Assembly: GCA_025499705.1 (NCBI GenBank)
Contig: JAFMVE010000010.1
Coordinates: 62,001 to 126,000, forward strand
Origin: Carboxylicivirga caseinilyticus
GTDB taxonomy: Bacteria; Bacteroidota; Bacteroidia; Bacteroidales; Marinilabiliaceae
DNA length: 64,000 nt
Direction of reading: 5' to 3'
The translations under genes and the position numbers were made by a program. Every line of letters begins with the position of its first letter. Position 1 is the first letter of the stretch. The notes beneath the pieces were generated by a model. It was not told where the DNA came from. It made no database searches and worked only from the letters and a program-made list of their open reading frames with translations. Below, piece by piece: positions 1 to 64,000 of the stretch.

Positions 1-2778
1 GTTTCGTTTGCTGATGGAGATAGTTTGTTGTTTGATATTTCAGGTAGTCAGTCAAATGTCGAATTAATGGGTAGTCTTTCACCTGAAGATATTCGGGTTA
101 TCAGTCCAAATGATTTTACTTTTAGCGGAGACGGAGTTATTGCCGGAGAAACAGATTTAACAAAGGCTGGAAGTGGTAATTTAAGTATAGAAACAAATAA
201 CATATTTTCAGGAACTACGCGTGTTTGGGAAGGGATGTTAACCTTAAGTGGAGAATTAAACAGTGCTGTTTTTGTAAAACGTTTCGCCACTTTGGCGGGT
301 TCGGGTAAGTTTAAGAATGGAATAACACTTGAACCCTATGCTGAGTTGATAATAAGTGATCAGCAGGAGGAGGGTGATAGTCTTTTTGTAGATGACCACC
401 TTACTTTATCAGAAAAATCAATTGTTTATATGGATTTGTCAGATGATATTGATGCTGTAACGAAAGTAAATGACATCATTATCATTAATGGAGACCTGAA
501 TATTACCGGTGAAATTTCAGTGACCATTAATCGTCTGGATGGTAAATTAACAGCTGGTACCTATGTTTTGGCAAAATATACAGGTTCTTTTAATGGAAGT
601 GTTGATAATGTTTCGATAAAAGGTATTCCTGGCTTACCCTATACATTAACAATTGATGCCGGAGAGGTGAAGCTTGAGGTTGCTGATACCCGTTTGCCTG
701 GTAAAGTTGTGTGGAAAGGTTATGTTGATAAAAACTGGAACTTGTTTAATACACTCAACTGGGATAATCAGGGTGTTGAGGATTATTTCCTTGGAGAGGA
801 TTCTGTAGTATTTGATAATACCGCTCTTCAAAATTCTGTTCTGATAAATGGTGAATATGCGGTGAGCGATTTCTTATGTGATGCTGATAATACTTTTGTT
901 TTAGGTGGAACTGGTAAGATTGCTGGAGATGGAACTTTTACCAAAAGAGGAACCGGATTAATGGCCATTCTTAATAGCAATAGTTATACAGGCCCAACCA
1001 TAATTGAAAAAGGTACTTTACTGGTAAATACTCTTGCTAATGGAGGATACAATTCGCCAATTGGAGCCTCTTCATCCGATGCATCTAATCTTGTGATTAA
1101 TGGAGGTGAATTAAAGTTTGGTGGTTTTGGAGAGGTTACAACCGATAGAAGTATAACGCTTGGAAATAACGGTGGTGCTATCAATGTTGGGAATTCAGGT
1201 GGAAGATTAGTTGTTAAGGGAAGTCTTGCTGGCGAAGGTGACTTGGTTAAAAACGGAACAGGAACGTTATGCCTCGAAACAGTTAATAGTCATGCCGGAA
1301 CCGTGATTAACTCGGGTGTCCTTCAATTGTTAGACGATGCTGCCAATATAAATGGATTGGGTGATACACTGATACTTAATGGTGGTACACTTGCAATGCT
1401 CGATAATAGTTATTCTTATACTGATAATTGCGGATGGCATATTGTTGTGCCGGAAGGAAAAACAGGAACCTTAAAACTGGATAGCCGGAGTTCACTAACA
1501 GGAAAACTATTGGGTAAAGGAACTCTCAATTTATACTCGCCCTGGATTAGAAATGATTTAAAAGGTGATTGGTCTAGTTTTGAGGGAATTATTAATGTTA
1601 CAACTGATGGGGACGGAGGTGATTTCCGTATTTACAATAACTATGGATTTACAAAAGCTACTGTAAATATTAATCCAAATCTGTATGTGTACAATCAGGC
1701 AGGAGGAGCTGTGAGTTTTGGTGCTTTAAATAGTGAAGTTGGAGCAACAATAGCCCCGGGAACCTATAAAGTTGGTTATAATAATGCAGATGCTGTATTT
1801 AAAGGTGTGTTTACCGGATCGGCTAATATTAGTAAATATGGTGAAGGCAGCTGGACCTTAACCAATGCCAACGAGTATAGTGGAAGTACTACTGTATATA
1901 CCGGAACTTTAATTGTGGGTAATACATCAGGAAGTGCTACAGGAAGTAGTATTGTCACGGTTCGTAATGGTGCAACAATAAGCGGAAACGGTATTGTTTC
2001 GGGAAGTGTCAGCTTATATGGTTTAATGACAGGAGGAGGAACTTTCAATGGAACAGTTTCTGTTTCAAGTGGAGGTATACGGAAGGCAGATAATACAATT
2101 AACGGTGCGTTGCGTGTATTCTCTAATGGAACACTTTCTGGTGAAGGAAATATTAACGGAGTAGTCACATTGTATAGTGGTGCAGTTATTGCTCCCGGAA
2201 TAGATGGTATTGGCACTATAAATTGTCAACAGGCTTTTACCTTAGTTGAAGGTTGTGTTTTGCATTTTGAAGTTGATAAAGGAAATGGGGTGAATGACCT
2301 GGTTGTATCGCAAAATTCAATTACTCTGGCTGGAGAGTTAAACCTTACTGATATTAATGGATCAGCTTTTGAAGCTGGTGATAGTTTTAAATTATTTAAT
2401 GCATCATCAATCGAGGGGAGTTTTTCAAGTATTGTACCTGCTACACCGGGTGATGGTTTGATATGGGATCTTTCTAAACTAAACTCTGATGGTATTATTA
2501 CAGTTGCTGCTTCAACAGGATTAGGGAATGCAGCAATGGGCAAAATCAGTATTTATCCGAATCCAACAAAAGGAATGTTTAATATCGAATTGGAATCTAA
2601 TGTGTTGATCGATAGTGTTGAAATAATTGATATGCAAGGACAGGTCGTAAAACTCACCAGTGAAGTAAAAAGTTCTGAATTAAGTGTTGATGCTTCGTCT
2701 TTGTCTTCAGGGGTTTATTTTGTTTTTATTCATACCGATAAAGGTTTGATAAAAGAAAAATTGCTGATTAGTAAATGA
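1..2778 (+). CDS. Secreted autotransporter-type beta-strand repeat protein with T9SS sorting domain (5' end missing)
   Basis: The reading frame is open to the first base of the window, so the N-terminus and any signal peptide or catalytic domain lie outside. What remains (about 925 residues) is rich in Gly, Asn, Ser and Thr and carries several passenger-associated beta-strand repeats of the form GTGxLxLxxxNxYxGxTxIxxGTLxV (clear around residues 315-345, 405-435 and 615-650). They predict a long parallel beta-helix. The last ~75 residues form a type A sorting domain (start IYPNPTKGMFNIE, then IIDMQGQVV and GVYFVFI), which in Bacteroidota directs export through the type IX secretion system and anchoring at the surface. 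The role of the missing part is unknown; adhesin or carbohydrate-acting enzyme are both possible. Confidence 0.85.
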   Translation, partial: VSFADGDSLLFDISGSQSNVELMGSLSPEDIRVISPNDFTFSGDGVIAGETDLTKAGSGNLSIETNNIFSGTTRVWEGMLTLSGELNSAVFVKRFATLAGSGKFKNGITLEPYAELIISDQQEEGDSLFVDDHLTLSEKSIVYMDLSDDIDAVTKVNDIIIINGDLNITGEISVTINRLDGKLTAGTYVLAKYTGSFNGSVDNVSIKGIPGLPYTLTIDAGEVKLEVADTRLPGKVVWKGYVDKNWNLFNTLNWDNQGVEDYFLGEDSVVFDNTALQNSVLINGEYAVSDFLCDADNTFVLGGTGKIAGDGTFTKRGTGLMAILNSNSYTGPTIIEKGTLLVNTLANGGYNSPIGASSSDASNLVINGGELKFGGFGEVTTDRSITLGNNGGAINVGNSGGRLVVKGSLAGEGDLVKNGTGTLCLETVNSHAGTVINSGVLQLLDDAANINGLGDTLILNGGTLAMLDNSYSYTDNCGWHIVVPEGKTGTLKLDSRSSLTGKLLGKGTLNLYSPWIRNDLKGDWSSFEGIINVTTDGDGGDFRIYNNYGFTKATVNINPNLYVYNQAGGAVSFGALNSEVGATIAPGTYKVGYNNADAVFKGVFTGSANISKYGEGSWTLTNANEYSGSTTVYTGTLIVGNTSGSATGSSIVTVRNGATISGNGIVSGSVSLYGLMTGGGTFNGTVSVSSGGIRKADNTINGALRVFSNGTLSGEGNINGVVTLYSGAVIAPGIDGIGTINCQQAFTLVEGCVLHFEVDKGNGVNDLVVSQNSITLAGELNLTDINGSAFEAGDSFKLFNASSIEGSFSSIVPATPGDGLIWDLSKLNSDGIITVAASTGLGNAAMGKISIYPNPTKGMFNIELESNVLIDSVEIIDMQGQVVKLTSEVKSSELSVDASSLSSGVYFVFIHTDKGLIKEKLLISK

Positions 2779-2800
2779 TAAATTAAAATTTAAATACTTC

Positions 2801-2842
2801 ATAATCCGTAATGTAAACCAATGGGTATATGTTACGGATTAT
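2801..2842. terminator. Inverted repeat between convergent genes, possible bidirectional terminator
   Basis: Perfect 11-bp arms (ATAATCCGTAA at 2801-2811 and its complement at 2832-2842) enclose a 20-base loop. The right arm overlaps the stop codon of the minus-strand oxidoreductase gene. There is no long T-run, so termination is inferred from position between two convergent genes. Confidence 0.45.
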
Positions 2843-3845
2843 TTGTATCACTAGGTTTAAAAAGATTTTCGGTAGAATTATCTTCTTTCATTTTAATTAC
2901 AATATTACCAACCTTCTTTCCTGTTAATACATAATCAAAAGCTTCTTTAATCTGATCAAAAGGGAATACTTTTTCGATGACAGGTTTAAAAGCTCCTTGT
3001 TTGGCTAATTGATTAATAATATTGATGCTTGCCTGAGTGTTGGACGGAAATGGAAATTTTACTTTTTTACCATTGGATAAAATGCCGAAAATGGCTAAAA
3101 AAGCATTTTGAGCATAAGGGCCCAACTCTGAAGATAAGTATATTCCACCAGGCTTCAGAATTTTTTTACACTCCCCAAAGGTGCTTTTCCCAACCATGTC
3201 AAATACATAATTGTATTCTTCATTTGTTTCGGTAAAGTCTTCTTTTTCGTAATCAATTGCTTTTGTGGCCCCTAACTCCATAACCAGATCTTTGTGTTGA
3301 CCTCTGCAGGTTGCGGTTATTACAGCACCATAATGTACCAGCAATTGAATGGCAGCAGAACCAATAGCACCTGTTCCTCCATTGACCAAAATCTTATCAC
3401 CCTCTTTAATGTCTATCTTATTTATGAAGTTATAGGCATAGTGAGCTCCTTCCATTAAAGCTGCAGCTTCTGAATATGACATAGGAGGGTGAATATGTCC
3501 AATTGCCTTATGTTCCGAAATGCACAGGTATTCTGCATGAGAGCTAACACCCATATCATCAAAACCAAAAACCTTGTCGCCAACCTTGTAACGTGTTACT
3601 TTTGATCCAACTTCTTCTATTATTCCTGCAAAGTCAGTTCCCAATACAGGGTTTCGGGGAGAACCAATACCTGTAAGCAAACGCATAATCCATAAATCGG
3701 CTTTCAACATAGCGCCATCAGTGCGATTAACGGTGGTTGCACAAACTTTTATAAGTAGTTCTTTTTCTTTGACCTGAGGTTTTGAAATGTCTTTGAATTC
3801 AAGTACATCGGGCGACCCGTATTTTGTGTAGTAACTGGCTTTCAT
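2832..3845 (-). CDS. NAD(P)-dependent MDR-family oxidoreductase (quinone oxidoreductase/alcohol dehydrogenase-like)
   Basis: A 337-residue medium-chain dehydrogenase/reductase. The N-terminal GroES-like half includes GTDFAGIIEEVG near residue 70 and GDKVFGF near 89. The Rossmann half has the dinucleotide motif NGGTGAIGSAAIQ at about 155-167, and GATKAIDYEKEDF follows in the typical place. The cysteine/histidine set of the structural zinc loop is not evident, which fits the zinc-free quinone-reductase branch. Substrate cannot be told from sequence. It is a paralogue of the gene at 21245-22213 and is transcribed alone, just downstream of the insertion sequence, which separates it from the galactose operon. 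Confidence 0.85.
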   Translation of the reverse strand: MKASYYTKYGSPDVLEFKDISKPQVKEKELLIKVCATTVNRTDGAMLKADLWIMRLLTGIGSPRNPVLGTDFAGIIEEVGSKVTRYKVGDKVFGFDDMGVSSHAEYLCISEHKAIGHIHPPMSYSEAAALMEGAHYAYNFINKIDIKEGDKILVNGGTGAIGSAAIQLLVHYGAVITATCRGQHKDLVMELGATKAIDYEKEDFTETNEEYNYVFDMVGKSTFGECKKILKPGGIYLSSELGPYAQNAFLAIFGILSNGKKVKFPFPSNTQASINIINQLAKQGAFKPVIEKVFPFDQIKEAFDYVLTGKKVGNIVIKMKEDNSTENLFKPSDTNNP

Positions 3846-4000
3846 TAACAGGTAGTTTGGATGATTGTATGAAAGTTACAAACATTTTTACATGATGTAA
3901 ATTATCATTGAAAAGGAAAACAAATGAATGGGCATAATGTTTGCTTTGTTCGCCATTGATTGTATCAGGTTTTTATAAGATCTTTGAAATTATTTGTGTT

Positions 4001-5317
4001 CACTAGTGTCCCATTAAAATTGGGACGTTATTAATAATTAAACAAATTTGGCTCATTAAGCCTAAAACGTTCTTTGTCATTTTGAAATTTAGTTCTCTCA
4101 AAGAGGTCTCTAAGATGAGTTTTGTCGGTCAATGATATACTCAATATTTGTAAAACCTCATATGTACTTCTATCAAGTTGCATGTCTGTTTGGACAATTG
4201 CAACCAAGCAATAGGTACATAAAGCAACGTAAATCTGAATCCGAACAGCATTTTCAGTTGTTCCCCAGAATTTCTTGATTTTCAAATGTTGCTTTAGCCA
4301 TTTAAAGAACAGCTCGACTTGCCATCGGTTCTTATAAAGTTCAGCAACTTGAAGAGCAGAAATGTGCACTGCATTGGTTAAAAATACAAACTCACGCTTC
4401 TGTTCTTCATCCCAATATCTGATTAAGCGAAGATGTTTAGGATAGTATTGTTTGGGATAAAAACCAGTCAATTCAATGGTAACATCTGAAAGCACGTTCT
4501 TGGGCAACCTTCGTTTCCATTTGACTATCTTGTATTGAAGGTTCTTCTTTGCTCTGACAACGAAAAAAGCTTCTATCTGACGAATCTTATACAACATCTT
4601 GAAGTGATTATATGCACGATCAAATATGTAATAAGAACCCGATTCATATGGAATTTCTTTCATCGCTGTAGAGTCGTGTACAGAAGCTTCAGTAATGTGA
4701 AAGAACGCTGGGATCTGCGTCTCCAAATCATACAATGTATGTACTTTGATTCCACCTTTCTTCTTACGAAACTTCGCCCACCAAAATACGGATAGGCACA
4801 AGTCAATCGTGGTTGAATCAAAAGCGTAGACATTACCATCAAGCTTAAAAATGTCAGAAACTCGTTTATGCCTGGCTTCGTTTACCAGATAGTACGCATA
4901 CTCTTCAAAGATGTGATAGTCTCTGTTCTGATTAGCTCTGGCTAGGGAGGATTTTGAAACATTCTTGCCTAGGCCCAAATGATAAGATTTGGAATGATGA
5001 GCATCAAGTGCAACAATTAAATCTCTCAAACTTTCACGATTTGATAATTGCCCGAACATCAAAGCAAGCAATTGGTTCCAACAAGTGAAATGCTTCACGT
5101 ATTTGTCTCCGCCATACTTGCGAACGATGTAGTTGAACTTATTCCTATCAAGGAACGATGCTAACTGAGCAAAAACGTATTTATCCTTATGCATTTGCTA
5201 ATCTGTTGATGAATAGCGAAAATGCAAATTGAAATCCGTTTAATCGAAAAACACCTACAACTAACTAAATTTCAGTATTTTCAAAGAACATTATTAGAAT
5301 TTAATGGGACAGTAATG
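4001..5317 (-). mobile_element. Complete IS4-family insertion sequence, 1317 bp
   Basis: The ends are imperfect 18-bp inverted repeats: CACTAGTGTCCCATTAAA at the left end and, read from the other strand, CATTACTGTCCCATTAAA at the right end (16 of 18 identical). They are flanked by the 9-bp duplication ATTTGTGTT. The single transposase gene fills the element on the minus strand. Target duplication size and a DDE transposase with YREK-like signature agree with the IS4 family. The element sits between the MDR oxidoreductase gene and the operators of the galactose regulator, the first operator starting only 2 bp past the right duplication. Confidence 0.85.
4031..5194 (-). CDS. IS4-family transposase
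   Basis: A 387-residue DDE transposase. The N-terminal ~75 residues match the DUF4372 domain that precedes many Bacteroidota IS4 transposases (FAQLASFLDRNKF, then HFTCWNQLLALMFGQLSN). The catalytic core has the first Asp in YAFDSTTID (about 125), the second Asp in IFDRAYNHF (about 191) and the Glu in the signature LYKNRWQVELFFKWLKQ (about 293). The frame is intact with all three acidic residues, so the protein is probably active. It encodes no accessory function. Confidence 0.92.
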   Translation of the reverse strand: MHKDKYVFAQLASFLDRNKFNYIVRKYGGDKYVKHFTCWNQLLALMFGQLSNRESLRDLIVALDAHHSKSYHLGLGKNVSKSSLARANQNRDYHIFEEYAYYLVNEARHKRVSDIFKLDGNVYAFDSTTIDLCLSVFWWAKFRKKKGGIKVHTLYDLETQIPAFFHITEASVHDSTAMKEIPYESGSYYIFDRAYNHFKMLYKIRQIEAFFVVRAKKNLQYKIVKWKRRLPKNVLSDVTIELTGFYPKQYYPKHLRLIRYWDEEQKREFVFLTNAVHISALQVAELYKNRWQVELFFKWLKQHLKIKKFWGTTENAVRIQIYVALCTYCLVAIVQTDMQLDRSTYEVLQILSISLTDKTHLRDLFERTKFQNDKERFRLNEPNLFNY

Positions 5318-5327
5318 ATTTGTGTTA

Positions 5328-5348
5328 TAAAAGTAAAAAATACGTTTA
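5328..5348. promoter_or_regulatory. Operator half-pair 1 of the Nudix repressor
   Basis: TAAAAGTA, 5-base spacer, TACGTTTA: an inverted repeat with one mismatch in eight. Its start is exactly 30 bp (three helical turns) before the start of the second, perfect site at 5358-5378. It is inferred to bind the Nudix-type regulator encoded immediately downstream. Confidence 0.6.
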
Positions 5349-5357
5349 AAAAATTTT

Positions 5358-5378
5358 TAAAAGTAATTTTTACTTTTA
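5358..5378. promoter_or_regulatory. Operator 2 of the Nudix repressor (perfect palindrome)
   Basis: TAAAAGTAA, 3-base spacer TTT, TTACTTTTA: perfect 9-bp arms. It overlaps a candidate -7 element TATATTTG at 5377-5384 that matches the Bacteroidota consensus TAnnTTTG. Occupation would block transcription of the regulator and the galactose genes behind it. Confidence 0.65.
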
Positions 5379-5384
5379 TATTTG
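5377..5384 (+). promoter_or_regulatory. Candidate -7 promoter element of the galactose operon
   Basis: TATATTTG fits TAnnTTTG. It lies only 4 bases before the ATG of the regulator at 5389, so transcription from it would give a leaderless or nearly leaderless message. No good -33 element is visible. A more distant promoter, including one in the inserted element, cannot be excluded. Confidence 0.4.
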
Positions 5385-5388
5385 AAAA

Positions 5389-6099
5389 ATGGAAAATCAG
5401 CAGCAACTATATAGCCAATATCAAAAGATAAAACGATTTGTATCTGTCGATTGTGTTATTTTTGGCTATGAGCAAGACCAATTAAAGTTATTGCTGTTTA
5501 AAAGGATAATTCCGCCGGCTCAAGGCGAATGGTCATTGATCGGAGGATGGCTTCAGGAAGATGAATCGGCAGAGACGGCTGCCATGAGGGTTCTTCAATA
5601 CATAACCGGATTAACAGATATATATCTCGAACAGGTTCATGTCTTTTCAAAACCAGACCGTGATCCCGGAGGTAATGTATTAACCATTGTTTTTAATGCC
5701 TTAATCAGGATTGAGAAACATTCTAATCAACTGATTGAGAAGTTTGGTGCTCAATGGTTTTCTCTTAATGAGGTTCCTCAGCTTATTTTTGACCATGACG
5801 AAATGATCAGGATTGCTTTTGAAAAACTCCGCCTGAAGGCTACTTATAACCTGATAGGTCGTCAGTTATTACCCGAAAAATTCACGATTACACAGCTTCG
5901 TAATTTATATAATGCAATCTTTCAGAAGCAATTCGATCCGGGTAATTTCCGCAAGAAAGTATTGTCGTTAAAAATGCTGGAACAGTTAGAAGAAAAAGAT
6001 ATGTCGGAATCGAAAAAAGGGGCTTTTTACTACAAATTCAAAGATGTTGAAGAAAGCTATGTTGTGGAGCCCATCTTTCGAAATGCGATAAAACTCTAA
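5389..6099 (+). CDS. Nudix-type transcriptional repressor of galactose utilisation (NrtR/AraR-like)
   Basis: A 236-residue protein with an N-terminal Nudix fold (residues ~10-150) and a C-terminal winged helix (about 165-225, with KFTITQLRNLYNAIF and FDPGNFRKKVL). The Nudix box keeps its Gly, first Glu and Arg (GWLQEDE, then AAMR), but the catalytic REUxEE part reads RVLQYI, so hydrolase activity should be lost. That is usual for the regulator branch, in which Bacteroides AraR controls arabinose genes. Two tandem palindromes stand directly upstream and galT, galK, galM and a sugar transporter follow in the same direction. It is therefore inferred to be an autoregulated repressor answering galactose or a derivative. 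Confidence 0.82.
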   Translation: MENQQQLYSQYQKIKRFVSVDCVIFGYEQDQLKLLLFKRIIPPAQGEWSLIGGWLQEDESAETAAMRVLQYITGLTDIYLEQVHVFSKPDRDPGGNVLTIVFNALIRIEKHSNQLIEKFGAQWFSLNEVPQLIFDHDEMIRIAFEKLRLKATYNLIGRQLLPEKFTITQLRNLYNAIFQKQFDPGNFRKKVLSLKMLEQLEEKDMSESKKGAFYYKFKDVEESYVVEPIFRNAIKL

Positions 6100-6122
6100 A
6101 ATAATTAATTAAACTCATAGAA

Positions 6123-7169
6123 ATGGATACTTTTCAATTTACAGAACACTCGCACCGCAGATACAATCCGTTAAACGGAGAGTGGGTGTTGGTATCACCA
6201 CACAGAACCAAGCGTCCATGGCAAGGTAAAGTTGAGAAACCTGCTGTTGACGAGCGTCCTCAGTACGATGAAAAATGTTACCTGTGCCCTGGAAATGAAA
6301 GAGCCGGAGGTTTTAAAAATCCTGATTACAAAGATACATTTGTGTTTCAGAATGATTTTAGTGCCTTAGTGCCAGATATTCCACAGGGAGCATTTGAAAA
6401 GAAAGGCTTATTTAAAGCGGTAAGCGAAAGAGGTTTTTGTAAAGTAATTTGTTTCTCACCACGACATGATCTGACTATTCCAGAAATGGATGTTGACGGT
6501 ATTAAGAAAGTGGTTGACTTATGGACACAGGAATACGAGGAGATTGGTAAGCTTGATTATATCAACTATGTTCAGATTTTTGAGAACAAAGGTGATATTA
6601 TGGGATGCAGCAATCCTCATCCTCACGGACAAATATGGGGTCAGTATTCTGTTCCTGTTGAGCCAGCCAAAGAGCAAAAAATGCAAAAGGAATATTTCGA
6701 TGCTAACGGAAAAACTCTTTTAGGCGATTATGTTGAGGAAGAATTGAAGGATAAGGAACGCATTCTGGTTGAAAATGATCATTTTGTAGCATTGGTTCCT
6801 TTCTGGGCAACATGGCCATTTGAAGCAATGATTGTAAGTAAACGAGCTGTATCGAAACTGACTGATTTAACAGAGGATGAAAAAATAGCTTTGGCTGATG
6901 CTTATAAAAAGCTAACAGTGATGTACGACAACCTTTTTGAGGTTTCGTTCCCATATTCAGCAGGTATCCATCAGGCACCGACAGATGGAGAAGATCATCC
7001 TGAATGGCATCTTCATATGCACTTTTATCCACCATTGTTACGTTCTGCTACTGTGAAGAAGTTTATGGTAGGCTACGAAATGATGGCCAATGCACAACGC
7101 GATATTACTGCTGAGCAGGCTGCAGAACGTTTGAGAGCCTTGCCAACAACTCATTATAAATCAAAATAA
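6123..7169 (+). CDS. galT: Galactose-1-phosphate uridylyltransferase
   Basis: A 348-residue GalT. It swaps UMP between UDP-glucose and galactose-1-phosphate in the Leloir pathway, through a uridylyl-histidine intermediate. Visible hallmarks are the zinc-ligand pair CYLCPGN near residue 53, the nucleophile motif [11 protein letters not shown] near 163-173, and the C-terminal metal/structural histidines in [11 protein letters not shown] near 297. Length equals the E. coli enzyme. It follows the regulator by 23 bases and precedes galK by 24, so all are probably one transcript. Confidence 0.96.
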
Positions 7170-7193
7170 TCACATACTAAATTCAAATAAGTT

Positions 7194-8483
7194 ATGTCAA
7201 AAATTAGCGAACTAATTGGAAAAATTAATGGTGGCGATAATGCCGCATTTAAAGAATTATATGGAGCTGAAAGCGCTGTATTGAAAACTCAGGCTGAACG
7301 TTATGAGTCTTTGATGGCTACTTTCCAGGAAACTTTTGGAAAGGATGATGTGATGTTATTTTCATCACCTGGTCGTACCGAAATAGGTGGTAACCATACC
7401 GATCATAACCACGGTCGTGTGTTAGCAGGTGCTGTTAACCTTGATAATATTGCTGTAGCTGCGGCTAACGGTACTGACATTATTAAAATTAAATCAGCTG
7501 GTTATCCTGAATTTCAGGTTGATTTGTCTGATCTTTCTATTGATGAATCACAATTTTATACTTCAGGATCGATTGTAAAAGGTATCAGTGCTCGTTTGAA
7601 AGAGTTAGGGTACACTATCGGTGGTTTTGATGCTTGTATCGAAGGACGCGTACCAGCTGGTTCAGGATTGAGTTCATCAGCTTCTTTCGAAGTATTGATT
7701 GGAGCTATCATCAGTCACTTATTCAACGATGGGAAATTAGATCCGGTTGAAAATGCAATTGTTGGACAATGGGCTGAAAACAACTTCTTTGGTAAGCCAT
7801 GTGGGTTAATGGATCAAACAGCTTGTTCAGTGGGTGGTTTGATTACCATCGATTTTGCAGATCCTTCAAAACCAATTGTAAAAGCTTTGGATTTCGACTT
7901 TGTTGCTACTGACTATGCATTGGTAATTACTGATGTGGGTGGTGGTCACGATGATCCTGCCTCTCAGGCTGAGTATGCTTCTTTGCCAACTGAAATGAAA
8001 TCAGTAGCGAAAGAATTAGGTGCTCAGGTGTTGCGTGAAGTTACTTTAGAACAGATTATTGATAAAATTCCTGAAATCCGTGAGAAAACTGGTGACCGCG
8101 CTATTTTGCGTGCATTCCACTTCCAGGGAGATAACCAACGTGTTGCTGATCAGGTAGCTGTATTGGAAAACAACGATTTTGATGCTTTCCTTAAAATGGT
8201 TGTTGAGTCAGGATACAGCTCATACATGTATAACCAAAATATCTTTGATGTAGTTCACAAAGATGAGCAGGTTGTATCATTAGGTTTGGCATTGAGCGAA
8301 ATGGTATTGAAAGGCAAAGGTGCATGGCGCGTTCACGGTGGTGGATTCGGTGGTACCATCCAGGCTTTTGTACCTCAGGATTTAGTTGATACATACGTAA
8401 AGACATTAGAACATGTTTACGGAGAGGGTAAATGTCATAAATTATTTATCCGTTCGAAAGGTTCGGTAAGAGTTGAATTATAA
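7194..8483 (+). CDS. galK: Galactokinase
   Basis: A 429-residue GHMP kinase that phosphorylates galactose at C1. The galactokinase signature GRTEIGGNHTDHNHG lies near residue 62, the ATP-binding GHMP motif PAGSGLSSSASFE near 158, and the third motif WRVHGGGFGGTIQAF near 381. It is longer than the E. coli enzyme (382) by an N-terminal extension of about 40 residues, as in other Bacteroidota and Firmicutes forms. It sits centrally in the galactose operon. Confidence 0.96.
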   Translation: MSKISELIGKINGGDNAAFKELYGAESAVLKTQAERYESLMATFQETFGKDDVMLFSSPGRTEIGGNHTDHNHGRVLAGAVNLDNIAVAAANGTDIIKIKSAGYPEFQVDLSDLSIDESQFYTSGSIVKGISARLKELGYTIGGFDACIEGRVPAGSGLSSSASFEVLIGAIISHLFNDGKLDPVENAIVGQWAENNFFGKPCGLMDQTACSVGGLITIDFADPSKPIVKALDFDFVATDYALVITDVGGGHDDPASQAEYASLPTEMKSVAKELGAQVLREVTLEQIIDKIPEIREKTGDRAILRAFHFQGDNQRVADQVAVLENNDFDAFLKMVVESGYSSYMYNQNIFDVVHKDEQVVSLGLALSEMVLKGKGAWRVHGGGFGGTIQAFVPQDLVDTYVKTLEHVYGEGKCHKLFIRSKGSVRVEL

Positions 8484-8503
8484 TCAGACTAAAAAATCGA
8501 ATC

Positions 8504-9532
8504 ATGACTAAAGCATCTGATGTTTTTAAATTGAAAAATGCCAATAATGTTGAAGTAACATTTATTGGGCGAGGAGGACAAATTACCGGCATTACTGTTC
8601 CTGATAAAGATGGTAAGTTAGCTGATGTGGTAATTGGTTATCAAAGCGTTGAAGAAGCACTTGCAGGTGACGGATATTTCGGAGCTCTATGTGGTCGCTT
8701 CTCAAACCGCATTGTAAAAGGTCAATTCTCTTTAGAAGGAATAGATTATCAATTAGAATGTAATAACGGACCAAACCATTTACATGGTGGTTCCGAAGGT
8801 TTTAATAGCCGTGTGTGGGATGTAACTCCTTATGAAGAATCTCGTTTTACACAGGCATATAAATTATCATTGGTAAGTCCTGATGGTGATCAGGGTTACC
8901 CTGGTGAGCTTAAAGTTGAGGTTGTTTACGGTTTGACTGACGAGAATGAATTAGTGATTGAGTATGCTGCTGAAACTTCAAAAGCTACTATTATTAACTT
9001 AACCAGTCATGCTTACTTCAACCTTAAAGGAGCCGGTAACGGAACCATTGAAGATCAGGTATTAGAGTTAAATGCTTCAAAATTTACTCCTCTTTCAGCT
9101 GAAATTGGTACTGTAACAGGTGAGATTACAGAAGTAAAAGGAACAGCTATGGATTTTGTAGATGCAAAAACCATTGGTGAGGCTTGTAATGCTGATGATG
9201 ACCAGGTAAAGATTGTTGATGGTATTGATCACAATTTTGTTATCGATGGTTATGATGGCATGTTGCGTTTGGCAGCCCGTTTATCTGACGAAGAAAGTGG
9301 TCGTTGTATGGAAGTGTTTACCAATCAACCAGGTATTCAGATTTATACAGGAAGTCATTTCGATGGAACTGAAACAGGTAAATTAGGTAAGCCAATTGTA
9401 AAATGGGGTGGTGTAGCCATGGAAACTCAGATTTTCCCTGACTCACCAAATAAAGAACATTTCCCTAATGCAGTTTTAAAACCGGGTGAGGTTTACAAAC
9501 ATACTTGTGTTTATAAATTTTCAATCCAATAA
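8504..9532 (+). CDS. galM: Aldose 1-epimerase (galactose mutarotase)
   Basis: A 342-residue mutarotase that interconverts beta- and alpha-galactose so that GalK receives its substrate. The conserved histidines are in NGPNHLHGG (about 86-94) and NLTSHAYFNLKG (about 166-177), and the catalytic glutamate is in VLKPGEVYKH near the C-terminus. No signal peptide is present, so it is cytoplasmic. It begins 20 bases after galK. Confidence 0.94.
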   Translation: MTKASDVFKLKNANNVEVTFIGRGGQITGITVPDKDGKLADVVIGYQSVEEALAGDGYFGALCGRFSNRIVKGQFSLEGIDYQLECNNGPNHLHGGSEGFNSRVWDVTPYEESRFTQAYKLSLVSPDGDQGYPGELKVEVVYGLTDENELVIEYAAETSKATIINLTSHAYFNLKGAGNGTIEDQVLELNASKFTPLSAEIGTVTGEITEVKGTAMDFVDAKTIGEACNADDDQVKIVDGIDHNFVIDGYDGMLRLAARLSDEESGRCMEVFTNQPGIQIYTGSHFDGTETGKLGKPIVKWGGVAMETQIFPDSPNKEHFPNAVLKPGEVYKHTCVYKFSIQ

Positions 9533-9554
9533 ATAAAATCCTTAAATCATAATC

Positions 9555-10763
9555 ATGAGCAAAAACAAGTATTTATTTCCATTGATAGTGATGGCCTCAC
9601 TGTTTTTCCTGTTTGGCTTTATCACTACAATGAATAACTCAACCATTGAGTTTTTGAAAGATGCATTTGGTTTGAACGATGTTCAGAAGCAATTGCCTAA
9701 CACTTTCTTCTACGGTGCCTATATATTATCGGTACCTGTTGGTTTCCTGATCAATAAAATAGGATATCGATTCTCAATCTTCACAGGTTTAGGATTGATT
9801 GCATTAGGTTTCTTTGCCAGTATACCTGGTGTTGGATTTGGTTACTACGGATTCTTAAGTGCAGTATCAATTTTTGCTATCGGTGTTGTAATTCTTCAGG
9901 TAGCAGCTGCTCCTTATGTAGTGGCATTAGGTCCTAAAGAAAGTTCAGCCAGTCGTTTAACTTTAACTAACGCGTTGAACTCAGTGGCTACTGTAATTGC
10001 ACCTATTTTCGTTTCAATTTTATTGGTTACTCCAGAGTTGGGAGAAGGCGAAACATTAGAGAATTCAGTGATTCAGGGTATTGTTCAATGGCCATTTGTT
10101 GGAATTGGAGTGGCTACAGCTGTAATCCTTTTCATTATGTTCTTCCTGAAACTTCCTAATATCAAAGAAGAGCAGGAAAAGGCTGAAGCCGGAAGTGACG
10201 TTAAACACAAGTCAAGTGCATTTAAATATACTCACGTATGGTTGGGTTCATTGGCAATTTTCGTTTATATGGGTATCGAAATTGGTATTCCTAGTTTCTT
10301 TGCTGATTTTGCTGATAATGCCGGTGCAACTATCAAAACTTCTACTACTGATATGTTGAAATATTATTGGGGTGGTCTAATGGTAGGTCGAGTATTGGGT
10401 ATTTTTGTATTGCAAAAATACAAGGCAAGCACAATTCTTACAGCTTGTGCCATTGGTGGAGCCGCCATGTTAGGTGGAGCTATCGTTATGGATGGTAACA
10501 TTGCCATGTGGTTATTCTTAGGTACTGGTTTATTCCACTCAATTATGTGGCCTGTAATCTATAGTTTGGCATTGGAAGATTTAGGTCCTCATGCCGATGT
10601 GGCTTCTGGTATTATTGCTACTTCAGTAATTGGTGCTGCTATTTTAATGCCTATTATGGGTGGTATTCAAACTATGGCTGGAGTTATTGCTGCTGTAAGT
10701 GCATTGTTTGTTTACTATTTGTACCTTGTTTTCTTTGCAACTAAAGGTTCAAAAATCAGATAA
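9555..10763 (+). CDS. MFS sugar:H+ symporter, FucP/GluP (FHS) family
   Basis: A 402-residue integral membrane protein with about 12 hydrophobic segments. The start FFLFGFITTMNNSTIEFLKDAFGL and the stretch NTFFYGAYILSVPVGFLINKIGYR are characteristic of the fucose/glucose/galactose symporter family. As the last gene of the galactose operon, followed by a strong terminator, it most likely imports galactose (or glucose/galactose). Confidence 0.9.
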   Translation: MSKNKYLFPLIVMASLFFLFGFITTMNNSTIEFLKDAFGLNDVQKQLPNTFFYGAYILSVPVGFLINKIGYRFSIFTGLGLIALGFFASIPGVGFGYYGFLSAVSIFAIGVVILQVAAAPYVVALGPKESSASRLTLTNALNSVATVIAPIFVSILLVTPELGEGETLENSVIQGIVQWPFVGIGVATAVILFIMFFLKLPNIKEEQEKAEAGSDVKHKSSAFKYTHVWLGSLAIFVYMGIEIGIPSFFADFADNAGATIKTSTTDMLKYYWGGLMVGRVLGIFVLQKYKASTILTACAIGGAAMLGGAIVMDGNIAMWLFLGTGLFHSIMWPVIYSLALEDLGPHADVASGIIATSVIGAAILMPIMGGIQTMAGVIAAVSALFVYYLYLVFFATKGSKIR

Positions 10764-10785
10764 TTTTATCACTGATCATATGTTT

Positions 10786-10813
10786 AAAGGGCTGTCGTTG
10801 GGCAGCCCTTTTT
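10786..10813 (+). terminator. Rho-independent terminator of the galactose operon
   Basis: A 9-bp perfect stem AAAGGGCTG/CAGCCCTTT with an 8-base loop and a following T-run, 22 bases past the transporter stop. Confidence 0.9.
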
Positions 10814-10971
10814 GTTTGGTAAATTGAAAAGATGTTATGGGAATCTTCGTTTTAGACTATTCCTGAATAGAGTCATTTCTTAATTGGCAACATATGAACC
10901 ATTCTTGGAAATATAATTACCATTAGTCCAATTGATTTTTATTTATTTTTATGGCAGATAAACCTTAAAAA

Positions 10972-12174
10972 ATGAATAATAATCTGACAAATCCAACATC
11001 CAAACCCCGAATTGTGGTTGTGGATGCTTTGCGTGGTCTGGCTTTAACCGGCATACTTCTTTTACATGCATTAGAGCATTTTGACTTTTATTGGGCAGCA
11101 CAATATAATCCGGATGTTTTAAAGGGATTGGACAAAATTGTACATGATGTTGCTTTCTTTTTATTTGCCGGTAAATCGTATGCGATTTTCTCAGTTTTGT
11201 TCGGCTTCAGCTTCTTTATTCAAATGCAGGGGCAGGAGCGAAGAGGGATTGATTTCAGAGGACGTTTTGTATGGCGGCTACTAATTCTGTTGGTTCTGGG
11301 TTATTTACATACACTTATTTATATGGGTGATATATTGATGATTTATGCTCTAATGGGACTGCCTCTAATATTCTTTTATAAAGTGCCTACTAAGTTTTTG
11401 ATTGCTGTTGCGGCTATTTTGTTATTGCATGTTAACAGAATTTATGAATTAGTGTACAGTTTTATCAATCCCGATTTTGTTATTCAGCGCGACTGGGGTG
11501 ACTGGGGAAGAGCATTTCAGACATTCTGCAGTGGTTCATTTTGGGATGTCTTGAAACACAATTCGGGTGCAGCATTAATTACCAAGGTAAAATGGACAGT
11601 TGCCTCGGCACGAGTATATCAATTATTTGGATTGTTTGTGATTGGTATGATACTGGGGCGAATTGGTTTCTTTGAGAAATCAGCGGATAATAAGCGACCT
11701 CTATGGATCGTGCTGAGCACAGGAATTGCAGGACTAATCATCTTTCAATTAATAAGCCATTTTATGCCTTCGCTATTTGACTTTAACAATACTCAGCGGT
11801 CTCTGATTGTTGAACTGGCTGATATCTTTACAAATTTATCGCTGTTAACAATCTGGATCAGTGGATTTATGCTATTGTATTATCGTTTTCATTCTGCGGG
11901 TATTTTTACAGCTTTATCGCAATACGGTAGAATGAGCCTTACCAGTTATGTAATGCAGCCATTGATTGGTGTGCCTTTATTTTATGGTTACGGATTAGCG
12001 TTGTATCAATATTTGGGTAATACTTTGAGTTTTGTTTATGCAGCTTTATTTTGGGTGATGCAAATCTGGTTCTGCCAAACATGGTTTAAACATTATAAAT
12101 ATGGACCATTGGAATGGTTCTGGAGAGCACTTACCTTCTTCAATTTTAAGTTGACTAATAAGAAAGTCAATTAG
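10972..12174 (+). CDS. DUF418-family membrane protein (YeiB-like)
   Basis: A 400-residue protein with about ten hydrophobic helices. It starts with the family signature RIVVVDALRGLALTGILLLH and ends with the DUF418 region (SQYGRMSLTSYVMQPLIG and GPLEWFWRALT). The fold is related to membrane acyltransferases, and the N-terminal RGxA motif is shared with them, but no substrate is established for this family. It stands alone between the galactose operon terminator and a convergent DUF486 gene. Confidence 0.85.
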   Translation: MNNNLTNPTSKPRIVVVDALRGLALTGILLLHALEHFDFYWAAQYNPDVLKGLDKIVHDVAFFLFAGKSYAIFSVLFGFSFFIQMQGQERRGIDFRGRFVWRLLILLVLGYLHTLIYMGDILMIYALMGLPLIFFYKVPTKFLIAVAAILLLHVNRIYELVYSFINPDFVIQRDWGDWGRAFQTFCSGSFWDVLKHNSGAALITKVKWTVASARVYQLFGLFVIGMILGRIGFFEKSADNKRPLWIVLSTGIAGLIIFQLISHFMPSLFDFNNTQRSLIVELADIFTNLSLLTIWISGFMLLYYRFHSAGIFTALSQYGRMSLTSYVMQPLIGVPLFYGYGLALYQYLGNTLSFVYAALFWVMQIWFCQTWFKHYKYGPLEWFWRALTFFNFKLTNKKVN

Positions 12175-12315
12175 TTTATGGATTAGGGTAAGTAGTAATT
12201 TAAAAATTATAATGATGTTGATTAAGTTTCAGGTATTTAATGGTATAGATAAGTAAATGATTGTTAGATATAGATAAGTGAATACATGATTAATGATCGA
12301 TCGATTATAAAACTT

Positions 12316-12687
12316 CTATTTCTTAAACAGAAAGTAAACTGCCAGAATCAGAAAACCAAAACCAATGATGTGGTTTAAACGCATTGTTTCTGTTTTGAAA
12401 ACTGTAATGGTAAAAACGGTAAATACAGTTAATGAAATAACTTCCTGAATCACTTTTAATTGCCACAGATTAAATGGTCCATCGTTACCTGTATATCCAA
12501 TTTTGTTCGCTGGTACCTGAAATATATATTCGAAGAAGGCAATACCCCAGCTAATTAGAATAATAGCAAATAAGCCAAGGCTGGCAGACCAATTAAATTC
12601 CTTAAATTTTAAATGACCATACCAGGCAATGGTCATAAAAGTATTGGAAAGAATCAGAAGAAGAATTGAAAAGATACCTTTGCTCAT
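12316..12687 (-). CDS. DMT-superfamily small membrane protein (DUF486)
   Basis: 123 residues with four hydrophobic helices, including SNTFMTIAWYGHLKF, ISWGIAFFEYIFQVPANKIGY and the ending FLILAVYFLFKK. This is the typical DUF486 pattern, a single-domain relative of drug/metabolite exporters. Substrate is unknown. It is a monocistronic minus-strand gene. Confidence 0.85.
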   Translation of the reverse strand: MSKGIFSILLLILSNTFMTIAWYGHLKFKEFNWSASLGLFAIILISWGIAFFEYIFQVPANKIGYTGNDGPFNLWQLKVIQEVISLTVFTVFTITVFKTETMRLNHIIGFGFLILAVYFLFKK

Positions 12688-13001
12688 TTTTTAATGTTAT
12701 TATAGAATATAGCCTTAAATACCAATTGGTTAGATGATATTATCTTTTGCTGAATTAACAAAAGCCGACAAATTTAATTTTTCTTCATTTGATTAAAAGC
12801 GGAAGGATAATATTTTTATATTGAATTGATTGAATTTTGAGATGTGGTTCTGTAAGGCTTGAATGATGAATAAGTTATAGTAGATACAAATTCTATTTCT
12901 TTTCTACATATCTGTAAGATTTTAAAAATTCAAAACCGCCATGAAACTAATAGTTCATAGCGGTTATTAAAATGCGAATGTATAATTTTTTATAAAGAAG
13001 C
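12688..13001. other. Intergenic region, 314 bp
   Basis: It holds the promoter side of the DUF486 gene and, at 12934-12965, a hairpin behind the LamG-protein gene. Nothing else was recognised. Confidence 0.6.
12934..12965 (-). terminator. Hairpin downstream of the LamG/T9SS gene
   Basis: AACCGC and GCGGTT pair over an interrupted inner stem (ATGAA/TTCAT). On the minus strand it is followed by TTTTGAATTTTT. It lies 36 bases beyond the stop of the minus-strand gene. Confidence 0.55.
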
Positions 13002-14294
13002 TTATCCCTTTAACACTCTTAAAACTGCTGTTTTATTATCAGCAATTAATGTAATAATATATATTCCTTGAGGCTCAGATAAATTTAATTTAATTATTTG
13101 TTGGTTTTTATAATATAGGTTGCGAATTGTTTGTCCATTTACACTCCTTATAATTGTCCTAATCTCCGAGTGAGTGTTTCCTAAATCAATTTCCAACTCT
13201 CCATTTGTTGGATTTGGATATAATTCAATTTGATGATCAAAAGTGGATTCCATGATACCTACAGAATTTATACTATAGCAATCAGATAGAATGGTACAAC
13301 CATTATAAGTAACTTGTACTGCATAATTTCCATTGGATGTTACTGTACAACTTTCATTAGTTTCTCCATCCATTGGGTAAGAGTTATTGTCGCAATCAAT
13401 CCATTGATAGCTAGCTTCTGCCTGATTGGCTGTTAAAGTATTTTCATTTATAGTTACTGAAGCATCTACATGTTTAATAGTTAGATTTAGTGTAATTGTA
13501 CTGTCACATCCATTTACATTGTTTAAATGTTGAGTATAAATTCCTGTTTCAGTATAAGTCTCCCCATTTAACGTATAAGTTTCGCAGGCAGTTTCTGTAA
13601 TGGAACTAAATGTATTACATGATTCGTTGAAAAGAGCTTCTATTTCTGTTTCGGTTAACACTTTGTTATACATTCTGATATCATCAATATCACCAATGAA
13701 ATATTCAGAGTTATAACTGGCAGAGCCAAATGTTAAAGGATTTGTAATCAATCCAAAAGGTCCTGAGGATGTCAATGTTTCCTTAACCAGCAAATTGTCG
13801 ATATAAACTCTTTTAATTTTTCCTGGTCCACTGGCTGTTACCACAATATGATGCCAGGTGTTTATCTGCAACGGATTGGTGTTGGTATCTGTATATCCAT
13901 TATATTCCCATTGAATATATCCGTCTGGTTTAATCCGTAATAAATAGTTTGTTTTTGTGACGTAATTTGATTTTCCAAATACCATTCTCGTTCCTGAAAG
14001 TGATTCGGGTTTCACCCATACTGAAAAACTTAAAGAATCCTGCATATTTAATGTTTCTGAGTGGGGAATGGAAATATTATCATTACCATCAAAATGATAT
14101 GCGTGATTGACTATGCCAAACCGATCTTCAACCAGGGTAGCACCATTAACTGTGCCATGGTTATTGTTAATGCTTAAATCGTTGGCGTTAGTATTGAATG
14201 GCCAATAACCAATTAAACTATCAATTGGTATCTGTGCATTAATTGTGCTAAGACTGACTAGAATCAGACTGCACAAAATTATTGTATTCTTCAT
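13002..14294 (-). CDS. Secreted LamG-domain protein with T9SS sorting domain
   Basis: A 430-residue protein with a signal peptide (MKNTIILCSLILVSLSTINAQ). A LamG/concanavalin-A-like jelly roll covers about residues 25-220 (LIGYWPFNTNANDLS, FSVWVKPES, YIDNLLVKE, YIGDIDDIRMYNKVL). A C-rich repeat common in T9SS substrates follows (CETYTLNGETYTETGIY, then GCDSTITLNLTI). A type A sorting domain ends the protein (LYPNPTNGELEIDLG, GIYIITLI). It is probably a surface-attached carbohydrate-binding protein, with no catalytic domain visible. Confidence 0.87.
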   Translation of the reverse strand: MKNTIILCSLILVSLSTINAQIPIDSLIGYWPFNTNANDLSINNNHGTVNGATLVEDRFGIVNHAYHFDGNDNISIPHSETLNMQDSLSFSVWVKPESLSGTRMVFGKSNYVTKTNYLLRIKPDGYIQWEYNGYTDTNTNPLQINTWHHIVVTASGPGKIKRVYIDNLLVKETLTSSGPFGLITNPLTFGSASYNSEYFIGDIDDIRMYNKVLTETEIEALFNESCNTFSSITETACETYTLNGETYTETGIYTQHLNNVNGCDSTITLNLTIKHVDASVTINENTLTANQAEASYQWIDCDNNSYPMDGETNESCTVTSNGNYAVQVTYNGCTILSDCYSINSVGIMESTFDHQIELYPNPTNGELEIDLGNTHSEIRTIIRSVNGQTIRNLYYKNQQIIKLNLSEPQGIYIITLIADNKTAVLRVLKG

Positions 14295-14724
14295 AGGTGT
14301 TAGATTTAGTATAATAAGAAAGAGAAATCATGCCTCATCTATAAGTTACTCTAAATTAGTGCTAAAATTTCTATAAAGAAACAATTTTGAATAATTGTTA
14401 TGTAAGTGTTTCTGGAGATTATTACAGTCTATATAACAATAAATAAAGTTTATAGTAGTAATGTTAATGCTGAGTTAAAATCTTATCATTTCAGTATTCA
14501 AATAAACTATGGTAATTAGCTCGGAAGAATGTTGTGGTAAGTTCAATCATTAGATATATAAATAGTTATATAGAAGCTGCTGAATATTTTTTTACTGTTA
14601 ATGAAAAAAGAGATGCTCAGAGAACATCCCTTTTCTCATCATGAACTTAACTATACTTTAAAGAATCTGATTTTATTTCTGAAGGTTCTTGTTTTGTTGT
14701 GAGTTGAAGAAGAAAGTCTTCCGA
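14295..14724. other. Intergenic region, 430 bp
   Basis: AT-rich. It contains the upstream region of the LamG gene and a terminator hairpin at 14604-14634 belonging to the next minus-strand gene. No reading frame or RNA gene was recognised. Confidence 0.6.
14604..14634 (-). terminator. Terminator of the M28 peptidase/membrane protein pair
   Basis: AAAAG-A-GATG pairs with CATC-C-CTTTT (one internal mismatch). On the minus strand the stem runs into CTTTTTT. It is located about 90 bases past the stop of the membrane-protein gene. Confidence 0.55.
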
Positions 14725-15543
14725 TCATTCACCTGTGATAACTGATCCACTTTCGTAATCCAGTTCGCTTCCAAACATACTGTGGGGTATCAGGTAAATG
14801 GTCAGCATTACTACAGATGCAACTATAATCCATATAGGTCGACGCTTTTTAATATTGGTAACAACTGCAATTATCCAGAATACAAACGCAATCAGTGTTT
14901 TATTATCTGTTAAGTCGTATCCAAATGGGAAGCCTGTCCAGTACTCACCAAAGGCATATTTTTGCATTACAGGACCAAAAATCATTCCACCTATTAATAC
15001 CAAAACAAATGTAAGGTAGGTATAGAAAACCATTTTTTGATGATTGGCAATGGCCAATATCCCTGCCAGATTTGAAATCAACATGGCAAAAAACATTAAT
15101 AATACATGTGGAATAAGAACACCGGATGGTACACCACCTTTAAACCGAATAATGGTATGATTTCCTTCGGGTATGAATGCCTCACCATTTTTATAAAATT
15201 CCACTTTGTATTCCAGTTTACCAGCAGCTGGCTGATGGGGTAGAGTAGCTATCAGTTGATCAGCTTCACGAATCATTGGATTAACTGTCCATTCATCGTG
15301 TGTTGGATAACGGCGGTATGCTATGCTTCCTTCTACTTGTGAATCTGATATGGCAAAGGTCATACGACAATCTTCATCACCACCGTGGCTGCGAAGCAAA
15401 CGTATAGGGTAGGTACCCGAATCGGTTATTAGTTCAAGTCTTTTAGGATGGGTTGGACCTGTGAGGCGCTGGTAAACAGCAGCACTTAAAGTTATAATAA
15501 TGGCGATCAGCCAGAATAAAGTCATTTTTAGTGTGGCATTCAT
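14725..15543 (-). CDS. Conserved membrane protein of unknown function
   Basis: 272 residues. There is one N-terminal membrane helix (residues ~7-24), then a soluble, probably periplasmic domain of about 110 residues, then four helices (about 140-255) ending in a short acidic tail. I do not recognise the family. The gene begins 3 bases after the stop of the M28 peptidase gene, so the two are almost certainly cotranscribed and may act together at the envelope. Confidence 0.6.
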   Translation of the reverse strand: MNATLKMTLFWLIAIIITLSAAVYQRLTGPTHPKRLELITDSGTYPIRLLRSHGGDEDCRMTFAISDSQVEGSIAYRRYPTHDEWTVNPMIREADQLIATLPHQPAAGKLEYKVEFYKNGEAFIPEGNHTIIRFKGGVPSGVLIPHVLLMFFAMLISNLAGILAIANHQKMVFYTYLTFVLVLIGGMIFGPVMQKYAFGEYWTGFPFGYDLTDNKTLIAFVFWIIAVVTNIKKRRPIWIIVASVVMLTIYLIPHSMFGSELDYESGSVITGE

Positions 15544-15546
15544 ATC

Positions 15547-17310
15547 TTAAAGCTGAATCAGTTTAACTTCTTTTTGATTACTACGATTGATTTCAATAAT
15601 GGCTGTGGTGCCACTTTTGAGTTTCGAAAGGCGGAACATATAATCGTATATATTAGTCACTTCTTCACCATTGATCGAAGTGATAATATCTCCTTTCTGC
15701 AATCCACCTTTGTCTGCGGGTCCGTCAGGACGAACGCCATCAATACCCAAACCATTTTGAATTACTCCTGAAAAATCTGGCACTATACCCAGCGTTACTT
15801 TTAGCCTTGTACGACGACTTTTTTGAGGTCCACCGGTTGATTGAAAGGTTAGCGTATCTGAATTAACAGCTAAATTTAGCATTAACTCTGTAGCATATTT
15901 AACAATCAATTCTTCCTTATCAGGCTTTATTGCATCTACATCATCAAAAGGGGTATGATAGTCGCTGTGGGCACCAGTTGAGAAATAGAGTACAGGTATT
16001 TCTTCGCTGTAGAATGGAGCATGGTCTGAAGGTCCGTAGCCGTCGGGTGATGTTGTAATCTTAAATGAAACTGTTTGATTATTGATTAGAGAATCAAATT
16101 GAGCAGCTGTTCCTGAACCTCCAATAGAAATACCAATAGTGTCATGCTTCATTCTTCCAATCATATCAAAGTTCAGCATGGTGGTTATCTTTTTATCTTT
16201 ACTCCAGTTTTCAACAAAGTATTTCGATCCCAGTAACCCCATTTCTTCAGCATCAAAAGCTACAAATAACAGGTTCTTCTTCAATTTTTTCTGATGTGCT
16301 TTGGCATAGCCAGCCATTTCTATCATACCAGCAATACCTGAAGCATTATCATCAGCCCCATTATGAACAGCTATGGTATCGGGCATGCGGGAACTAACAC
16401 CTGAGCCACCCATTCCTAAATGATCGTAATGAGCACCAATTACAATAAACTGATCTGATGTTTCAAAAGATGGAATCATGCAAACTACATTACGTCCGGT
16501 GGCTTTTTTATGTGTTATCTGCACTTTTGCTTCAATTGTTGCTTCAATCTTCTCGGTTAGTGGTTTCTTGTTGAGAATCATTACACTCTCCAGTTTTTCA
16601 ATTGATGAAGTTAAAAGCTGGTTGGCAACAGCTCGTGTAATACTAATTACCGGAATGCCTGCATCGCTCAGATTTTGATCATAACTTAACGGTACAGGTA
16701 TATCTTTTTTAGAAGTGTTTAATCCATTAACCAACAAAACACCAATAGCTCCTTTATCTTTTGCAAGCGTAACCTTGGCTCTGTCTCCGGCGAAGGGAAT
16801 AAACTCACTATTCATATTATCAGGTTCAGGATCTTCGCGAAGTAAGAGTACCCATTTACCATCAACTTCCAGATCGGCATAGTCGTTCCAGGTTAATGAA
16901 TCGGTATTTAAATCGAATCCATACCCTGCAAAGCACACATATCCTTTTTTTTCTCCACTAACTGAAAAGGCAAGGGGCATAAAGTCGGTTTCTATATTTA
17001 ATGAGTCTCCATTGATGATCAGGTAGTTTTCTCCTTCAAGAGTACATTCTGTAACGATGTCGAATGTTTGAAAAGTATTGTCGAAAAAGGGAGTTAAACC
17101 ATATTCAGTTAATTGATTGCTGATGTATTGAGCAGCCAAAAAGCTCTCATCAGTACCCGGATACCGGCCTTTTAGACTATCGGATGCCAGATAACTAATG
17201 TGACTTAATATTTCGTTAGATGTTATTTGCGAATTTTTTGATGGTTGACAGGAAATGAAAATTGAGAGGGTTAAAGTCATTAAAAGAGAAACCATTAACT
17301 TATTTTTCAT
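15547..17310 (-). CDS. M28-family metallopeptidase lipoprotein with PA and PDZ domains
   Basis: The start is taken at 17310 because the protein then opens with a lipoprotein signal (MKNKLMVSLLMTL, Cys in SIFISCQPS); the frame is open further upstream but has no signal there. The product is 587 residues. A protease-associated domain lies at about 110-235. The M28 core has metal ligands in GAHYDHLG, GADDNASG, FDAEEMGLLG, NFDMIGR and SDYHTPFDD. A C-terminal PDZ domain is at about 495-587 (DGPADKGGLQKGDIITSING). It is likely a periplasmic or outer-membrane aminopeptidase. Confidence 0.9.
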   Translation of the reverse strand: MKNKLMVSLLMTLTLSIFISCQPSKNSQITSNEILSHISYLASDSLKGRYPGTDESFLAAQYISNQLTEYGLTPFFDNTFQTFDIVTECTLEGENYLIINGDSLNIETDFMPLAFSVSGEKKGYVCFAGYGFDLNTDSLTWNDYADLEVDGKWVLLLREDPEPDNMNSEFIPFAGDRAKVTLAKDKGAIGVLLVNGLNTSKKDIPVPLSYDQNLSDAGIPVISITRAVANQLLTSSIEKLESVMILNKKPLTEKIEATIEAKVQITHKKATGRNVVCMIPSFETSDQFIVIGAHYDHLGMGGSGVSSRMPDTIAVHNGADDNASGIAGMIEMAGYAKAHQKKLKKNLLFVAFDAEEMGLLGSKYFVENWSKDKKITTMLNFDMIGRMKHDTIGISIGGSGTAAQFDSLINNQTVSFKITTSPDGYGPSDHAPFYSEEIPVLYFSTGAHSDYHTPFDDVDAIKPDKEELIVKYATELMLNLAVNSDTLTFQSTGGPQKSRRTRLKVTLGIVPDFSGVIQNGLGIDGVRPDGPADKGGLQKGDIITSINGEEVTNIYDYMFRLSKLKSGTTAIIEINRSNQKEVKLIQL

Positions 17311-17423
17311 AGATGCAAGATTTGGGAAATGAATAGTAACTGCAATATAGTTAATTATTTGATTGCGTTGCGACACGGTCAGGATTAAGTTAGTGATGTA
17401 ATGCAATCCTGATATTCAACAAC

Positions 17424-17451
17424 AAAGCTACACTGTTACCAATGTAGCTTT
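17424..17451 (-). terminator. Hairpin behind the PPOX-family gene
   Basis: A perfect 9-bp stem AAAGCTACA/TGTAGCTTT with a 10-base loop, located 38 bases beyond the stop of the minus-strand PPOX gene and before the peptidase gene. It lacks a clear T-run. Confidence 0.45.
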
Positions 17452-17489
17452 CAAGCAGCAATCCATAAAATCCAACCAATTATGCTTAA

Positions 17490-17927
17490 TTAAAAGGCCA
17501 TGTGATTCATCACGTTTTCCTGAAGAATATTAGTCTTCAGATTCCAGAAATGAGCATCACCGTGTTCGAGTTTAAACACCTCTATGTAATCATTCACTGA
17601 TTGACCTCCTAAATCTTCAAGAAACTGGTGATCTTTATGAGCTTTGTTAATAATGGCAGCATCAGAAATAAACTTAATGTTGCCTGAGATTCTTAGTTCG
17701 CGTCCTTCAGCTAAGTTTTTGGGATTGTTAAAAAAGCATACTTCTACTCTGGGATTAGCATGTATCTGACGATTCAGATCTTTTGGAGAAAGAACTTCGA
17801 AATAAAATCCCGAGTTGTCAGCAAACCAGAGCTTCATGATTCTTACATGAGGCCTGTCATTTTCAATAGTTGCCATGTAACAAATTGGATTGTCATTGGC
17901 AAATCTGATCATTTCATCCTTTTTCAT
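17490..17927 (-). CDS. Pyridoxamine 5'-phosphate oxidase-like (PPOX) flavin-binding protein
   Basis: A 145-residue single split-barrel domain. It shows the pattern NPICYMATIENDRPHVR, then MKLWFADNSGFYFEV, then NPRVEVCFF and ELRISGNIKFI, as in general-stress-protein-26-like FMN or F420 binding proteins. Substrate is unknown. It is transcribed alone, divergently from ppc. Confidence 0.82.
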   Translation of the reverse strand: MKKDEMIRFANDNPICYMATIENDRPHVRIMKLWFADNSGFYFEVLSPKDLNRQIHANPRVEVCFFNNPKNLAEGRELRISGNIKFISDAAIINKAHKDHQFLEDLGGQSVNDYIEVFKLEHGDAHFWNLKTNILQENVMNHMAF

Positions 17928-18301
17928 TACAAATCCTCCCTTTAATTCAATTAAATCTTATGATGGAATTGCAGGAGTAAAGGTATATATGAATGCTGGC
18001 TTATGTCAATAAGATAAGGGCTTTACATTGTTGAAATAATTGTTAATGTGGATGAAATGAAATAGTGTAATAGAATACTTTATAGAATAACTTGTTTATG
18101 GAATGATCAGAATATTATCTTTTTACAACCGAAAATGGTTATAGTTTGTTGATTAGATAAGTGTTGTGTTTATACTGATTAGACTTTGATACGAATTATC
18201 ATTAAATTGTATAAAAGTGTAAATAAAGTATTCGAAATATTCAAAAATGTCGCTAACATCTTATATTTTGCGACGATTTTTTAAAAAGTAAATAATATAT
18301 T
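17928..18301. other. Divergent promoter region between PPOX gene and ppc, 374 bp
   Basis: Very AT-rich and without reading frames. Near ppc there is a spaced inverted repeat GTCGC/GCGAC (18249-18253 and 18270-18274) with TATATTTTG inside it, a near match to the TAnnTTTG -7 box. The function of the repeat is unproven. Confidence 0.5.
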
Positions 18302-20863
18302 ATGAGTGATCAGATCGAAAGGGCTTTCAAAGAGGAAGTTGAGTTGAAATATCAACTTTATAACAGTTTATTTCTGACTCTTCCCCTGGATGCCGTTCAG
18401 CAAACCGGCTTGCTTTTGCCTTTGTTGCAGGATGCTTGCCAGAAAGGTTTGGCAGAGGGTTTGTCACCCGCTACAATCATCAGGAATTTTTTTGCAGAAC
18501 ATAAACCCGGATTCACAGAAGAAGATCAGGTTAAGTTCTTGTTTAAAGTAATACAGTATGTTGAACGCCAGATTGTATTGATAGATGCTTTGGAAGAAGC
18601 AGCTTACAAGAAAATACACCGTATTGGTAAACACTGGGAAAGAATCCGGGATAAGGTTCAGCGTAAGAATTTAGAAGAACAGCTTAAGAAGGTGTTGGAT
18701 TCGTTTGCCATTCGGGTGGTACTTACAGCGCATCCAACACAATTCTATCCCGGAAAGGTATTGGCTATTGCTACCGACCTGATGGAAGCAATTAAAAAAG
18801 GCGATGTTGCTTATGTTCGTGATTTATTACAGCAGTTAGGTAAAACCCCATTCTTCCGTAAGAAAAAACCAACCGCTTACGACGAGGCTCATGCTTTAAT
18901 TTGGTATCTGAGTAACGTATTTTATCCTGCAATTGGCGAGATAATGGATAATATTTCCAAATCGTTGGCTGATCATGAGCAGATGGGTAATTTAATTGCG
19001 ATGGGTTTCTGGCCGGGTGGCGACAGAGATGGTAATCCATTTGTAACCGTTGATACAACCATTAAAGTGGCCAAGCGACTTAGAGCTGCTGTTACCGGTT
19101 GCTACTACGAAGATTTTAAACAACTGAAACGTCGTTTAAGCTTTCCGGGAGTATATGAACTGATGAATGAGCTGGATGTCATGTTCACTGACGAGTTATC
19201 CAACTCAAGTGGTGAAAAAAACATTAAACTTGATTATTTAAAATCGAAACTTGATGAGATTGAATCGATTCTGGTAGAGCAGCATCAAGGTTTGTTTCTT
19301 GATCAGTTTCAATCGTTCAGAAGAAAGATCAATGTCTTTGGATTTTATTTTGCCAGTATCGATGTTCGTCAGGATAGCCGAATTATTCATAAGGCATTTG
19401 ACGCATTGGTTGAAAAAAATCCGGGCTTACTTCCTGATGGATTTGATGAGATGGATGCACAGCAAAAATTGGATGTATTGCTATCGCTGAATGCAGACGT
19501 TGAAATGGAAGGCGTGGAAGATGATGTGGTACAGGATACCTTAAGATCGTTTGGCGTAATGAAAACTATACAGGAGCAAAACGGCGAAATGGGTGCTCAC
19601 CGTTACATTATCAGTAACTGTCGCGGACCCTTGGATATGGCCCGTGTTCTGGCAATGGCAAAAATGTGTGGTTGGAAGAGTGATGAGGTATCTGCTGATA
19701 TTGTTCCATTGTTTGAAACGATTGATGACCTTGAAGGTGCAGGTACTTCAATGACTACCATTTATAATCATCCGGTTTATAAAGCACATCTTGAACGAAG
19801 AAAGAAACTTCAGACTGTAATGCTAGGTTTCTCCGATGGTACGAAGGACGGAGGTTATCTAACTGCTAACTGGTCGATTTATCGTGCGAAAGAAGATATT
19901 ACAGAAGTTTCTCGTAATGCCGATGTTCAGGTAATGTTCTTCGATGGTCGTGGAGGACCTCCGGCACGTGGTGGAGGTAACTCACATTTGTTCTATTCCG
20001 CTATGGGTAAAAAGGTAGAGAATAAACAAATTCAGATGACTGTTCAGGGCCAGACTATCAGCTCTCATTACGGTATTAAGCAGGCGGCTATTAATAACCT
20101 GAGTCACCTGTTGTCGGCCGGAATGGAGAATAACCTGTTCAATCATAAAGAGGCTGAGCTGGATGATCAGCAACGAGCATTGTTTGAGCAACTGTCATCA
20201 ACCAGTTTTAATAAATATCAGTCGTTAAAAGAAAACGATTTATTTATGCCATTCCTCGAAGAACGTAGTACGTTAAAATATTATGGTTTGGCAAATATCG
20301 GGAGTCGTCCTTCAAAAAGAGGTAAGGATTCGAAATTGAATTTTGACGATTTACGAGCAATTCCGTTTGTTGGTGCCTGGAGTCAATTGAAACTAAATGT
20401 TCCTGGATTCTATGGATTAGGTACTGCATTAAAGGAACAATTAGATGCCGGTAACTGGGATGCATGTGTTGGTTTGTATAATTCATCTGTATTTTTTAAA
20501 GCTTTGGTGGCTAATAGCATGCAGAGTATGAGTAAAACCAATTTTTCATTAACTCAATACATGTCGGAAGATCCTAAATTTGGTGGTTTCTGGAAACTTA
20601 TTTATGATGAGTTTAAGTTAACAAAGGAGCTGGTTCTTAAAATTTCAGGTTATAATGAATTGTTGGAAGACAGTGCCCGTAGCCGAATGAGTATCAGTTT
20701 ACGCGAACGTATTGTGTTACCTTTGTTGACGATACAGCAACATGCATTGATACAGGTTGATGAAAAGGCTCAGGAAGGAAATAATGAGATTAAGGAAAAG
20801 TACGAAAAAATGGTAATCCGCTCATTATTTGGTAATATAAACGCCAGCCGTAACTCTGTTTGA
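18302..20863 (+). CDS. ppc: Phosphoenolpyruvate carboxylase
   Basis: 853 residues. It carboxylates PEP to oxaloacetate to refill the TCA cycle. Hallmarks in order are VLTAHPTQFYPG (about 139; most enzymes have Glu where this has Gln), GGDRDGNPFVT (about 239), MLGFSDGTKDGGYLTANW (about 507), FFDGRGGPPARGGGNSH (about 547) and a C-terminus of RNSV where the family normally ends in RNTG. The overall length is slightly below the usual 880-930. It is monocistronic with its own strong terminator. Confidence 0.95.
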   Translation: MSDQIERAFKEEVELKYQLYNSLFLTLPLDAVQQTGLLLPLLQDACQKGLAEGLSPATIIRNFFAEHKPGFTEEDQVKFLFKVIQYVERQIVLIDALEEAAYKKIHRIGKHWERIRDKVQRKNLEEQLKKVLDSFAIRVVLTAHPTQFYPGKVLAIATDLMEAIKKGDVAYVRDLLQQLGKTPFFRKKKPTAYDEAHALIWYLSNVFYPAIGEIMDNISKSLADHEQMGNLIAMGFWPGGDRDGNPFVTVDTTIKVAKRLRAAVTGCYYEDFKQLKRRLSFPGVYELMNELDVMFTDELSNSSGEKNIKLDYLKSKLDEIESILVEQHQGLFLDQFQSFRRKINVFGFYFASIDVRQDSRIIHKAFDALVEKNPGLLPDGFDEMDAQQKLDVLLSLNADVEMEGVEDDVVQDTLRSFGVMKTIQEQNGEMGAHRYIISNCRGPLDMARVLAMAKMCGWKSDEVSADIVPLFETIDDLEGAGTSMTTIYNHPVYKAHLERRKKLQTVMLGFSDGTKDGGYLTANWSIYRAKEDITEVSRNADVQVMFFDGRGGPPARGGGNSHLFYSAMGKKVENKQIQMTVQGQTISSHYGIKQAAINNLSHLLSAGMENNLFNHKEAELDDQQRALFEQLSSTSFNKYQSLKENDLFMPFLEERSTLKYYGLANIGSRPSKRGKDSKLNFDDLRAIPFVGAWSQLKLNVPGFYGLGTALKEQLDAGNWDACVGLYNSSVFFKALVANSMQSMSKTNFSLTQYMSEDPKFGGFWKLIYDEFKLTKELVLKISGYNELLEDSARSRMSISLRERIVLPLLTIQQHALIQVDEKAQEGNNEIKEKYEKMVIRSLFGNINASRNSV

Positions 20864-21244
20864 TAATATATTTTAGTCTTTTGTGCATCCTGATTGTTGA
20901 GTTTCTCTAATAAACTTAAAATACTTAAGGATGCACAAAAGACTTTTTTCTCTCCTGTTTTATTCCATCAGACATTAAAAAGGTTTGTTCTTTGTTATTA
21001 TTGGTGATCTTTTTATTTGAAATAAGATCTGATAAGGTTACTAACTTTATTAACGTTTCAATAAATATCTTTTTTTGAACGTATAACTTTATCAACTAAA
21101 TCATACAGAATTAATCATAGATGATTAATGTTAATGTTCAGTTGAATCTTACTTTCGTTCTTTGTATTTTATAACAGCGATGTATTAAAACACGATTGAA
21201 TTAATTGGCTACATTTTGAACCCCAAACCTAAAAGAAATAGTAG
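20864..21244. other. Intergenic region, 381 bp
   Basis: The first part is the ppc terminator. The remainder (about 20951-21244) is AT-rich upstream sequence of the MDR oxidoreductase gene, with nothing else recognised. Confidence 0.6.
20875..20950 (+). terminator. Long-stem terminator of ppc
   Basis: Perfect 16-bp arms AGTCTTTTGTGCATCC (20875-20890) and the complement at 20929-20944 enclose 38 bases that contain a second small stem (AGTTT/AAACT). A T-run follows the right arm. Confidence 0.8.
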
Positions 21245-22213
21245 ATGAAAGCTGTAACCTATTCAAAATATGGAGGCCCAGAGCAACTAACATTGAAAGA
21301 GGTAATGCTACCTACTCCCAAAGAGGATGAAGTGATGATTAGAGTAAAGTCAGCTTCCATCAATTCGAGAGATTGGGATATGTTAACCGGCCGGCCTAAA
21401 ATTTACCGTTTGTTATTCGGTTTTCCTAAACCAAAATACCCGATTATAGGAACAGACATTGCAGGTATAGTTGAAGGTGTTGGTGAGAATGTCACAGAAT
21501 TTAAAACAGGTGAGAAGGTTTATGGTGCCAATCCCGATGGAGGTTATGGTGCATTTGCCGAATTTATTACGTTACCACAAAATAAAGTTATTCACATTCC
21601 GGCTAATATGTCAATGAATGAGGCAGCAGCTATCCCTGAAGCGGGTTTGTTAGCCTATCAGGCTTTAAATTACAATGGAGCCATTCGGCCCGGGCAAAGT
21701 GTATTGATTAATGGAGCTGGGGGTGGAGCAGGCACATATGCCATTCAAATGGCTAAGGCAATGGGAGCCTTGGTAACTGCGGTTGATTCTGGAGAAAAGA
21801 GTCAGGCCATGATTGATTTAGGAGCTGATCAGGTTTTAGATTTCAAACAAACCAATTTTGCATCTGGGAATGATAAGTATGATTTGATTATTGATTTTGT
21901 TGCAACACGTTCATTTTTTAACGTGCGTAAGAAATTAAATGCCAAAGGAGCTTATGTTGCTGTAGGAGGAAAAGTTGGAAAGATAATCTCTTTGTCATTG
22001 TTGAGTTTATTATTGCCTAAGTCTAAAGCTAAAAAGGTGAGTATACTGGCATATGTAATGAATAAAAGTCAGCTTGCTGAAATTAATGAAATGTATTTGC
22101 AGGGACAGATCAAACCAAGGATTGATAAGGTGTTTTCATTAAGTGATACAGCCAATGCAATGAAGTATTTTTCAGAGGGTACATTTATTGGGAAAATTGT
22201 TATTAAAATATAA
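21245..22213 (+). CDS. NAD(P)-dependent MDR-family oxidoreductase (second copy)
   Basis: A 322-residue quinone-oxidoreductase-like protein. The GroES-like half has GTDIAGIVEGVGENV near 74. The Rossmann half has NGAGGGAGTYAIQMAKA at about 158-174 and LGADQVLDF following. It is related to the minus-strand protein at 2832-3845 (shared MKAxxYxKYG start and NRD/NSRDxxML region), but not a near-identical copy. It lies 69 bases upstream of the AI-2E family gene on the same strand and may be cotranscribed. Confidence 0.85.
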   Translation: MKAVTYSKYGGPEQLTLKEVMLPTPKEDEVMIRVKSASINSRDWDMLTGRPKIYRLLFGFPKPKYPIIGTDIAGIVEGVGENVTEFKTGEKVYGANPDGGYGAFAEFITLPQNKVIHIPANMSMNEAAAIPEAGLLAYQALNYNGAIRPGQSVLINGAGGGAGTYAIQMAKAMGALVTAVDSGEKSQAMIDLGADQVLDFKQTNFASGNDKYDLIIDFVATRSFFNVRKKLNAKGAYVAVGGKVGKIISLSLLSLLLPKSKAKKVSILAYVMNKSQLAEINEMYLQGQIKPRIDKVFSLSDTANAMKYFSEGTFIGKIVIKI

Positions 22214-22282
22214 TCGGGAATACTCACTGAAAATTGACACAATATTTATCTATATTGCGTTTTATTATTCACAGAATTATTT

Positions 22283-23332
22283 ATGAAAGCTACCAAAACC
22301 TCCCCTTTCGTTATTGTTGCTGCTGTCTTCATTATTATAGCCGGAATAATGGCTGCAAAATCGGTTGTTTTACCCTTCATATTAGCAGTTTTTATTAGTG
22401 TTATTTGCATGCAACCAATTAGTTGGCTCGAAAAAAGAAAAGTGCCATTTGGTCTGGCTATTTTTATTGTTTTACTGGCCGTTGCACTTATTATGACACT
22501 TTTAGGAGGTATAATCGGAAGGTCGTTGAATAATTTTATGAAGGATGTTCCCAAGTATGAAGAGAATCTGAGAGATATTTTTACAGCCTTTATTGATAGT
22601 CTGAATGCTATTGGTGCCGATATTGACTCAACACAATTAATAGATTTAATTGATCCTGGTAAGTTAATTAGCTTTACCACAGGTGCTGTTGGTGAGATCG
22701 GTCGCATCATGTCCGATTCTTTTATCATCATGCTTATCACCATCTTCATCTTAATTGAAGCCAAATCATTCATTAATAAAGCTACTGTAGTACAACGGCA
22801 TTATGGAACATCACTCAATCATTTAAATGAGATTGGTAACAGTATTCGCCATTATCTATCTATTAAAACCATTATTAGTATTTTAACAGGTTTATTTATA
22901 TGGTTTTGGTTGTGGTTATTTGGGGTTGATTATGCCATATTATGGGGAGTGATAGCATTCTTGCTAAACTACATACCAAGCATTGGTTCTATTATTGCAG
23001 CTGTACCAACCATTCTTTTAGCATTGGTGCAATTGGGAATAGGAGGGATGATCTGGACTGGTGTTGGCTACTTATTGGTGAATACTCTAATGGGAAATGT
23101 GGTTGAACCAAGAGTTATGGGTAAAGGTTTGGGATTATCAACATTGGTTGTTTTTATGTCATTGATTATTTGGGGTTTTGTATTTGGTCCGGTAGGGATG
23201 TTTCTATCTGTACCATTGACAATTACCCTTAAGATATTTTTGGAGCAAAGCGAAAATACCCGATGGTTGTCAATACTTATTGGTTCGGGTCAGGATTCAA
23301 AACGACTGCTCCAGCAAGATAGAGATTTGTAG
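22283..23332 (+). CDS. AI-2E family (PerM/YdiK-type) transporter
   Basis: 349 residues with two hydrophobic hairpins at the N-terminus (residues ~8-80), a hydrophilic segment (about 85-140), and several helices in the second half, including FLLNYIPSIGSIIAAVP and VVEPRVMGKGLGLSTLVVF, both diagnostic of the family. Members export small molecules or act as ion antiporters; the substrate here is unknown. Its stop is 8 bases from the stop of the convergent lipocalin gene. Confidence 0.9.
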   Translation: MKATKTSPFVIVAAVFIIIAGIMAAKSVVLPFILAVFISVICMQPISWLEKRKVPFGLAIFIVLLAVALIMTLLGGIIGRSLNNFMKDVPKYEENLRDIFTAFIDSLNAIGADIDSTQLIDLIDPGKLISFTTGAVGEIGRIMSDSFIIMLITIFILIEAKSFINKATVVQRHYGTSLNHLNEIGNSIRHYLSIKTIISILTGLFIWFWLWLFGVDYAILWGVIAFLLNYIPSIGSIIAAVPTILLALVQLGIGGMIWTGVGYLLVNTLMGNVVEPRVMGKGLGLSTLVVFMSLIIWGFVFGPVGMFLSVPLTITLKIFLEQSENTRWLSILIGSGQDSKRLLQQDRDL

Positions 23333-23340
23333 CTGATTGA

Positions 23341-23865
23341 TTATAGATTACAATCTTGTTTGGTCAGATGTAATTCTTTAATGCTGAATCCCTGTTGTTC
23401 AGCCTTTGTAATCAGGTTATTGTAAATTTTATCGTCTATTCTAGGAGTTCGTGAAAGTATCCAAAGATATTTTCTTGATGGATCACCAACTAAAGCAAAC
23501 TGGTAATTCTCATCTAAATCAATAATGTAATAGTCACCATAAAAAGGACCAAAAAAACTTACTTTAATTTGACCCGGAAATTGTGCATCGGGCACTTTTG
23601 CTTTTCCTATTGCTGTTTCACTCTTTGATTGATCTTCGGTATTAATGCCTTTGTTGATAACCTTTATGGTACCATCCTCATTTAGGGTGTAATTGGCTGT
23701 AACACATTTTAATCCCTTTTCAAATCGATTGGGTAATCGGGCAATTTCATACCATGTTCCTTGGTATTTGTTTAAATCAACATCCTTAACCGTTGGTAGA
23801 TCTTCTTTTGAAGAACAGGCAGACACCATAATAAGCACTAGTAAAAGAAAGGCATTTGATTTCAT
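23341..23865 (-). CDS. blc: Outer-membrane lipocalin lipoprotein (Blc family)
   Basis: 174 residues with a lipoprotein signal peptide (MKSNAFLLLVLIMVSACSS, lipidated Cys at about 17). The lipocalin hallmark is VDLNKYQGTWYEIARLPNRFE, followed by CVTANYTL and the family C-terminal pattern YLWILSRTPRID. Bacterial Blc proteins bind lysophospholipids or fatty acids in membrane stress. It is monocistronic. Confidence 0.92.
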   Translation of the reverse strand: MKSNAFLLLVLIMVSACSSKEDLPTVKDVDLNKYQGTWYEIARLPNRFEKGLKCVTANYTLNEDGTIKVINKGINTEDQSKSETAIGKAKVPDAQFPGQIKVSFFGPFYGDYYIIDLDENYQFALVGDPSRKYLWILSRTPRIDDKIYNNLITKAEQQGFSIKELHLTKQDCNL

Positions 23866-24089
23866 ATATCTTCATTTTGATATTAAACATCAAAAAGCAA
23901 AGGTTGTTTTGCATTTCTAATAATTCAGACTTAATAATCTACCATACATCCACATATATGTGGCTTTGTACAGAAAAATGCATCATTTAACATTAAGTGT
24001 ATTTTAAATAAATCTAAACTTAGTAGTTTTGTCGATTGTTTTGACTGTGGTTGGTAATGAAATTACAACCCGAACTGTAAGATAATTAG

Positions 24090-26039
24090 ATGAAAAAGAA
24101 GATATCATTTCTAAATAAAACCATTGAACGCAACGAATACCTTGTATTGCTTTATCGATTTCTGTATTTAATGCTGATCTATTCTGGTTTCCGGATTATT
24201 TTTTGGTTGATGAATACTGATTATTTTCCTGCGGTTTCATTTTCTGGTTTTATTGAGATTATGAAAGGGGGAGTGGTATTTGATCTCGCTGCTTTGCTTT
24301 ATTTAAATGGTATTTATGTCATTCTTTACCTTTTACCTTTACCATTCAAATTTGGTAAAGTCTATCAGGTATTTCTAAAGTGGTTATTTATGCTGGTTAA
24401 TAGCATTGGTATTGCTCTTAATAGTGTGGATATCATCTATTACCGGTTTATACTTAAACGTACAACTTATAATGTTTTTGATATTATTAAAAACGAGGAT
24501 AATCTTGGTCGTTTATGGGTTCAGTTTTTTATTGATTACTGGTATGTGGCAGTTTTGTTTGGATTAACTATATGGCTATTATCAAAGTTGTATTCAAGAG
24601 TCAAACCAAGACCAGTTTTATTCAGAAGAAAATGGCTTGTTTACCCTACGGCAGTAGTTGCACTTGTTTTATTCACAGGATTTAGTGTTGTGGCAATCAG
24701 AGGTGGTTATCGTCATTCAACCCGCCCAATGACAATGAATAATGCTGGAAAGTACGTTGAAAGTGCAGAGCAGATGAATCTGGTTTTGAATACTCCGTTT
24801 TGTGTGATCAGAACATGGGGGAAAAAGGGTATTGAGCGTCGCAATTATTTTGATCAGGAAAAATTATTATCTCTTTACAATCCTGAAATTAAATTTAATG
24901 TTGATTCTCAAAAAGAAGATAAAAAGAATATTGTGATTATCATTCTTGAGAGTTATAATCGCGAATATGTGGGGGCGTTGAATAAAAACCTGGATAATGG
25001 AAATTATAAAGGTTATACCCCTTTTCTAGATTCTCTCATTCAGCAATCATATTGCATAGAACATGCTTATGCCAACGGGTTTAAGTCAATTGATGCTTTA
25101 CCATCTATCATTGCATCGGTTCCATCGTTAGAACTACCTTACATAGTTTCAGAATATTCAACCAACAGTATCAATGGTCTTCCAACTTTATTAAAAAAAG
25201 ATGGATATACCAGTGCATTTTTTCATGGTGCCGCCAATGGTTCGATGGGATTTGACGCCTTTGCAAAAATGGCTGGTTTCGACAAGTATGTTGGTAAAAC
25301 AGAATATGGTAATGATGATGGTTACGATGGAATGTGGGGCATTTGGGATGAACCATTTTTTCAGTTTTTTGCCAATGAAATGGACAAAATGCAAGAACCG
25401 TTTTTTACTACATTATTCTCTTTATCATCGCATCATCCCTTTAAATTGCCCGAACAATATGAAGGAGCTTTCCCCAAGGGAGAATTACCGGTTCATCAGT
25501 GTGTAGGTTATACAGATATGGCTCTGCGTAAATTCTTTGATAAGGCCAAAACGATGGATTGGTATACAAATACTTTATTTGTTATCACCGCTGATCATAG
25601 TTCTGCATCTGCTTTTGAATCATCCAAAAACAATGTTGATTGTTATTCTATCCCTATGTTATTTTATGCTCCTGGCGATAGTTTGTTAAAAGGCTTGGAT
25701 AAAAACGTAGCGCAGCAAATAGATATTTTACCTTCTGTTCTGGGCTATATTCATTTCGATAAGCCATTTGTTTCATTCGGAAATAACATATTTGATGCAA
25801 GTGACGATCGTTTCGTTATCGGTTATCGTTCGGGTAATTATCAGTATTTGAAGAACGATACAATTCTTCAATTTGATGGTAATCAGCTTAAAGCAGTTTA
25901 TGATATTTCAAAAGATCGGATGATGACTAAGAATATTGTCGATGAGGTTCAGGTAACTGGTATTGTGAATGAGTGTAAAGGCTTTCTTCAACAATACAGT
26001 AATCGCATGATTGATGATGGTTTTAGTTTAAAGGAGTAG
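24090..26039 (+). CDS. LTA-synthase-like membrane sulfatase/phosphoglycerol transferase family
   Basis: 649 residues: about five membrane helices in the first 215 residues, then a periplasmic alkaline-phosphatase-fold domain. Metal ligands are visible in IIILESYNREY (Glu) and FVITADHSS (Asp-His). The nucleophile is probably the Ser in NGFKSIDALPS, where LtaS has Thr. Gram-negative homologues add phosphoglycerol or phosphoethanolamine groups to envelope glycans; which one applies here is not visible. Its last 17 bases overlap the convergent histidine kinase gene. Confidence 0.85.
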   Translation: MKKKISFLNKTIERNEYLVLLYRFLYLMLIYSGFRIIFWLMNTDYFPAVSFSGFIEIMKGGVVFDLAALLYLNGIYVILYLLPLPFKFGKVYQVFLKWLFMLVNSIGIALNSVDIIYYRFILKRTTYNVFDIIKNEDNLGRLWVQFFIDYWYVAVLFGLTIWLLSKLYSRVKPRPVLFRRKWLVYPTAVVALVLFTGFSVVAIRGGYRHSTRPMTMNNAGKYVESAEQMNLVLNTPFCVIRTWGKKGIERRNYFDQEKLLSLYNPEIKFNVDSQKEDKKNIVIIILESYNREYVGALNKNLDNGNYKGYTPFLDSLIQQSYCIEHAYANGFKSIDALPSIIASVPSLELPYIVSEYSTNSINGLPTLLKKDGYTSAFFHGAANGSMGFDAFAKMAGFDKYVGKTEYGNDDGYDGMWGIWDEPFFQFFANEMDKMQEPFFTTLFSLSSHHPFKLPEQYEGAFPKGELPVHQCVGYTDMALRKFFDKAKTMDWYTNTLFVITADHSSASAFESSKNNVDCYSIPMLFYAPGDSLLKGLDKNVAQQIDILPSVLGYIHFDKPFVSFGNNIFDASDDRFVIGYRSGNYQYLKNDTILQFDGNQLKAVYDISKDRMMTKNIVDEVQVTGIVNECKGFLQQYSNRMIDDGFSLKE

Positions 26040-27927
26040 GAAAGATCGGAAGGGAAAAGTAGAATATGGATCCTTCTCCTGAATTACTTTCTACCCAGAT
26101 TCGACCATTCAGAATATCTGAAATTCGTTTCGAAATAGCTAACCCAAGTCCGGCACCATCATTAATACTTGATTTCTGATCGACTTGCCAGAATGGTTCA
26201 AAAATGAATTTAGTGTCATTTAAATTTATTCCCACACCGGTATCTGACACATAAAATATTATTTGATGGTCTTCTCTTTTACATCCAATTTTGATAATAC
26301 CAGAAGGTGTATATTTAATTGCATTGGAAAGAAGGTTATTTAAAACCTGGCGAATCATCAGCTCATCACTATCAAAAACAATATCTGGTTTGAGTTCATG
26401 AGCTTCGTTGATTATGGTAATGTTATTGCTCGAAGCATAGGAAAACAATTCATATATCTCTGTTACAACAGAAACAGCAGAAACAGCTTCTTTTTTGGGT
26501 TTCGTCATGCCGGAATCCAATTTAGAAACTTCTATCAGGTTGTTTAAAATTGACAGTAATTGTTGACTGTTTCTTACAATGATATTGGAATAGGTGTTTA
26601 ATAAAGATTCTCCCAAATCTTCCACTTCCAGCAATTGTGCAAATCCCATGATACTATTCATCGGTGTTCTGATTTCGTGACTAATATTAGCCAGAAATGA
26701 TTTAGTCAGTCGTTCACTCTCTGACGCCTTATCAAGAGCTACCTCAAGTTGTTGATTAATTTGTTTTAATTGCTGTTGCTCTATCTTTAAATCCCGGTTA
26801 GCTTTATTTAAATGTGTAATTACTTCAGCTAACTGACTTTGCATGTTTTCAAAGCTCTGTGCCAAATGCCCAATTTCATCTTGTCGGTTAACCAAATCTT
26901 TGTCTATCGTGACATTTAAATGATTTTGCCAGAGTTTATTAGAGAGGTTGGTAAGCCTGATAATAGGGTTTGTGATTCGATTAGATACAATTGAGATAAT
27001 TCCCAAAGTGAGCAATAGCATGATTATACTAAGCCAAACTGTATTTGAACGTATTACGTTTAAAACTGATAGAAGATCATCTTGAGGAATTAAGAGTACA
27101 ACACGGTATTTCGTTTCGCCAACACTCATTGAAGCTATTTCGTAATTTGTGCGGTTCATTTTCAGATGCTGAACAAATGATGGGCCTTTGCTTTGAAGGA
27201 TACTGTCGACGGTTTCTGTTTCAATAAAACTTGCTAAAGGTTGGTTAATTTCTTCCGTTTTCTCTGACATTATTATCTTACCCTTATTATCAATCAGCCA
27301 TAAAATGGCACTGTCAGAGGATTTGTGACTTTTAAAATGATGAACCAGTAAGGTAGGGTCAATACCAACCCCGGCAACTCCAATTGGATCATTCACATCT
27401 CCCATTAAAACATTAACAAATAAAATCGTCTCTCCTAATTCGTTATTATAATCAAAATTTAAAGCACTTTTTTGTTTGCTTTTAATGGACTCAAAAAACC
27501 AAGAATCATCAGGGTCATCTTCATAAACAACATCTAACAAATGGTAGTTTTCTCTCCAGTATTCGTGGGTTTTTCTACTAACCGCAAATACAGTTGGATA
27601 TCCAAATTGTTTGTTTAGTTTATCGAGTCTTTCAAGAGCCAGTTTCTTTAGATTCTCATCCTCATGGTTCATTTCAAACCATTCCAGTAAAATAGGATCA
27701 TCAGCCAAAATCTCTGAAGTTTCAATGGCTCTTTCAAGTAGTGCTTCGAGTGAGCTTTGATAAGCACGGAGAGTTGTGGTTAGCTGTTTTTCATACGCAT
27801 CTTTCATTAAAGCCCGACTTACCGAATAATAGTGAATCCAACCCAAAACAATGATTGTTAAGAGTACCAGAGTACCTATAACAATTGCAAGATTTGTTCG
27901 TATTTTTTTTTGCCTAAGTAGATTCAT
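26023..27927 (-). CDS. Membrane sensor histidine kinase with dCache sensor
   Basis: 634 residues. There is a first membrane helix at ~12-32, a large extracytoplasmic dCache-like sensor (about 35-285), a second helix at ~290-312 (SIIMLLLTLGIISIV), HAMP (about 313-365), a coiled coil (about 370-405), HisKA with ANISHEIRTPMNSIMGF (phospho-His near 411) and an HATPase with NLLSNAIKYT, DTGVGI and GAGLGLAISKRI. No receiver domain is fused and no response regulator gene is adjacent, so it is an orphan kinase. Confidence 0.92.
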   Translation of the reverse strand: MNLLRQKKIRTNLAIVIGTLVLLTIIVLGWIHYYSVSRALMKDAYEKQLTTTLRAYQSSLEALLERAIETSEILADDPILLEWFEMNHEDENLKKLALERLDKLNKQFGYPTVFAVSRKTHEYWRENYHLLDVVYEDDPDDSWFFESIKSKQKSALNFDYNNELGETILFVNVLMGDVNDPIGVAGVGIDPTLLVHHFKSHKSSDSAILWLIDNKGKIIMSEKTEEINQPLASFIETETVDSILQSKGPSFVQHLKMNRTNYEIASMSVGETKYRVVLLIPQDDLLSVLNVIRSNTVWLSIIMLLLTLGIISIVSNRITNPIIRLTNLSNKLWQNHLNVTIDKDLVNRQDEIGHLAQSFENMQSQLAEVITHLNKANRDLKIEQQQLKQINQQLEVALDKASESERLTKSFLANISHEIRTPMNSIMGFAQLLEVEDLGESLLNTYSNIIVRNSQQLLSILNNLIEVSKLDSGMTKPKKEAVSAVSVVTEIYELFSYASSNNITIINEAHELKPDIVFDSDELMIRQVLNNLLSNAIKYTPSGIIKIGCKREDHQIIFYVSDTGVGINLNDTKFIFEPFWQVDQKSSINDGAGLGLAISKRISDILNGRIWVESNSGEGSIFYFSLPIFPTPLN

Positions 27928-28368
27928 TTCAGAATTTTTTCCCCCTCGAATTTACATTCACTAAATTCAATATTTAAAACGTTTTATGAAAGTAAATGTT
28001 GGTATAGTTTTATAAAATATCAAAATATTCACAATGCATTGACAAGATATTAGTCAGATTAATATTTTGATTCTAAAAGGGCTTAGTACTAATCTTTTTC
28101 TTCTTCCAGATGTGACTTGGTTATTGATATTTAATTATGAGTGAAACTGAATACTAACACAGTTAGGTTATTTCAACCACAAATCGGGTTGAACACCAAT
28201 AAAAGTCGAAAATTTCATAAGTTGTTATCTGATTAATATATAGTTTGTTGTATTTGGGTGGTGTGACTCTTTATCAGTATGAATGTGATTTTTTCTCAAA
28301 AGTTTTATGGAATTTAAAAGATGCCTGCATCCTTTCTGTAAACAATAAAGAATCTAATCTAAAACCAA
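27928..28368. other. Divergent intergenic region, 441 bp
   Basis: It separates the histidine kinase gene from the barrel-protein gene and presumably carries both promoters. It is AT-rich, and no clear -7/-33 pair, riboswitch or convincing reading frame was found. Confidence 0.5.
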
Positions 28369-31245
28369 ATGCATATGCAACTAATCCAAATCAAACGTAT
28401 TGCAGTAATCTTTCTTTATTTGATAATATCCATAACTATTATTTACGCTCAAAAGGAGAATATATTGGTTACCGGAACAATGACTGATAGCAGTGGAGAA
28501 GCCATCCCTGGTTTATCAGTTACTATTGATGGTACAACAGAAGGAACGATAACGGATGTAGAAGGAAATTATCAGATTAAAGCTCCCCTGGGCTCAACGC
28601 TTGTTTTCAGTTTTATTGGTATGAAAACAAAGAAGGCCATTGTTACACGAACAGGCTTGAATCCTGTTGGAAGCAGAATGATTATACCCTTTAACCACAT
28701 AAAAGAAGATACCCGATTTGTACGGGAAGAAGAAAGGAAGGCATTGAGTGATTCGGCAAAGGTTGCTGACAGATATAAATACTATCGCGAATATCTGTCA
28801 GATTCAGCAATTGTTGAAAGTTATGACCGGATTAACACGACTGCTTTAGAAATTAATTCAAACCGTATTGAACGCCAGATTAGGCGATACAGTAACCTGT
28901 ATGGTGAAAGAAATTATCGATTGGGAAAAATAGTTGTGAAATCAAATTTTGCATTTGACAGGGTTGCCCGCTTACCAGAACTTCAGACAAAATATGCACA
29001 AGGAAGACCATTGAATGGTTTGCTAACTTATCAAGGTCCTTCAACAGGTGAGATGTTCTCATGGGGACCTCCACTGGTAAATCTTGAATATGATGGGATT
29101 GCCACTCCAGATGATGTCAGGGGTTCGTTGGTTGCTAAAGGCGATGGTAATGGAGAGTCAGCAATAGTATCTGATCCAACCAATATTTTCAAAACTGGTT
29201 TTACTAATTCGTATGATATTGCATCCTACCATACATTAGGATCTGTATATATTGATGTTGGTTACCGATACCTACTAAGTTCAGGAGTACTGCCGGGTGA
29301 GGATATCCAAAGTCATCGTTTTAATGCAAAGCTGGATTGGAACGATCGGATAAAAGCTAATGTAATTTATCACACTTCAAAAGATAATTTCCGTGATGGT
29401 ATTATGAAATCACGAATTCTTTCAACAACTTATCTTACTCCGGTTTCGTTTGATAATAGTTTTGGTTTGTCAGCCAAGGATGCACAAAGAGACCAGTCAG
29501 TAATTTATCATCCGGATGGTTCAATACGGAGTGCGTCTCCTACACATCTTGATAACCCTTATTTGTTTGTACAGAAAGGTGTCGACAGAAATGAACATCA
29601 GTCATTGTTGTATAATGTCGATTTTGAGGAAAACTGGTCAATGGGACGAATAAAAGCAGATTTTTCCGGTCAATATTCTGAAAATCAACGAGAGTTAAAA
29701 TTTCCAGAAGGAACTGTAGGAAATTTAGGTGGAATTAATAGTAATCGGAATGATAAAGCTGTTAATTATTTTGCTGGTGCATTTGTAGAGAATTATTTAT
29801 TTGGATATCAGTTTCGATTCAATATTCCCATAAGAGCCGAGTTTTATAATTATAATAGAGAACTTGCCGTAAACAATTCTGAATTTGTGAATAATAAACA
29901 GGTAAGGAACATCTTTACAGCAAATCCAACATTGCAATACTCACGGAACTATGATGATATTTTAGTGGCAAAAGCGGGTCTTAATATTTACGCTTCTTCA
30001 ACAAGTGACAAAGTATATTACAGGCCTAATTTTGACGTATCATTTTCTCCTTTCATTTGGTTTGATCGTACTTTTTATTGGAAAACACAAAATGTTTTTC
30101 AAAGTTTTAAACTGAAGCTTGATTATGTAAGCCAGGTGAACGAGTATATCCTTGATTACCGCGCTGGTTTGAATAATTCACTTGCATATAATGTAGCTGA
30201 CTTTAATCGTTATTTCGAAGACCAGGAAATCAATGTTCACACTTCAATTCAACCCGAGATTGTTTCGAAGCTTGATTTTAGTATTACATCAAGCTTTATA
30301 AATGGAGCACTTCAGTCAACTACCTCTTTTTATTGGAATCGTCGTCGCAACTGTATTTTTCCTGTTTTAAATAATGATGAATTGGTTTTTGAAAATTTAG
30401 GGGATATTAAGGTTAATGGCTGGGAAGAAACCTTATCTGCCCGCATATTGGATAATTCTTTTAAATGGGATGTGAGTTTAACGATGTCACAGATCAAATC
30501 AAAAGTATCAAAAAGTAAATACGAGGCACCAGTTACACTGGCTGGTTTTGCTGATGTGCATACGGCTTTTGTGAAAGATCATAGTCCGGGTGTAATAATG
30601 GGCAATAGCTGGCTTAGAAATACGGAAGGAAAGAAAGTGATAGGGGCTGATGGATTTCCATTGGTTGATTTTTCTCCTTCGGTACTTGGTGATCCCAATC
30701 CAGATTTTTTCACTGGGCTGTCCAATGAGTTTTCTGTTAATGGAATGGAATTTGGCTTTACTCTGGATGCTGTTATTGGGGGTGATGTATGGAACGGAAC
30801 ACAGGCTACCCTGGATTATTACGGTGTATCACAAAAAACGGCAGATGAGCGGGAGATTAGGAACTACATTTTTGATGGAGTTAATCAGAATGGAGAGGTA
30901 AATAATAAACTGGTTTCGTTTGCTCCCGATGATGGATCAGTTGCAGATAACCGATGGGTAAGATATGGTGTTACTGGCGTTGCTGAAGATTACATTCAGG
31001 ATGGTTCACGACTGGTATTGAAGGAATTGTATTTTACTTACAACTTCAATGTTAACACTGTTAAACGTTGGGGATTGGAAAATCTTTCAATAACAGCTAT
31101 TGCCAATAACCTGGTTACTTTATCCCGTTACAAGGGTAATCTGGCTTCCAACACCTTATGGGGACATAGCAATACCATGGGGCTCGATTATTTCAACAGT
31201 CCGCAGATAAGACGCTATGGATTAACGCTACAAGTTACATTTTAA
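28369..31245 (+). CDS. SusC/RagA-like outer-membrane beta-barrel protein lacking the plug domain
   Basis: 958 residues. After a signal peptide (IAVIFLYLIISITIIYAQ) comes a carboxypeptidase-regulatory-like domain (about 30-100: VTGTMTDSSGEAIPGLSV, GTITDVEGNYQI). In a normal SusC-type receptor the TonB box and plug follow. Here there is instead ~80 residues of charged, helix-prone sequence (REEERKALSDSAK and on), then directly the SusC barrel start (GKIVVKSNFAFDRVARLPELQ, GEMFSWGPPL, IFKTGFTNSYDIASYHTLGS) and strands to the C-terminal aromatic ending (YGLTLQVTF). No SusD gene is next to it. The neighbour 24 bases downstream encodes the missing TonB-box/plug unit inside an alpha-2-macroglobulin-like protein. 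Confidence 0.85.
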   Translation: MHMQLIQIKRIAVIFLYLIISITIIYAQKENILVTGTMTDSSGEAIPGLSVTIDGTTEGTITDVEGNYQIKAPLGSTLVFSFIGMKTKKAIVTRTGLNPVGSRMIIPFNHIKEDTRFVREEERKALSDSAKVADRYKYYREYLSDSAIVESYDRINTTALEINSNRIERQIRRYSNLYGERNYRLGKIVVKSNFAFDRVARLPELQTKYAQGRPLNGLLTYQGPSTGEMFSWGPPLVNLEYDGIATPDDVRGSLVAKGDGNGESAIVSDPTNIFKTGFTNSYDIASYHTLGSVYIDVGYRYLLSSGVLPGEDIQSHRFNAKLDWNDRIKANVIYHTSKDNFRDGIMKSRILSTTYLTPVSFDNSFGLSAKDAQRDQSVIYHPDGSIRSASPTHLDNPYLFVQKGVDRNEHQSLLYNVDFEENWSMGRIKADFSGQYSENQRELKFPEGTVGNLGGINSNRNDKAVNYFAGAFVENYLFGYQFRFNIPIRAEFYNYNRELAVNNSEFVNNKQVRNIFTANPTLQYSRNYDDILVAKAGLNIYASSTSDKVYYRPNFDVSFSPFIWFDRTFYWKTQNVFQSFKLKLDYVSQVNEYILDYRAGLNNSLAYNVADFNRYFEDQEINVHTSIQPEIVSKLDFSITSSFINGALQSTTSFYWNRRRNCIFPVLNNDELVFENLGDIKVNGWEETLSARILDNSFKWDVSLTMSQIKSKVSKSKYEAPVTLAGFADVHTAFVKDHSPGVIMGNSWLRNTEGKKVIGADGFPLVDFSPSVLGDPNPDFFTGLSNEFSVNGMEFGFTLDAVIGGDVWNGTQATLDYYGVSQKTADEREIRNYIFDGVNQNGEVNNKLVSFAPDDGSVADNRWVRYGVTGVAEDYIQDGSRLVLKELYFTYNFNVNTVKRWGLENLSITAIANNLVTLSRYKGNLASNTLWGHSNTMGLDYFNSPQIRRYGLTLQVTF

Positions 31246-31268
31246 CAACTTACCTAAACCTGAATAAT

Positions 31269-34200
31269 ATGAAAGCATATAAATATCTGACTCTTATAAT
31301 ACTATTGCCGCTTCTTACTGGATTATTTTCGTTTACCGGAATTGATGAATTGTTTATTGGTTTTTTGAAGAAGCGTCTGGTAGAATTTAATCTGTACTAT
31401 CCTGTTGAGAAGGCATATCTGCATACTGATAAAACATTTTATAAGCCGGGCGATGATATCTGGATTTCCGGTTATTTGGTCGATGGGATTACATACGAGG
31501 CATCAGAAATCAGTACAGTTCTTTATATCGAGCTAATCGACCCTAAAGGTTCTGTTTCGCAACGTAAGAAGTTTATGGTAAAAAATGGCCAAAGCAAGGC
31601 TCATTTATTTCTGCCTGAAAATGCCCCGGGTGGACTCTATCATTTGAAAGCTTATACTCGTTGGATGCAGAATTTTGGAGAGAAGTTGGTTTTTGAAAAG
31701 AAGTTACAGGTTCAGAACATCATCAAGCCTAATCTATTATCGGTTCTTGATTTTGAAAAAGAAGCGTATGGAGCCGGAGACACTGTATCTGCCAGTATCA
31801 ATATTCGTGATTTACAAAATCAACCTGTTGCAAACAGGCAATTGAGTTTTTCTGTAATGCTTAAAGGAGCAGAGTTTAAAAAGGATATTGCCTTAACTAA
31901 TGATGAAGGGAATGCGAGCATTCAGTTTATTCTTCCGGATAAGCTAAATTCATCAGATGGAGTTTTAAATGTTGTTTTTAGTTATAAAGGTCGTAACGAA
32001 TCAATATCTCGATCAATACCGATTGTATTAAATGTAATTGATTTACAATTTTTTCCTGAGGGAGGAGATGCTGTTGAAATGTTACCATGTCATATGGCTT
32101 TTAAGGCCCTGAATGAGTTTGGGAAACCAGCCGATGTTGAAGGTGAGATTAGAGATAGTAAAGACAAATTGATTAAAACATTCGCAAGTTTTCATCAGGG
32201 TATGGGTGCATTTGATTTTGTTCCTGATTCAAATGAAACTTACAGAGCTATTGTTTTAAAACCTGCTGGCATACGAAAGTCGTTTTATCTTCCAAAACCA
32301 GATGCTGAAGGCTTTGTGCTTCATCTGAATAGAAGAGAAGGCGATGAATATAAATTTTCGATTTACTCTAATGTAGAGGAAAAAGTACACATAGTTGTAC
32401 AAGCCAGAGGTGAAATTTTGTACACCCAAAGCAGAATGCTTAAAAAAGGTAAGATCACCGAAAACATCAGGCTTGATAAGAAACAGCTTTCAGGTGTGGC
32501 ACAAATAACTGTTTTTGATGATTTTGAAAGACCTTTGGCAGAGCGACTCTTTTATGTATTTCCTGAAAACAAACTCAGTATTGATATAACTACTGATAAA
32601 ACAACGTATGCCCCGCGTGATAGAGTTAAGATGTCGATGAAAGTAAGGGATCAAATGGGTGAACCTGTATCAGGTAATTTCTCTCTGGCTGTTGTGGATG
32701 ATAAAATTGTGACTTTTGCTGATGACAAACAGGATAATATCTTGTCGTATTTATTGTTGTCGTCCGAAGTGAAAGGAGAGATTTATGAGCCGTCTTTTTA
32801 CTTTAATCCTGAAAAAGAAAAGGCAGCTGAAGCGATGGATTATTTACTGCTTACACAAGGCTGGAGAAGGTTTGTGTGGAAGGATGTCCTGGAGCTGGAA
32901 AAGAAAAGCCTAACTGAAGCTGAACGATATGATCGGGTATCAGGCAGAATCGTAAACTCATACGGTAAGGGTGTTAAGTCACGGGTAATAGTGATTGATA
33001 ATGAGAACAGGAAATACTCAAAAATCATAACCAACGAAGGGGGACGATTCTCAGTATCAGGTCTTGATAATTATAATTATCTGCAGATTTTTGCAAAATC
33101 CTTAGATAGAAAGAATAAATACGTTAATATAAACATTAGTCAGTCAGTTAATAATGTAGTAAATCGTTCTGTGGTTTCTCCAACCATCTTTGGAACTGCA
33201 CAAGTTAATGCATTGATTTCAGAAACCCGGAATGTTAATAACTCCATGAAGATGGAAGAGGAGTTCATTGAAGACTCAGAGGTTATTGTTTCAGCATCTG
33301 AACAGAAACGTGTTTCAGCGGCTTGGTCGATGGAGGAAGATGCTGTCGCTCTGGATGAAGTGGTGACTATTGGCTATGGTACTCAACGGTCTTCAAGTGT
33401 AACAGGAGCTGTTACATGTATCAGGGCCGAAGATTTAAACAGAGTAAGTTCAGATGTAAATTATGCCTTGCAAGGGCAAGTTGCCGGGGTACAGGTCATT
33501 AATGGATCAGGTGCTCCCGGGGCTAATTCATCCATAATGATCAGAGGTGTGTCTTCTGTATCAGCAAATAATGCTCCTCTGTATGTGGTTGATGGAATTC
33601 CTGTAACTGATGTGAATAATATTAATTCCAATGAAATAGATAAAATCGAAGTCTTAAAAAGTGCTTCTGCATCTGCTATTTATGGTTGCAGGGGGGCAAA
33701 TGGAGTTATTTTTATAAATACCAAAAAAGGTAATTACGGTCATTATTACAGGCAACGTAAATATTCACGAAAAATGGCTCAGAACTTTGTATCAGGTGGC
33801 TATCATTTTGAAAAAGTGAAAGAATTTTATGTTCCTCGTTATGGTAATAAAGAATCAAAGGGATTTGACAAGCGCGAGACGGTTTATTGGAATCCGTCGA
33901 TAACAACTGATGAGAATGGGAATGCTGAAGTTGAGTTTGTGAATACTGATGAAGTTACCACTTTCAGAGCCACCGTGGAAGGAATTGGTAATAATGGATT
34001 GATTGGGCGAACAGAAGGTTTTTATTCCGTTCAAAAGCCTCTGCAAATGGAAGCAAAAGTACCTCCATATGTAACGTTTGAGGATGAAGTAGAAGTGGCT
34101 GTTTTGATAACCAATAATACAGAAAACAGTATTGAAGGGGAATTAAAAGTTGATTATCCACAATCATGGAATATAAAGGATCAGCCAGTATCTATTGTGG

Positions 34201-35930
34201 AAGTTGATTCAGAGTCTTTTAAAGAAGTGATTTTGAAGTTTAATGTAGGCTCCAAAACGGGTAAAGATAGTTTGAGCTTCAGCTTTGGTAATGAGCAATA
34301 TCAAACAGAACTAGTGGCAGAGACCAACATTGTAAGCAAAGGTTTTCCTGCTGAGATGTCTTACTCATCCAGAGCCATCCAAACAGAATTCAGTTTTGAT
34401 TTATCCTCAGCTGTAAATAAGAGTGAACATATGAGCATTTCGGTTTATAATAATGTTTTAGCCGAAGTGATGGATGGAATTGAGTCGGTGATCCGTCAGC
34501 CACATGGATGTTTTGAACAGGCCAGTGCTTCCACCTATCCGAATGTGCTCATTTTGAAATATCTTGAAGAAACAACTAATGTTGATGCGGAACTGAGAGC
34601 TAAAACCATAAAATTCATTGATGAAGGTTATAAAAAACTAGCTGGTTATGAAACAAAGGAGAACGGTTTTGAGTGGTTTGGAAAAACACCTCCACACGAA
34701 GGGTTAACAGCTTTTGGGTTGATGGAATTCTACGATATGAAGCAGGTATACAATGGTGTGGATGATACAATGTTGAAACGAACCATTGTATGGCTGTTAA
34801 GTAGAAAAAATGGTAAAGGTGGTTTTGATACTAATAAGGGAAAATATGGTTTTTCAGGTGCTTCTGATGAGGTAAGCAATGCATATATGGTTTATGCTTT
34901 TTCTGAGGTAGGTCTTCCGATTAAGGATTATGAAGCTGAGTTTACCACGGCTTTTGAAGAGGCTATGAGAAGCAAAGATGCATACCGTATGGCCTTGATG
35001 GCAAATGCTTGTCTGAATAGAAAAGATCAGGCAAAAGCTACACAACTCATAGATTATATCATCAAGAAGCTTCAAAAAGGAAGAGTAGAAGATTTAAAAT
35101 CCAATCATTCGATAGTTCGATCCTGGGGTAAATCACTTCAGGTTGAAACGGCAGCTCTTTCGGCTATGGCATTGATGAAAAACGGTGATGAGTATTTTAC
35201 GGAGTTACTTACGTTAATGGACTATATTTTGGGTGCACGTAGTTTTGGAGGTTTTGGATCCACACAGGCAACGGTGCTTTCCTTGAAAGCCATTACGCAA
35301 TATGCAGGCATTGTAAATAAGATGCCTGAGAACGGATCATTAGTGCTTAAGATAAATAATAAGGAGATGCTGACACGCAAAATTAGTGCTGAGGATAAAT
35401 TAATTATTCTGGATAGTCTTGAACAGTATCTGTCATCAGGAGTGCAAACATTTAATCTGGAGTTTAAAGGAGTCAGGAATCCACTTTCGTTTACGGCTAA
35501 TGCCCAATGGATGCAAACAGTTCCTGTTTCATCAGAGAAATGTAAGGTTCAGTTGAAAACTAACCTGATGAAATCGGAATGTGAGATAAATGATCTGGTT
35601 CGTTTATCGGTTCAGCTGAAGAACAAAACCAGATCGGGCTTACCCATGACAATCACTATGGTGGGTATTCCATCAGGATTATCAGTTCAGCCCTGGCAAC
35701 TGAAAAAAATGCAGGAAGAGAATGTATTTGATTATTACGAAATACATCAGAATTACCTTGTTTTGTATTATCGCGAAATGCCTTCGTCTGTTGTTAAAAC
35801 AATTAATCTTGATTTAAAAGCCGAGGTGGCTGGTACGTATACCGCTCCGGCAAGTTGTGCCTATTTGTATTACACCAAAGAACACAAAGACTGGCAAAAG
35901 GGTGAAGAAATTAAAATAACCAATCCGTAA
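31269..35930 (+). CDS. Alpha-2-macroglobulin-like protein with inserted TonB-box/plug domain
   Basis: 1553 residues with an N-terminal signal peptide. MG-type domains start with VEKAYLHTDKTFYKPGDDIWISG (about 40-62). A carboxypeptidase-regulatory-like domain is at about 560-625. At about 693-822 there is a complete SusC-type TonB box and plug: LDEVVTIGYGTQRSS, ALQGQVAGVQVI, ASAIYGCRGANGVIFI. The A2M region resumes at FYVPRYGNKE, and the thioester domain carries an intact CxEQ site in PHGCFEQAS (Cys about 1081). A2M proteins trap proteases covalently; a plug occludes an outer-membrane barrel and contacts TonB. Together with the plug-less barrel upstream this suggests a two-part complex at the outer membrane. 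It ends at a strong terminator. Confidence 0.88.
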   Translation: MKAYKYLTLIILLPLLTGLFSFTGIDELFIGFLKKRLVEFNLYYPVEKAYLHTDKTFYKPGDDIWISGYLVDGITYEASEISTVLYIELIDPKGSVSQRKKFMVKNGQSKAHLFLPENAPGGLYHLKAYTRWMQNFGEKLVFEKKLQVQNIIKPNLLSVLDFEKEAYGAGDTVSASINIRDLQNQPVANRQLSFSVMLKGAEFKKDIALTNDEGNASIQFILPDKLNSSDGVLNVVFSYKGRNESISRSIPIVLNVIDLQFFPEGGDAVEMLPCHMAFKALNEFGKPADVEGEIRDSKDKLIKTFASFHQGMGAFDFVPDSNETYRAIVLKPAGIRKSFYLPKPDAEGFVLHLNRREGDEYKFSIYSNVEEKVHIVVQARGEILYTQSRMLKKGKITENIRLDKKQLSGVAQITVFDDFERPLAERLFYVFPENKLSIDITTDKTTYAPRDRVKMSMKVRDQMGEPVSGNFSLAVVDDKIVTFADDKQDNILSYLLLSSEVKGEIYEPSFYFNPEKEKAAEAMDYLLLTQGWRRFVWKDVLELEKKSLTEAERYDRVSGRIVNSYGKGVKSRVIVIDNENRKYSKIITNEGGRFSVSGLDNYNYLQIFAKSLDRKNKYVNINISQSVNNVVNRSVVSPTIFGTAQVNALISETRNVNNSMKMEEEFIEDSEVIVSASEQKRVSAAWSMEEDAVALDEVVTIGYGTQRSSSVTGAVTCIRAEDLNRVSSDVNYALQGQVAGVQVINGSGAPGANSSIMIRGVSSVSANNAPLYVVDGIPVTDVNNINSNEIDKIEVLKSASASAIYGCRGANGVIFINTKKGNYGHYYRQRKYSRKMAQNFVSGGYHFEKVKEFYVPRYGNKESKGFDKRETVYWNPSITTDENGNAEVEFVNTDEVTTFRATVEGIGNNGLIGRTEGFYSVQKPLQMEAKVPPYVTFEDEVEVAVLITNNTENSIEGELKVDYPQSWNIKDQPVSIVEVDSESFKEVILKFNVGSKTGKDSLSFSFGNEQYQTELVAETNIVSKGFPAEMSYSSRAIQTEFSFDLSSAVNKSEHMSISVYNNVLAEVMDGIESVIRQPHGCFEQASASTYPNVLILKYLEETTNVDAELRAKTIKFIDEGYKKLAGYETKENGFEWFGKTPPHEGLTAFGLMEFYDMKQVYNGVDDTMLKRTIVWLLSRKNGKGGFDTNKGKYGFSGASDEVSNAYMVYAFSEVGLPIKDYEAEFTTAFEEAMRSKDAYRMALMANACLNRKDQAKATQLIDYIIKKLQKGRVEDLKSNHSIVRSWGKSLQVETAALSAMALMKNGDEYFTELLTLMDYILGARSFGGFGSTQATVLSLKAITQYAGIVNKMPENGSLVLKINNKEMLTRKISAEDKLIILDSLEQYLSSGVQTFNLEFKGVRNPLSFTANAQWMQTVPVSSEKCKVQLKTNLMKSECEINDLVRLSVQLKNKTRSGLPMTITMVGIPSGLSVQPWQLKKMQEENVFDYYEIHQNYLVLYYREMPSSVVKTINLDLKAEVAGTYTAPASCAYLYYTKEHKDWQKGEEIKITNP

Positions 35931-35941
35931 TTTTAAGTTTG

Positions 35942-35983
35942 ATCCGCGAAGATTTGTTTTACAGACTTCGCGGATTTTTTTTC
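35942..35983 (+). terminator. Terminator of the barrel/A2M-plug operon
   Basis: A perfect 10-bp stem ATCCGCGAAG/CTTCGCGGAT with a 14-base loop, followed by eight Ts. Confidence 0.92.
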
Positions 35984-36039
35984 TTTCGAATGAGACCTGT
36001 TCACTAATTTACTCATGTTATTCTTTTCACAATTAAATT

Positions 36040-36236
36040 TGTATTTTCGGGGCGTTTTGGTGGATTTTCTCTTTCAGAGAATGCCTTAATATGGGAATCC
36101 GGTGCTTCAATCAAGAATAATCCGGAGCTGTACCCGCAGCCGTAAGTCCGTTAAATGTTATTGAAAACCATTGCCACTGTTTTGCTCTGCACAACGGGAA
36201 GGCTTCAGTAACAGGATAAGCCGGAAGACCTGCCAT
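36040..36236 (+). promoter_or_regulatory. Cobalamin riboswitch
   Basis: The leader shows the conserved core of the B12 riboswitch: GGTGCTTCAATCAAG and GGAGCTGTACCCGCAGCCG, then TTGCCACTG with GGGAAGGC, and the B12 box AGCCGGAAGACCTGCC at 36219-36234. It lies upstream of the cobyrinate a,c-diamide synthase gene and should shut it off when adenosylcobalamin (or a related form) is plentiful. Confidence 0.93.
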
Positions 36237-36360
36237 TACTTAAAGCTTTCGGGAATAAAAGCAAAATGAACCATCTGTGACTTCATTTTCTTTTTTCATT
36301 AATAAGTGTATTAATGGAAGTAAGCTTGAATTAATAATTATCAAAACTTTAAAGCTAAAA

Positions 36361-37722
36361 ATGAAAGGGTTTATTGTTGCAGGTACTAATAGCGGATGTG
36401 GAAAAACGACTGTTTCAATTGGATTAATGTCGTTGCTTAAAGCCAAGGGTTATCAGGTAGCCCCATTTAAAACCGGGCCCGATTACATCGATCCTTTATT
36501 TCATCAGAAAATACTCGAAACGCCTTCTTATAATCTGGATACCTATTTACTTCCTGATAATGCTGTTAGTCATTTGTTTCAGAAACATTCTGAAGGTAAG
36601 GATATAGCTGTGGTTGAAGGTGTAATGGGTATGTATGATGGTTTGGGTGTTGATTTGAAAGGTAGTACATATGAACTGAGTCAACGACTGAATTTACCGG
36701 TTGTTTTGGTTGTTAGTTGTAAAGGATTGTACCAGTCTGTTGGTGCAATTGTAAGTGGTTTTAAAAATTACAGGATTCATTCAAATGTTAAGGGAGTGAT
36801 TTTAAATCATTGCTCTAGTAAAGAATACTATTCTTTTCTGAAAGGAATAATTGAGGAGGAGTGTGGTGTAAAATGTGTGGGATATGTTCCTTCCAATAAA
36901 GATTTTTCGCTGGAGAGTCGTCATTTGGGATTGGTTCAAGCCGAAGAAGTTGAGGATTTACAAAGTAAAGTGCAACAATTAACAGATGTTCTGGAAACTA
37001 CCATTGATTTAGAAGCCTTATCAGCTATTTCAGAGTTTGAATTCAACAAAAATGTTCACTTTTCAGTGCCCAAAATTGATCTCTCTGATTTACATCTGGG
37101 TGTGGCATACGACAAAGCTTTTCGCTTTTATTATCAGGATAACCTGGAATTGTTAAAAGAGTTGGGAGCAAAGCTATACTTTTTCAGTCCTCTGTATGAT
37201 GAATCATTACCGTTTGAGTGTAATGCTTTATATATAGGTGGAGGATATCCTGAAGTTTTTGCACAACAGCTGTCTGACAATAATAAGCTAATGCGCCTGA
37301 TTAAGGATAAGGTTGAAGAGGGCTTGCCTGTTTATGCCGAGTGTGGTGGACTTATGTATCTAACTGAAAAGATCATAGCATTAGATGGTTCTGAAAATGA
37401 AATGGTGGGTATTTTTAATACATCGGTTCAAATGACAAAACGCTTACAACGATTTGGTTACGCAGATTTAAAATATGAAGGTAGTACAACTCGATGTCAC
37501 GAATTTCATCACTCAGATTTAATTGAAAATATAAAGGAAGCTAATTATCTGAAAGAATATGAATTAAATAAAAGTGAGAAACAACAAAGCTGGAATTGTG
37601 GTTTGCAATATAAAAACTGCCTGGCTGGATATGCTCATAATCACTTTTATTCTGATTTTCAGTTTTTTGAAAAGATAGTTGAGTTGTGGAAAGGTAAAAA
37701 TGAGAGCACTTTAATTAAATAA
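36361..37722 (+). CDS. cbiA: Cobyrinate a,c-diamide synthase
   Basis: The start at 36361 (ATG) is preferred over an upstream in-frame start because the P-loop domain begins there (MKGFIVAGTNSGCGKTTVSIGL). The product is 453 residues. It amidates cobyrinate at positions a and c with glutamine and ATP. An N-terminal dethiobiotin-synthetase-like ATPase (about 1-190) is followed by a class I glutaminase-like domain with GGGYPEVFAQQL, the nucleophile Cys in YAECGGLMYL and a His in RCHEFHHS. It is controlled by the riboswitch upstream. No other cobalamin gene is in the window. Confidence 0.94.
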   Translation: MKGFIVAGTNSGCGKTTVSIGLMSLLKAKGYQVAPFKTGPDYIDPLFHQKILETPSYNLDTYLLPDNAVSHLFQKHSEGKDIAVVEGVMGMYDGLGVDLKGSTYELSQRLNLPVVLVVSCKGLYQSVGAIVSGFKNYRIHSNVKGVILNHCSSKEYYSFLKGIIEEECGVKCVGYVPSNKDFSLESRHLGLVQAEEVEDLQSKVQQLTDVLETTIDLEALSAISEFEFNKNVHFSVPKIDLSDLHLGVAYDKAFRFYYQDNLELLKELGAKLYFFSPLYDESLPFECNALYIGGGYPEVFAQQLSDNNKLMRLIKDKVEEGLPVYAECGGLMYLTEKIIALDGSENEMVGIFNTSVQMTKRLQRFGYADLKYEGSTTRCHEFHHSDLIENIKEANYLKEYELNKSEKQQSWNCGLQYKNCLAGYAHNHFYSDFQFFEKIVELWKGKNESTLIK

Positions 37723-37727
37723 CAAGT

Positions 37728-37757
37728 AAAATACAGTTCATTCTGGTGTATTTTTTT
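37728..37757 (+). terminator. Terminator of cbiA
   Basis: An 8-bp stem AAAATACA/TGTATTTT with an 11-base loop, running into a T-run directly after the gene. Confidence 0.65.
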
Positions 37758-37996
37758 CACAACTTAGTTTCTTTATGACGTTTTATTTGTCATTAACGCC
37801 CCAAAGGGCGCAATCATCTATTAATGTTTTTACTTAAATGTTTTAGTGCAACTTATAAGATATTTTACTAATGTTGTTTATAAGTGGCACATTTTCTATT
37901 GGTTAGTGATATTTATGGGAGTGTAGGTTTTATCAAGTTATTATTCTGGCATATGAGTTGGTTTTAGGTTGATATGTTCAACTTAAAACTGAAGAG

Positions 37997-40291
37997 ATGA
38001 AACTAAAGATTAATCACAGGCTCATTTATTTATTCCTGTTTCAAATAATAGCAGGTTCCTTCTGCCGGATCAATGCTCAAGTTGCACCGGTTGACAAAAC
38101 ATCATCGCCTTATTTCATTGTGTTATCAGAAGATAAAGAAACAGATCAGCTGCCATTAAAATCAACTACAGTTGATGTTGATATCACTGGTGTCATAGCA
38201 AATGTTAAGGTGCATCAGGAATACAGTAATAATGGGGAAAATACACTGGAAGCTATTTACGTTTTTCCGGCCTCAACAAAGGCTTCTGTTTATGAAATGA
38301 AGATGAAAGTGAATGACAGGGTGATCAATGCTATTGTGGAAGAAAAAGGTAAAGCAAGTGATATGTATAAGAAGGCTCGCAAAGAGGGTAGAATAGCTTC
38401 TCTTCTGCAGGAGGAAACACCCAATGTATTCCGGATGAAAATAGCGAATATATACCCACGAGCAAAGGTTGAAGTTGAATTGAATTATACCGAATTACTT
38501 TCGCCAGAAGGTGGAGTTTATGAGTTTGTTTATCCAACTGTTGTTGGTCCCCGATATGCTAATGATTTAAATAAATCAGACAAATCAGATAATTGGGTTG
38601 CTAATCCTTACCTGAAATCAAGTGTTTTACCTGTGTCAGATCTAAATTTGAAGATAACTCTTAATGCCGGTATTTCAATTAAAGATATAAAGTGTGACAC
38701 GCATAAAAATAAGATAGATTTTAAAGATCCATCTACAGCAACCTTGAACATGTTGGACTTAAAAGGTGGAAACAGAGACTTTATAATGCAATATCGTTTA
38801 GCAGGTAAAACAATTGAATCAGGCATAATGCTCTATGAAGATCCTAAGGGAGAAAATTATTTTCTGGCAATTATGCAACCTCCTCAACGTGTGTTACCAA
38901 CAGAGTTAACCCCCAGAGAGTATATTTTTATTGTTGATGTTTCGGGTTCTATGAATGGTTTTCCACTTGATGTTTCAAAATCGTTGATAAAAAAACTGCT
39001 CCTTCAGCTTAAGGAAACAGACCTGTTTAATATCGTTTATTTTGCGGGGGGATCTGAGGTTTATTCAAAGGAATCGGTTTTGGCATCAAAAGAAAATATT
39101 GTTCAGGCATTAACTTTTTTGGATCAGAAAAATGGTGGAGGTGGTACAGAGCTACTTCATGCACTGGAAGAATCAATGGGATTGAATTCTAATGAAGGTT
39201 ATTCACGTTCTTTTCTGATTTTTACAGATGGATATGTGAATGTTGAGAAAGAAACATTCAAATTTATTGAAACTAACCTTGATCAATCCAATTTCTTTGC
39301 CTTTGGAATAGGTACAAGTGTAAATCGTTATGTTATTGAAGGAATGGCTCATGTAGGATGTGGTGAGCCTTTTAAAGCAATTAATAAAGAAGAGGCGGAA
39401 TTGGCTGCAGATCGTTTCATTAACTATGTTTCTCAACCTGTTCTAACTGATATTAAATATCATTTTGAAGGAATTAATACTTATGATTTAATTCCTGAGA
39501 AGATGCCTGATTTATTTGCTGAACGACCCCTGGTAATTTGTGGTAAATATAAAGGAGAAGCAGCTGGCAAACTAGATATCAATGGTAAAACGGGTAAAAA
39601 GGAATTTAAAGGAATATTAAAATTTGAGAAAAGTAGTAATGCTGATAATACCTCTTTAAAGTATTTGTGGGCAAGAGAGAAAATCCGCTATTTGTCGGAT
39701 TATAATAAATTGAACTACGACGATAAATTAAAAGAGGAGCTTATTTCGCTTGGAAAGAAATATAATCTATTAACTGAATACACATCATTTATAGCCGTTG
39801 ATGAGGTTCAATCCATTGAAAGAGAAAGTCAGATTACAATTAGACAACCTCTTCCTTTACCCGATCGAGTTAGTAACTTTGCAGTTGCAAGCAATCTGGT
39901 TGTTTTAAATGATTGCGAATTAGATGAGGAATTAGAGTTTTATGATACAGATAGTTCTGAAGATTTTTCTGTTCACGTATTTCAAATTATTGAAAAGATG
40001 CCTGAATTTCCAGGTGGGGAAGCTGCTCTGAATAATTTTATCACCAGCAATATTCAATTTCCTGAGAGTGCAGCCGAAAATGGTATAAGTGGAACCGTTT
40101 ATGTTAGTTTTACCATTGATGTGGATGGATCTGTTACTGATGTAAAAGTACTAAGAAGTGTTAGTAAAGAACTGGATGAAGAGGCTATGCGAATCATTAA
40201 ATTAATGCCAAAATGGTCTCCGGGGGCACAAAGGGGTAAATCTGTTAAGACTAGTTTTACGGTTCCTGTTAGATTTACTCTTGATCAATAA
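37997..40291 (+). CDS. Secreted VIT-VWA protein with C-terminal TonB domain
   Basis: 764 residues. The N-terminal hydrophobic segment (LIYLFLFQIIAGSFCRINAQ) looks like a cleavable signal peptide. A VIT domain spans about 35-165 (VDVDITGVIANVKVHQEYSN, RMKIANIYPRAKVEVELNY). A VWA domain is at about 305-475 with the MIDAS motif DVSGS near 314 and TDGY later. The last ~100 residues are a TonB C-terminal domain (MPEFPGGEAALNNFI, GTVYVSFTIDVDGSVTDVKVLRS, PGAQRGKSVKTSFTVPVRF). VIT-VWA proteins are adhesion-type surface or periplasmic proteins; the fused TonB domain would contact a TonB box. It is the third gene nearby carrying part of the TonB transport apparatus. Confidence 0.88.
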   Translation: MKLKINHRLIYLFLFQIIAGSFCRINAQVAPVDKTSSPYFIVLSEDKETDQLPLKSTTVDVDITGVIANVKVHQEYSNNGENTLEAIYVFPASTKASVYEMKMKVNDRVINAIVEEKGKASDMYKKARKEGRIASLLQEETPNVFRMKIANIYPRAKVEVELNYTELLSPEGGVYEFVYPTVVGPRYANDLNKSDKSDNWVANPYLKSSVLPVSDLNLKITLNAGISIKDIKCDTHKNKIDFKDPSTATLNMLDLKGGNRDFIMQYRLAGKTIESGIMLYEDPKGENYFLAIMQPPQRVLPTELTPREYIFIVDVSGSMNGFPLDVSKSLIKKLLLQLKETDLFNIVYFAGGSEVYSKESVLASKENIVQALTFLDQKNGGGGTELLHALEESMGLNSNEGYSRSFLIFTDGYVNVEKETFKFIETNLDQSNFFAFGIGTSVNRYVIEGMAHVGCGEPFKAINKEEAELAADRFINYVSQPVLTDIKYHFEGINTYDLIPEKMPDLFAERPLVICGKYKGEAAGKLDINGKTGKKEFKGILKFEKSSNADNTSLKYLWAREKIRYLSDYNKLNYDDKLKEELISLGKKYNLLTEYTSFIAVDEVQSIERESQITIRQPLPLPDRVSNFAVASNLVVLNDCELDEELEFYDTDSSEDFSVHVFQIIEKMPEFPGGEAALNNFITSNIQFPESAAENGISGTVYVSFTIDVDGSVTDVKVLRSVSKELDEEAMRIIKLMPKWSPGAQRGKSVKTSFTVPVRFTLDQ

Positions 40292-40324
40292 GTGCTGGGT
40301 TATTAATAAATGATTAAGTTCACA

Positions 40325-40358
40325 AAAAGAGCCTAACAATTACGTTAAGCTCTTTTCT
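40325..40358. terminator. Bidirectional terminator after the VIT-VWA-TonB gene
   Basis: AAAAGAGC/GCTCTTTT outer stem with an inner TAAC/GTTA, A-run on the left and T-run on the right, 33 bases past the stop. Confidence 0.75.
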
Positions 40359-40379
40359 ATTTATAAAATTAGATTCCGT

Positions 40380-40652
40380 TTATTCAGCTTTAATTATGAC
40401 CTTTGCTGCTTCCAATCCTTCACTTGTGGCAGTTACTTTTATTTCACCTTCGCCATCTGCTTTAACTATTCCTAAAAACAATCCGCTGAAAGCCTTTCTT
40501 TCAGGTGATGGGAAAGGAGTGAAACAGGTTGGATCTCCATTATCAGTTGCAACAACCTGACCTGATCCTTCCACTGTTAACTTATTAATACCAATAGTTT
40601 TTGTTCTTTTTACATCTTGAACTGTACTGAAATACTTGCCTGGTAAATTATC
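40380..40652 (-). pseudogene. Remnant of a GH2 beta-galactosidase C-terminus
   Basis: The minus-strand frame ending at 40380 encodes LTVEGSGQVVATDNGDPT, PFPSPERKAFSG and GEIKVTATSEGL, the pattern of the extreme C-terminal domain of Bacteroidota GH2 beta-galactosidases. The frame is closed upstream by a stop at 40653-40655, and the ~800 residues of catalytic domains that should precede it are absent. A 64-residue product could start at a GTG at 40574, but it would be only a domain fragment. Confidence 0.7.
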
Positions 40653-41042
40653 CTAGAGTACATTCTTTTATTAGCCATTTCCATTTAAAATGATTTTAGA
40701 AAGAAAGACTACACGTATATCTAAAATTGGAGGCATAAAATCAGGTAAAAATAATAAATCAGTTTGACCGGTCTGATATTAACGGTTGTTTGCCGATTGC
40801 AGTACTTAAAATTTATTAACTAATTCTTCGATATTTAAAACTGGATGGAATTATTGGTTCAAAACCCATTACTACTATTAACCCCTGTTCTCCAGAACCA
40901 TTATTTAATGCTATAAAATCTATTCGAATCCATTATTACTATACGATTGCACAAAAGGGGCAAAACCTTAAGTTTTTGAAGGGTTGGTTGAGAAGGATTG
41001 AATCAATTAAATTTAATAAGCTAGATTATTAGGAGAGAGTTT

Positions 41043-41636
41043 TTAATCTTCGTTGTTTTTTGGGTTGTAAATAATGATTATTTGAATAAGTATGGCTAAA
41101 AATACTAAGAAAATTATTTCAAGACGAGTAAAAATGTTTATTGCATCCATCGTTTTATTACTCATTATCATCTGTCTCTTTCCTTCATTAAGTTGCACTT
41201 TTGATAAATCAAATAGATACTGAGAGATAGTATCAATACTTTCAAATAGCTTAATATGATCTAAAACTTTATTATTTTTTTCTAAATACTTAAGATTTTC
41301 AAATTCTGATTTTAGCTGTCCAAATAACTTTTGTTCTGATATTGTCAATTTTGTTAGTTCATATTTGACCAATATCTCAGTTATTTTATGATTGATTCTT
41401 ACATTGTTTCTCTTTAGGTATAGGGTATCATTAGTAATGTACGCTGTCTTTTTTTCTTGAACTAGCATTGATAGCTCAAAAATAAAATCACTAGCAACAA
41501 TTCGGTCTTCGTAGATTGTAGTTACAGAATCCCTGAGACGATTATAATTATCTCGGTCAATTAGATTTGTTGTAAGAACTATTATAAATATTAATAAAAC
41601 ACTAGCGATCCATTTAATTTTTTTGTATAAACTCAT
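41043..41636 (-). CDS. Four-helix-bundle (4HB_MCP-like) sensor domain protein without output domain
   Basis: 197 residues: membrane helix at ~8-26, a ~140-residue helical extracytoplasmic region typical of the MCP four-helix-bundle sensor, a second membrane helix at ~167-190 and a very short cytoplasmic tail. No HAMP, methyl-accepting or kinase domain follows. It is downstream of the MarR-like gene on the same strand (44-base gap) and probably cotranscribed. Confidence 0.7.
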   Translation of the reverse strand: MSLYKKIKWIASVLLIFIIVLTTNLIDRDNYNRLRDSVTTIYEDRIVASDFIFELSMLVQEKKTAYITNDTLYLKRNNVRINHKITEILVKYELTKLTISEQKLFGQLKSEFENLKYLEKNNKVLDHIKLFESIDTISQYLFDLSKVQLNEGKRQMIMSNKTMDAINIFTRLEIIFLVFLAILIQIIIIYNPKNNED

Positions 41637-41680
41637 CTTATGATTGATTTATTAACCTTGAATTAATATATTTTGGGGTA

Positions 41681-42379
41681 TTACTTATGGATGTGTTTTA
41701 AAGAATCCATTAAGTTTGAAAGTTCGGCATAGGGTTTGTCGTAATGATTGATATAGATGTTATTATGGAAATCATTGATTTCTCTTAGAACAGGCATAGT
41801 TTTCTTCCATTTATTTGGACTAATACAAGCAAGAAAAGCATTTCTGGCTTCTTCCATTCTTTTATCTGCTTTCTTTAATAAAATTTTGCCATCTTCTGTT
41901 AATGCCAAATTCTTCGCACGTCTATCTTCATCATCCTGAAGTTCAATTATAAATTTATTTCTTACAAGACGTCTAATGGTATCCATTCCTGTTGTATATT
42001 CAACAAGGTGTATGTTAATTAGATCAGTCTTTTTTGCTTTTTCAAGATTTTTGATAGTGTAAAGAAATAAATATTCTAGCCTAGAGTTTAATGGTAGATC
42101 AACTAAGTACTTCCTAATATAAAACTCTTCAAATCTGGCAATGCGCAATACATATTCCTGAAACTGTGTTTTTACATCCATCAGACTTAAAAAATATTCA
42201 GTTTCAGATTTCAATTTATGGTCAAATTTCTTTTCTAGTTTCGTATTTGAAATGGATTTCTCTTTGATTTGTTCAATCATCCACTCGGAAAAGTTTAATA
42301 AATTGTGTTCCTCTAATGATTCTGATTCAAATTGTTCCCATGAACTAATTAACTGTTTTATTATATCGTATCTACCCAT
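41681..42379 (-). CDS. MarR-like winged-helix regulator
   Basis: 232 residues. The central part (about 80-185) has the MarR shape: LPLNSRLEYLFLYTIKNLEKA, a recognition-helix region MDTIRRLVRNKFI, then the wing LQDDEDRRAKNLALTEDGKILL. The ~75-residue N-terminal extension is unusual for the family. It is transcribed divergently from the Rnk-like gene pair. Three dyads with an AAAGTG core lie in the shared upstream region and are candidate operators. Confidence 0.78.
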   Translation of the reverse strand: MGRYDIIKQLISSWEQFESESLEEHNLLNFSEWMIEQIKEKSISNTKLEKKFDHKLKSETEYFLSLMDVKTQFQEYVLRIARFEEFYIRKYLVDLPLNSRLEYLFLYTIKNLEKAKKTDLINIHLVEYTTGMDTIRRLVRNKFIIELQDDEDRRAKNLALTEDGKILLKKADKRMEEARNAFLACISPNKWKKTMPVLREINDFHNNIYINHYDKPYAELSNLMDSLKHIHK

Positions 42380-42384
42380 TCTTT

Positions 42385-42470
42385 AAAAGTGCTTTTCAAC
42401 AAATATACTTAAATATTCGAATACATCGAAACCGACATATAAAGTGTCTTTATTGTATTAAAGTGCTTTA
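42385..42470. promoter_or_regulatory. Three AAAGTG-core dyads, candidate MarR operators
   Basis: AAAAGTGCTTTT at 42385-42396, TAAAGTGTCTTTA at 42440-42452 and TAAAGTGCTTTA at 42459-42470. All share arms (T/A)AAAG and CTTT(A/T). They lie between the divergent MarR-like gene and the Rnk-like pair. Confidence 0.55.
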
Positions 42471-42488
42471 GTAATTAAAAAATAGATA

Positions 42489-42496
42489 TATCTTTG
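42489..42496 (+). promoter_or_regulatory. Candidate -7 element of the Rnk-like pair
   Basis: TATCTTTG matches TAnnTTTG. The nearest dyad ends 19 bases upstream, where a -33 element would be. The predicted leader contains a further palindrome, TCGCATGCGA at 42520-42529. Confidence 0.5.
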
Positions 42497-42569
42497 CATC
42501 GTATCCGATATTAATAGTGTCGCATGCGATTATGTACTATATAAAGAAGGAAGATTTAAAATTTTGGGT

Positions 42570-43013
42570 ATGATAAAGAAGAATATAAATAATGATAGCC
42601 TTTCTTTCTGGACAAAGAAAGTGATGACATATAAAGATTATGGTAGAATATTTAATCTTATTTCTGAAGATGTAGGTAAATCACATATACCAGCTTCAAG
42701 TCTACATAGGTTATATCTCCTAGTAATGCTTAGTAAAAAGTATAGTAATAAAGATATTCCTAAGAATGCAGTCACGCTTAACTCTGAATTGGTTATCACA
42801 AATAATGAATTTCAAAAGCAATTAGTAAGAATTGTTCTACCTCAAGATATGATTGGGAAGCATGACATATCTCTTTATAATATATTGGCAATTGCTTGTT
42901 TGGGAGCTATGGAAAAAGATGATATCGTTGTTGATTTTAATAAATCAATACAAAGGTTTCATATTGAAAAGGTTGCTTTTCATTCTGATAGCAATAAGCT
43001 TTTTCACATCTAA
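42570..43013 (+). CDS. Divergent GreA/GreB/Rnk C-terminal-domain protein
   Basis: The ATG at 42570 is preferred to a TTG two codons earlier; 147 residues. The second half aligns by eye with the Rnk/GreA C-terminal (FKBP-like) domain of the next gene: ITNNEFQKQLVRIVLPQDM, then SLYNILAIACLGAMEKDDIV. It is clearly diverged and lacks the usual PxGxALLG sequence. Rnk-type proteins bind RNA polymerase and affect nucleotide metabolism; the role here is unknown. It is followed 22 bases later by the better-conserved homologue. Confidence 0.6.
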   Translation: MIKKNINNDSLSFWTKKVMTYKDYGRIFNLISEDVGKSHIPASSLHRLYLLVMLSKKYSNKDIPKNAVTLNSELVITNNEFQKQLVRIVLPQDMIGKHDISLYNILAIACLGAMEKDDIVVDFNKSIQRFHIEKVAFHSDSNKLFHI

Positions 43014-43035
43014 GAACATTTAGAATTTATTAATT

Positions 43036-43449
43036 ATGGAACAACAGATTAAAATTACAGAACTTGACTATTTACGTTTAAGTAACTTGATTGGATCAGC
43101 TAAAAAAAAGAAGAGTTTTGATTTGCAAAATATAGAGGCTTTGGCATATGAAATAAAACGGGCAGAAAAAGTTGATTCAAAAAAAATATCGTCTGAATTT
43201 GTAACCATGAATTCTATAGTACAGGTTGAGAGTTTAGATACAAAAAAACAGATGAAAGTTAAGATAGTGTATCCCAAAGATGCAGATTTCAGCAAAGGTC
43301 ATGTTTCTGTATTATCACCTTTAGGCAGTGCCTTGTTAGGTTATAAACTTGGAGATACTGTTCAATTTAATGCCCCTCGAGGCATAGTTTCAATAAAAAT
43401 TTTAGCAATTGATTACCAGCCTGAAGCCAATGGAGCATATACAATGTGA
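43036..43449 (+). CDS. GreA/GreB-family elongation factor, Rnk-like
   Basis: 137 residues. It has a short N-terminal helix region (about 1-50) and the conserved C-terminal domain with VTMNSIVQVESLDT, KVKIVYPKDAD and VSVLSPLGSALLGYKLGDTV. This matches nucleoside-diphosphate-kinase regulator (Rnk) proteins, which share the GreA C-domain but have a short N-terminal arm. It is in tandem with a diverged homologue. Confidence 0.85.
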   Translation: MEQQIKITELDYLRLSNLIGSAKKKKSFDLQNIEALAYEIKRAEKVDSKKISSEFVTMNSIVQVESLDTKKQMKVKIVYPKDADFSKGHVSVLSPLGSALLGYKLGDTVQFNAPRGIVSIKILAIDYQPEANGAYTM

Positions 43450-43494
43450 ATGTTTTCTTGTATTAATAAGCTGTTGAGTAAAAATTATTAAAAT

Positions 43495-43671
43495 ATGAAG
43501 AAGTACAAAAACAAAAATGAAGTCTCAGGTACTAAGAAAAGTAATGAGAAGCATCATTTCCAATCGGATACATTAATGATTTTAACCGATGAAAAACACA
43601 AGGGGCTTCTTGTAGATCAACATGAATTTATAGTGCCTTGGCAAGAGAATATTCAAATTTGTAGGAAGTGA
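43495..43671 (+). CDS. Small basic protein, 58 residues
   Basis: An ATG frame 45 bases behind the Rnk-like gene encodes MKKYKNKNEVSGTKK, then DTLMILTDEKHKGLLVD and ends NIQICRK. It is lysine-rich, with no recognised domain. Its position and direction suggest it belongs to the Rnk-like transcript, but short length makes chance possible. Confidence 0.4.
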   Translation: MKKYKNKNEVSGTKKSNEKHHFQSDTLMILTDEKHKGLLVDQHEFIVPWQENIQICRK

Positions 43672-44104
43672 TTTTTATGACCAATTCACTGGAGAAACAG
43701 CTTAGGATATAACAAATAAAGAACAAGAAATATAATCATTGAAACACGGAAAGTTAAAGAAGAAAAAGTTAAAGTTAATTCAAAGGAATTAAGGGTGGCT
43801 ATGTGTTAACAGCGATAACAACAAAGACTGTAGTATTCGAAATCCAACCCAAAAAGTTCCTTTTTGCGAGGAGTATCATTAATAAATTGCATTTTGTTAT
43901 ATAAATTGAAGAAAATAGTGGTTGTTTTATACAATTTATTTGCAAAATGATGGGGATACTAAAAACTAGTATCCCCTGTTATAGATGTACTTATCTGAAT
44001 TATAGCTGTTGGAATAAATAAATTCTTTAATTTATGTTTCGATTGCAAAAAGAGAATAACTCCTTTGTTGGATTAGATTTTTAAATACACTATGGGATAG
44101 TATA
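43672..44104. other. Intergenic region, 433 bp
   Basis: AT-rich. It contains the terminator of the large minus-strand operon at 43952-43976 and no recognisable gene. Confidence 0.55.
43952..43976 (-). terminator. Hairpin at the end of the 13-gene NO-defence operon
   Basis: A perfect 9-bp stem GGGGATACT/AGTATCCCC with a 7-base loop. It lies 129 bases past the last minus-strand stop; the T-run on the minus strand is only moderate. Confidence 0.6.
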
Positions 44105-45295
44105 TTACCAGTCCAATAACCTCTTTTCACCTTCCAAGGCCTTAATGCCCGAAATTTCCTGAGAGACTTCAATAACGCCTTTGTAGTTTCTGTTTTCGTC
44201 ACGAACAGCAAAATATTGAATAAGGATATATTCCCCACGCATTTTAATCCAGAAATCAGCCTGGTCTTTTTCTCCACTTCTGAAAGATTCAACAATTTGT
44301 TCAACTACATGAACACTTTCAGGCGGATGGCAGTTGCTTACTTCACGTCCAATAATAGCCGTTGTACGTGGAAAAATTCGTTTAGGAGGTGTTGAGAAAT
44401 AGCAAACCTTGTTGTTTTCATCAACAAAAGTAATATCAACCGGAAGGTGATTAAAAATGAGTTTGATTTGCTCTACACTTACTTTGCCCGTTCCAAGATT
44501 TACAAGGTTCCCTTCATAATCTGGTTTTACTTCTTTGTCCATCTTTAAATTAGGTTGAATAAACGGATAGCCCAGCTCAAAGCCTTCACGATTCATCATT
44601 TCTAACTGGCTTTCGCTGATGGTTGATAATATGCAAGGAAAGAGAATGCGTTCTTCTCTGAATTTAATGGCGTGCATGTTAAAGAAAATATCGCCCACAC
44701 ATTTATTGAATGGTTTAAGGTCAACATTTCCTTCTTGTAATCGAGTAATAACAGATTTAATATTTCTACGAATATCATCATGAAATGACCACATAATTTG
44801 TAAACAGCGATAGTCCGGCCATGTTTCTTCAATGATTGGGAATAGGACATTCTCCTTAATTGTGTAATGCTTTGTAAAGACTTCAAGTTGTATAAAGAGT
44901 TCCGCAAGTGTTTTTTGTAAGTCAACATTGTTGGGATCTTTCACAAACTCCTTAAAAACAGGACGGATTTTATTCAATAGCAACTCCATTTCGTGGTTAT
45001 TCTGTTCCAATACACCAAGAAATGTATCAGGCTTTGGTTCAACCATAACATAATCACGAATAGGAACATGGAAAATATTCAGCACTTTATTTGTAAGTAC
45101 TTTAATATCCTCCATGTTATATCCATCTTTTATAATTTCATCGAAAAGGGTAATAAAATCAGTTGGTATAACGGTAGAAATAAAATCCTTGTTTTCACTT
45201 ATAAATGAATGAGCATTTCCAGTTTCCAATATAAGCTTAGAAACCTCTTGCAATTTTTCAATCCGTACCTTTTTTGTATTTGTAAATTCCGACAT
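44105..45295 (-). CDS. DUF438-hemerythrin-PAS protein, copy B
   Basis: 396 residues in three parts: a diverged DUF438 region (about 10-90), a hemerythrin-like helical bundle (about 90-235, with HYTIKENVLFPIIEE, FHDDIRR and FREERILFPCI), and a C-terminal PAS domain (about 275-390, IFNHLPVDITFVDENNKVCYF, ISGIKALEGEKRLLDW). Such proteins are thought to sense or handle NO/O2/iron through the diiron site. It is the last gene of the operon and a paralogue of the product at 45824-47068. Confidence 0.85.
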   Translation of the reverse strand: MSEFTNTKKVRIEKLQEVSKLILETGNAHSFISENKDFISTVIPTDFITLFDEIIKDGYNMEDIKVLTNKVLNIFHVPIRDYVMVEPKPDTFLGVLEQNNHEMELLLNKIRPVFKEFVKDPNNVDLQKTLAELFIQLEVFTKHYTIKENVLFPIIEETWPDYRCLQIMWSFHDDIRRNIKSVITRLQEGNVDLKPFNKCVGDIFFNMHAIKFREERILFPCILSTISESQLEMMNREGFELGYPFIQPNLKMDKEVKPDYEGNLVNLGTGKVSVEQIKLIFNHLPVDITFVDENNKVCYFSTPPKRIFPRTTAIIGREVSNCHPPESVHVVEQIVESFRSGEKDQADFWIKMRGEYILIQYFAVRDENRNYKGVIEVSQEISGIKALEGEKRLLDW

Positions 45296-45303
45296 ATTCC
45301 ATT

Positions 45304-45822
45304 CTAAACTTTAAAAAACACCCAAAATTCTTCTTCTCCTTTTTTATCAAGCCAGTGCTTGTAATCCAAACTCAATGATTTATCAATTAAAGGAGCCGGA
45401 ATAAATGGAGCTATTACTTTGAGTATTTTATTGGCTTCAAGTTTCTTTACAGCCGAAAGCACCTCATGAACTGGTTGTTCACCAGCATTCAGCATATCAC
45501 GAATGTCAATAGTCTGAATAACTTCATCTTCTTGAAACCACTCTGGTTTTTCAGTTACATACTCACCATGTTCTACCTCCATATTATCCGTTGTTTTCTG
45601 CCCAACTTCGGTTCGTAGAGTGTTTATTAACTCTTCCACTTTTAAACCACCAATGGTTGCTGCCTGTGAGAGGCTGGTAATTTTAGCTACGGTTTTTCTT
45701 AATACCGGATTTCTCAACTTCTTAAAAGGTGGGGCAGCAGATATTAAAACATCTTCTAGCTGAGGATATGCCTCTAGTAAATCAAAAATCTTTGTCTTTG
45801 GTGTTATAATTAATTTATCCAT
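45304..45822 (-). CDS. DUF1858-DUF2249 protein
   Basis: The start at 45822 is chosen because it gives MDKLIITPKTKIF and lies one base after the upstream stop, implying translational coupling. The product is 172 residues. A DUF1858 helical domain (about 1-65: FDLLEAYPQLEDVLIS, GLKVEELINTL) and a DUF2249 domain (about 90-170: IDIRDMLNAGEQPVHEVL, VIAPFIPAPLID) are visible. These domains accompany hemerythrin and denitrification genes in many bacteria and are proposed to bind a metal or act in redox sensing. Confidence 0.85.
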   Translation of the reverse strand: MDKLIITPKTKIFDLLEAYPQLEDVLISAAPPFKKLRNPVLRKTVAKITSLSQAATIGGLKVEELINTLRTEVGQKTTDNMEVEHGEYVTEKPEWFQEDEVIQTIDIRDMLNAGEQPVHEVLSAVKKLEANKILKVIAPFIPAPLIDKSLSLDYKHWLDKKGEEEFWVFFKV

Positions 45823-45823
45823 A

Positions 45824-47068
45824 TTATTCTTTTTTAGGTTCTCCATACGATAAAATACGTTGTTCACCTTTCAAAGCTCTATTTTCGGTAAGGTCTTGCG
45901 AATATTCCAGCGTACCTAAATATTCTCCATTCTCATCACGTAGCGCAAAGTATTCTATTTTGACAAATTTTCCTTTCATTTGAATCCAGAATGGTGCATG
46001 AGAGGCTCTTCCTGATTTAAAGTCTTCAACAATTTTTTCTACTATATGAGTACTTCCAGGAGGATGACAAAGACGCACATCTCTATTTATAATTGAGCGA
46101 CTTCGAGCAAAAATACGCTCTTTACCTTGGGTGAAATATTTCACTTTATCATCTTTATCCACAAAAGTCATGTCGGCAGGAATGGTATTCAGAATTGCCA
46201 TTATTTCTTTTGCCGTAAAGCTGCCTGATGGCAATTGAATAGTACCATCTCCAGATACATTTGTTTCCGAAGTTTCTTCGGTCATTCCTTCAGGTTTCCA
46301 ATCGACTTGTGGGTCATATAAAGTAAACCCAAATTCAAGCGTTTGTTTATGAATATTGTACCAATCTTCCACAGTTAGTAAATCCATTGCCATCGGAAAA
46401 AGGATTTCCTCCTCTTTCTGTACCATATCTACTAAGCCTTGAATCGCTGGTAAGAAAACTAATTCAAGTGATTCCTCTAAATCCTCAGTTTTTAATTCTG
46501 GCGATTTAAGAATTTCTATACAACCTTTTAATTGTTCTCTTATTTCATCATGTTTACCCCACATAACTTTTGGAGGGCCAGTAATCTCATTCTTTTCAAG
46601 GTAAGGAAACACTAGGTATTCTTTACGTTGGTAGTGCTTGTCAACATCCATGAGCTCATTAAAGATGCCTTGTAGAGCAAAGATGTATTTCTCAAATTCA
46701 TCCTTTCCAACTTGACTAAGTGCCTGAAGCAAGCCTTTTGCTTTAACTGCAACTCTTTTTAACTCAATATTTTCTTTTTTAAATACATCCACAGGATGAC
46801 CTTCCGGAATATACTTAGCTCCACTTAAATCAACATTGCCCTCAAGTACGGAACCGTGAATGTCACATAATTTTAGAACTTCGGACTCAGGCAAACCTTC
46901 CTGTATGAGTTCTTGCTCTACTTCAACTACCTCGCCGTATGGAATATTTTTTAATGATTCGATTAACTTCTTACGTACTTCGTCAGCAGATTCTCCTTCG
47001 TGGAGTTTCAGAATAAGTTCCTTTAACTTATCCTTTCTATATTTTGAGTTATTTATTAATTCGCTCAT
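45824..47068 (-). CDS. DUF438-hemerythrin-PAS protein, copy A
   Basis: 414 residues. A canonical DUF438 domain at the N-terminus (LILKLHEGESADEVRKKLIE, LPESEVLKLCDIHGSVLEG), a hemerythrin-like bundle (about 105-250, HYQRKEYLVFPYLE, GKHDEIREQL, KEEEILFPMA) and a PAS domain (about 285-405, LNTIPADMTFVDKDDKVKYF, LCHPPGSTHIVEKIVEDF). The DUF438 part is better conserved than in copy B. It is translationally coupled to the DUF1858-DUF2249 gene behind it. Confidence 0.9.
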   Translation of the reverse strand: MSELINNSKYRKDKLKELILKLHEGESADEVRKKLIESLKNIPYGEVVEVEQELIQEGLPESEVLKLCDIHGSVLEGNVDLSGAKYIPEGHPVDVFKKENIELKRVAVKAKGLLQALSQVGKDEFEKYIFALQGIFNELMDVDKHYQRKEYLVFPYLEKNEITGPPKVMWGKHDEIREQLKGCIEILKSPELKTEDLEESLELVFLPAIQGLVDMVQKEEEILFPMAMDLLTVEDWYNIHKQTLEFGFTLYDPQVDWKPEGMTEETSETNVSGDGTIQLPSGSFTAKEIMAILNTIPADMTFVDKDDKVKYFTQGKERIFARSRSIINRDVRLCHPPGSTHIVEKIVEDFKSGRASHAPFWIQMKGKFVKIEYFALRDENGEYLGTLEYSQDLTENRALKGEQRILSYGEPKKE

Positions 47069-47079
47069 ATCAATTTTTT

Positions 47080-47418
47080 TTATAAAAGTTTGGTTTGTGT
47101 TGTTGGTCTCGGAGCTTTGGTAACTAATATTCTTGCTTGCATGTCGCCCTCATTACTTAAATGATGTACAATATTTGCAGGACTTTCAATCAAAGTATCT
47201 TTTTCAAATACTTTTGATTCTTCACCCACATGCACCGTTGGTGTTCCTTCCAACACATAAAAGGTAACATCAACAGGAGTTTTGTGTGGTTTTAAGGTTT
47301 CGCCAGATTGCAGGGTAATGTGCATTATTTGTGCTGATTCTTTACTGTATAGCTGCTTTACATCAACCTTATGCGGATTCTCCTTGGGTTCTTCGGTCTT
47401 ATAGCTTCTTGAGATCAT
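47080..47418 (-). CDS. Small cupin-domain protein
   Basis: A 112-residue single cupin: MHITLQSGETLKPHKTPVDVTFYVLEG, VHVGEESKVF, LIESPANIVHHLSNEGDM. Metal-binding histidines are present (one in motif 1, two in motif 2). The cognate small molecule or metal role is unknown. It lies within the NO-defence operon, 11 bases before copy A. Confidence 0.82.
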   Translation of the reverse strand: MISRSYKTEEPKENPHKVDVKQLYSKESAQIMHITLQSGETLKPHKTPVDVTFYVLEGTPTVHVGEESKVFEKDTLIESPANIVHHLSNEGDMQARILVTKAPRPTTQTKLL

Positions 47419-47456
47419 CTTATTTATGCTTTAATTTTTATAAAGGTTACAATAAT

Positions 47457-49001
47457 TTAACGAGTTCTAGGTCTTTTAAATTTCTTTCTCCAAAGCAAAT
47501 AACCGCTTAACACAACAAGAACGCTCACCAACCCTGACAAAGGCACTAAGAGTATATAAAAATCTCCAAGAAGAAATCGAAAGAAACGGCCTGTATGGAT
47601 TTCTAGTGAAAAATTCCAAAGTGACATTTTTGATTGTTCAAGTACATTATTTGGCATTTCCGGAAATAACTTATCATGATACAAAGGAACTACACCTTTA
47701 TCGTAGTCAATCATATATTGCTTACCCTTCAGATCTGTAACCAATCCAGTAACTTTAAAATCACCAATCGGCCTGCCTGTAGAGTTACCAACGTGCATTT
47801 TACCTTGTGCCAAATTATAGATTTCAGGATGAGCAGGATGCCATAAGAACAAACCACTAAACGAACCTATAATGTAAGCTCCATCATTGAAGTTTTCTAG
47901 TACGTTTATTCCCATTACACTAACAGGAGGCTGAATCCTAAAAGCTTCGGGAGCCAACTCATCTTTATCCATAGAGTAGATTCCTTCCGATGTTGCTAGT
48001 ATGAATTCCTTTCGGTTTTCATCATATTTTAAGTCCCTCAATTTATCGTACCAGGGATTTGGTTGGTCGAGATGGGAGAATTTGATTGGATTTACTTTTG
48101 AATACGCAATAGCAATGAGTAACGGAGGTCGCAAAAACATTCCTGTAAAGAACAAAACTATTAGACACACAAATAACCATACACCCGTTTTATTATGCCA
48201 TTTTAACGACCATCGGTTTGTCTTGACAATTGATACAACTGTTTTCGACTTCTTCTTTCTTCTCTTTATCCATCTAGGAAAGAAAAAGTATATAATTCCG
48301 GTAAGAGATAGAAATAAGGTTATCATACCTAAAAAATCTACAAATAGTTTTCCGGGAATTCCAAAAATCTCCCCTGAATGTATTTGCCACAAGGTTTCAA
48401 AAAGTGAGACTTTATTGTTGTAATCATGAGGTTGTTTCAGTTCAATTTTCTGAAATTGGGTATTGATACCTTCCGACTTTCCTTTAAAGAGGTAGGAGCG
48501 ATTTAAAACATAGAGAGTATCATCAATGCTTTCAATAGCAACAAAGCGTTTAATGTCAACATCTAGATCAAATTTACTCCATTGACTTCTGGCTCTGTCA
48601 AAAGAAAATAGTCCGAATTGAGTAGCACAATATAAATTCCCATCACTGGAATGGTGCAGGTCAAATATCTTTCGATTATCACTTCCTTTTGGGAATCCAT
48701 TATTGAAGGAACTATAATCTGTAAAAGTTGAATCGGTAAGCCATACACCAATATTTCCAAATATTAGAATGCTATCTGCACTTATGATGAGGTTGCTTTT
48801 TAAAGCACTGTTATTCCAATTTTGATAACGAAATTCTTTTGGTAAATTATTGCGTGAAACATCAATACTAGAAAAGAATTCACGATGGTTCATGAAAATA
48901 CCTGTGACACTATAATACAGCAGTAAGAAAGAAATAATTAACCCAGGCCATTTATGAAGTTTTTTATAAATTCTTGCCAATTTACCTTTTGATTTTCCCA
49001 T
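47457..49001 (-). CDS. PepSY-associated transmembrane protein
   Basis: The ATG at 49001 is used; an in-frame TTG four codons earlier would overlap the DUF2024 gene. 514 residues. The first helix follows the PepSY_TM signature LARIYKKLHKWPGLIISFLLLYYSVTG (residues ~8-34). Further helices lie at ~220-240, ~275-297 and ~475-505, with two extracytoplasmic regions of beta character. Family members resemble heme-b-containing ferric or sulfite-type reductase subunits. The nearby ferredoxin gene makes an electron-transfer role plausible, which is inference. Confidence 0.8.
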   Translation of the reverse strand: MGKSKGKLARIYKKLHKWPGLIISFLLLYYSVTGIFMNHREFFSSIDVSRNNLPKEFRYQNWNNSALKSNLIISADSILIFGNIGVWLTDSTFTDYSSFNNGFPKGSDNRKIFDLHHSSDGNLYCATQFGLFSFDRARSQWSKFDLDVDIKRFVAIESIDDTLYVLNRSYLFKGKSEGINTQFQKIELKQPHDYNNKVSLFETLWQIHSGEIFGIPGKLFVDFLGMITLFLSLTGIIYFFFPRWIKRRKKKSKTVVSIVKTNRWSLKWHNKTGVWLFVCLIVLFFTGMFLRPPLLIAIAYSKVNPIKFSHLDQPNPWYDKLRDLKYDENRKEFILATSEGIYSMDKDELAPEAFRIQPPVSVMGINVLENFNDGAYIIGSFSGLFLWHPAHPEIYNLAQGKMHVGNSTGRPIGDFKVTGLVTDLKGKQYMIDYDKGVVPLYHDKLFPEMPNNVLEQSKMSLWNFSLEIHTGRFFRFLLGDFYILLVPLSGLVSVLVVLSGYLLWRKKFKRPRTR

Positions 49002-49003
49002 CC

Positions 49004-49267
49004 TCAATCGCAATTTTCCATTTCAACAATATGATACCCCTTAGTTTCTATATCTGAAATAACTTCTTGCGTGGCTTTCTCGATATGGCAAAACTCACAT
49101 TCTTTTGAGGTAAGTTTTTTCGATTTAACATCTTTATCTATAAGGTATTCATGCCCATATTGAAATATCACATTAGAATCCTTTACATTCTCCGGTGCAA
49201 TTATATCAAAGTGCATCTTTCTCCCATCGGTACGTTGCACATAAGTATCCCAAACGGCTATTTTCAT
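49004..49267 (-). CDS. DUF2024-family protein
   Basis: 87 residues, starting MKIAVWDTYVQRTDGRKMHFD and containing the conserved CEFCHIEKA and GYHIVEME. This matches the small DUF2024 family, function unknown. The CxxC could bind metal. It overlaps the ferredoxin gene by 4 bases (ATGA). Confidence 0.85.
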   Translation of the reverse strand: MKIAVWDTYVQRTDGRKMHFDIIAPENVKDSNVIFQYGHEYLIDKDVKSKKLTSKECEFCHIEKATQEVISDIETKGYHIVEMENCD

Positions 49268-49467
49268 TTATATTCAATTTTAATTATTCCTGTGGGGCAA
49301 CTTTCAGCAGCCTCACGTATTTCATTTTCATATTTATCGTAATCAACACCAGGCATCACAATCATCTTATCGAATACTTTAAAGACTCGTGGAGCAAAAG
49401 ATTGACATATTTTACACGCTACACATGTGTTGATATAATCGTCACGCCATACCTTATCAATTGCCAT
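49264..49467 (-). CDS. Single-cluster [4Fe-4S] ferredoxin
   Basis: 67 residues. Cysteines in CVACKICQSFAPRVF (three, CxxCxxC) and a fourth in AESCPTGIIKIEY complete a one-cluster ferredoxin of the Fer4_13 type. It overlaps the racemase gene by 11 bases and the DUF2024 gene by 4. It presumably supplies electrons to a partner in this operon. Confidence 0.88.
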   Translation of the reverse strand: MAIDKVWRDDYINTCVACKICQSFAPRVFKVFDKMIVMPGVDYDKYENEIREAAESCPTGIIKIEYK

Positions 49468-50164
49468 TTGAACAGGTTTTGATTATTGCATCTACATGTA
49501 TCTTGGTTGTATTTAAAAAGGGTAATTCCAGATAATTGTCTTGGGTAAACATTAATGGAAATTCGGTACAGCCTAGAATTACTGAATCAACTTCATGTTG
49601 TTCCTTCATTTTGTTGACTATTTCAAGTATTTCCAGCCTAGTTGCGTCTTTAAATATTCCTAATTCAAGTTCGTTAAATAGTCTTTGGTTTATAATCTCT
49701 ATATGCTTCTCATCAGGAACTACTATTTCAATATTGTGCAGATTGAATACTTTATGATAAAAGTCGTTTTGCATTGTGAATTTTGTACCTAATAATGCGC
49801 ATTTTTTCACTTCAATCTTCTTGGCTTGTTTAGCACATACATCAACAATGCTAATTAATGGTATGTTAACTTGCGCTTGAATTTCATTAAACAGCAAATG
49901 TGGAGTATTGGCACTAATTACAGCAAAGTCAGCCCCGGCATTTCTAATATTATCCATACATGAAGCGATATACGAAGCGGCATTAGTATATTTTCCTTCA
50001 TCAAGTAATCCAATAAACTTTGCCATATTAACGCTAAAAATTACGATCTCAGGATAATTCAAACTACCATCTCCGTTAATTTTATCGAAGCCTTTTATTA
50101 TTTCTCTGTAATAATCCACGGTTGCTTCTGGTCCTAATCCGCCTAATATTCCAATTGTTTTCAT
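49457..50164 (-). CDS. Aspartate/glutamate racemase family protein
   Basis: 235 residues with the start MKTIGILGGLGPEATVDYY and the second catalytic cysteine in VILGCTEFPL. At the first catalytic position the sequence is SANTPH, so a threonine replaces the usual cysteine, as in some YgeA-type members with limited or one-way racemisation. Its start overlaps the end of the HPP gene by 83 bases. A link to NO chemistry is not obvious. Confidence 0.85.
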   Translation of the reverse strand: MKTIGILGGLGPEATVDYYREIIKGFDKINGDGSLNYPEIVIFSVNMAKFIGLLDEGKYTNAASYIASCMDNIRNAGADFAVISANTPHLLFNEIQAQVNIPLISIVDVCAKQAKKIEVKKCALLGTKFTMQNDFYHKVFNLHNIEIVVPDEKHIEIINQRLFNELELGIFKDATRLEILEIVNKMKEQHEVDSVILGCTEFPLMFTQDNYLELPFLNTTKIHVDAIIKTCSNGN

Positions 50165-50750
50165 TAGCTAAAGTTTTAATATTAATTCTGAATAATTGCT
50201 TGTTTGGATATGACCTGTCCCTCGGTAAATTATTTGTGATAAGAGCAATTAAAAGTAAAATACCAACACCAGTACTTACAGGATAAAGAATATAAAAATA
50301 CCCCAAGCTTAATACCTTTGGGGTTCCCAGATTTGCTATTAATGCAGTTGCTCCTCCGGGCGGATGCAAGGTTTTTGTACATTGCATTGCAATTATTGAA
50401 ACGGAGACAGCTAGGGCAGCATTTAGCCACAAAACATCAAAGTTGGATAAAAGCTTATACACACTCACTCCAATAAAGGCACTTATTAAATGACCACCAA
50501 TTAAATTTCGGGGTTGAGCCAATGGACTATTGGTTGCTCCATAAATTAATACTGCTGATGCTCCAAATGACCCTATAAGAAAGACTTTATCACTTATCCC
50601 AAATGATGAAAATACTTCATGCGTAAATCCAATAATTCCAATACCTAAAAAAGCTCCAACAAACGTCCATAAGTGGTCTTGCGGATTTACTACGGTTTGA
50701 CGATATATTATATACCTGACAACTCTATATCTTCTGTGTAAGTTCTTCAT
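50082..50750 (-). CDS. HPP-family integral membrane protein
   Basis: Start chosen at the ATG 50750 (MKNLHRRYRVVRYI); an in-frame ATG at 50783 is also possible. About 222 residues with four to five helices. The signature is KTLHPPGGATALIANLG, with FLIGSFGASAVLIYG and ALITNNLPRDRSYP. HPP proteins are linked to nitrite transport in some plastids and cyanobacteria and are frequent near denitrification genes. The last ~28 codons read into the racemase gene in another frame. Confidence 0.85.
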   Translation of the reverse strand: MKNLHRRYRVVRYIIYRQTVVNPQDHLWTFVGAFLGIGIIGFTHEVFSSFGISDKVFLIGSFGASAVLIYGATNSPLAQPRNLIGGHLISAFIGVSVYKLLSNFDVLWLNAALAVSVSIIAMQCTKTLHPPGGATALIANLGTPKVLSLGYFYILYPVSTGVGILLLIALITNNLPRDRSYPNKQLFRINIKTLANENNWNIRRIRTRSNRGLLQRNNKRLR

Positions 50751-51186
50751 TATTTCGAATAGTTTTAAAAGATAGTATAACAATCAAAATAAGCTTTATA
50801 GCCTCAAAAGAAATAAACACCATATGGACTGAGGAACTTGAAGTCTGATTCCCACCAATAATTTGCTCTGCTCTATGAATTAAATGAGGTAATAACCAAA
50901 AGGTTTGCAGCAAAAGAATGAGACTTATAATACATACCATAATATTAGTAACCTGTTTAAATACTTGTCTTTTATATTGTAGAATAAGTAGTAACCATAT
51001 TAATGATAGAATGATTAATTCAATTCTGTTTAAAGCAGTAAATACTAGGCTACCTATGCTTAAACCTATTTCTCTTGTCACCCCATCTGCCCTAAACTTT
51101 AACCAGGCTTCAAGAAAACTTATAGCACTAATTAATCCACTCCAAAAAGGAAATAAGAATGCAGTTATCTCTTTATAATTACCCAT
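50725..51186 (-). CDS. Four-helix membrane protein of unknown function
   Basis: 153 residues with hydrophobic segments at about 8-27, 44-67, 77-98 and 120-143. The pattern FWSGLISAISFLEAWLKFRA followed by a loop resembles small membrane proteins seen with NO-responsive genes, but I cannot name the family. It overlaps the HPP gene and starts 20 bases behind the hemerythrin gene, so it is part of the operon. Confidence 0.6.
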   Translation of the reverse strand: MGNYKEITAFLFPFWSGLISAISFLEAWLKFRADGVTREIGLSIGSLVFTALNRIELIILSLIWLLLILQYKRQVFKQVTNIMVCIISLILLLQTFWLLPHLIHRAEQIIGGNQTSSSSVHMVFISFEAIKLILIVILSFKTIRNNEELTQKI

Positions 51187-51206
51187 TTAATCATTACTAT
51201 CTTGGT

Positions 51207-51716
51207 TTACACAAATATTAAATCATTAACATTCATTTCTTTGTTCAGCAATGATTCGATTTCTGTATATTTCTGATTTACCACATCCTTTTGTCCATCG
51301 CTTAATGCTTCTTCCGCCATTGGGTAAAGCACATTATCTTCCTTATAAATATGGTCTCGTAAAAGCATCCCATAACCTAGTGTATTGTCAATTATTTTAC
51401 TTCTATTATTCTCAGAAATACCTTCTTCTATACCTTTCACAAAGGTTCGATCTTCATCATGCTCATGTAACATAACTGAAATAGGATTACAATGTAGATG
51501 TTCAACATTTTCCAACATGGCTTTAAAAAGTATGTCTTCTTCTTTTGCATGATGAAACTTGTCGGCATAGTTTTTTATAAAATCGATGGTTTTCTGAAAA
51601 AAGCCAATGTCTAAAGCTTTACCTTTTTCCAGTTCGGCACATTCAGAATATACAGCATCAATAACTTTTAAAATTATTTGGTGTTCGTCTGATAATATTT
51701 GAGTTATATTCTTCAT
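51207..51716 (-). CDS. Hemerythrin-domain protein
   Basis: 169 residues forming a single hemerythrin HHE domain. The diiron ligands are visible in ILSDEHQIILKVIDAV, FHHAKEEDILF, MLHEHDEDR and DHIYKEDNVLYPMAE. Such proteins bind O2 or NO or protect Fe-S clusters. It stands 3 bases behind the Rrf2 regulator gene. Confidence 0.9.
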   Translation of the reverse strand: MKNITQILSDEHQIILKVIDAVYSECAELEKGKALDIGFFQKTIDFIKNYADKFHHAKEEDILFKAMLENVEHLHCNPISVMLHEHDEDRTFVKGIEEGISENNRSKIIDNTLGYGMLLRDHIYKEDNVLYPMAEEALSDGQKDVVNQKYTEIESLLNKEMNVNDLIFV

Positions 51717-51719
51717 TTT

Positions 51720-52160
51720 CTATTTCTTTAATCTATTTAAAACCGCTTCTCCCTGCTTAATCTTTTCCGATAAGGATCGTATTGTTTCTGTTTTCACTAT
51801 TTCAAAAAATCCATCTCGAACAATTTTGTATTGCTCATGCAAAGGACAAGGATTATCATTATTGCATTGCTTAAGTCCAAAGCCACATTTGTGAAAACAA
51901 GCATCTCCTTCAACTACATGAATTACCTCATAAAGCGTTAAGTTCGATTGGTTGTCATTGAAAAAGAAACCTCCGCCACGTCCTTTCATAGAATCCATGA
52001 GTTTATTCTTCGTTAGCGTTTGGAGAATTTTAGCTGTATAAGCCTCCGGAGCTTCAATTTCTTTTGCAATTTCACCAACACCAGGTCGCTTTTGTTCCCA
52101 ATTTTTTAGCTGAACAAAAACTAACGCTCTTATGGCATATTCTGTACTTTTAGATAGCAT
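51720..52160 (-). CDS. Rrf2-family Fe-S regulator (NsrR-like)
   Basis: 146 residues. An N-terminal winged helix (STEYAIRALVFVQL, APEAYTAKILQTLTK, GRGGGFFF) is followed by the cysteine cluster ACFHKCGFGLKQC and NPCPLH, giving four Cys that can hold an Fe-S cluster. NsrR and its relatives lose DNA binding when NO attacks the cluster. Being second in an operon that starts with ric and lies opposite an NO reductase, it is very likely the NO-responsive repressor of both and the ligand of the 36-bp palindrome at 52926-52961. Confidence 0.88.
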   Translation of the reverse strand: MLSKSTEYAIRALVFVQLKNWEQKRPGVGEIAKEIEAPEAYTAKILQTLTKNKLMDSMKGRGGGFFFNDNQSNLTLYEVIHVVEGDACFHKCGFGLKQCNNDNPCPLHEQYKIVRDGFFEIVKTETIRSLSEKIKQGEAVLNRLKK

Positions 52161-52166
52161 GTCTAT

Positions 52167-52889
52167 TTATTTTAGTAATTCACTTTCCAAAAGTAAAGCT
52201 TTCTTAAACAGAATATTGTTTTCTAAATGAATATGACGATGTAAGTCGTTTTCAAATTCCTTTAATGTCTCATAAGTAACTTGGTATGTGCCACATCCAT
52301 CAGGGGGGCATGTATATGAAGAAGTCAATTTTGATATTTTCTCAAAACGCTCACCTTCTGTTTGATGTTCTTCATGCATGGTATCAATAGTTTCGACTGC
52401 ATCACCATATTCATCTTTTGCTGTTTTACCCTCCTTTTTTGACTTTACCATTTTTCTTATATAAGGAAATAAAATTAATTCCTCTTTCTTCATGTGTACA
52501 CTAAGATTCTCTGCTGCACCATCAAACAATGCTTTTACCTCGTGTAACTCAGAGTGATTTTCTCCATGCACATCACAAAGTTTTTGTAATTTTTGTTGAA
52601 GAAATGGAATGGTCTCACTAACATAAGTATGATGTCTTTTTTCAATGTAGTCGCAAAGTTCATTGAGTTCCAGCTCGTCGATGTACTTTGAATCAGGATC
52701 ATTTAGCTGGATTGTAGCAGTCAATTCAGGAATTAATTGTTCAATATTTATTCCACTCTTTTTACAGGCTTCATCAAGACTTATACCTCCTCCACAGCAA
52801 AAATCAATATTATTTTTTTCAAAAATTTGAGCTGTTTTAAAATTAGCTTTTACGATGTCCCCTACACTGGTACTTGTATTAATATTCAT
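52167..52889 (-). CDS. ric: Iron-sulfur cluster repair di-iron protein (Ric/ScdA/YtfE)
   Basis: 240 residues. The N-terminal ScdA domain has the Cys pair in NNIDFCCGGGISLDEAC (about 29-45). The hemerythrin-like domain carries the diiron ligands in KRHHTYVSE, LSVHMKKEELILFPYI, MHEEHQTEGERF and LHRHIHLENNILF. Ric proteins restore Fe-S clusters damaged by NO or oxidants. First gene of the minus-strand operon, 112 bases from the divergent NO reductase. Confidence 0.95.
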   Translation of the reverse strand: MNINTSTSVGDIVKANFKTAQIFEKNNIDFCCGGGISLDEACKKSGINIEQLIPELTATIQLNDPDSKYIDELELNELCDYIEKRHHTYVSETIPFLQQKLQKLCDVHGENHSELHEVKALFDGAAENLSVHMKKEELILFPYIRKMVKSKKEGKTAKDEYGDAVETIDTMHEEHQTEGERFEKISKLTSSYTCPPDGCGTYQVTYETLKEFENDLHRHIHLENNILFKKALLLESELLK

Positions 52890-52911
52890 ATCTTTTTATT
52901 TTTTGTTTCAG

Positions 52912-52919
52912 CAAAGATA
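52912..52919 (-). promoter_or_regulatory. -7 promoter element of the ric operon
   Basis: On the minus strand TATCTTTG matches TAnnTTTG. It is 6 bases from the near edge of the 36-bp palindrome and 22 bases upstream of the ric start codon. Confidence 0.6.
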
Positions 52920-52925
52920 TATAAT

Positions 52926-52961
52926 TTTTTATAAAAGGACATTGATGTCCTTTTATAAAAA
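52926..52961. promoter_or_regulatory. 36-bp perfect palindrome, NO-responsive operator between ric and norZ
   Basis: Arms of 17 bases, TTTTTATAAAAGGACAT and its exact complement, are separated by TG. The GGACAT/ATGTCC core with AT-rich flanks suits an Rrf2-family dimer. Two -7 boxes face outward at 5-6 bases from each edge, so one bound repressor would block both divergent promoters. Binding by the Rrf2 protein encoded in the operon is inference. Confidence 0.8.
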
Positions 52962-52966
52962 TGTTA

Positions 52967-52974
52967 TACATTTG
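52967..52974 (+). promoter_or_regulatory. -7 promoter element of norZ
   Basis: TACATTTG matches TAnnTTTG, 5 bases from the palindrome edge. ATTG at 52941-52944, 22 bases upstream and inside the palindrome, may serve as the -33 element. Confidence 0.6.
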
Positions 52975-53001
52975 TTAACACATTTTAAAATCAGATGCAT
53001 T

Positions 53002-55245
53002 ATGAATACAAAAAAACTTTGGATTGGATTTATCCTGGTTATGGTTATCTCCTTTGGAATTTTGGGTTATTACGGAAGGGAAATATATAGAGAAGCCCCA
53101 CCAATACCTGAAAAAGTAGTTGATGGTAATGGGAATTTACTTTTCACAGGACAAAACATTAAGGATGGTCAGAATATCTGGCAATCAATAGGAGGACAAG
53201 AAGTTGGAACGGTTTGGGGACATGGTGCATATCAAGCTCCTGATTGGACTGCGGATTGGCTGCACCGTGAAGCTTTATATATTTTAGACCATTTTGCACA
53301 AACCGAGTTTGGCAAAAACTACAATGAGCTTGATGAAGAAAAAAAGGCAATGCTCGAAAAAAGGGTTCAAAAAGAAATGAGAACCAATACTTATAATGCA
53401 CAAACAAAAACTTTACATATTTCAAATATTCGAGCAGAGGCTATTAAGGTTGTTGGTAGTCATTATTCCTCTCTTTTTATGGATGATGAAAAATTAGCAG
53501 AGCTACGAGAGGCATACGCTATTCCGGCGAATACTATAAAAGATAAAGAAAGAATGTCCAAAATGAATAATTTCTTCTTTTGGGCAACATGGTCAACAGT
53601 AACAGAACGTCCAGGGCAGGAAATAAGCTATACAAATAACTGGCCTCCTGAAAAGCTAGTTGCTAATGAACCTACAGGAGCATTACACCTTTGGACAGGT
53701 TTTAGTGTTATTATCCTTTTAGTAGGTATAGGATTGTTAGCTTGGTATTACGCTACAAACAGAAAAGAAGAAGATGAACATGGCGATGTACCGGAGGTCA
53801 ATCCTCTCTCGGGTGTTCAGCAAACACCATCAATGAAAGCTACGCTTAAATATTTTTGGGTGGTTACTGCTTTAATAGTAGTACAAATTATTATGGGTGT
53901 AATAACAGCACACTACGGGGTAGAAGGAAATGGATTCTATGGGATTCCATTAGCTGATTTTTTACCTTATTCTGTTTCTAGAACATGGCATATACAATTG
54001 GCTATCTTTTGGATTGCCACCTCATGGCTGGCGACAGGTCTTTTTATTGCTCCGGCTGTATCCGGGAAAGAACCAAAATTTCAGAAATTAGGAGTTGATG
54101 TATTGTTTGGTGCATTACTTGTAATTGTTGTGGGTTCTTTAGCAGGACAATGGATGGGGATTATGCAAAAATTAGGATTAGCACAAAACTTCTGGTTTGG
54201 TCATCAGGGTTATGAATATGTAGATTTAGGACGGTTCTGGCAAATTTTCCTTTTTGCAGGGCTGTTTATCTGGTTGTTTTTAATGGGTAGAGCATTACTA
54301 CCAGCTCTGAAAGAACGCAACGAGAACCGTCACTTGTTACTTATGTTTTTAATTTCATCTATTGCCATTGCTGCATTTTATGGGGCTGGCTTAATGTGGG
54401 GGCAGCAAACACATCTGGCTATTGCGGAATATTGGAGATGGTGGGTTGTTCACCTTTGGGTAGAAGGATTCTTTGAGGTATTCGCTACTGTTGCTATTGC
54501 ATTTTTATTTGTTCGAATGCAGCTAATAAATGCTAAAGTTGCCACATCTAGTGTTCTTTTCTCAACCATTATATTCTTGTCTGGAGGGATTATCGGCACA
54601 TTCCACCATTTGTATTTTACAGGAACACCAACGGCAGTGCTGGCACTTGGGGCAACTTTTAGTGCATTGGAAGTCGCACCTCTGGTGTTTATGGGATTTG
54701 AAGCCTATCACAATTTAAAACTTAGTCGTGTTATTAACTGGGTAAATGCTTACAAATGGCCTATATACTTTTTTATTGCAGTAGCATTTTGGAACCTGTT
54801 GGGTGCAGGGATATTTGGATTCTTAATCAACCCTCCAATAGCATTATATTACATGCAAGGACTTAATACTACACCTGTTCATGGACATACCGCTTTATTT
54901 GGAGTTTATGGCATGCTTGGTATTGGTCTAATGTTGTTTGTATTACGTGATATGAATTTAAAGGTAGATTGGAAAGAGAAGTCAATTAAAATTGCATTCT
55001 GGTCAATGAATATTGGACTATTACTAATGGTATTAATTAGTGTTTTACCTGTAGGACTTGCTCAGACTGTAGCTAGTGTTAAGCATGGTTTATGGTATGC
55101 TCGTTCTGCTGAATTTTTAGGAACTCCCGTAATGGAAACATTGCGCTGGTTACGTGCCATAGGTGATACTATTTTTGCAATAGGAGCATTATATCTAGGA
55201 TATTTCATTTTTGGTTTAAAGGGGGGATGGTCTATTAAGAAATAG
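53002..55245 (+). CDS. norZ: Quinol-dependent nitric oxide reductase (qNOR)
   Basis: The ATG at 53002 is used (MNTKKLWIGFILVMVISFG); the frame is open upstream across the operator, which cannot be coding. The product is 747 residues. The N-terminal part is the NorC-like extension of qNOR (GQNIWQSIGGQEVGTVWGHGAYQAPDW), without a c-type CxxCH haem site. The C-terminal part is a 12-helix haem-copper-type core with ligands in SRTWHIQLAIFW, VVHLWVEGFFEVFA, GTFHHLYFTG and VHGHTALFGVYG. It reduces 2 NO to N2O with quinol. Monocistronic with its own terminator. Confidence 0.96.
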   Translation: MNTKKLWIGFILVMVISFGILGYYGREIYREAPPIPEKVVDGNGNLLFTGQNIKDGQNIWQSIGGQEVGTVWGHGAYQAPDWTADWLHREALYILDHFAQTEFGKNYNELDEEKKAMLEKRVQKEMRTNTYNAQTKTLHISNIRAEAIKVVGSHYSSLFMDDEKLAELREAYAIPANTIKDKERMSKMNNFFFWATWSTVTERPGQEISYTNNWPPEKLVANEPTGALHLWTGFSVIILLVGIGLLAWYYATNRKEEDEHGDVPEVNPLSGVQQTPSMKATLKYFWVVTALIVVQIIMGVITAHYGVEGNGFYGIPLADFLPYSVSRTWHIQLAIFWIATSWLATGLFIAPAVSGKEPKFQKLGVDVLFGALLVIVVGSLAGQWMGIMQKLGLAQNFWFGHQGYEYVDLGRFWQIFLFAGLFIWLFLMGRALLPALKERNENRHLLLMFLISSIAIAAFYGAGLMWGQQTHLAIAEYWRWWVVHLWVEGFFEVFATVAIAFLFVRMQLINAKVATSSVLFSTIIFLSGGIIGTFHHLYFTGTPTAVLALGATFSALEVAPLVFMGFEAYHNLKLSRVINWVNAYKWPIYFFIAVAFWNLLGAGIFGFLINPPIALYYMQGLNTTPVHGHTALFGVYGMLGIGLMLFVLRDMNLKVDWKEKSIKIAFWSMNIGLLLMVLISVLPVGLAQTVASVKHGLWYARSAEFLGTPVMETLRWLRAIGDTIFAIGALYLGYFIFGLKGGWSIKK

Positions 55246-55265
55246 TGTGACTAATTGAAAGATAA

Positions 55266-55305
55266 GAACTCCCTATTGAGTAAAATCAATTGGGAGTTTC
55301 TTTTT
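55266..55305 (+). terminator. Terminator of norZ
   Basis: AACTCCC/GGGAGTT stem plus an inner TTGA/TCAA pairing, followed by a T-run, about 20 bases past the stop. Confidence 0.8.
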
Positions 55306-55349
55306 GTCCCCACTTTTACTTAAACCTCATGGTCTTAAGCCAAACTCAT

Positions 55350-56555
55350 CTAAGAACAATTCAACTTTTTCGATAACATTTGCATATCCGAACTTATCTT
55401 TTCGTTTGTAATACGAGCATATATCTGAGTTGTTTTAATATTGGTGTGGCCAAGCATTTTGCTTACAGACTCTATTGGGACACCTTTAGAAAGGGTTATC
55501 GTTGTAGCAAAAGTATGGCGTGCAAGGTGAAAAGTCAGGTTTTTATTTATACCGCATACATCAGCAATTTCTTTCAAATATTGATTTGTCTTCTGATTGG
55601 TCGGAATAGGTAAAAGAACACTATTGGGTAGTCCTTTGTATTTATCTAAAATCATTTGAGCTATATCTAATAAGGGTACAACTGTTTTGACGGAAGTCTT
55701 CTGACGTTTGGTATTAATCCATAAATTACCATCAAAGCCTTTAGTAATATGTTCCTGTCTTAGATTTTTAATATCGATATATGCCAGTCCGGTATAGCAT
55801 GAGAAAATAAAAATATCGCGTACTCGCTCAAGCCGTTCACTACTGAAACTTTTTTGCATGATACTTTTTAGTTCGTCATCGTTCAGGTAACCTCTGTCTA
55901 CCTTCTTTATTGAAATCCTATAATTGGCAAAAGGATCAGTTTGTATCCATCCATTCTTTTGAGCTATAAGTACTATGCTTTTGAATTTTTGAATAAACTT
56001 AGCAGTTGTATTTGCATTGCATCCACATTGTACGTTCAGGAATGTTTCAAACCCGACAATAAAGGAGTGGTTTATTTCTCTTAAATCAATATCAGTTCGT
56101 TTGTATTCAGTTTTCAAGTAATTTGACAGGTGTCGTTTACAGACTTCAGCTTTCTGGTATGTGGCTTTTGATTTATTTATGCCAATTTGCTTCTTTAGGA
56201 GGTTATTGCTGTCCTCAAATAGTTCCATTAGAAAGAATTGCTCTTGCCCGATACCAAGGAAAGTGTTTTTAACCTTCTCGGAAGTTACTGTGATTTCTTT
56301 TCGGATAAGTTCGTTATAGGTTTTATGAATAGAGGTCTTAATTTCTTCCAAAAGGCTATTTGTAGCCATGGCTTCTGAACTTCGCCCTTTTACTTTGCCC
56401 AGGCTAACGCTCCATTCAGTAATCTTTATATATTGCTTTGTGCTGAATTGAGCCATTTTACCATTAACACTTATTCTTGCAATAATAGGTGCTGTTCCAT
56501 CTTTCTTTTTTGTACTTTTCTTAATGTAAAAAAGAACTTTAAATGTACTTCTCAT
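55350..56555 (-). CDS. Tyrosine recombinase (Bacteroidota mobile-element integrase)
   Basis: 401 residues. The N-terminal arm-binding domain starts VLFYIKKSTKKKDGTAPIIARI. A SAM-like core-binding domain (about 105-215) precedes the catalytic domain with FSCYTGLAYIDIKNL (the usual first Arg position is Ala, as in many Bacteroidota integrases), HLARHTFATTITLSKG, MLGHTNIKTTQIYARI with the terminal Tyr nucleophile. It is followed upstream by candidate arm-type repeats at 56618-56723, so it is probably the integrase of an element ending near there. Confidence 0.93.
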   Translation of the reverse strand: MRSTFKVLFYIKKSTKKKDGTAPIIARISVNGKMAQFSTKQYIKITEWSVSLGKVKGRSSEAMATNSLLEEIKTSIHKTYNELIRKEITVTSEKVKNTFLGIGQEQFFLMELFEDSNNLLKKQIGINKSKATYQKAEVCKRHLSNYLKTEYKRTDIDLREINHSFIVGFETFLNVQCGCNANTTAKFIQKFKSIVLIAQKNGWIQTDPFANYRISIKKVDRGYLNDDELKSIMQKSFSSERLERVRDIFIFSCYTGLAYIDIKNLRQEHITKGFDGNLWINTKRQKTSVKTVVPLLDIAQMILDKYKGLPNSVLLPIPTNQKTNQYLKEIADVCGINKNLTFHLARHTFATTITLSKGVPIESVSKMLGHTNIKTTQIYARITNEKISSDMQMLSKKLNCS

Positions 56556-56617
56556 TTTGTTTCATTTTTGAATTGTAAAACTAGTTTATTAATCACAAAA
56601 TGAAATGATTGCAGGCG

Positions 56618-56723
56618 TGCCAATACGCGACATTACTATGCCAATATGCGACAATTTGTGACCTATTTTTGATTTTAAAAAATAGGCTACGATTTAGCCA
56701 CAAAACTATGTCGCTTTTTGGCA
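56618..56723. repeat. Candidate integrase arm-type binding sites (2 direct, 1 inverted)
   Basis: TGCCAATACGCGACAT at 56618-56633, TGCCAATATGCGACAA at 56639-56654 (start-to-start 21 bp, two helical turns), and in inverse orientation at 56708-56723 TGCCAAAAAGCGACAT. They lie just upstream of the recombinase gene. Tyrosine recombinases bind such repeats with their N-terminal arm domain. Confidence 0.6.
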
Positions 56724-56756
56724 ATTTTATCAAAGTACTTCCAGACATAAGGGTAC

Positions 56757-56789
56757 AAAAAAATCCTACAATATATTGATATTGTAGGA
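56757..56789 (-). terminator. Rho-independent terminator with no gene in front of it
   Basis: A perfect 11-bp stem TCCTACAATAT/ATATTGTAGGA with a 4-base loop. On the minus strand it runs into seven Ts. The only candidate transcription unit before it on that strand is the tRNA-like fragment 38 bases upstream, suggesting the terminator of a tRNA gene whose body has been displaced. Confidence 0.65.
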
Positions 56790-56826
56790 CTTGTCTCTTT
56801 TTTGTCTTCTATTGACATTTAACTAA

Positions 56827-56841
56827 GCGGAGAGAGAGGGA
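56827..56841 (-). other. Possible tRNA-Ser 3'-end fragment (att core)
   Basis: On the minus strand TCCCTCTCTCTCCGC resembles the T-stem/acceptor 3' end of a bacterial tRNA-Ser (acceptor strand complementary to GGAGAGA, discriminator G). The rest of a tRNA is absent upstream. Short 3' tRNA fragments next to a tyrosine recombinase are typical attachment cores. The match is short, so this is tentative. Confidence 0.4.
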
Positions 56842-57238
56842 ACTGAAAATATGTTTTAAGTGCCCAATTATCAATGTTTTACGAATTCAACTTTTAAAGT
56901 CCACTGTAAGTCCACCAAAATTGGGTAAAAAATGCCCGTTTCAAATGCGTTTTAATGAACTCATTTCCCTCCAAAAATAGTAAAAAGGAACCGAACCTAA
57001 AAAAATATTCTTGTCAAAATATTTTGTATGATTAATTAAAACATCCTAAATATATAAGAATACGACATTTCTAAACTTAAGATTTCATTGAGTGAAACTA
57101 CTAAGTAAGAGTGATATTGAAAACTGATGGTCTTTACGTTAAATCTTTCAAAGTTATCCGTTTTAGTTGTAATCAAAATAGAATTACCGTAACTTATACT
57201 CTTTATCTATTCAAGAAATGGAATATTAAAAAGATAGA

Positions 57239-58066
57239 ATGAAAACTGTATCCAATGAAAAGTATATTCAAATTTTAGAACAGAACAATGCTGAACTAAA
57301 ACATATTATTAAAAAACAACAAGAAGATATTGAAAAAATAGTAGAGCAGCGAACAAGAGAATTAATAGATCTGATAAGTACAAAAGATAAATTTTACAGG
57401 ATTATCGCACATGAATTACGAAATCCCTTTAACAGTATTCTTGGAATATTGGAATTATTGCTGAATAATTTTCATGGTTATGAACCAAAAGAAATTGAGA
57501 ATTTTCTAAATATTCTGTATAGTACAACAAATATTTCGTTTGATTTGCTTGTAAATCTCTCAGAATGGCTGAGTGTACATAATAAAAAGTTATCCTTTAA
57601 TCCGGAAGAAGTTAATGTTTCAAATTTATTATCCGAAGCAATATTAACTACAAATTTAACAGCTCAGCAAAAAAACATTAATGTTAACAATTGTATACCG
57701 GAGAATATTTATGCCTATGTTGATGTCAATATGGTTGGTACTATTTTTAGGAATCTGCTCAATAATGCCATTAAGTTTTCTAATAAAAAAGGCAGTATTG
57801 AAGTTTCTGCCCAATTAAAAAATGAGTTTATTGAGATAACAGTAAAAGATAATGGAGTTGGATTATCTGTAGAAACGCTTCAGAATATTTTTAAATCAGA
57901 AGGAATAGATTCAATACAAGGCACCGATCAGGAATACGGTACAGGATTTGGATTACTGCTTTGTAAAGAATTGGTTGAGATTGAAGGTGGACAAATCTGG
58001 GTTGAAAGTATTATTGGCAAGGGTAGTGAATTTAAATTTACGATACCCAATTCAAAAACATACTGA
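57239..58066 (+). CDS. Soluble sensor-less histidine kinase
   Basis: 275 residues without membrane segments. An N-terminal coiled coil (about 8-45) leads into HisKA with IIAHELRNPFNSILGIL (phospho-His about 60) and an HATPase with NLLNNAIKFSNKKG, DNGVGL and GTGFGLLLCKEL. No PAS or receiver domain is present, so the signal probably comes from a partner protein. No response regulator lies nearby. Confidence 0.88.
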   Translation: MKTVSNEKYIQILEQNNAELKHIIKKQQEDIEKIVEQRTRELIDLISTKDKFYRIIAHELRNPFNSILGILELLLNNFHGYEPKEIENFLNILYSTTNISFDLLVNLSEWLSVHNKKLSFNPEEVNVSNLLSEAILTTNLTAQQKNINVNNCIPENIYAYVDVNMVGTIFRNLLNNAIKFSNKKGSIEVSAQLKNEFIEITVKDNGVGLSVETLQNIFKSEGIDSIQGTDQEYGTGFGLLLCKELVEIEGGQIWVESIIGKGSEFKFTIPNSKTY

Positions 58067-58134
58067 TAGTATTGGATATTTCTCTATAAACCAACCAAAT
58101 GCTTTTCGTTCTGTTTTAACTAAAATTTATACTT

Positions 58135-58431
58135 ATGATACCAGATAAATACAAGAATTACTATTTAGGATCGAATAAATTATTTTTCCCTGAATACGAG
58201 TTCGTAATTAAGTTAAGCTTTCCAAGAGTTTTTGTTCGTTTTTTGCGTGTTGAAGGCTATTATACCGATTTTGATAAATTTTTTCAGAATGTAGCTGAAG
58301 TACAATACATTGAAGGAAGTAAGCTCTCTAAAATAGAAGAAAGACAAATATTAAATGAGGTTTGGGATTTTCTAACAATGGAAAAAGGGCCTAATAAGGC
58401 AGATTTTTATGGAAAAAACGATAAGTTATAA
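58135..58431 (+). CDS. Hypothetical protein, 98 residues
   Basis: A soluble protein with many aromatic residues (MIPDKYKNYYLGSNKLFFPEY, VRFLRVEGYYTDFDKFF), ending in a charged helix. I do not recognise it. Start 68 bases behind the histidine kinase and 21 bases before the CPBP-like gene, so it may be the middle gene of one transcript. Confidence 0.55.
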   Translation: MIPDKYKNYYLGSNKLFFPEYEFVIKLSFPRVFVRFLRVEGYYTDFDKFFQNVAEVQYIEGSKLSKIEERQILNEVWDFLTMEKGPNKADFYGKNDKL

Positions 58432-58452
58432 TGAATAGAAAAGTAATTTAAT

Positions 58453-59076
58453 TTGAAAAATTGGACACAAAAGAATTTTGTACTAATCGCAGTGTTAATA
58501 ACAGCTATTCTAAAATATCTGCTGATAGATTGGCTGAATGTTAGAACTATATATATAGTCGGCATTTCTTTTTTTTGGATTGGATATATATTGTTTCGTA
58601 AAAGAACGAATAAAGAGTTCGAAATATTTAAACTGCCCGATTTTAAACAGTCTTTACTAATATTATTACCTATCATTTTACTTAATGGTTTGGCTTGTGT
58701 GTTTTATGCATACACCAATAATACGCTCAATGTATCCAGGCATATTCTATTGGTTTTACTTTTATATCCATTTTGGGGAGTCATACAACAATTTATCATG
58801 CTTGAGATTATTTTGATGAATTTAATCGCATTTTTCAAAGGTAAAGTCAGCGCTATTCTTTTGGTTTTTATAGTCTCAATCTTGTTTGGTATCATTCATT
58901 ATCCAAATACTTTTTTGATGCTATACACCTTTTTCCTAGAGTTGGTTTTGGCTTCAGTTTTCCTTAAATGGCGTAACCTTTGGGCAATTGGGATCACTCA
59001 CGGTTGGATGGCGACTTTTTTACTTTATTATGTAATGGATCGTAATCTTTGGTCAGAGATATTTATTGGTATTTAA
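58453..59076 (+). CDS. CPBP/CAAX-protease-like membrane protein with altered active site
   Basis: It starts at TTG (no suitable ATG); 207 residues with about seven hydrophobic helices. The arrangement of motifs is that of the CPBP (CAAX/ABI) intramembrane protease family: WGVIQQFIMLEI in the place of the EExxxR motif, FGIIHYPNTF for motif 2 and THGWMATF for motif 3. The two catalytic glutamates are replaced by Gln-Gln, so proteolysis is doubtful. The gene converges tail-to-tail with the DUF6320 gene, overlapping by 4 bases. Confidence 0.68.
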   Translation: MKNWTQKNFVLIAVLITAILKYLLIDWLNVRTIYIVGISFFWIGYILFRKRTNKEFEIFKLPDFKQSLLILLPIILLNGLACVFYAYTNNTLNVSRHILLVLLLYPFWGVIQQFIMLEIILMNLIAFFKGKVSAILLVFIVSILFGIIHYPNTFLMLYTFFLELVLASVFLKWRNLWAIGITHGWMATFLLYYVMDRNLWSEIFIGI

Positions 59077-59795
59077 ATATGAAAAAAACGTTTTAACTCT
59101 ATTCCCTTTTTAAGTTTATAATGCACAAAAAACAATAAACCGGCAATGGGCAATAATGATACCCCGGCAATAATACTCCAGTTAAGTCTAATGATTTGAT
59201 GAGAATACAGAGATATAAAAATTTCAATGCTAAGTAATAATATGGCTATGGCCAAAAAAATGACAGCTAGTATATTGAATCCAATCTGATTCGATACACG
59301 AATCAACACTAAAACAATAAGTGATAAAATATAAAAGGACGTCACAATAGGAATTCCGAGTTTTATCCCCCAGTAACTTTCTCCATTAAAATAATCTATC
59401 ATCAAAAACAAAATCGTTATGGAGATCAAACTAGTAATGAGCAAGACGAAAGGTTTTTTTCGAAAAAACACAACGAAACTAATATTAGAAAAAGCTACTA
59501 ATGAAGCAATTAAATTATACTTAGCCCAATTAATATTGTGACTTATTATGAAGTTTATTGTAAGTGTGATTATAATACCAGACATCAGAATAATTCCGGA
59601 TATCTTCCAGATAAGCTTTCGTTTTTGAGTAAAGCTGAGTTTTTCAATTTCATTTAATGTTTTATCCCTGAAATCGTGATGTTTCTCTTTGGGAATATCA
59701 ACAGAAATAGGTTCTTCTCCAGCACTAAGTCCACATAAAGGGCAGCATATCATATCTTCATCCAATTCTACTTCACAATTCTTACAATAATCCAT
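59073..59795 (-). CDS. Zinc-ribbon membrane protein (DUF6320-like)
   Basis: 240 residues. An N-terminal zinc ribbon (YCKNCEVELDEDMICCPLCG: CxxC and CxxC) is followed by a charged linker and about six membrane helices (from residue ~62). Proteins of this architecture commonly neighbour acetyltransferase-like proteins of the condensation-domain fold, as here, 9 bases downstream of one. The pair probably forms one functional unit, substrate unknown. Confidence 0.72.
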   Translation of the reverse strand: MDYCKNCEVELDEDMICCPLCGLSAGEEPISVDIPKEKHHDFRDKTLNEIEKLSFTQKRKLIWKISGIILMSGIIITLTINFIISHNINWAKYNLIASLVAFSNISFVVFFRKKPFVLLITSLISITILFLMIDYFNGESYWGIKLGIPIVTSFYILSLIVLVLIRVSNQIGFNILAVIFLAIAILLLSIEIFISLYSHQIIRLNWSIIAGVSLLPIAGLLFFVHYKLKKGIELKRFFHI

Positions 59796-59804
59796 AATCT
59801 AATT

Positions 59805-61085
59805 TTAGTGTTTAGTAATTCTAATATTTATACCTTGCTGAGAGAGAAAGTGAAGATATCTTCGCTCAAACTCATTTGAGTTAGTAATGTTACCAAAACT
59901 TAAGGTAATCTTATCCTCATAGCCAATTACACCACAGTTAATCTTCAACCGCTTGTTAGGCGGTGGAGGTGAAATTGTGAAATAATCGACTTTATGGCGA
60001 ATAGGATCCGGTAATTCTATTTTGCCTAAGTTGGTTAGTACACCACTATACATATTGGTTCCTTGCGAATGATATTTATAGTACAGAATGATACTCTTTA
60101 GCCAAATGGGAATTCCCCTCACAATTAAATTTCGTTCACTACCTACATTACGGGAAATAATCTTACTAATTAGTTTCTCATCTGTTTCCAACTGCATTTT
60201 ATGATACACAACTTTCAGTATTTCATCAAATGTATATTTACCCAATCGTAAGTCTATTTCGGGCATAACAAAAAGTGAAAAATTACGCATCGTCTTAGTA
60301 GGATAGATATTTCGAATATTTACCGGAACCTGAACTCTTGCTATTTTATTGGATGAGAATATTCCATTCTGCTTGTATTCATGGTAAATATCCTGCAGAG
60401 TTAACAAGTATACAGCAACCAGATAATCTGTAATGCTTACACCTTTTTCCTTTGCCTTTTGTTTTATTTGCTGAATAGATAGAATTGCAAATAAAAGATG
60501 AAATCGTGGCTTTTTCTTTAAATGAAATGGCAGATGAAATGCCTTTGGTTGTTTGACCACATGGGGAATATTCTCTTTAAAATACCTATTGTAAGCATCT
60601 TCATATTCCTCTTTATCTGCTTTCATTGTATAAAAGCTATCTATTTGGTTCGTATCAAGTAAACCTTTATCCTGAAAATAATAAATAAGTATGGTTTTTA
60701 AAAAAGTTAATAAACCATAGCCATCAGTAAGTATATGCGAAAATTCGGCACTTATCTTATTTTTATGAACAAGTATTCTCACAAGCAAATTGCTCTCTTG
60801 GTTTCGCTTAAAAGCTTTGCAGGTAACTCCATTATCATGCAGAATTCTTATTGGATTATTTACCTGTTCAAGGTAATACCAGAAAAAACCTCCATGTAAA
60901 CTCACCTTAAAATATGGGAATCTTTTTTCAGCACGTTTAACAGCTTTGAAAAGACTACTAATCGTGACTCTCTCTTTTAAATTGGCAGAAAGTCGTATTA
61001 CAGTAGTGTTTTCCTTGCTTCTAATGGCCGGAAAAATTTTAGCCGCATTATCTAAGGGAGTCCAAAAGGTACCTTTATCGTTCAT
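59805..61085 (-). CDS. Condensation-domain-fold acyltransferase (alcohol acetyltransferase-like)
   Basis: The ATG at 61085 is preferred to a TTG 13 codons upstream because it gives the usual N-terminus MNDKGTFWTPLDNAAKIFP. 426 residues. The catalytic HxxxDG motif is present in FSHILTDGYGLL (about 128). The second half has the condensation-fold pattern ARVQVPVNIRNIYP and TNLGKIELPDP. No carrier-protein domain is fused. It is likely to acylate an alcohol or glycolipid at the membrane together with the zinc-ribbon protein. Confidence 0.78.
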   Translation of the reverse strand: MNDKGTFWTPLDNAAKIFPAIRSKENTTVIRLSANLKERVTISSLFKAVKRAEKRFPYFKVSLHGGFFWYYLEQVNNPIRILHDNGVTCKAFKRNQESNLLVRILVHKNKISAEFSHILTDGYGLLTFLKTILIYYFQDKGLLDTNQIDSFYTMKADKEEYEDAYNRYFKENIPHVVKQPKAFHLPFHLKKKPRFHLLFAILSIQQIKQKAKEKGVSITDYLVAVYLLTLQDIYHEYKQNGIFSSNKIARVQVPVNIRNIYPTKTMRNFSLFVMPEIDLRLGKYTFDEILKVVYHKMQLETDEKLISKIISRNVGSERNLIVRGIPIWLKSIILYYKYHSQGTNMYSGVLTNLGKIELPDPIRHKVDYFTISPPPPNKRLKINCGVIGYEDKITLSFGNITNSNEFERRYLHFLSQQGINIRITKH

Positions 61086-61252
61086 TATTTGAGATTGTCT
61101 TTTTAGAACTTTATTCTTTTTCAAAGATTAGCGCAATATCAATAAATTATAGTAATTTAAGCAAAATGTGAGACAATGAATTGCTTTGTTACAAATATTA
61201 CGTACTATCATTACTGATTATCCAATAGTTGAGAGAATCATATTAAGAAGTT

Positions 61253-62233
61253 ATGAATCAAATTGAAGAAAGAATAAAAGAATTTAAAAAATGGTACCAT
61301 CAACAACTTACATACCATCAAAAGGCTATCGAACATTTTTCAAATATTATTGAGAATATTGATAAGGTCGATCAGGTATTATTCAGGCTCAAAACTGCTG
61401 AAGAGTGTATTAAAAAGTTCAACCGAAAATATTTACCATACCTTGATTCCGATTCTTCATTTCAGATTCAGGATTATATAAGCGATTTAATAGGAGTAAG
61501 AGCTGTTTGTTATTATTCTGATGATCTTGTTTCCATAAAACGGAGTTTAAAAAAACATTTTAGAGTAATGGAGACGACTGATAAAACAAGTTTACTTGAA
61601 AAAACAGAAAATCAATTCGGATATAAGGGTCTCCACCTACAGTTAAGGTTAAAAAAGAAGAGAGGAGCAGAAACGAATATTACAGACTTTAGTTCGTTAG
61701 AATTTGAATTGCAGATACGTACCGTAATTCAGGATGCCTGGAGTATATTAGATCATAAGATTAAATACAAAAAAAGTATACCGCATAATCTAAAGCGAAG
61801 AATTAATCGATTATCTGCACTTTTTGAAATAGCAGATGAAGAATTTCTCAGTATTAAAAAAGAAATTTTACAAGAGGAAAAAATAATTAGCGACCGATTA
61901 AGAAAAAAAGGATCGATAGATACCAGTTTACCTCTTGATGTTTTTAGGTTCTTATACATAGCAAAAAAGCACTTTGCCGACTATAAATTTAATGAATATA
62001 AGGTGGATAATTTTGTGCAAGAGATTCTAATTCAGAACTCGGATTTTACCGAACATGATTTAGAGCTGGCAATCACGAAAAATATTCTTTTTTCAAACAA
62101 AATAGAAAAAGCTCAGAACCAAATATTAAACCCATATACTAAAATAAGGTACTGCCTGTATCGATTTAATCATAAGGTATTTGCTAATATTTTATCAAGT
62201 TATCAAAAAGAGGTTATTAGTGATTATATATAG
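61253..62233 (+). CDS. Stand-alone RelA/SpoT-type (p)ppGpp synthetase domain protein
   Basis: 326 residues. The synthetase domain occupies about 45-195: YISDLIGVRAVCYYSDDL, FGYKGLHLQL (GYxSxH-like, with Gly for Ser), and FELQIRTVIQDAWSILDHKIKYK, the classic substrate-binding motifs. No HD hydrolase, TGS or ACT domain is present. The C-terminal ~130 residues are helical and not recognised. It could be a small alarmone synthetase or the toxin of a toxSAS pair; no obvious antitoxin gene is adjacent. It stands in an accessory region. Confidence 0.85.
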   Translation: MNQIEERIKEFKKWYHQQLTYHQKAIEHFSNIIENIDKVDQVLFRLKTAEECIKKFNRKYLPYLDSDSSFQIQDYISDLIGVRAVCYYSDDLVSIKRSLKKHFRVMETTDKTSLLEKTENQFGYKGLHLQLRLKKKRGAETNITDFSSLEFELQIRTVIQDAWSILDHKIKYKKSIPHNLKRRINRLSALFEIADEEFLSIKKEILQEEKIISDRLRKKGSIDTSLPLDVFRFLYIAKKHFADYKFNEYKVDNFVQEILIQNSDFTEHDLELAITKNILFSNKIEKAQNQILNPYTKIRYCLYRFNHKVFANILSSYQKEVISDYI

Positions 62234-62569
62234 TTAATAGTTATAAGTGTTGAATAATAAAAATGGTACTCTTGCTACTATAAGATGTGTTTTGTATCGT
62301 TTTGAAATATAACAGCATGTAGCTTTATTCTAAATTTGATACATAGGTATATACTATAAATGCTACAAAATTGGTTTGTTGTGGTATTTAATTATGCTTT
62401 CCGGATAATAAGCATTTGGTTTTGTTGATTGGTTAATTGCTTTTGACAACGAAAAGAATATAAATAACTTTATAAATATGAATTTTTGCGTAGTATAACT
62501 ACTCATTAAGTAATATATTTAAAGTTATTTAGTTCTTTTATTAAATCAATTCTTTATTTATGTTTAAAA
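62234..62569. other. Intergenic region, 336 bp
   Basis: Strongly AT-rich upstream region of the AbiE remnant; no gene, hairpin with T-run or clear promoter box was recognised. Confidence 0.5.
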
Positions 62570-63346
62570 ATGAGTAGTATGACTACGCATAATGACATAA
62601 AATTAAAGAAGCTTTTTAATCTATTGCAGCCCAATAATGTGATAACAGCAGCAGTATTGGACAACAATGTTGTATCCAGACATCTACGCAGGTACTATAA
62701 GGACAGCGGATGGATAGAACCTTTAGGAAGAGGTGCATATAAAAAGCCCGGCGAAAGCTTGGAATGGCAAGCAGGTGTGAATGCAATGCAAAATCAATTA
62801 AACATTAAGGTGCATGTAGGTGCTTTAACTTCATTAAGCTTACATGGATTCAGCCATTATTTCAGGTTAAGCAAGTAAACGATATACCTATTCTCACCCT
62901 TGCAAACCAGAATGCCAAATTGGTTTATAAATTACAATTGGAATGTAGAGTTATTACAGAAACCCACTTCATTTCTTCCTGAAAAAACAGGCATCAAGGA
63001 AATGGAGATAAAAGATACAAAAATTAATGTATCAACACCCGAACGTGCCATATTGGAATGCCTGTTTTTAGCTCCGCAACATTCAGACCTTGTTGAATGC
63101 TATCAGGTTTTAGAAGGATTGGTCAACTTAAAGCCTAGATTGGTGAGTGAGCTTCTATCAGCTTGCAAATCAGTGAAAGTAAGACGTCTATTTCTTTATA
63201 TGGCAGAAAAGGCAAATCATCAGTGGTTTCAATTCCTAAAAACAGATAAGATAGATTTAGGTAGCGGAGACCGGATGATAACAGAAAGTGGAGCATACAG
63301 CTCAAAGTATAAGATAACAATACCCAAAGAATTAGCAGAGTTATGA
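62570..63346 (+). pseudogene. AbiEi-type antitoxin gene broken by a nonsense codon
   Basis: The frame reads as a type IV toxin-antitoxin AbiEi antitoxin: winged-helix N-terminus (LFNLLQPNNVITAAVLD, GRGAYKKPGE), then VHVGALTSLSLHGFSHYF, a TAA stop at 62876-62878, and without frame change TIYLFSP, MPNWFI, TPERAILECLFLAPQ and the normal C-terminus ending KELAEL. The stop replaces what is probably a Gln codon (CAA to TAA). Reinitiation at 62930 could give a C-terminal piece of 138 residues. It overlaps the toxin gene by 4 bases (ATGA). Confidence 0.85.
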
Positions 63347-63816
63347 TTTCACCAGCATATAGAGCACAAGTGGATTTATTACTACAGGTTCTACCATATG
63401 TAGCAAAAGAAGAAATATTTGCACTAAAAGGAGGTACGGCTATTAACCTTTTTATAAGGGAAATGCCTTGTTTGTCAGTTGTTATTGCCCTGACTTATTA
63501 GCCACTTGATTCCAGAACCGAAGCCCTCAAAAATATTCAGAAAAGCTTGGGAAGAATCAAGGCGAATCTAGAAAGAAATGTACCGGGCATTACAATCAAC
63601 ACCGTTCCATTAAATGGTGGAACTGACGTTAAATTGAATTGTCAGGGTCAGGGCGCACAAATCAAAATAGAAGCGAATACAATTACCAGAGGTAATGTCT
63701 TCCCTACAGAATTAATACAGGTGGTTGATTCTGTTCTGGATGAATTTGACAAGTTTGCAGTCATCATTGTAGTCTCAATGGCCGAATTATATGGAGGTAA
63801 AATCTGTGCAGCTTAG
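63343..63816 (+). pseudogene. AbiEii/AbiGii-type nucleotidyltransferase toxin remnant
   Basis: It starts MISPAYRAQVDLLLQVLPYVAKE and has the NTase region ALKGGTAINLFIREMP. The expected catalytic SVDID segment reads SVVIA, so both Asp residues are lost. A TAG stop follows at 63499-63501 where a Leu codon is expected. In the same frame homology continues (LDSRTEALKNIQKSLG to MAELYGGKICAA) to a second stop at 63814-63816, after which the C-terminal half is missing. The toxin is therefore dead by three independent lesions. Confidence 0.85.
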
Positions 63817-63884
63817 CATGTTTTAGATCGTATACCTTTAACTATATCTTCTTTTCTAATAATGATAATTTGTGATTTTGGAAA

Positions 63885-63939
63885 ATGTTCACAAATAACA
63901 TTTGTTCACGTAACGTGAACGTTGTATATTTGTGAACAT
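63885..63939. promoter_or_regulatory. 55-bp double-dyad operator with promoter
   Basis: Two nested dyads about the base at 63912: inner GTTCACGT/ACGTGAAC (63904-63920) and outer ATGTTCACAAAT (63885-63896) with its complement at 63928-63939. The GTTCAC unit thus occurs four times. A -7 box TATATTTG lies at 63925-63932, and the right end covers the first two bases of the start codon of the following gene. Confidence 0.75.
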
Positions 63940-64000
63940 GAAACAGGAGATGTTACATATTGCATTGGATAATTTTAAGAAAATAACCGGGATGGATGTT
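63938..64000 (+). CDS. Gene cut by the window end (possible autoregulator)
   Basis: Only 21 codons are visible (MKQEMLHIALDNFKKITGMDV). The family cannot be named. The double-dyad operator that reaches into its start codon suggests that the product, or its partner, is a DNA-binding protein repressing its own synthesis. Confidence 0.45.
   Translation, partial: MKQEMLHIALDNFKKITGMDV

Follow-up and report, generated by a model that had tools for sequence, protein, structure and literature searches.

Architecture of the Locus

The window, meaning the whole stretch of DNA analyzed, comprises 64,000 nt of Carboxylicivirga caseinilyticus (assembly GCA_025499705.1, contig JAFMVE010000010.1, positions 62,001–126,000) and contains two adjoining genes that encode a SusC/RagA-like outer-membrane barrel protein, P0001, and an alpha-2-macroglobulin (A2M)-like protein, P0002 (Table 1). 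The ORF coordinates put 23 bases between the two genes, rather than the 24 given in a first-pass annotation of this DNA. Pfam scans of four other neighbors in the window revealed sulfatase, histidine kinase, CobB-like, and VIT-VWA-TonB proteins, and no SusD among these four.

Table 1. Features of the gene pair, in positions of the window.
Feature	Residues	Position	Strand	Evidence
P0001, plug-less SusC/RagA-like outer-membrane barrel protein	958 aa	28369..31245	+	ORF, Pfam, TIGR04056
CarboxypepD_reg-like N-terminal extension	34–94	28468..28650	+	PF13715 E 5.6e-13; TIGR04056 model 2–63
Charged, mostly low-confidence helical linker in place of TonB box and plug	95–186	28651..28926	+	no Pfam match; pLDDT
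SusC-type barrel	187–958	28927..31242	+	TIGR04056 model 212–981
P0002, A2M-like protein with TonB box and plug	1553 aa	31269..35930	+	ORF, Pfam, NCBIfam
MG2 domain	48–129	31410..31655	+	PF01835 E 4.1e-17
A2M bait-region domain, weak match	358–480	32340..32708	+	PF07703 17.9 bits, cut-off 22.7
SusC-type plug	693–822	33345..33734	+	Pfam Plug, residues 709–813 (33393–33707); own-genome Plug search
TonB box LDEVVTIGYG	695–704	33351..33380	+	sequence motif
A2M domain, after plug and linker	871–960	33879..34148	+	PF00207 E 1e-10
Thioester domain (TED)	1057–1345	34437..35303	+	PF07678 E 1.6e-26
Thioester site GCFEQ	1080–1084	34506..34520	+	invariant in alignment A3
A2M receptor-binding domain	1460–1540	35646..35888	+	PF07677 25.7 bits, cut-off 21.7

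That annotation had also described the barrel protein as lacking a plug and its A2M-like neighbor as carrying a TonB box and plug, a pattern confirmed by Pfam and TIGR04056 searches in the window. Its further observation, that the missing module matches the extra one, was strengthened by the complementary coverage of the TIGR04056 model by the two proteins: the barrel protein also matches model positions 2–63 (genome search), P0002 matches positions 70–211 (residues 687–825 aligned to 70–210), and positions 64–69 are the only ones matched by neither gene. As judged from these matches, the segments of a SusC-type receptor are divided between two adjoining genes.

The Barrel Protein

The first-pass annotation had allowed for a complete plug in the barrel protein that a profile search might reveal; no Pfam Plug match was found at E ≤ 0.1, either in P0001 or in any of the 33 barrel proteins searched (0/33). 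Together with a plug profile of our own, applied to 41 barrels, this search ruled out a plug concealed in the barrel gene. The PF13715-type extension is present in 32 of the 33 barrels, and the spacing between the extension profile and the barrel profile has a median of 97 aa (92–127, n = 40 barrels). The score of P0001 against TIGR04056, 178.9 bits, lies below the cut-off of 368.25.

An AlphaFold2 model of the barrel protein (mean pLDDT 84.6, pTM 0.74) assigns pLDDT values below 50 to residues 110–119 and 127–184 of the linker. Its best Foldseek matches are the SusC chains of 5fq6 and 5fq7 (5fq6: E 7.4e-44, TM 0.66). In phylogenetic analysis, the plug-less barrels form one clade, separate from ordinary SusC barrels (SH-aLRT 100).

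The Plug-Bearing Macroglobulin

Both the intact thioester site reported in the first-pass annotation and the SusC-type TonB box and plug that it placed near residues 693–822 of P0002 were recovered at the residues listed in Table 1. The Pfam Plug match (PF07715, E 7e-18) scores 65.5 bits where the cut-off is 23.9, and the plug also carries the SusC signature TIGR04057 (50.7 bits, cut-off 46.2), which occurs in 30/30 A2Ms at E ≤ 0.001. Plug, TED, MG2, and A2M domains are all present in these 30 proteins, which make up alignment A3 and in which GCFEQ is invariant. The receptor-binding domain PF07677 and the bait-region domain PF07703 are recognized in 13/30 and 5/30, respectively, at E ≤ 0.001. 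One full-plug A2M outside A3 (L044) has GCFMQ instead of GCFEQ, with loss of the thioester glutamate.

Of 46 full-plug A2Ms, 41 have a strict TonB-box motif, and near variants are visible by eye in the other five. The same pattern matches just 8 of 34 ordinary SusC plugs, since many of these start with a residue other than L, and it is therefore narrower than the real TonB box. In full-plug A2Ms, these alignments show a conserved TonB-box motif and a putative thioester that is nearly so.

P0002 shares MG domains, a thioester domain with GCFEQ, and a receptor-binding domain with alpha-2-macroglobulin, complement C3, CD109, and TEP proteins, but unlike these animal proteins it bears a SusC TonB box and plug. 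A2M profile scores are 160 bits for animal A2M, 145 for CD109, 127 for TEP1, and 47 for Salmonella or E. coli A2M, and the top Foldseek matches of the A2M model are A2ML1, CD109, and A2M. Alignment to human A2M begins with residue 727 of the chain, about 40 profile positions past the plug, so that the plug falls at the bait-region site, given the coordinates that we take to be those of the human bait region. In the A2M model (residues 354–1553), the plug and low-confidence linkers occupy this site, with plug pLDDT below 60 throughout (block means) and no confident plug fold. By domain order, the predicted plug thus stands between the bait-region-domain and A2M-domain parts, the place of the bait region in other A2Ms.

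Conservation of the Pairing

In all, 94 loci were read; the scan of A2M relatives covered the best 80 of 448, those most like P0002. Co-occurrence of plug-less barrels and plug-bearing A2Ms across Bacteroidota, for which the first-pass annotation had proposed a survey, proved strict in the thioester A2Ms that could be tested: a plug-less barrel gene lies directly upstream of 41/41 full-plug A2M genes with at least 2.5 kb of upstream sequence, on the same strand and at a median gap of 5 nt, and upstream of 0/37 A2Ms without a full plug. An A2M with half a plug (L106) has no barrel in view on a contig that gives 594 nt upstream. Among 397 Flavobacteriaceae genomes, 14/14 A2Ms found carry a full plug and adjoin a plug-less barrel; conversely, an A2M follows 13/13 complete plug-less barrels, and one more that is cut by a contig end, and lies within 1.5 kb of 0/12 barrel relatives keeping their own plug. 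In 395 genomes from across the phylum, an A2M follows all four plug-less barrels (E ≤ 1e-120), the window's own included, and is found within 1.5 kb of none of 16 plug-bearing ones at the same threshold. The two readings overlap in 2 of the 13 plug-less and 1 of the 12 plug-bearing Flavobacteriaceae barrels.

Wherever a thioester-A2M locus could be tested, a predicted full plug and a plug-less barrel are either both present or both absent. The arrangement exceeds chance, because it is the same in all 41 testable full-plug loci while their further neighbors differ; beyond the A2M and barrel, no neighbor family is common to more than 8 of them. These observations ruled out a single assembly artefact and an operon in which other genes are regular members. 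Most of the association stems from a single ancient clade, and the 41 loci are therefore not 41 independent events; the split arrangement probably had one origin. It has been kept in Flavobacteriales, Cytophagales, and Bacteroidales at A2M identities near 40%, an observation that, with the conserved thioester and TonB box, makes functionless domain shuffling or gene fission, retained by chance and hitchhiking, very improbable despite the probable single origin.

The plugs of thioester A2Ms have best matches among ordinary SusC plugs at 34–55% identity, mostly above 40%, which fits continued contact with a SusC barrel and with TonB. In a plug tree, A2M plugs are intermixed with ordinary SusC plugs. 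Repeated swapping between the two was considered and led nowhere: a single clade of A2M plugs was not rejected (p-AU 0.106, from 79 of the 100 plugs after rows that were long or near-identical had been dropped by name).

A Proposed Receptor in Two Polypeptides

SusC-family plugs enter their barrels from the periplasm. P0002 has no lipoprotein signal or lipobox by eye and no type IX secretion tail among its NCBIfam matches, and with this direction of plug entry these features make a periplasmic location of the A2M most likely. Surface capture by the A2M, envisaged in the first-pass annotation, finds no support in them. Of the 43 full-plug A2Ms whose start can be seen, 33 have no Cys at residues 13–30 and hence no lipid anchor there.

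The reading that we favor is that the A2M acts from the periplasm as a trans plug of the barrel and links the pore to TonB, the pair constituting a TonB-dependent receptor made of two polypeptides; trans plugging itself is given a probability of roughly 0.7. The periplasmic A2M would close the pore by inserting its plug from the periplasmic side, and TonB would bind the box on the A2M and pull the plug out, opening the pore. Such trans plugging appears feasible, because the whole plug of the SusC protein Bt1763, whose Ton box is DEVVVTG, is able to leave its barrel (PMC7782687), and because FhuA cork and barrel made separately have been studied in E. coli (PMC2615193).

Further steps are conceivable, since the predicted plug occupies the position of the bait, which is the trigger in a thioester protein: a pull on the plug, or a cut close to it, might change the shape of the A2M and arm the thioester, which might then covalently bind, beneath the pore, whatever had passed through it. 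Of all the steps in the mechanism, such capture of entering material is the one held with least confidence, and it is proposed tentatively. An equally speculative extension is that a complement-like thioester protein serves as the gate of a pore and that its thioester is fired by TonB pulling or by cutting at the pore, with incoming material covalently tagged or trapped, which would make it a natural and ancient force- or entry-triggered macroglobulin. Coupling of protease trapping to the pore is likewise hypothesized.

Alternative Roles for the Plug

The plug could instead be a docking domain that anchors a periplasmic A2M at the outer membrane via a closed barrel, TonB being unused or used for assembly only. 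Docking on the barrel would then replace the lipid anchor of enterobacterial A2Ms. Strict pairing and the lack of a constant transport partner are consistent with anchoring, as are the 33 full-plug A2Ms without a Cys at residues 13–30, unlike E. coli ECAM, which is described as inner-membrane anchored and often encoded in an operon with pbp1C (PMC4498604). However, a conserved TonB box would be needless for a mere anchor, and a large SusC-type barrel would be a costly one. We regard anchoring as possible but doubtful; it shares with the TonB-coupled receptor the placement of the plug in the barrel, so that the confidences in the two overlap.

Another possibility is that the plug stays out of the barrel and serves A2M/MG2 proteins as a module that binds TonB or has a structural role, maybe with other partners, the barrel being an open or self-closed pore. 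Pertinent here are TED-less MG2-plug proteins of Bacteroidota (835–975 aa in seven loci), which resemble P0002 in the succession of MG part, weak carboxypeptidase-like domain, TonB-box-like motif (seen by eye), and plug, but differ from it in having no thioester domain and a diverged plug, which exceeds the Pfam cut-off in 4 of 6 tested. No plug-less barrel was found beside them in the seven loci or in a search of 12 genomes encoding proteins of this kind. Plug-bearing genes that regularly occur without a plug-less barrel, a pattern that the first-pass annotation had set against its own proposal, are therefore absent among the full-plug thioester A2Ms that could be tested, all of which are paired, but do exist among these shorter proteins.

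Two other observations agree with a plug that does not enter the barrel. Of 42 A2Ms lacking a full plug, 8 retain TonB-box-like motifs, against a mean of 0.67 after shuffling, and a mirror-tree analysis gave no signal of plug-specific coevolution with the barrel in 35 pairs (the 41 pairs minus L127 and L061 left 39, and 35 after removal of near-copies). Plug distances correlated with barrel distances at r 0.397, falling to a partial correlation of 0.015 once the remainder of the A2M was taken into account; that remainder correlated with the barrel at r 0.945, a value that shared descent alone could yield, and windows across the plug had the lowest raw correlations with the barrel along the A2M. 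Nevertheless, a plug that stays outside leaves unexplained both the co-occurrence of barrel and full plug in every testable thioester-A2M locus and the nearly end-to-end match of lost and gained segments, and we consider it unlikely.

Relation to Known Systems

In TonB-dependent transporters, plug and barrel are normally parts of one chain, and it is not settled whether the plug opens the pore by unfolding in part or by leaving the barrel altogether (PMC11658791, PMC5413942, PMC7782687). P0001 shares the barrel fold and CarboxypepD_reg-like extension of the SusC/RagA transporters (BT2264 in 5fq6, BT1763, RagA), and the TonB box and plug of that type are present here too, but on the neighboring gene; unlike those transporters, P0001 itself has no TonB box or plug, falls below the TIGR04056 cut-off, and has no SusD among the four neighbors. 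Like the enterobacterial A2Ms (ECAM/YfhM, Salmonella A2M), P0002 is a bacterial thioester A2M; in contrast to ECAM, it lacks a lipobox by eye and has a barrel gene as its neighbor. FhuA cork and barrel were reportedly made as separate polypeptides by Braun et al. in 2003 (cited in PMC2615193), and the present pair likewise has plug and barrel on separate chains. The FhuA split was a laboratory construct, whereas the present one is natural and has its plug within a thioester protein.

A pair of plug-bearing A2M and plug-less barrel was undescribed in titles and abstract beginnings among the literature matches listed, a survey with subscription papers and preprints outside its scope, and the excerpt of PMC12611786 contained nothing on a plug or macroglobulin that bears on the pair. 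The occurrence of a plug within a complement-like protein beside a pore gene, as seen in some Bacteroidota, suggests that these pairs may form gated pores of a type so far undescribed. If the two-polypeptide receptor is real, the separation of plug and barrel would open a direct way to test whether a plug can leave completely and reversibly, and bacterial macroglobulins would gain a place and a trigger, with an animal-type thioester protein at the periplasmic opening of the pore. The pair should be workable, because paired loci occur in named strains of several genera, including Aquimarina, Kordia, Winogradskyella, Psychroserpens, Chryseolinea, and Labilibacter, among others.

The split receptor gene pair

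The first-pass annotation had described a plug-less SusC-like barrel gene next to an alpha-2-macroglobulin-like (A2M) gene containing the plug, and this split proved to be real. The SusC model TIGR04056 (981 positions) is shared out between the two genes with zero overlap and six inner positions uncovered: positions 2–63 and 212–981 are matched by the barrel gene and positions 70–211 by the A2M gene, while a Pfam scan of the barrel protein, read as far as E 0.1, gave no match to Plug. The genes are separated by 23 bases and lie on the same strand.

Features of the barrel–A2M gene pair in the window
Feature	Position	Strand	Remarks
SusC-like barrel gene	28369-31245	+	usual N-terminal extension present, plug absent
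A2M gene	31269-35930	+	MG2, A2M, thioester and receptor-binding domains
TonB box and SusC-type plug within the A2M	residues 693-822		

Elsewhere in the same genome, 38 other TIGR04056 matches exceed the cut-off, 36 of which start at position 1–3, and the list holds no second self-complementing pair of neighbors. Two further partial matches, C54:103-1359 (positions 3–404) and C86:48413-50173 (positions 396–981), may be genes cut at contig ends, and one ordinary SusC gene (C51:109365-112418) carries a single in-frame TAG. The closest named relatives of the window A2M, judged from its C-terminal part, belong to the Marinilabiliaceae (Plebeiobacterium, Carboxylicivirga, Labilibacter; 61–65% identity).

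Conservation of the pairing

Relatives of the A2M were sought in 295 genomes of the order. Its C-terminal half, aligned from eight relatives with a plug and three without, served as the query against one species-genome collection, from which the best 80 of 448 loci were taken. In all, 94 loci were read with home-made profiles for the plug, the N-terminal extension, the barrel and two A2M parts; two contigs appear twice among them (L045/L106 and L046/L136). The pairing suggested by the first-pass annotation held throughout the testable thioester A2Ms: where at least 2.5 kb of upstream DNA was available, a plug-less barrel gene lay directly upstream on the same strand of 41/41 A2Ms with a full plug, five further full-plug loci near a contig end being outside this count, and of 0/37 A2Ms without one. 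One of these 37, L070, is a frame-broken gene whose true upstream region is off its contig, leaving 36 clean loci; 11 more A2Ms without a full plug, two of them duplicates, had too little upstream DNA to be counted. Distances between barrel and A2M genes ranged from −152 to 356 nt (median 5), with the two largest at L040 and at L061, where the A2M start is broken. The barrel reading frame of L063 starts within the barrel, its N-terminal part being out of view. Shortened plug-less barrels missing two profile stretches still adjoin a plug-bearing A2M at L127:5107-7515 (Dokdonia pacifica, 802 aa) and L239:5649-8069 (genome G877, 806 aa).

Curated domain models gave the same picture. The absence of a plug extended to all 33 barrels scanned with Pfam (0 matches up to E 0.1), and the N-terminal extension and TIGR04056 were each matched in 32/33. 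An alignment of 30 of the 46 full-plug A2Ms, drawn from the window and the related-locus search only, contained the Plug, thioester (TED), MG2 and A2M domains, the SusC plug signature TIGR04057 and an invariant GCFEQ thioester site in every member. The strict TonB-box pattern occurs in 41/46 full-plug A2Ms, with near variants seen by eye in the remaining five. GCFEQ is replaced by GCFMQ in one of the eight plug-bearing rows of the search alignment, the full-plug A2M L044:218-4963, whose contig ends before its upstream region.

The converse was examined with a barrel profile built from 33 of the 41 plug-less barrels. Among 395 genomes of the phylum it gave 20 matches at E ≤ 1e-120, and within the 1.5 kb viewed an A2M followed 4/4 plug-less barrels (including that of the window) versus 0/16 plug-bearing ones. 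The family of genome G315 is taken as Flavobacteriaceae from the position of its pairs among named members of that family in the barrel tree. In 397 genomes of this family, 26 matches at E ≤ 1e-150 comprised 14 plug-less barrels (13 complete, one truncated at a contig end), with an A2M next in 14/14, and 12 barrels with their own plug, with an A2M next in 0/12 (1.5 kb viewed); three of these loci had already been read in the phylum search. An A2M search of the same 397 genomes yielded 14 matches at E ≤ 1e-100, all with a full plug, of which 13 adjoin a plug-less barrel by coordinates; reading the region of the 14th (G877) revealed a plug-less barrel that is diverged and, at 806 aa, shorter. 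These multi-genome searches scored two candidates per genome, so that orphans could be missed, and some of the genomes may share species with loci of the species-genome search. G315, G382 and G520 are common to the phylum and family draws.

Proteins without a thioester domain

Shorter MG2 proteins lacking the TED (835–975 aa; seven loci, L051–L057) were frequent in the order search. They keep the A2M domain order up to the plug and end shortly after; four of the six scanned passed the Pfam Plug cut-off and two had no Plug match. At all seven loci a plug, or plug remains seen by eye, stands at the same place with a TonB-box-like motif. No plug-less barrel was found in their seven neighborhoods of 12–20 kb, and at L056 and L057 an ordinary plug-bearing barrel gene lies ~1.4 and ~4.2 kb downstream, respectively. 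When 12 genomes that encode such proteins were searched for barrels at E ≤ 1e-30, six gave matches, all in reading frames of the usual length (1041–1213 aa), and six gave none. The occurrence of a plug in an MG protein thus appears not always to be tied to a plug-less barrel. The expectation that plug-bearing A2Ms would not regularly lack such a barrel failed in part, on account of the TED-less proteins, but stood for thioester A2Ms, in which a full plug seems, as far as testable, to come with a plug-less barrel.

Predicted structures, probable location and proposed mechanism

The barrel model (pLDDT 84.6, pTM 0.74) is confident except for a linker in the place of the plug. Its first structural match is the SusC protein BT2264 (5fq6), which it resembles in the modeled barrel, whereas the window protein has the linker where a plug would be. 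The model of A2M residues 354–1553 is of moderate quality (pLDDT 70.3, pTM 0.42); residues 626–768, a stretch that starts ahead of the TonB box and reaches into the plug, fall below 50 pLDDT, and block means for the plug remainder are below 60. Its best structural matches are human A2ML1, CD109 and A2M. The plug and its linkers appear to stand at the bait site, because the profile match to human A2M starts at chain residue 727 (profile position 837), ~40 positions past the plug, and the human bait region, which we take to be ~690–728, lies just ahead of that residue.

The A2M is most likely periplasmic, beneath the pore: by eye it has an ordinary signal peptide and no lipobox, Cys is absent from residues 13–30 in 33/43 full-plug A2Ms with a visible start, the NCBIfam matches of the window A2M and the 30 aligned A2Ms include no type IX secretion tail, and in TonB-dependent transporters the plug enters the barrel from the periplasmic side. 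The pair is best regarded as a real, conserved and apparently undescribed two-gene receptor; no prior description was found among the titles listed by the literature searches. Closure of the barrel in trans by the plug of the neighboring A2M offers the best explanation, with a probability of about 0.7.

SusC barrels are reported to be able to lose the whole plug; the authors judged the expulsion that they observed non-physiological but suggested that TonB removes the plug, and they give DEVVVTG as the Ton box of Bt1763 (PMC7782687). In E. coli A2M, the thioester is reported to be armed by cutting of the bait region (PMC4498604). Coupling of the plug and pore to trapping is proposed here as a hypothesis.

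Plug–barrel coevolution

A specific fit between plug and barrel should make their distances run together, and the result went against this: across 35 pairs, plug and barrel distances correlated with r 0.397, falling to 0.015 once the remainder of the A2M was controlled for; between that remainder and the barrel, r was 0.945. Windows over the plug had the lowest raw and among the lowest partial correlations. We read the missing signal as strong general constraint on the plug; the plug could also meet more than its neighboring barrel. Compared with 48 ordinary plugs, most from the window's genome, the best matches of thioester-A2M plugs were 34–55% identical. The plug tree was poorly resolved, with both kinds mixed, and a single clade of A2M plugs was not rejected (p-AU 0.106).

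Evolutionary history

In a barrel tree, 44 plug-less barrels formed a single clade (SH-aLRT 100), apart from 24 ordinary barrels; a 45th row lacking a plug, L164, represents an ordinary SusC gene of the window's genome that has an in-frame stop. In an A2M tree built from 91 of the 94 loci, without two duplicates and a short fragment, nearly all plug-bearing rows separated from plug-less ones, the exceptions being plug-less L110 and L138, on long branches weakly among the former, and plug-bearing L039, beside the plug-less group. Together, the trees point to one likely ancient origin of the pair across Flavobacteriales, Cytophagales and Bacteroidales, so that the loci do not count as independent events.

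TonB-box-like motifs are kept in 8/42 A2Ms without a full plug (mean 0.67 and maximum 4 in 500 shuffles), which fits plug loss from a plug-bearing ancestor but is no proof of it. Such A2Ms with a TonB-box-like motif, half plug or remains at the same place include L106:595-5079 (half plug), L110:7064-12124 and L138 (remains by eye), L122, L124 and L136; these may still bind TonB.

Other neighbors and domain combinations

A gene at 37997-40291 (+), ~2 kb downstream of the pair, encodes a 764-aa protein that combines inter-alpha-trypsin-inhibitor-like VIT and VWA domains with a TonB domain at its C-terminus (PF03544, E 7.7e-22). Its link to the pair is doubtful, because no neighbor family besides the A2M and barrel is common to more than 8/41 loci. 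Some plug-less A2M loci share one of two divergent neighbor families, their domain identity judged from one scanned member each: a sigma-70-like factor (9/37 loci; L080, 6284-7132, −) and a protein with TPRs and a weak zf-HC2 (7/37; L121, 4157-5734, −). An Ignavibacteriae A2M of 1786 aa (L084:4333-9693) carries an anti-sigma-type zinc finger (zf-HC2; 37.4 bits against a cut-off of 22.2) at its N-terminus, in frame with the thioester A2M, and, by eye, a plug-like stretch mid-protein.
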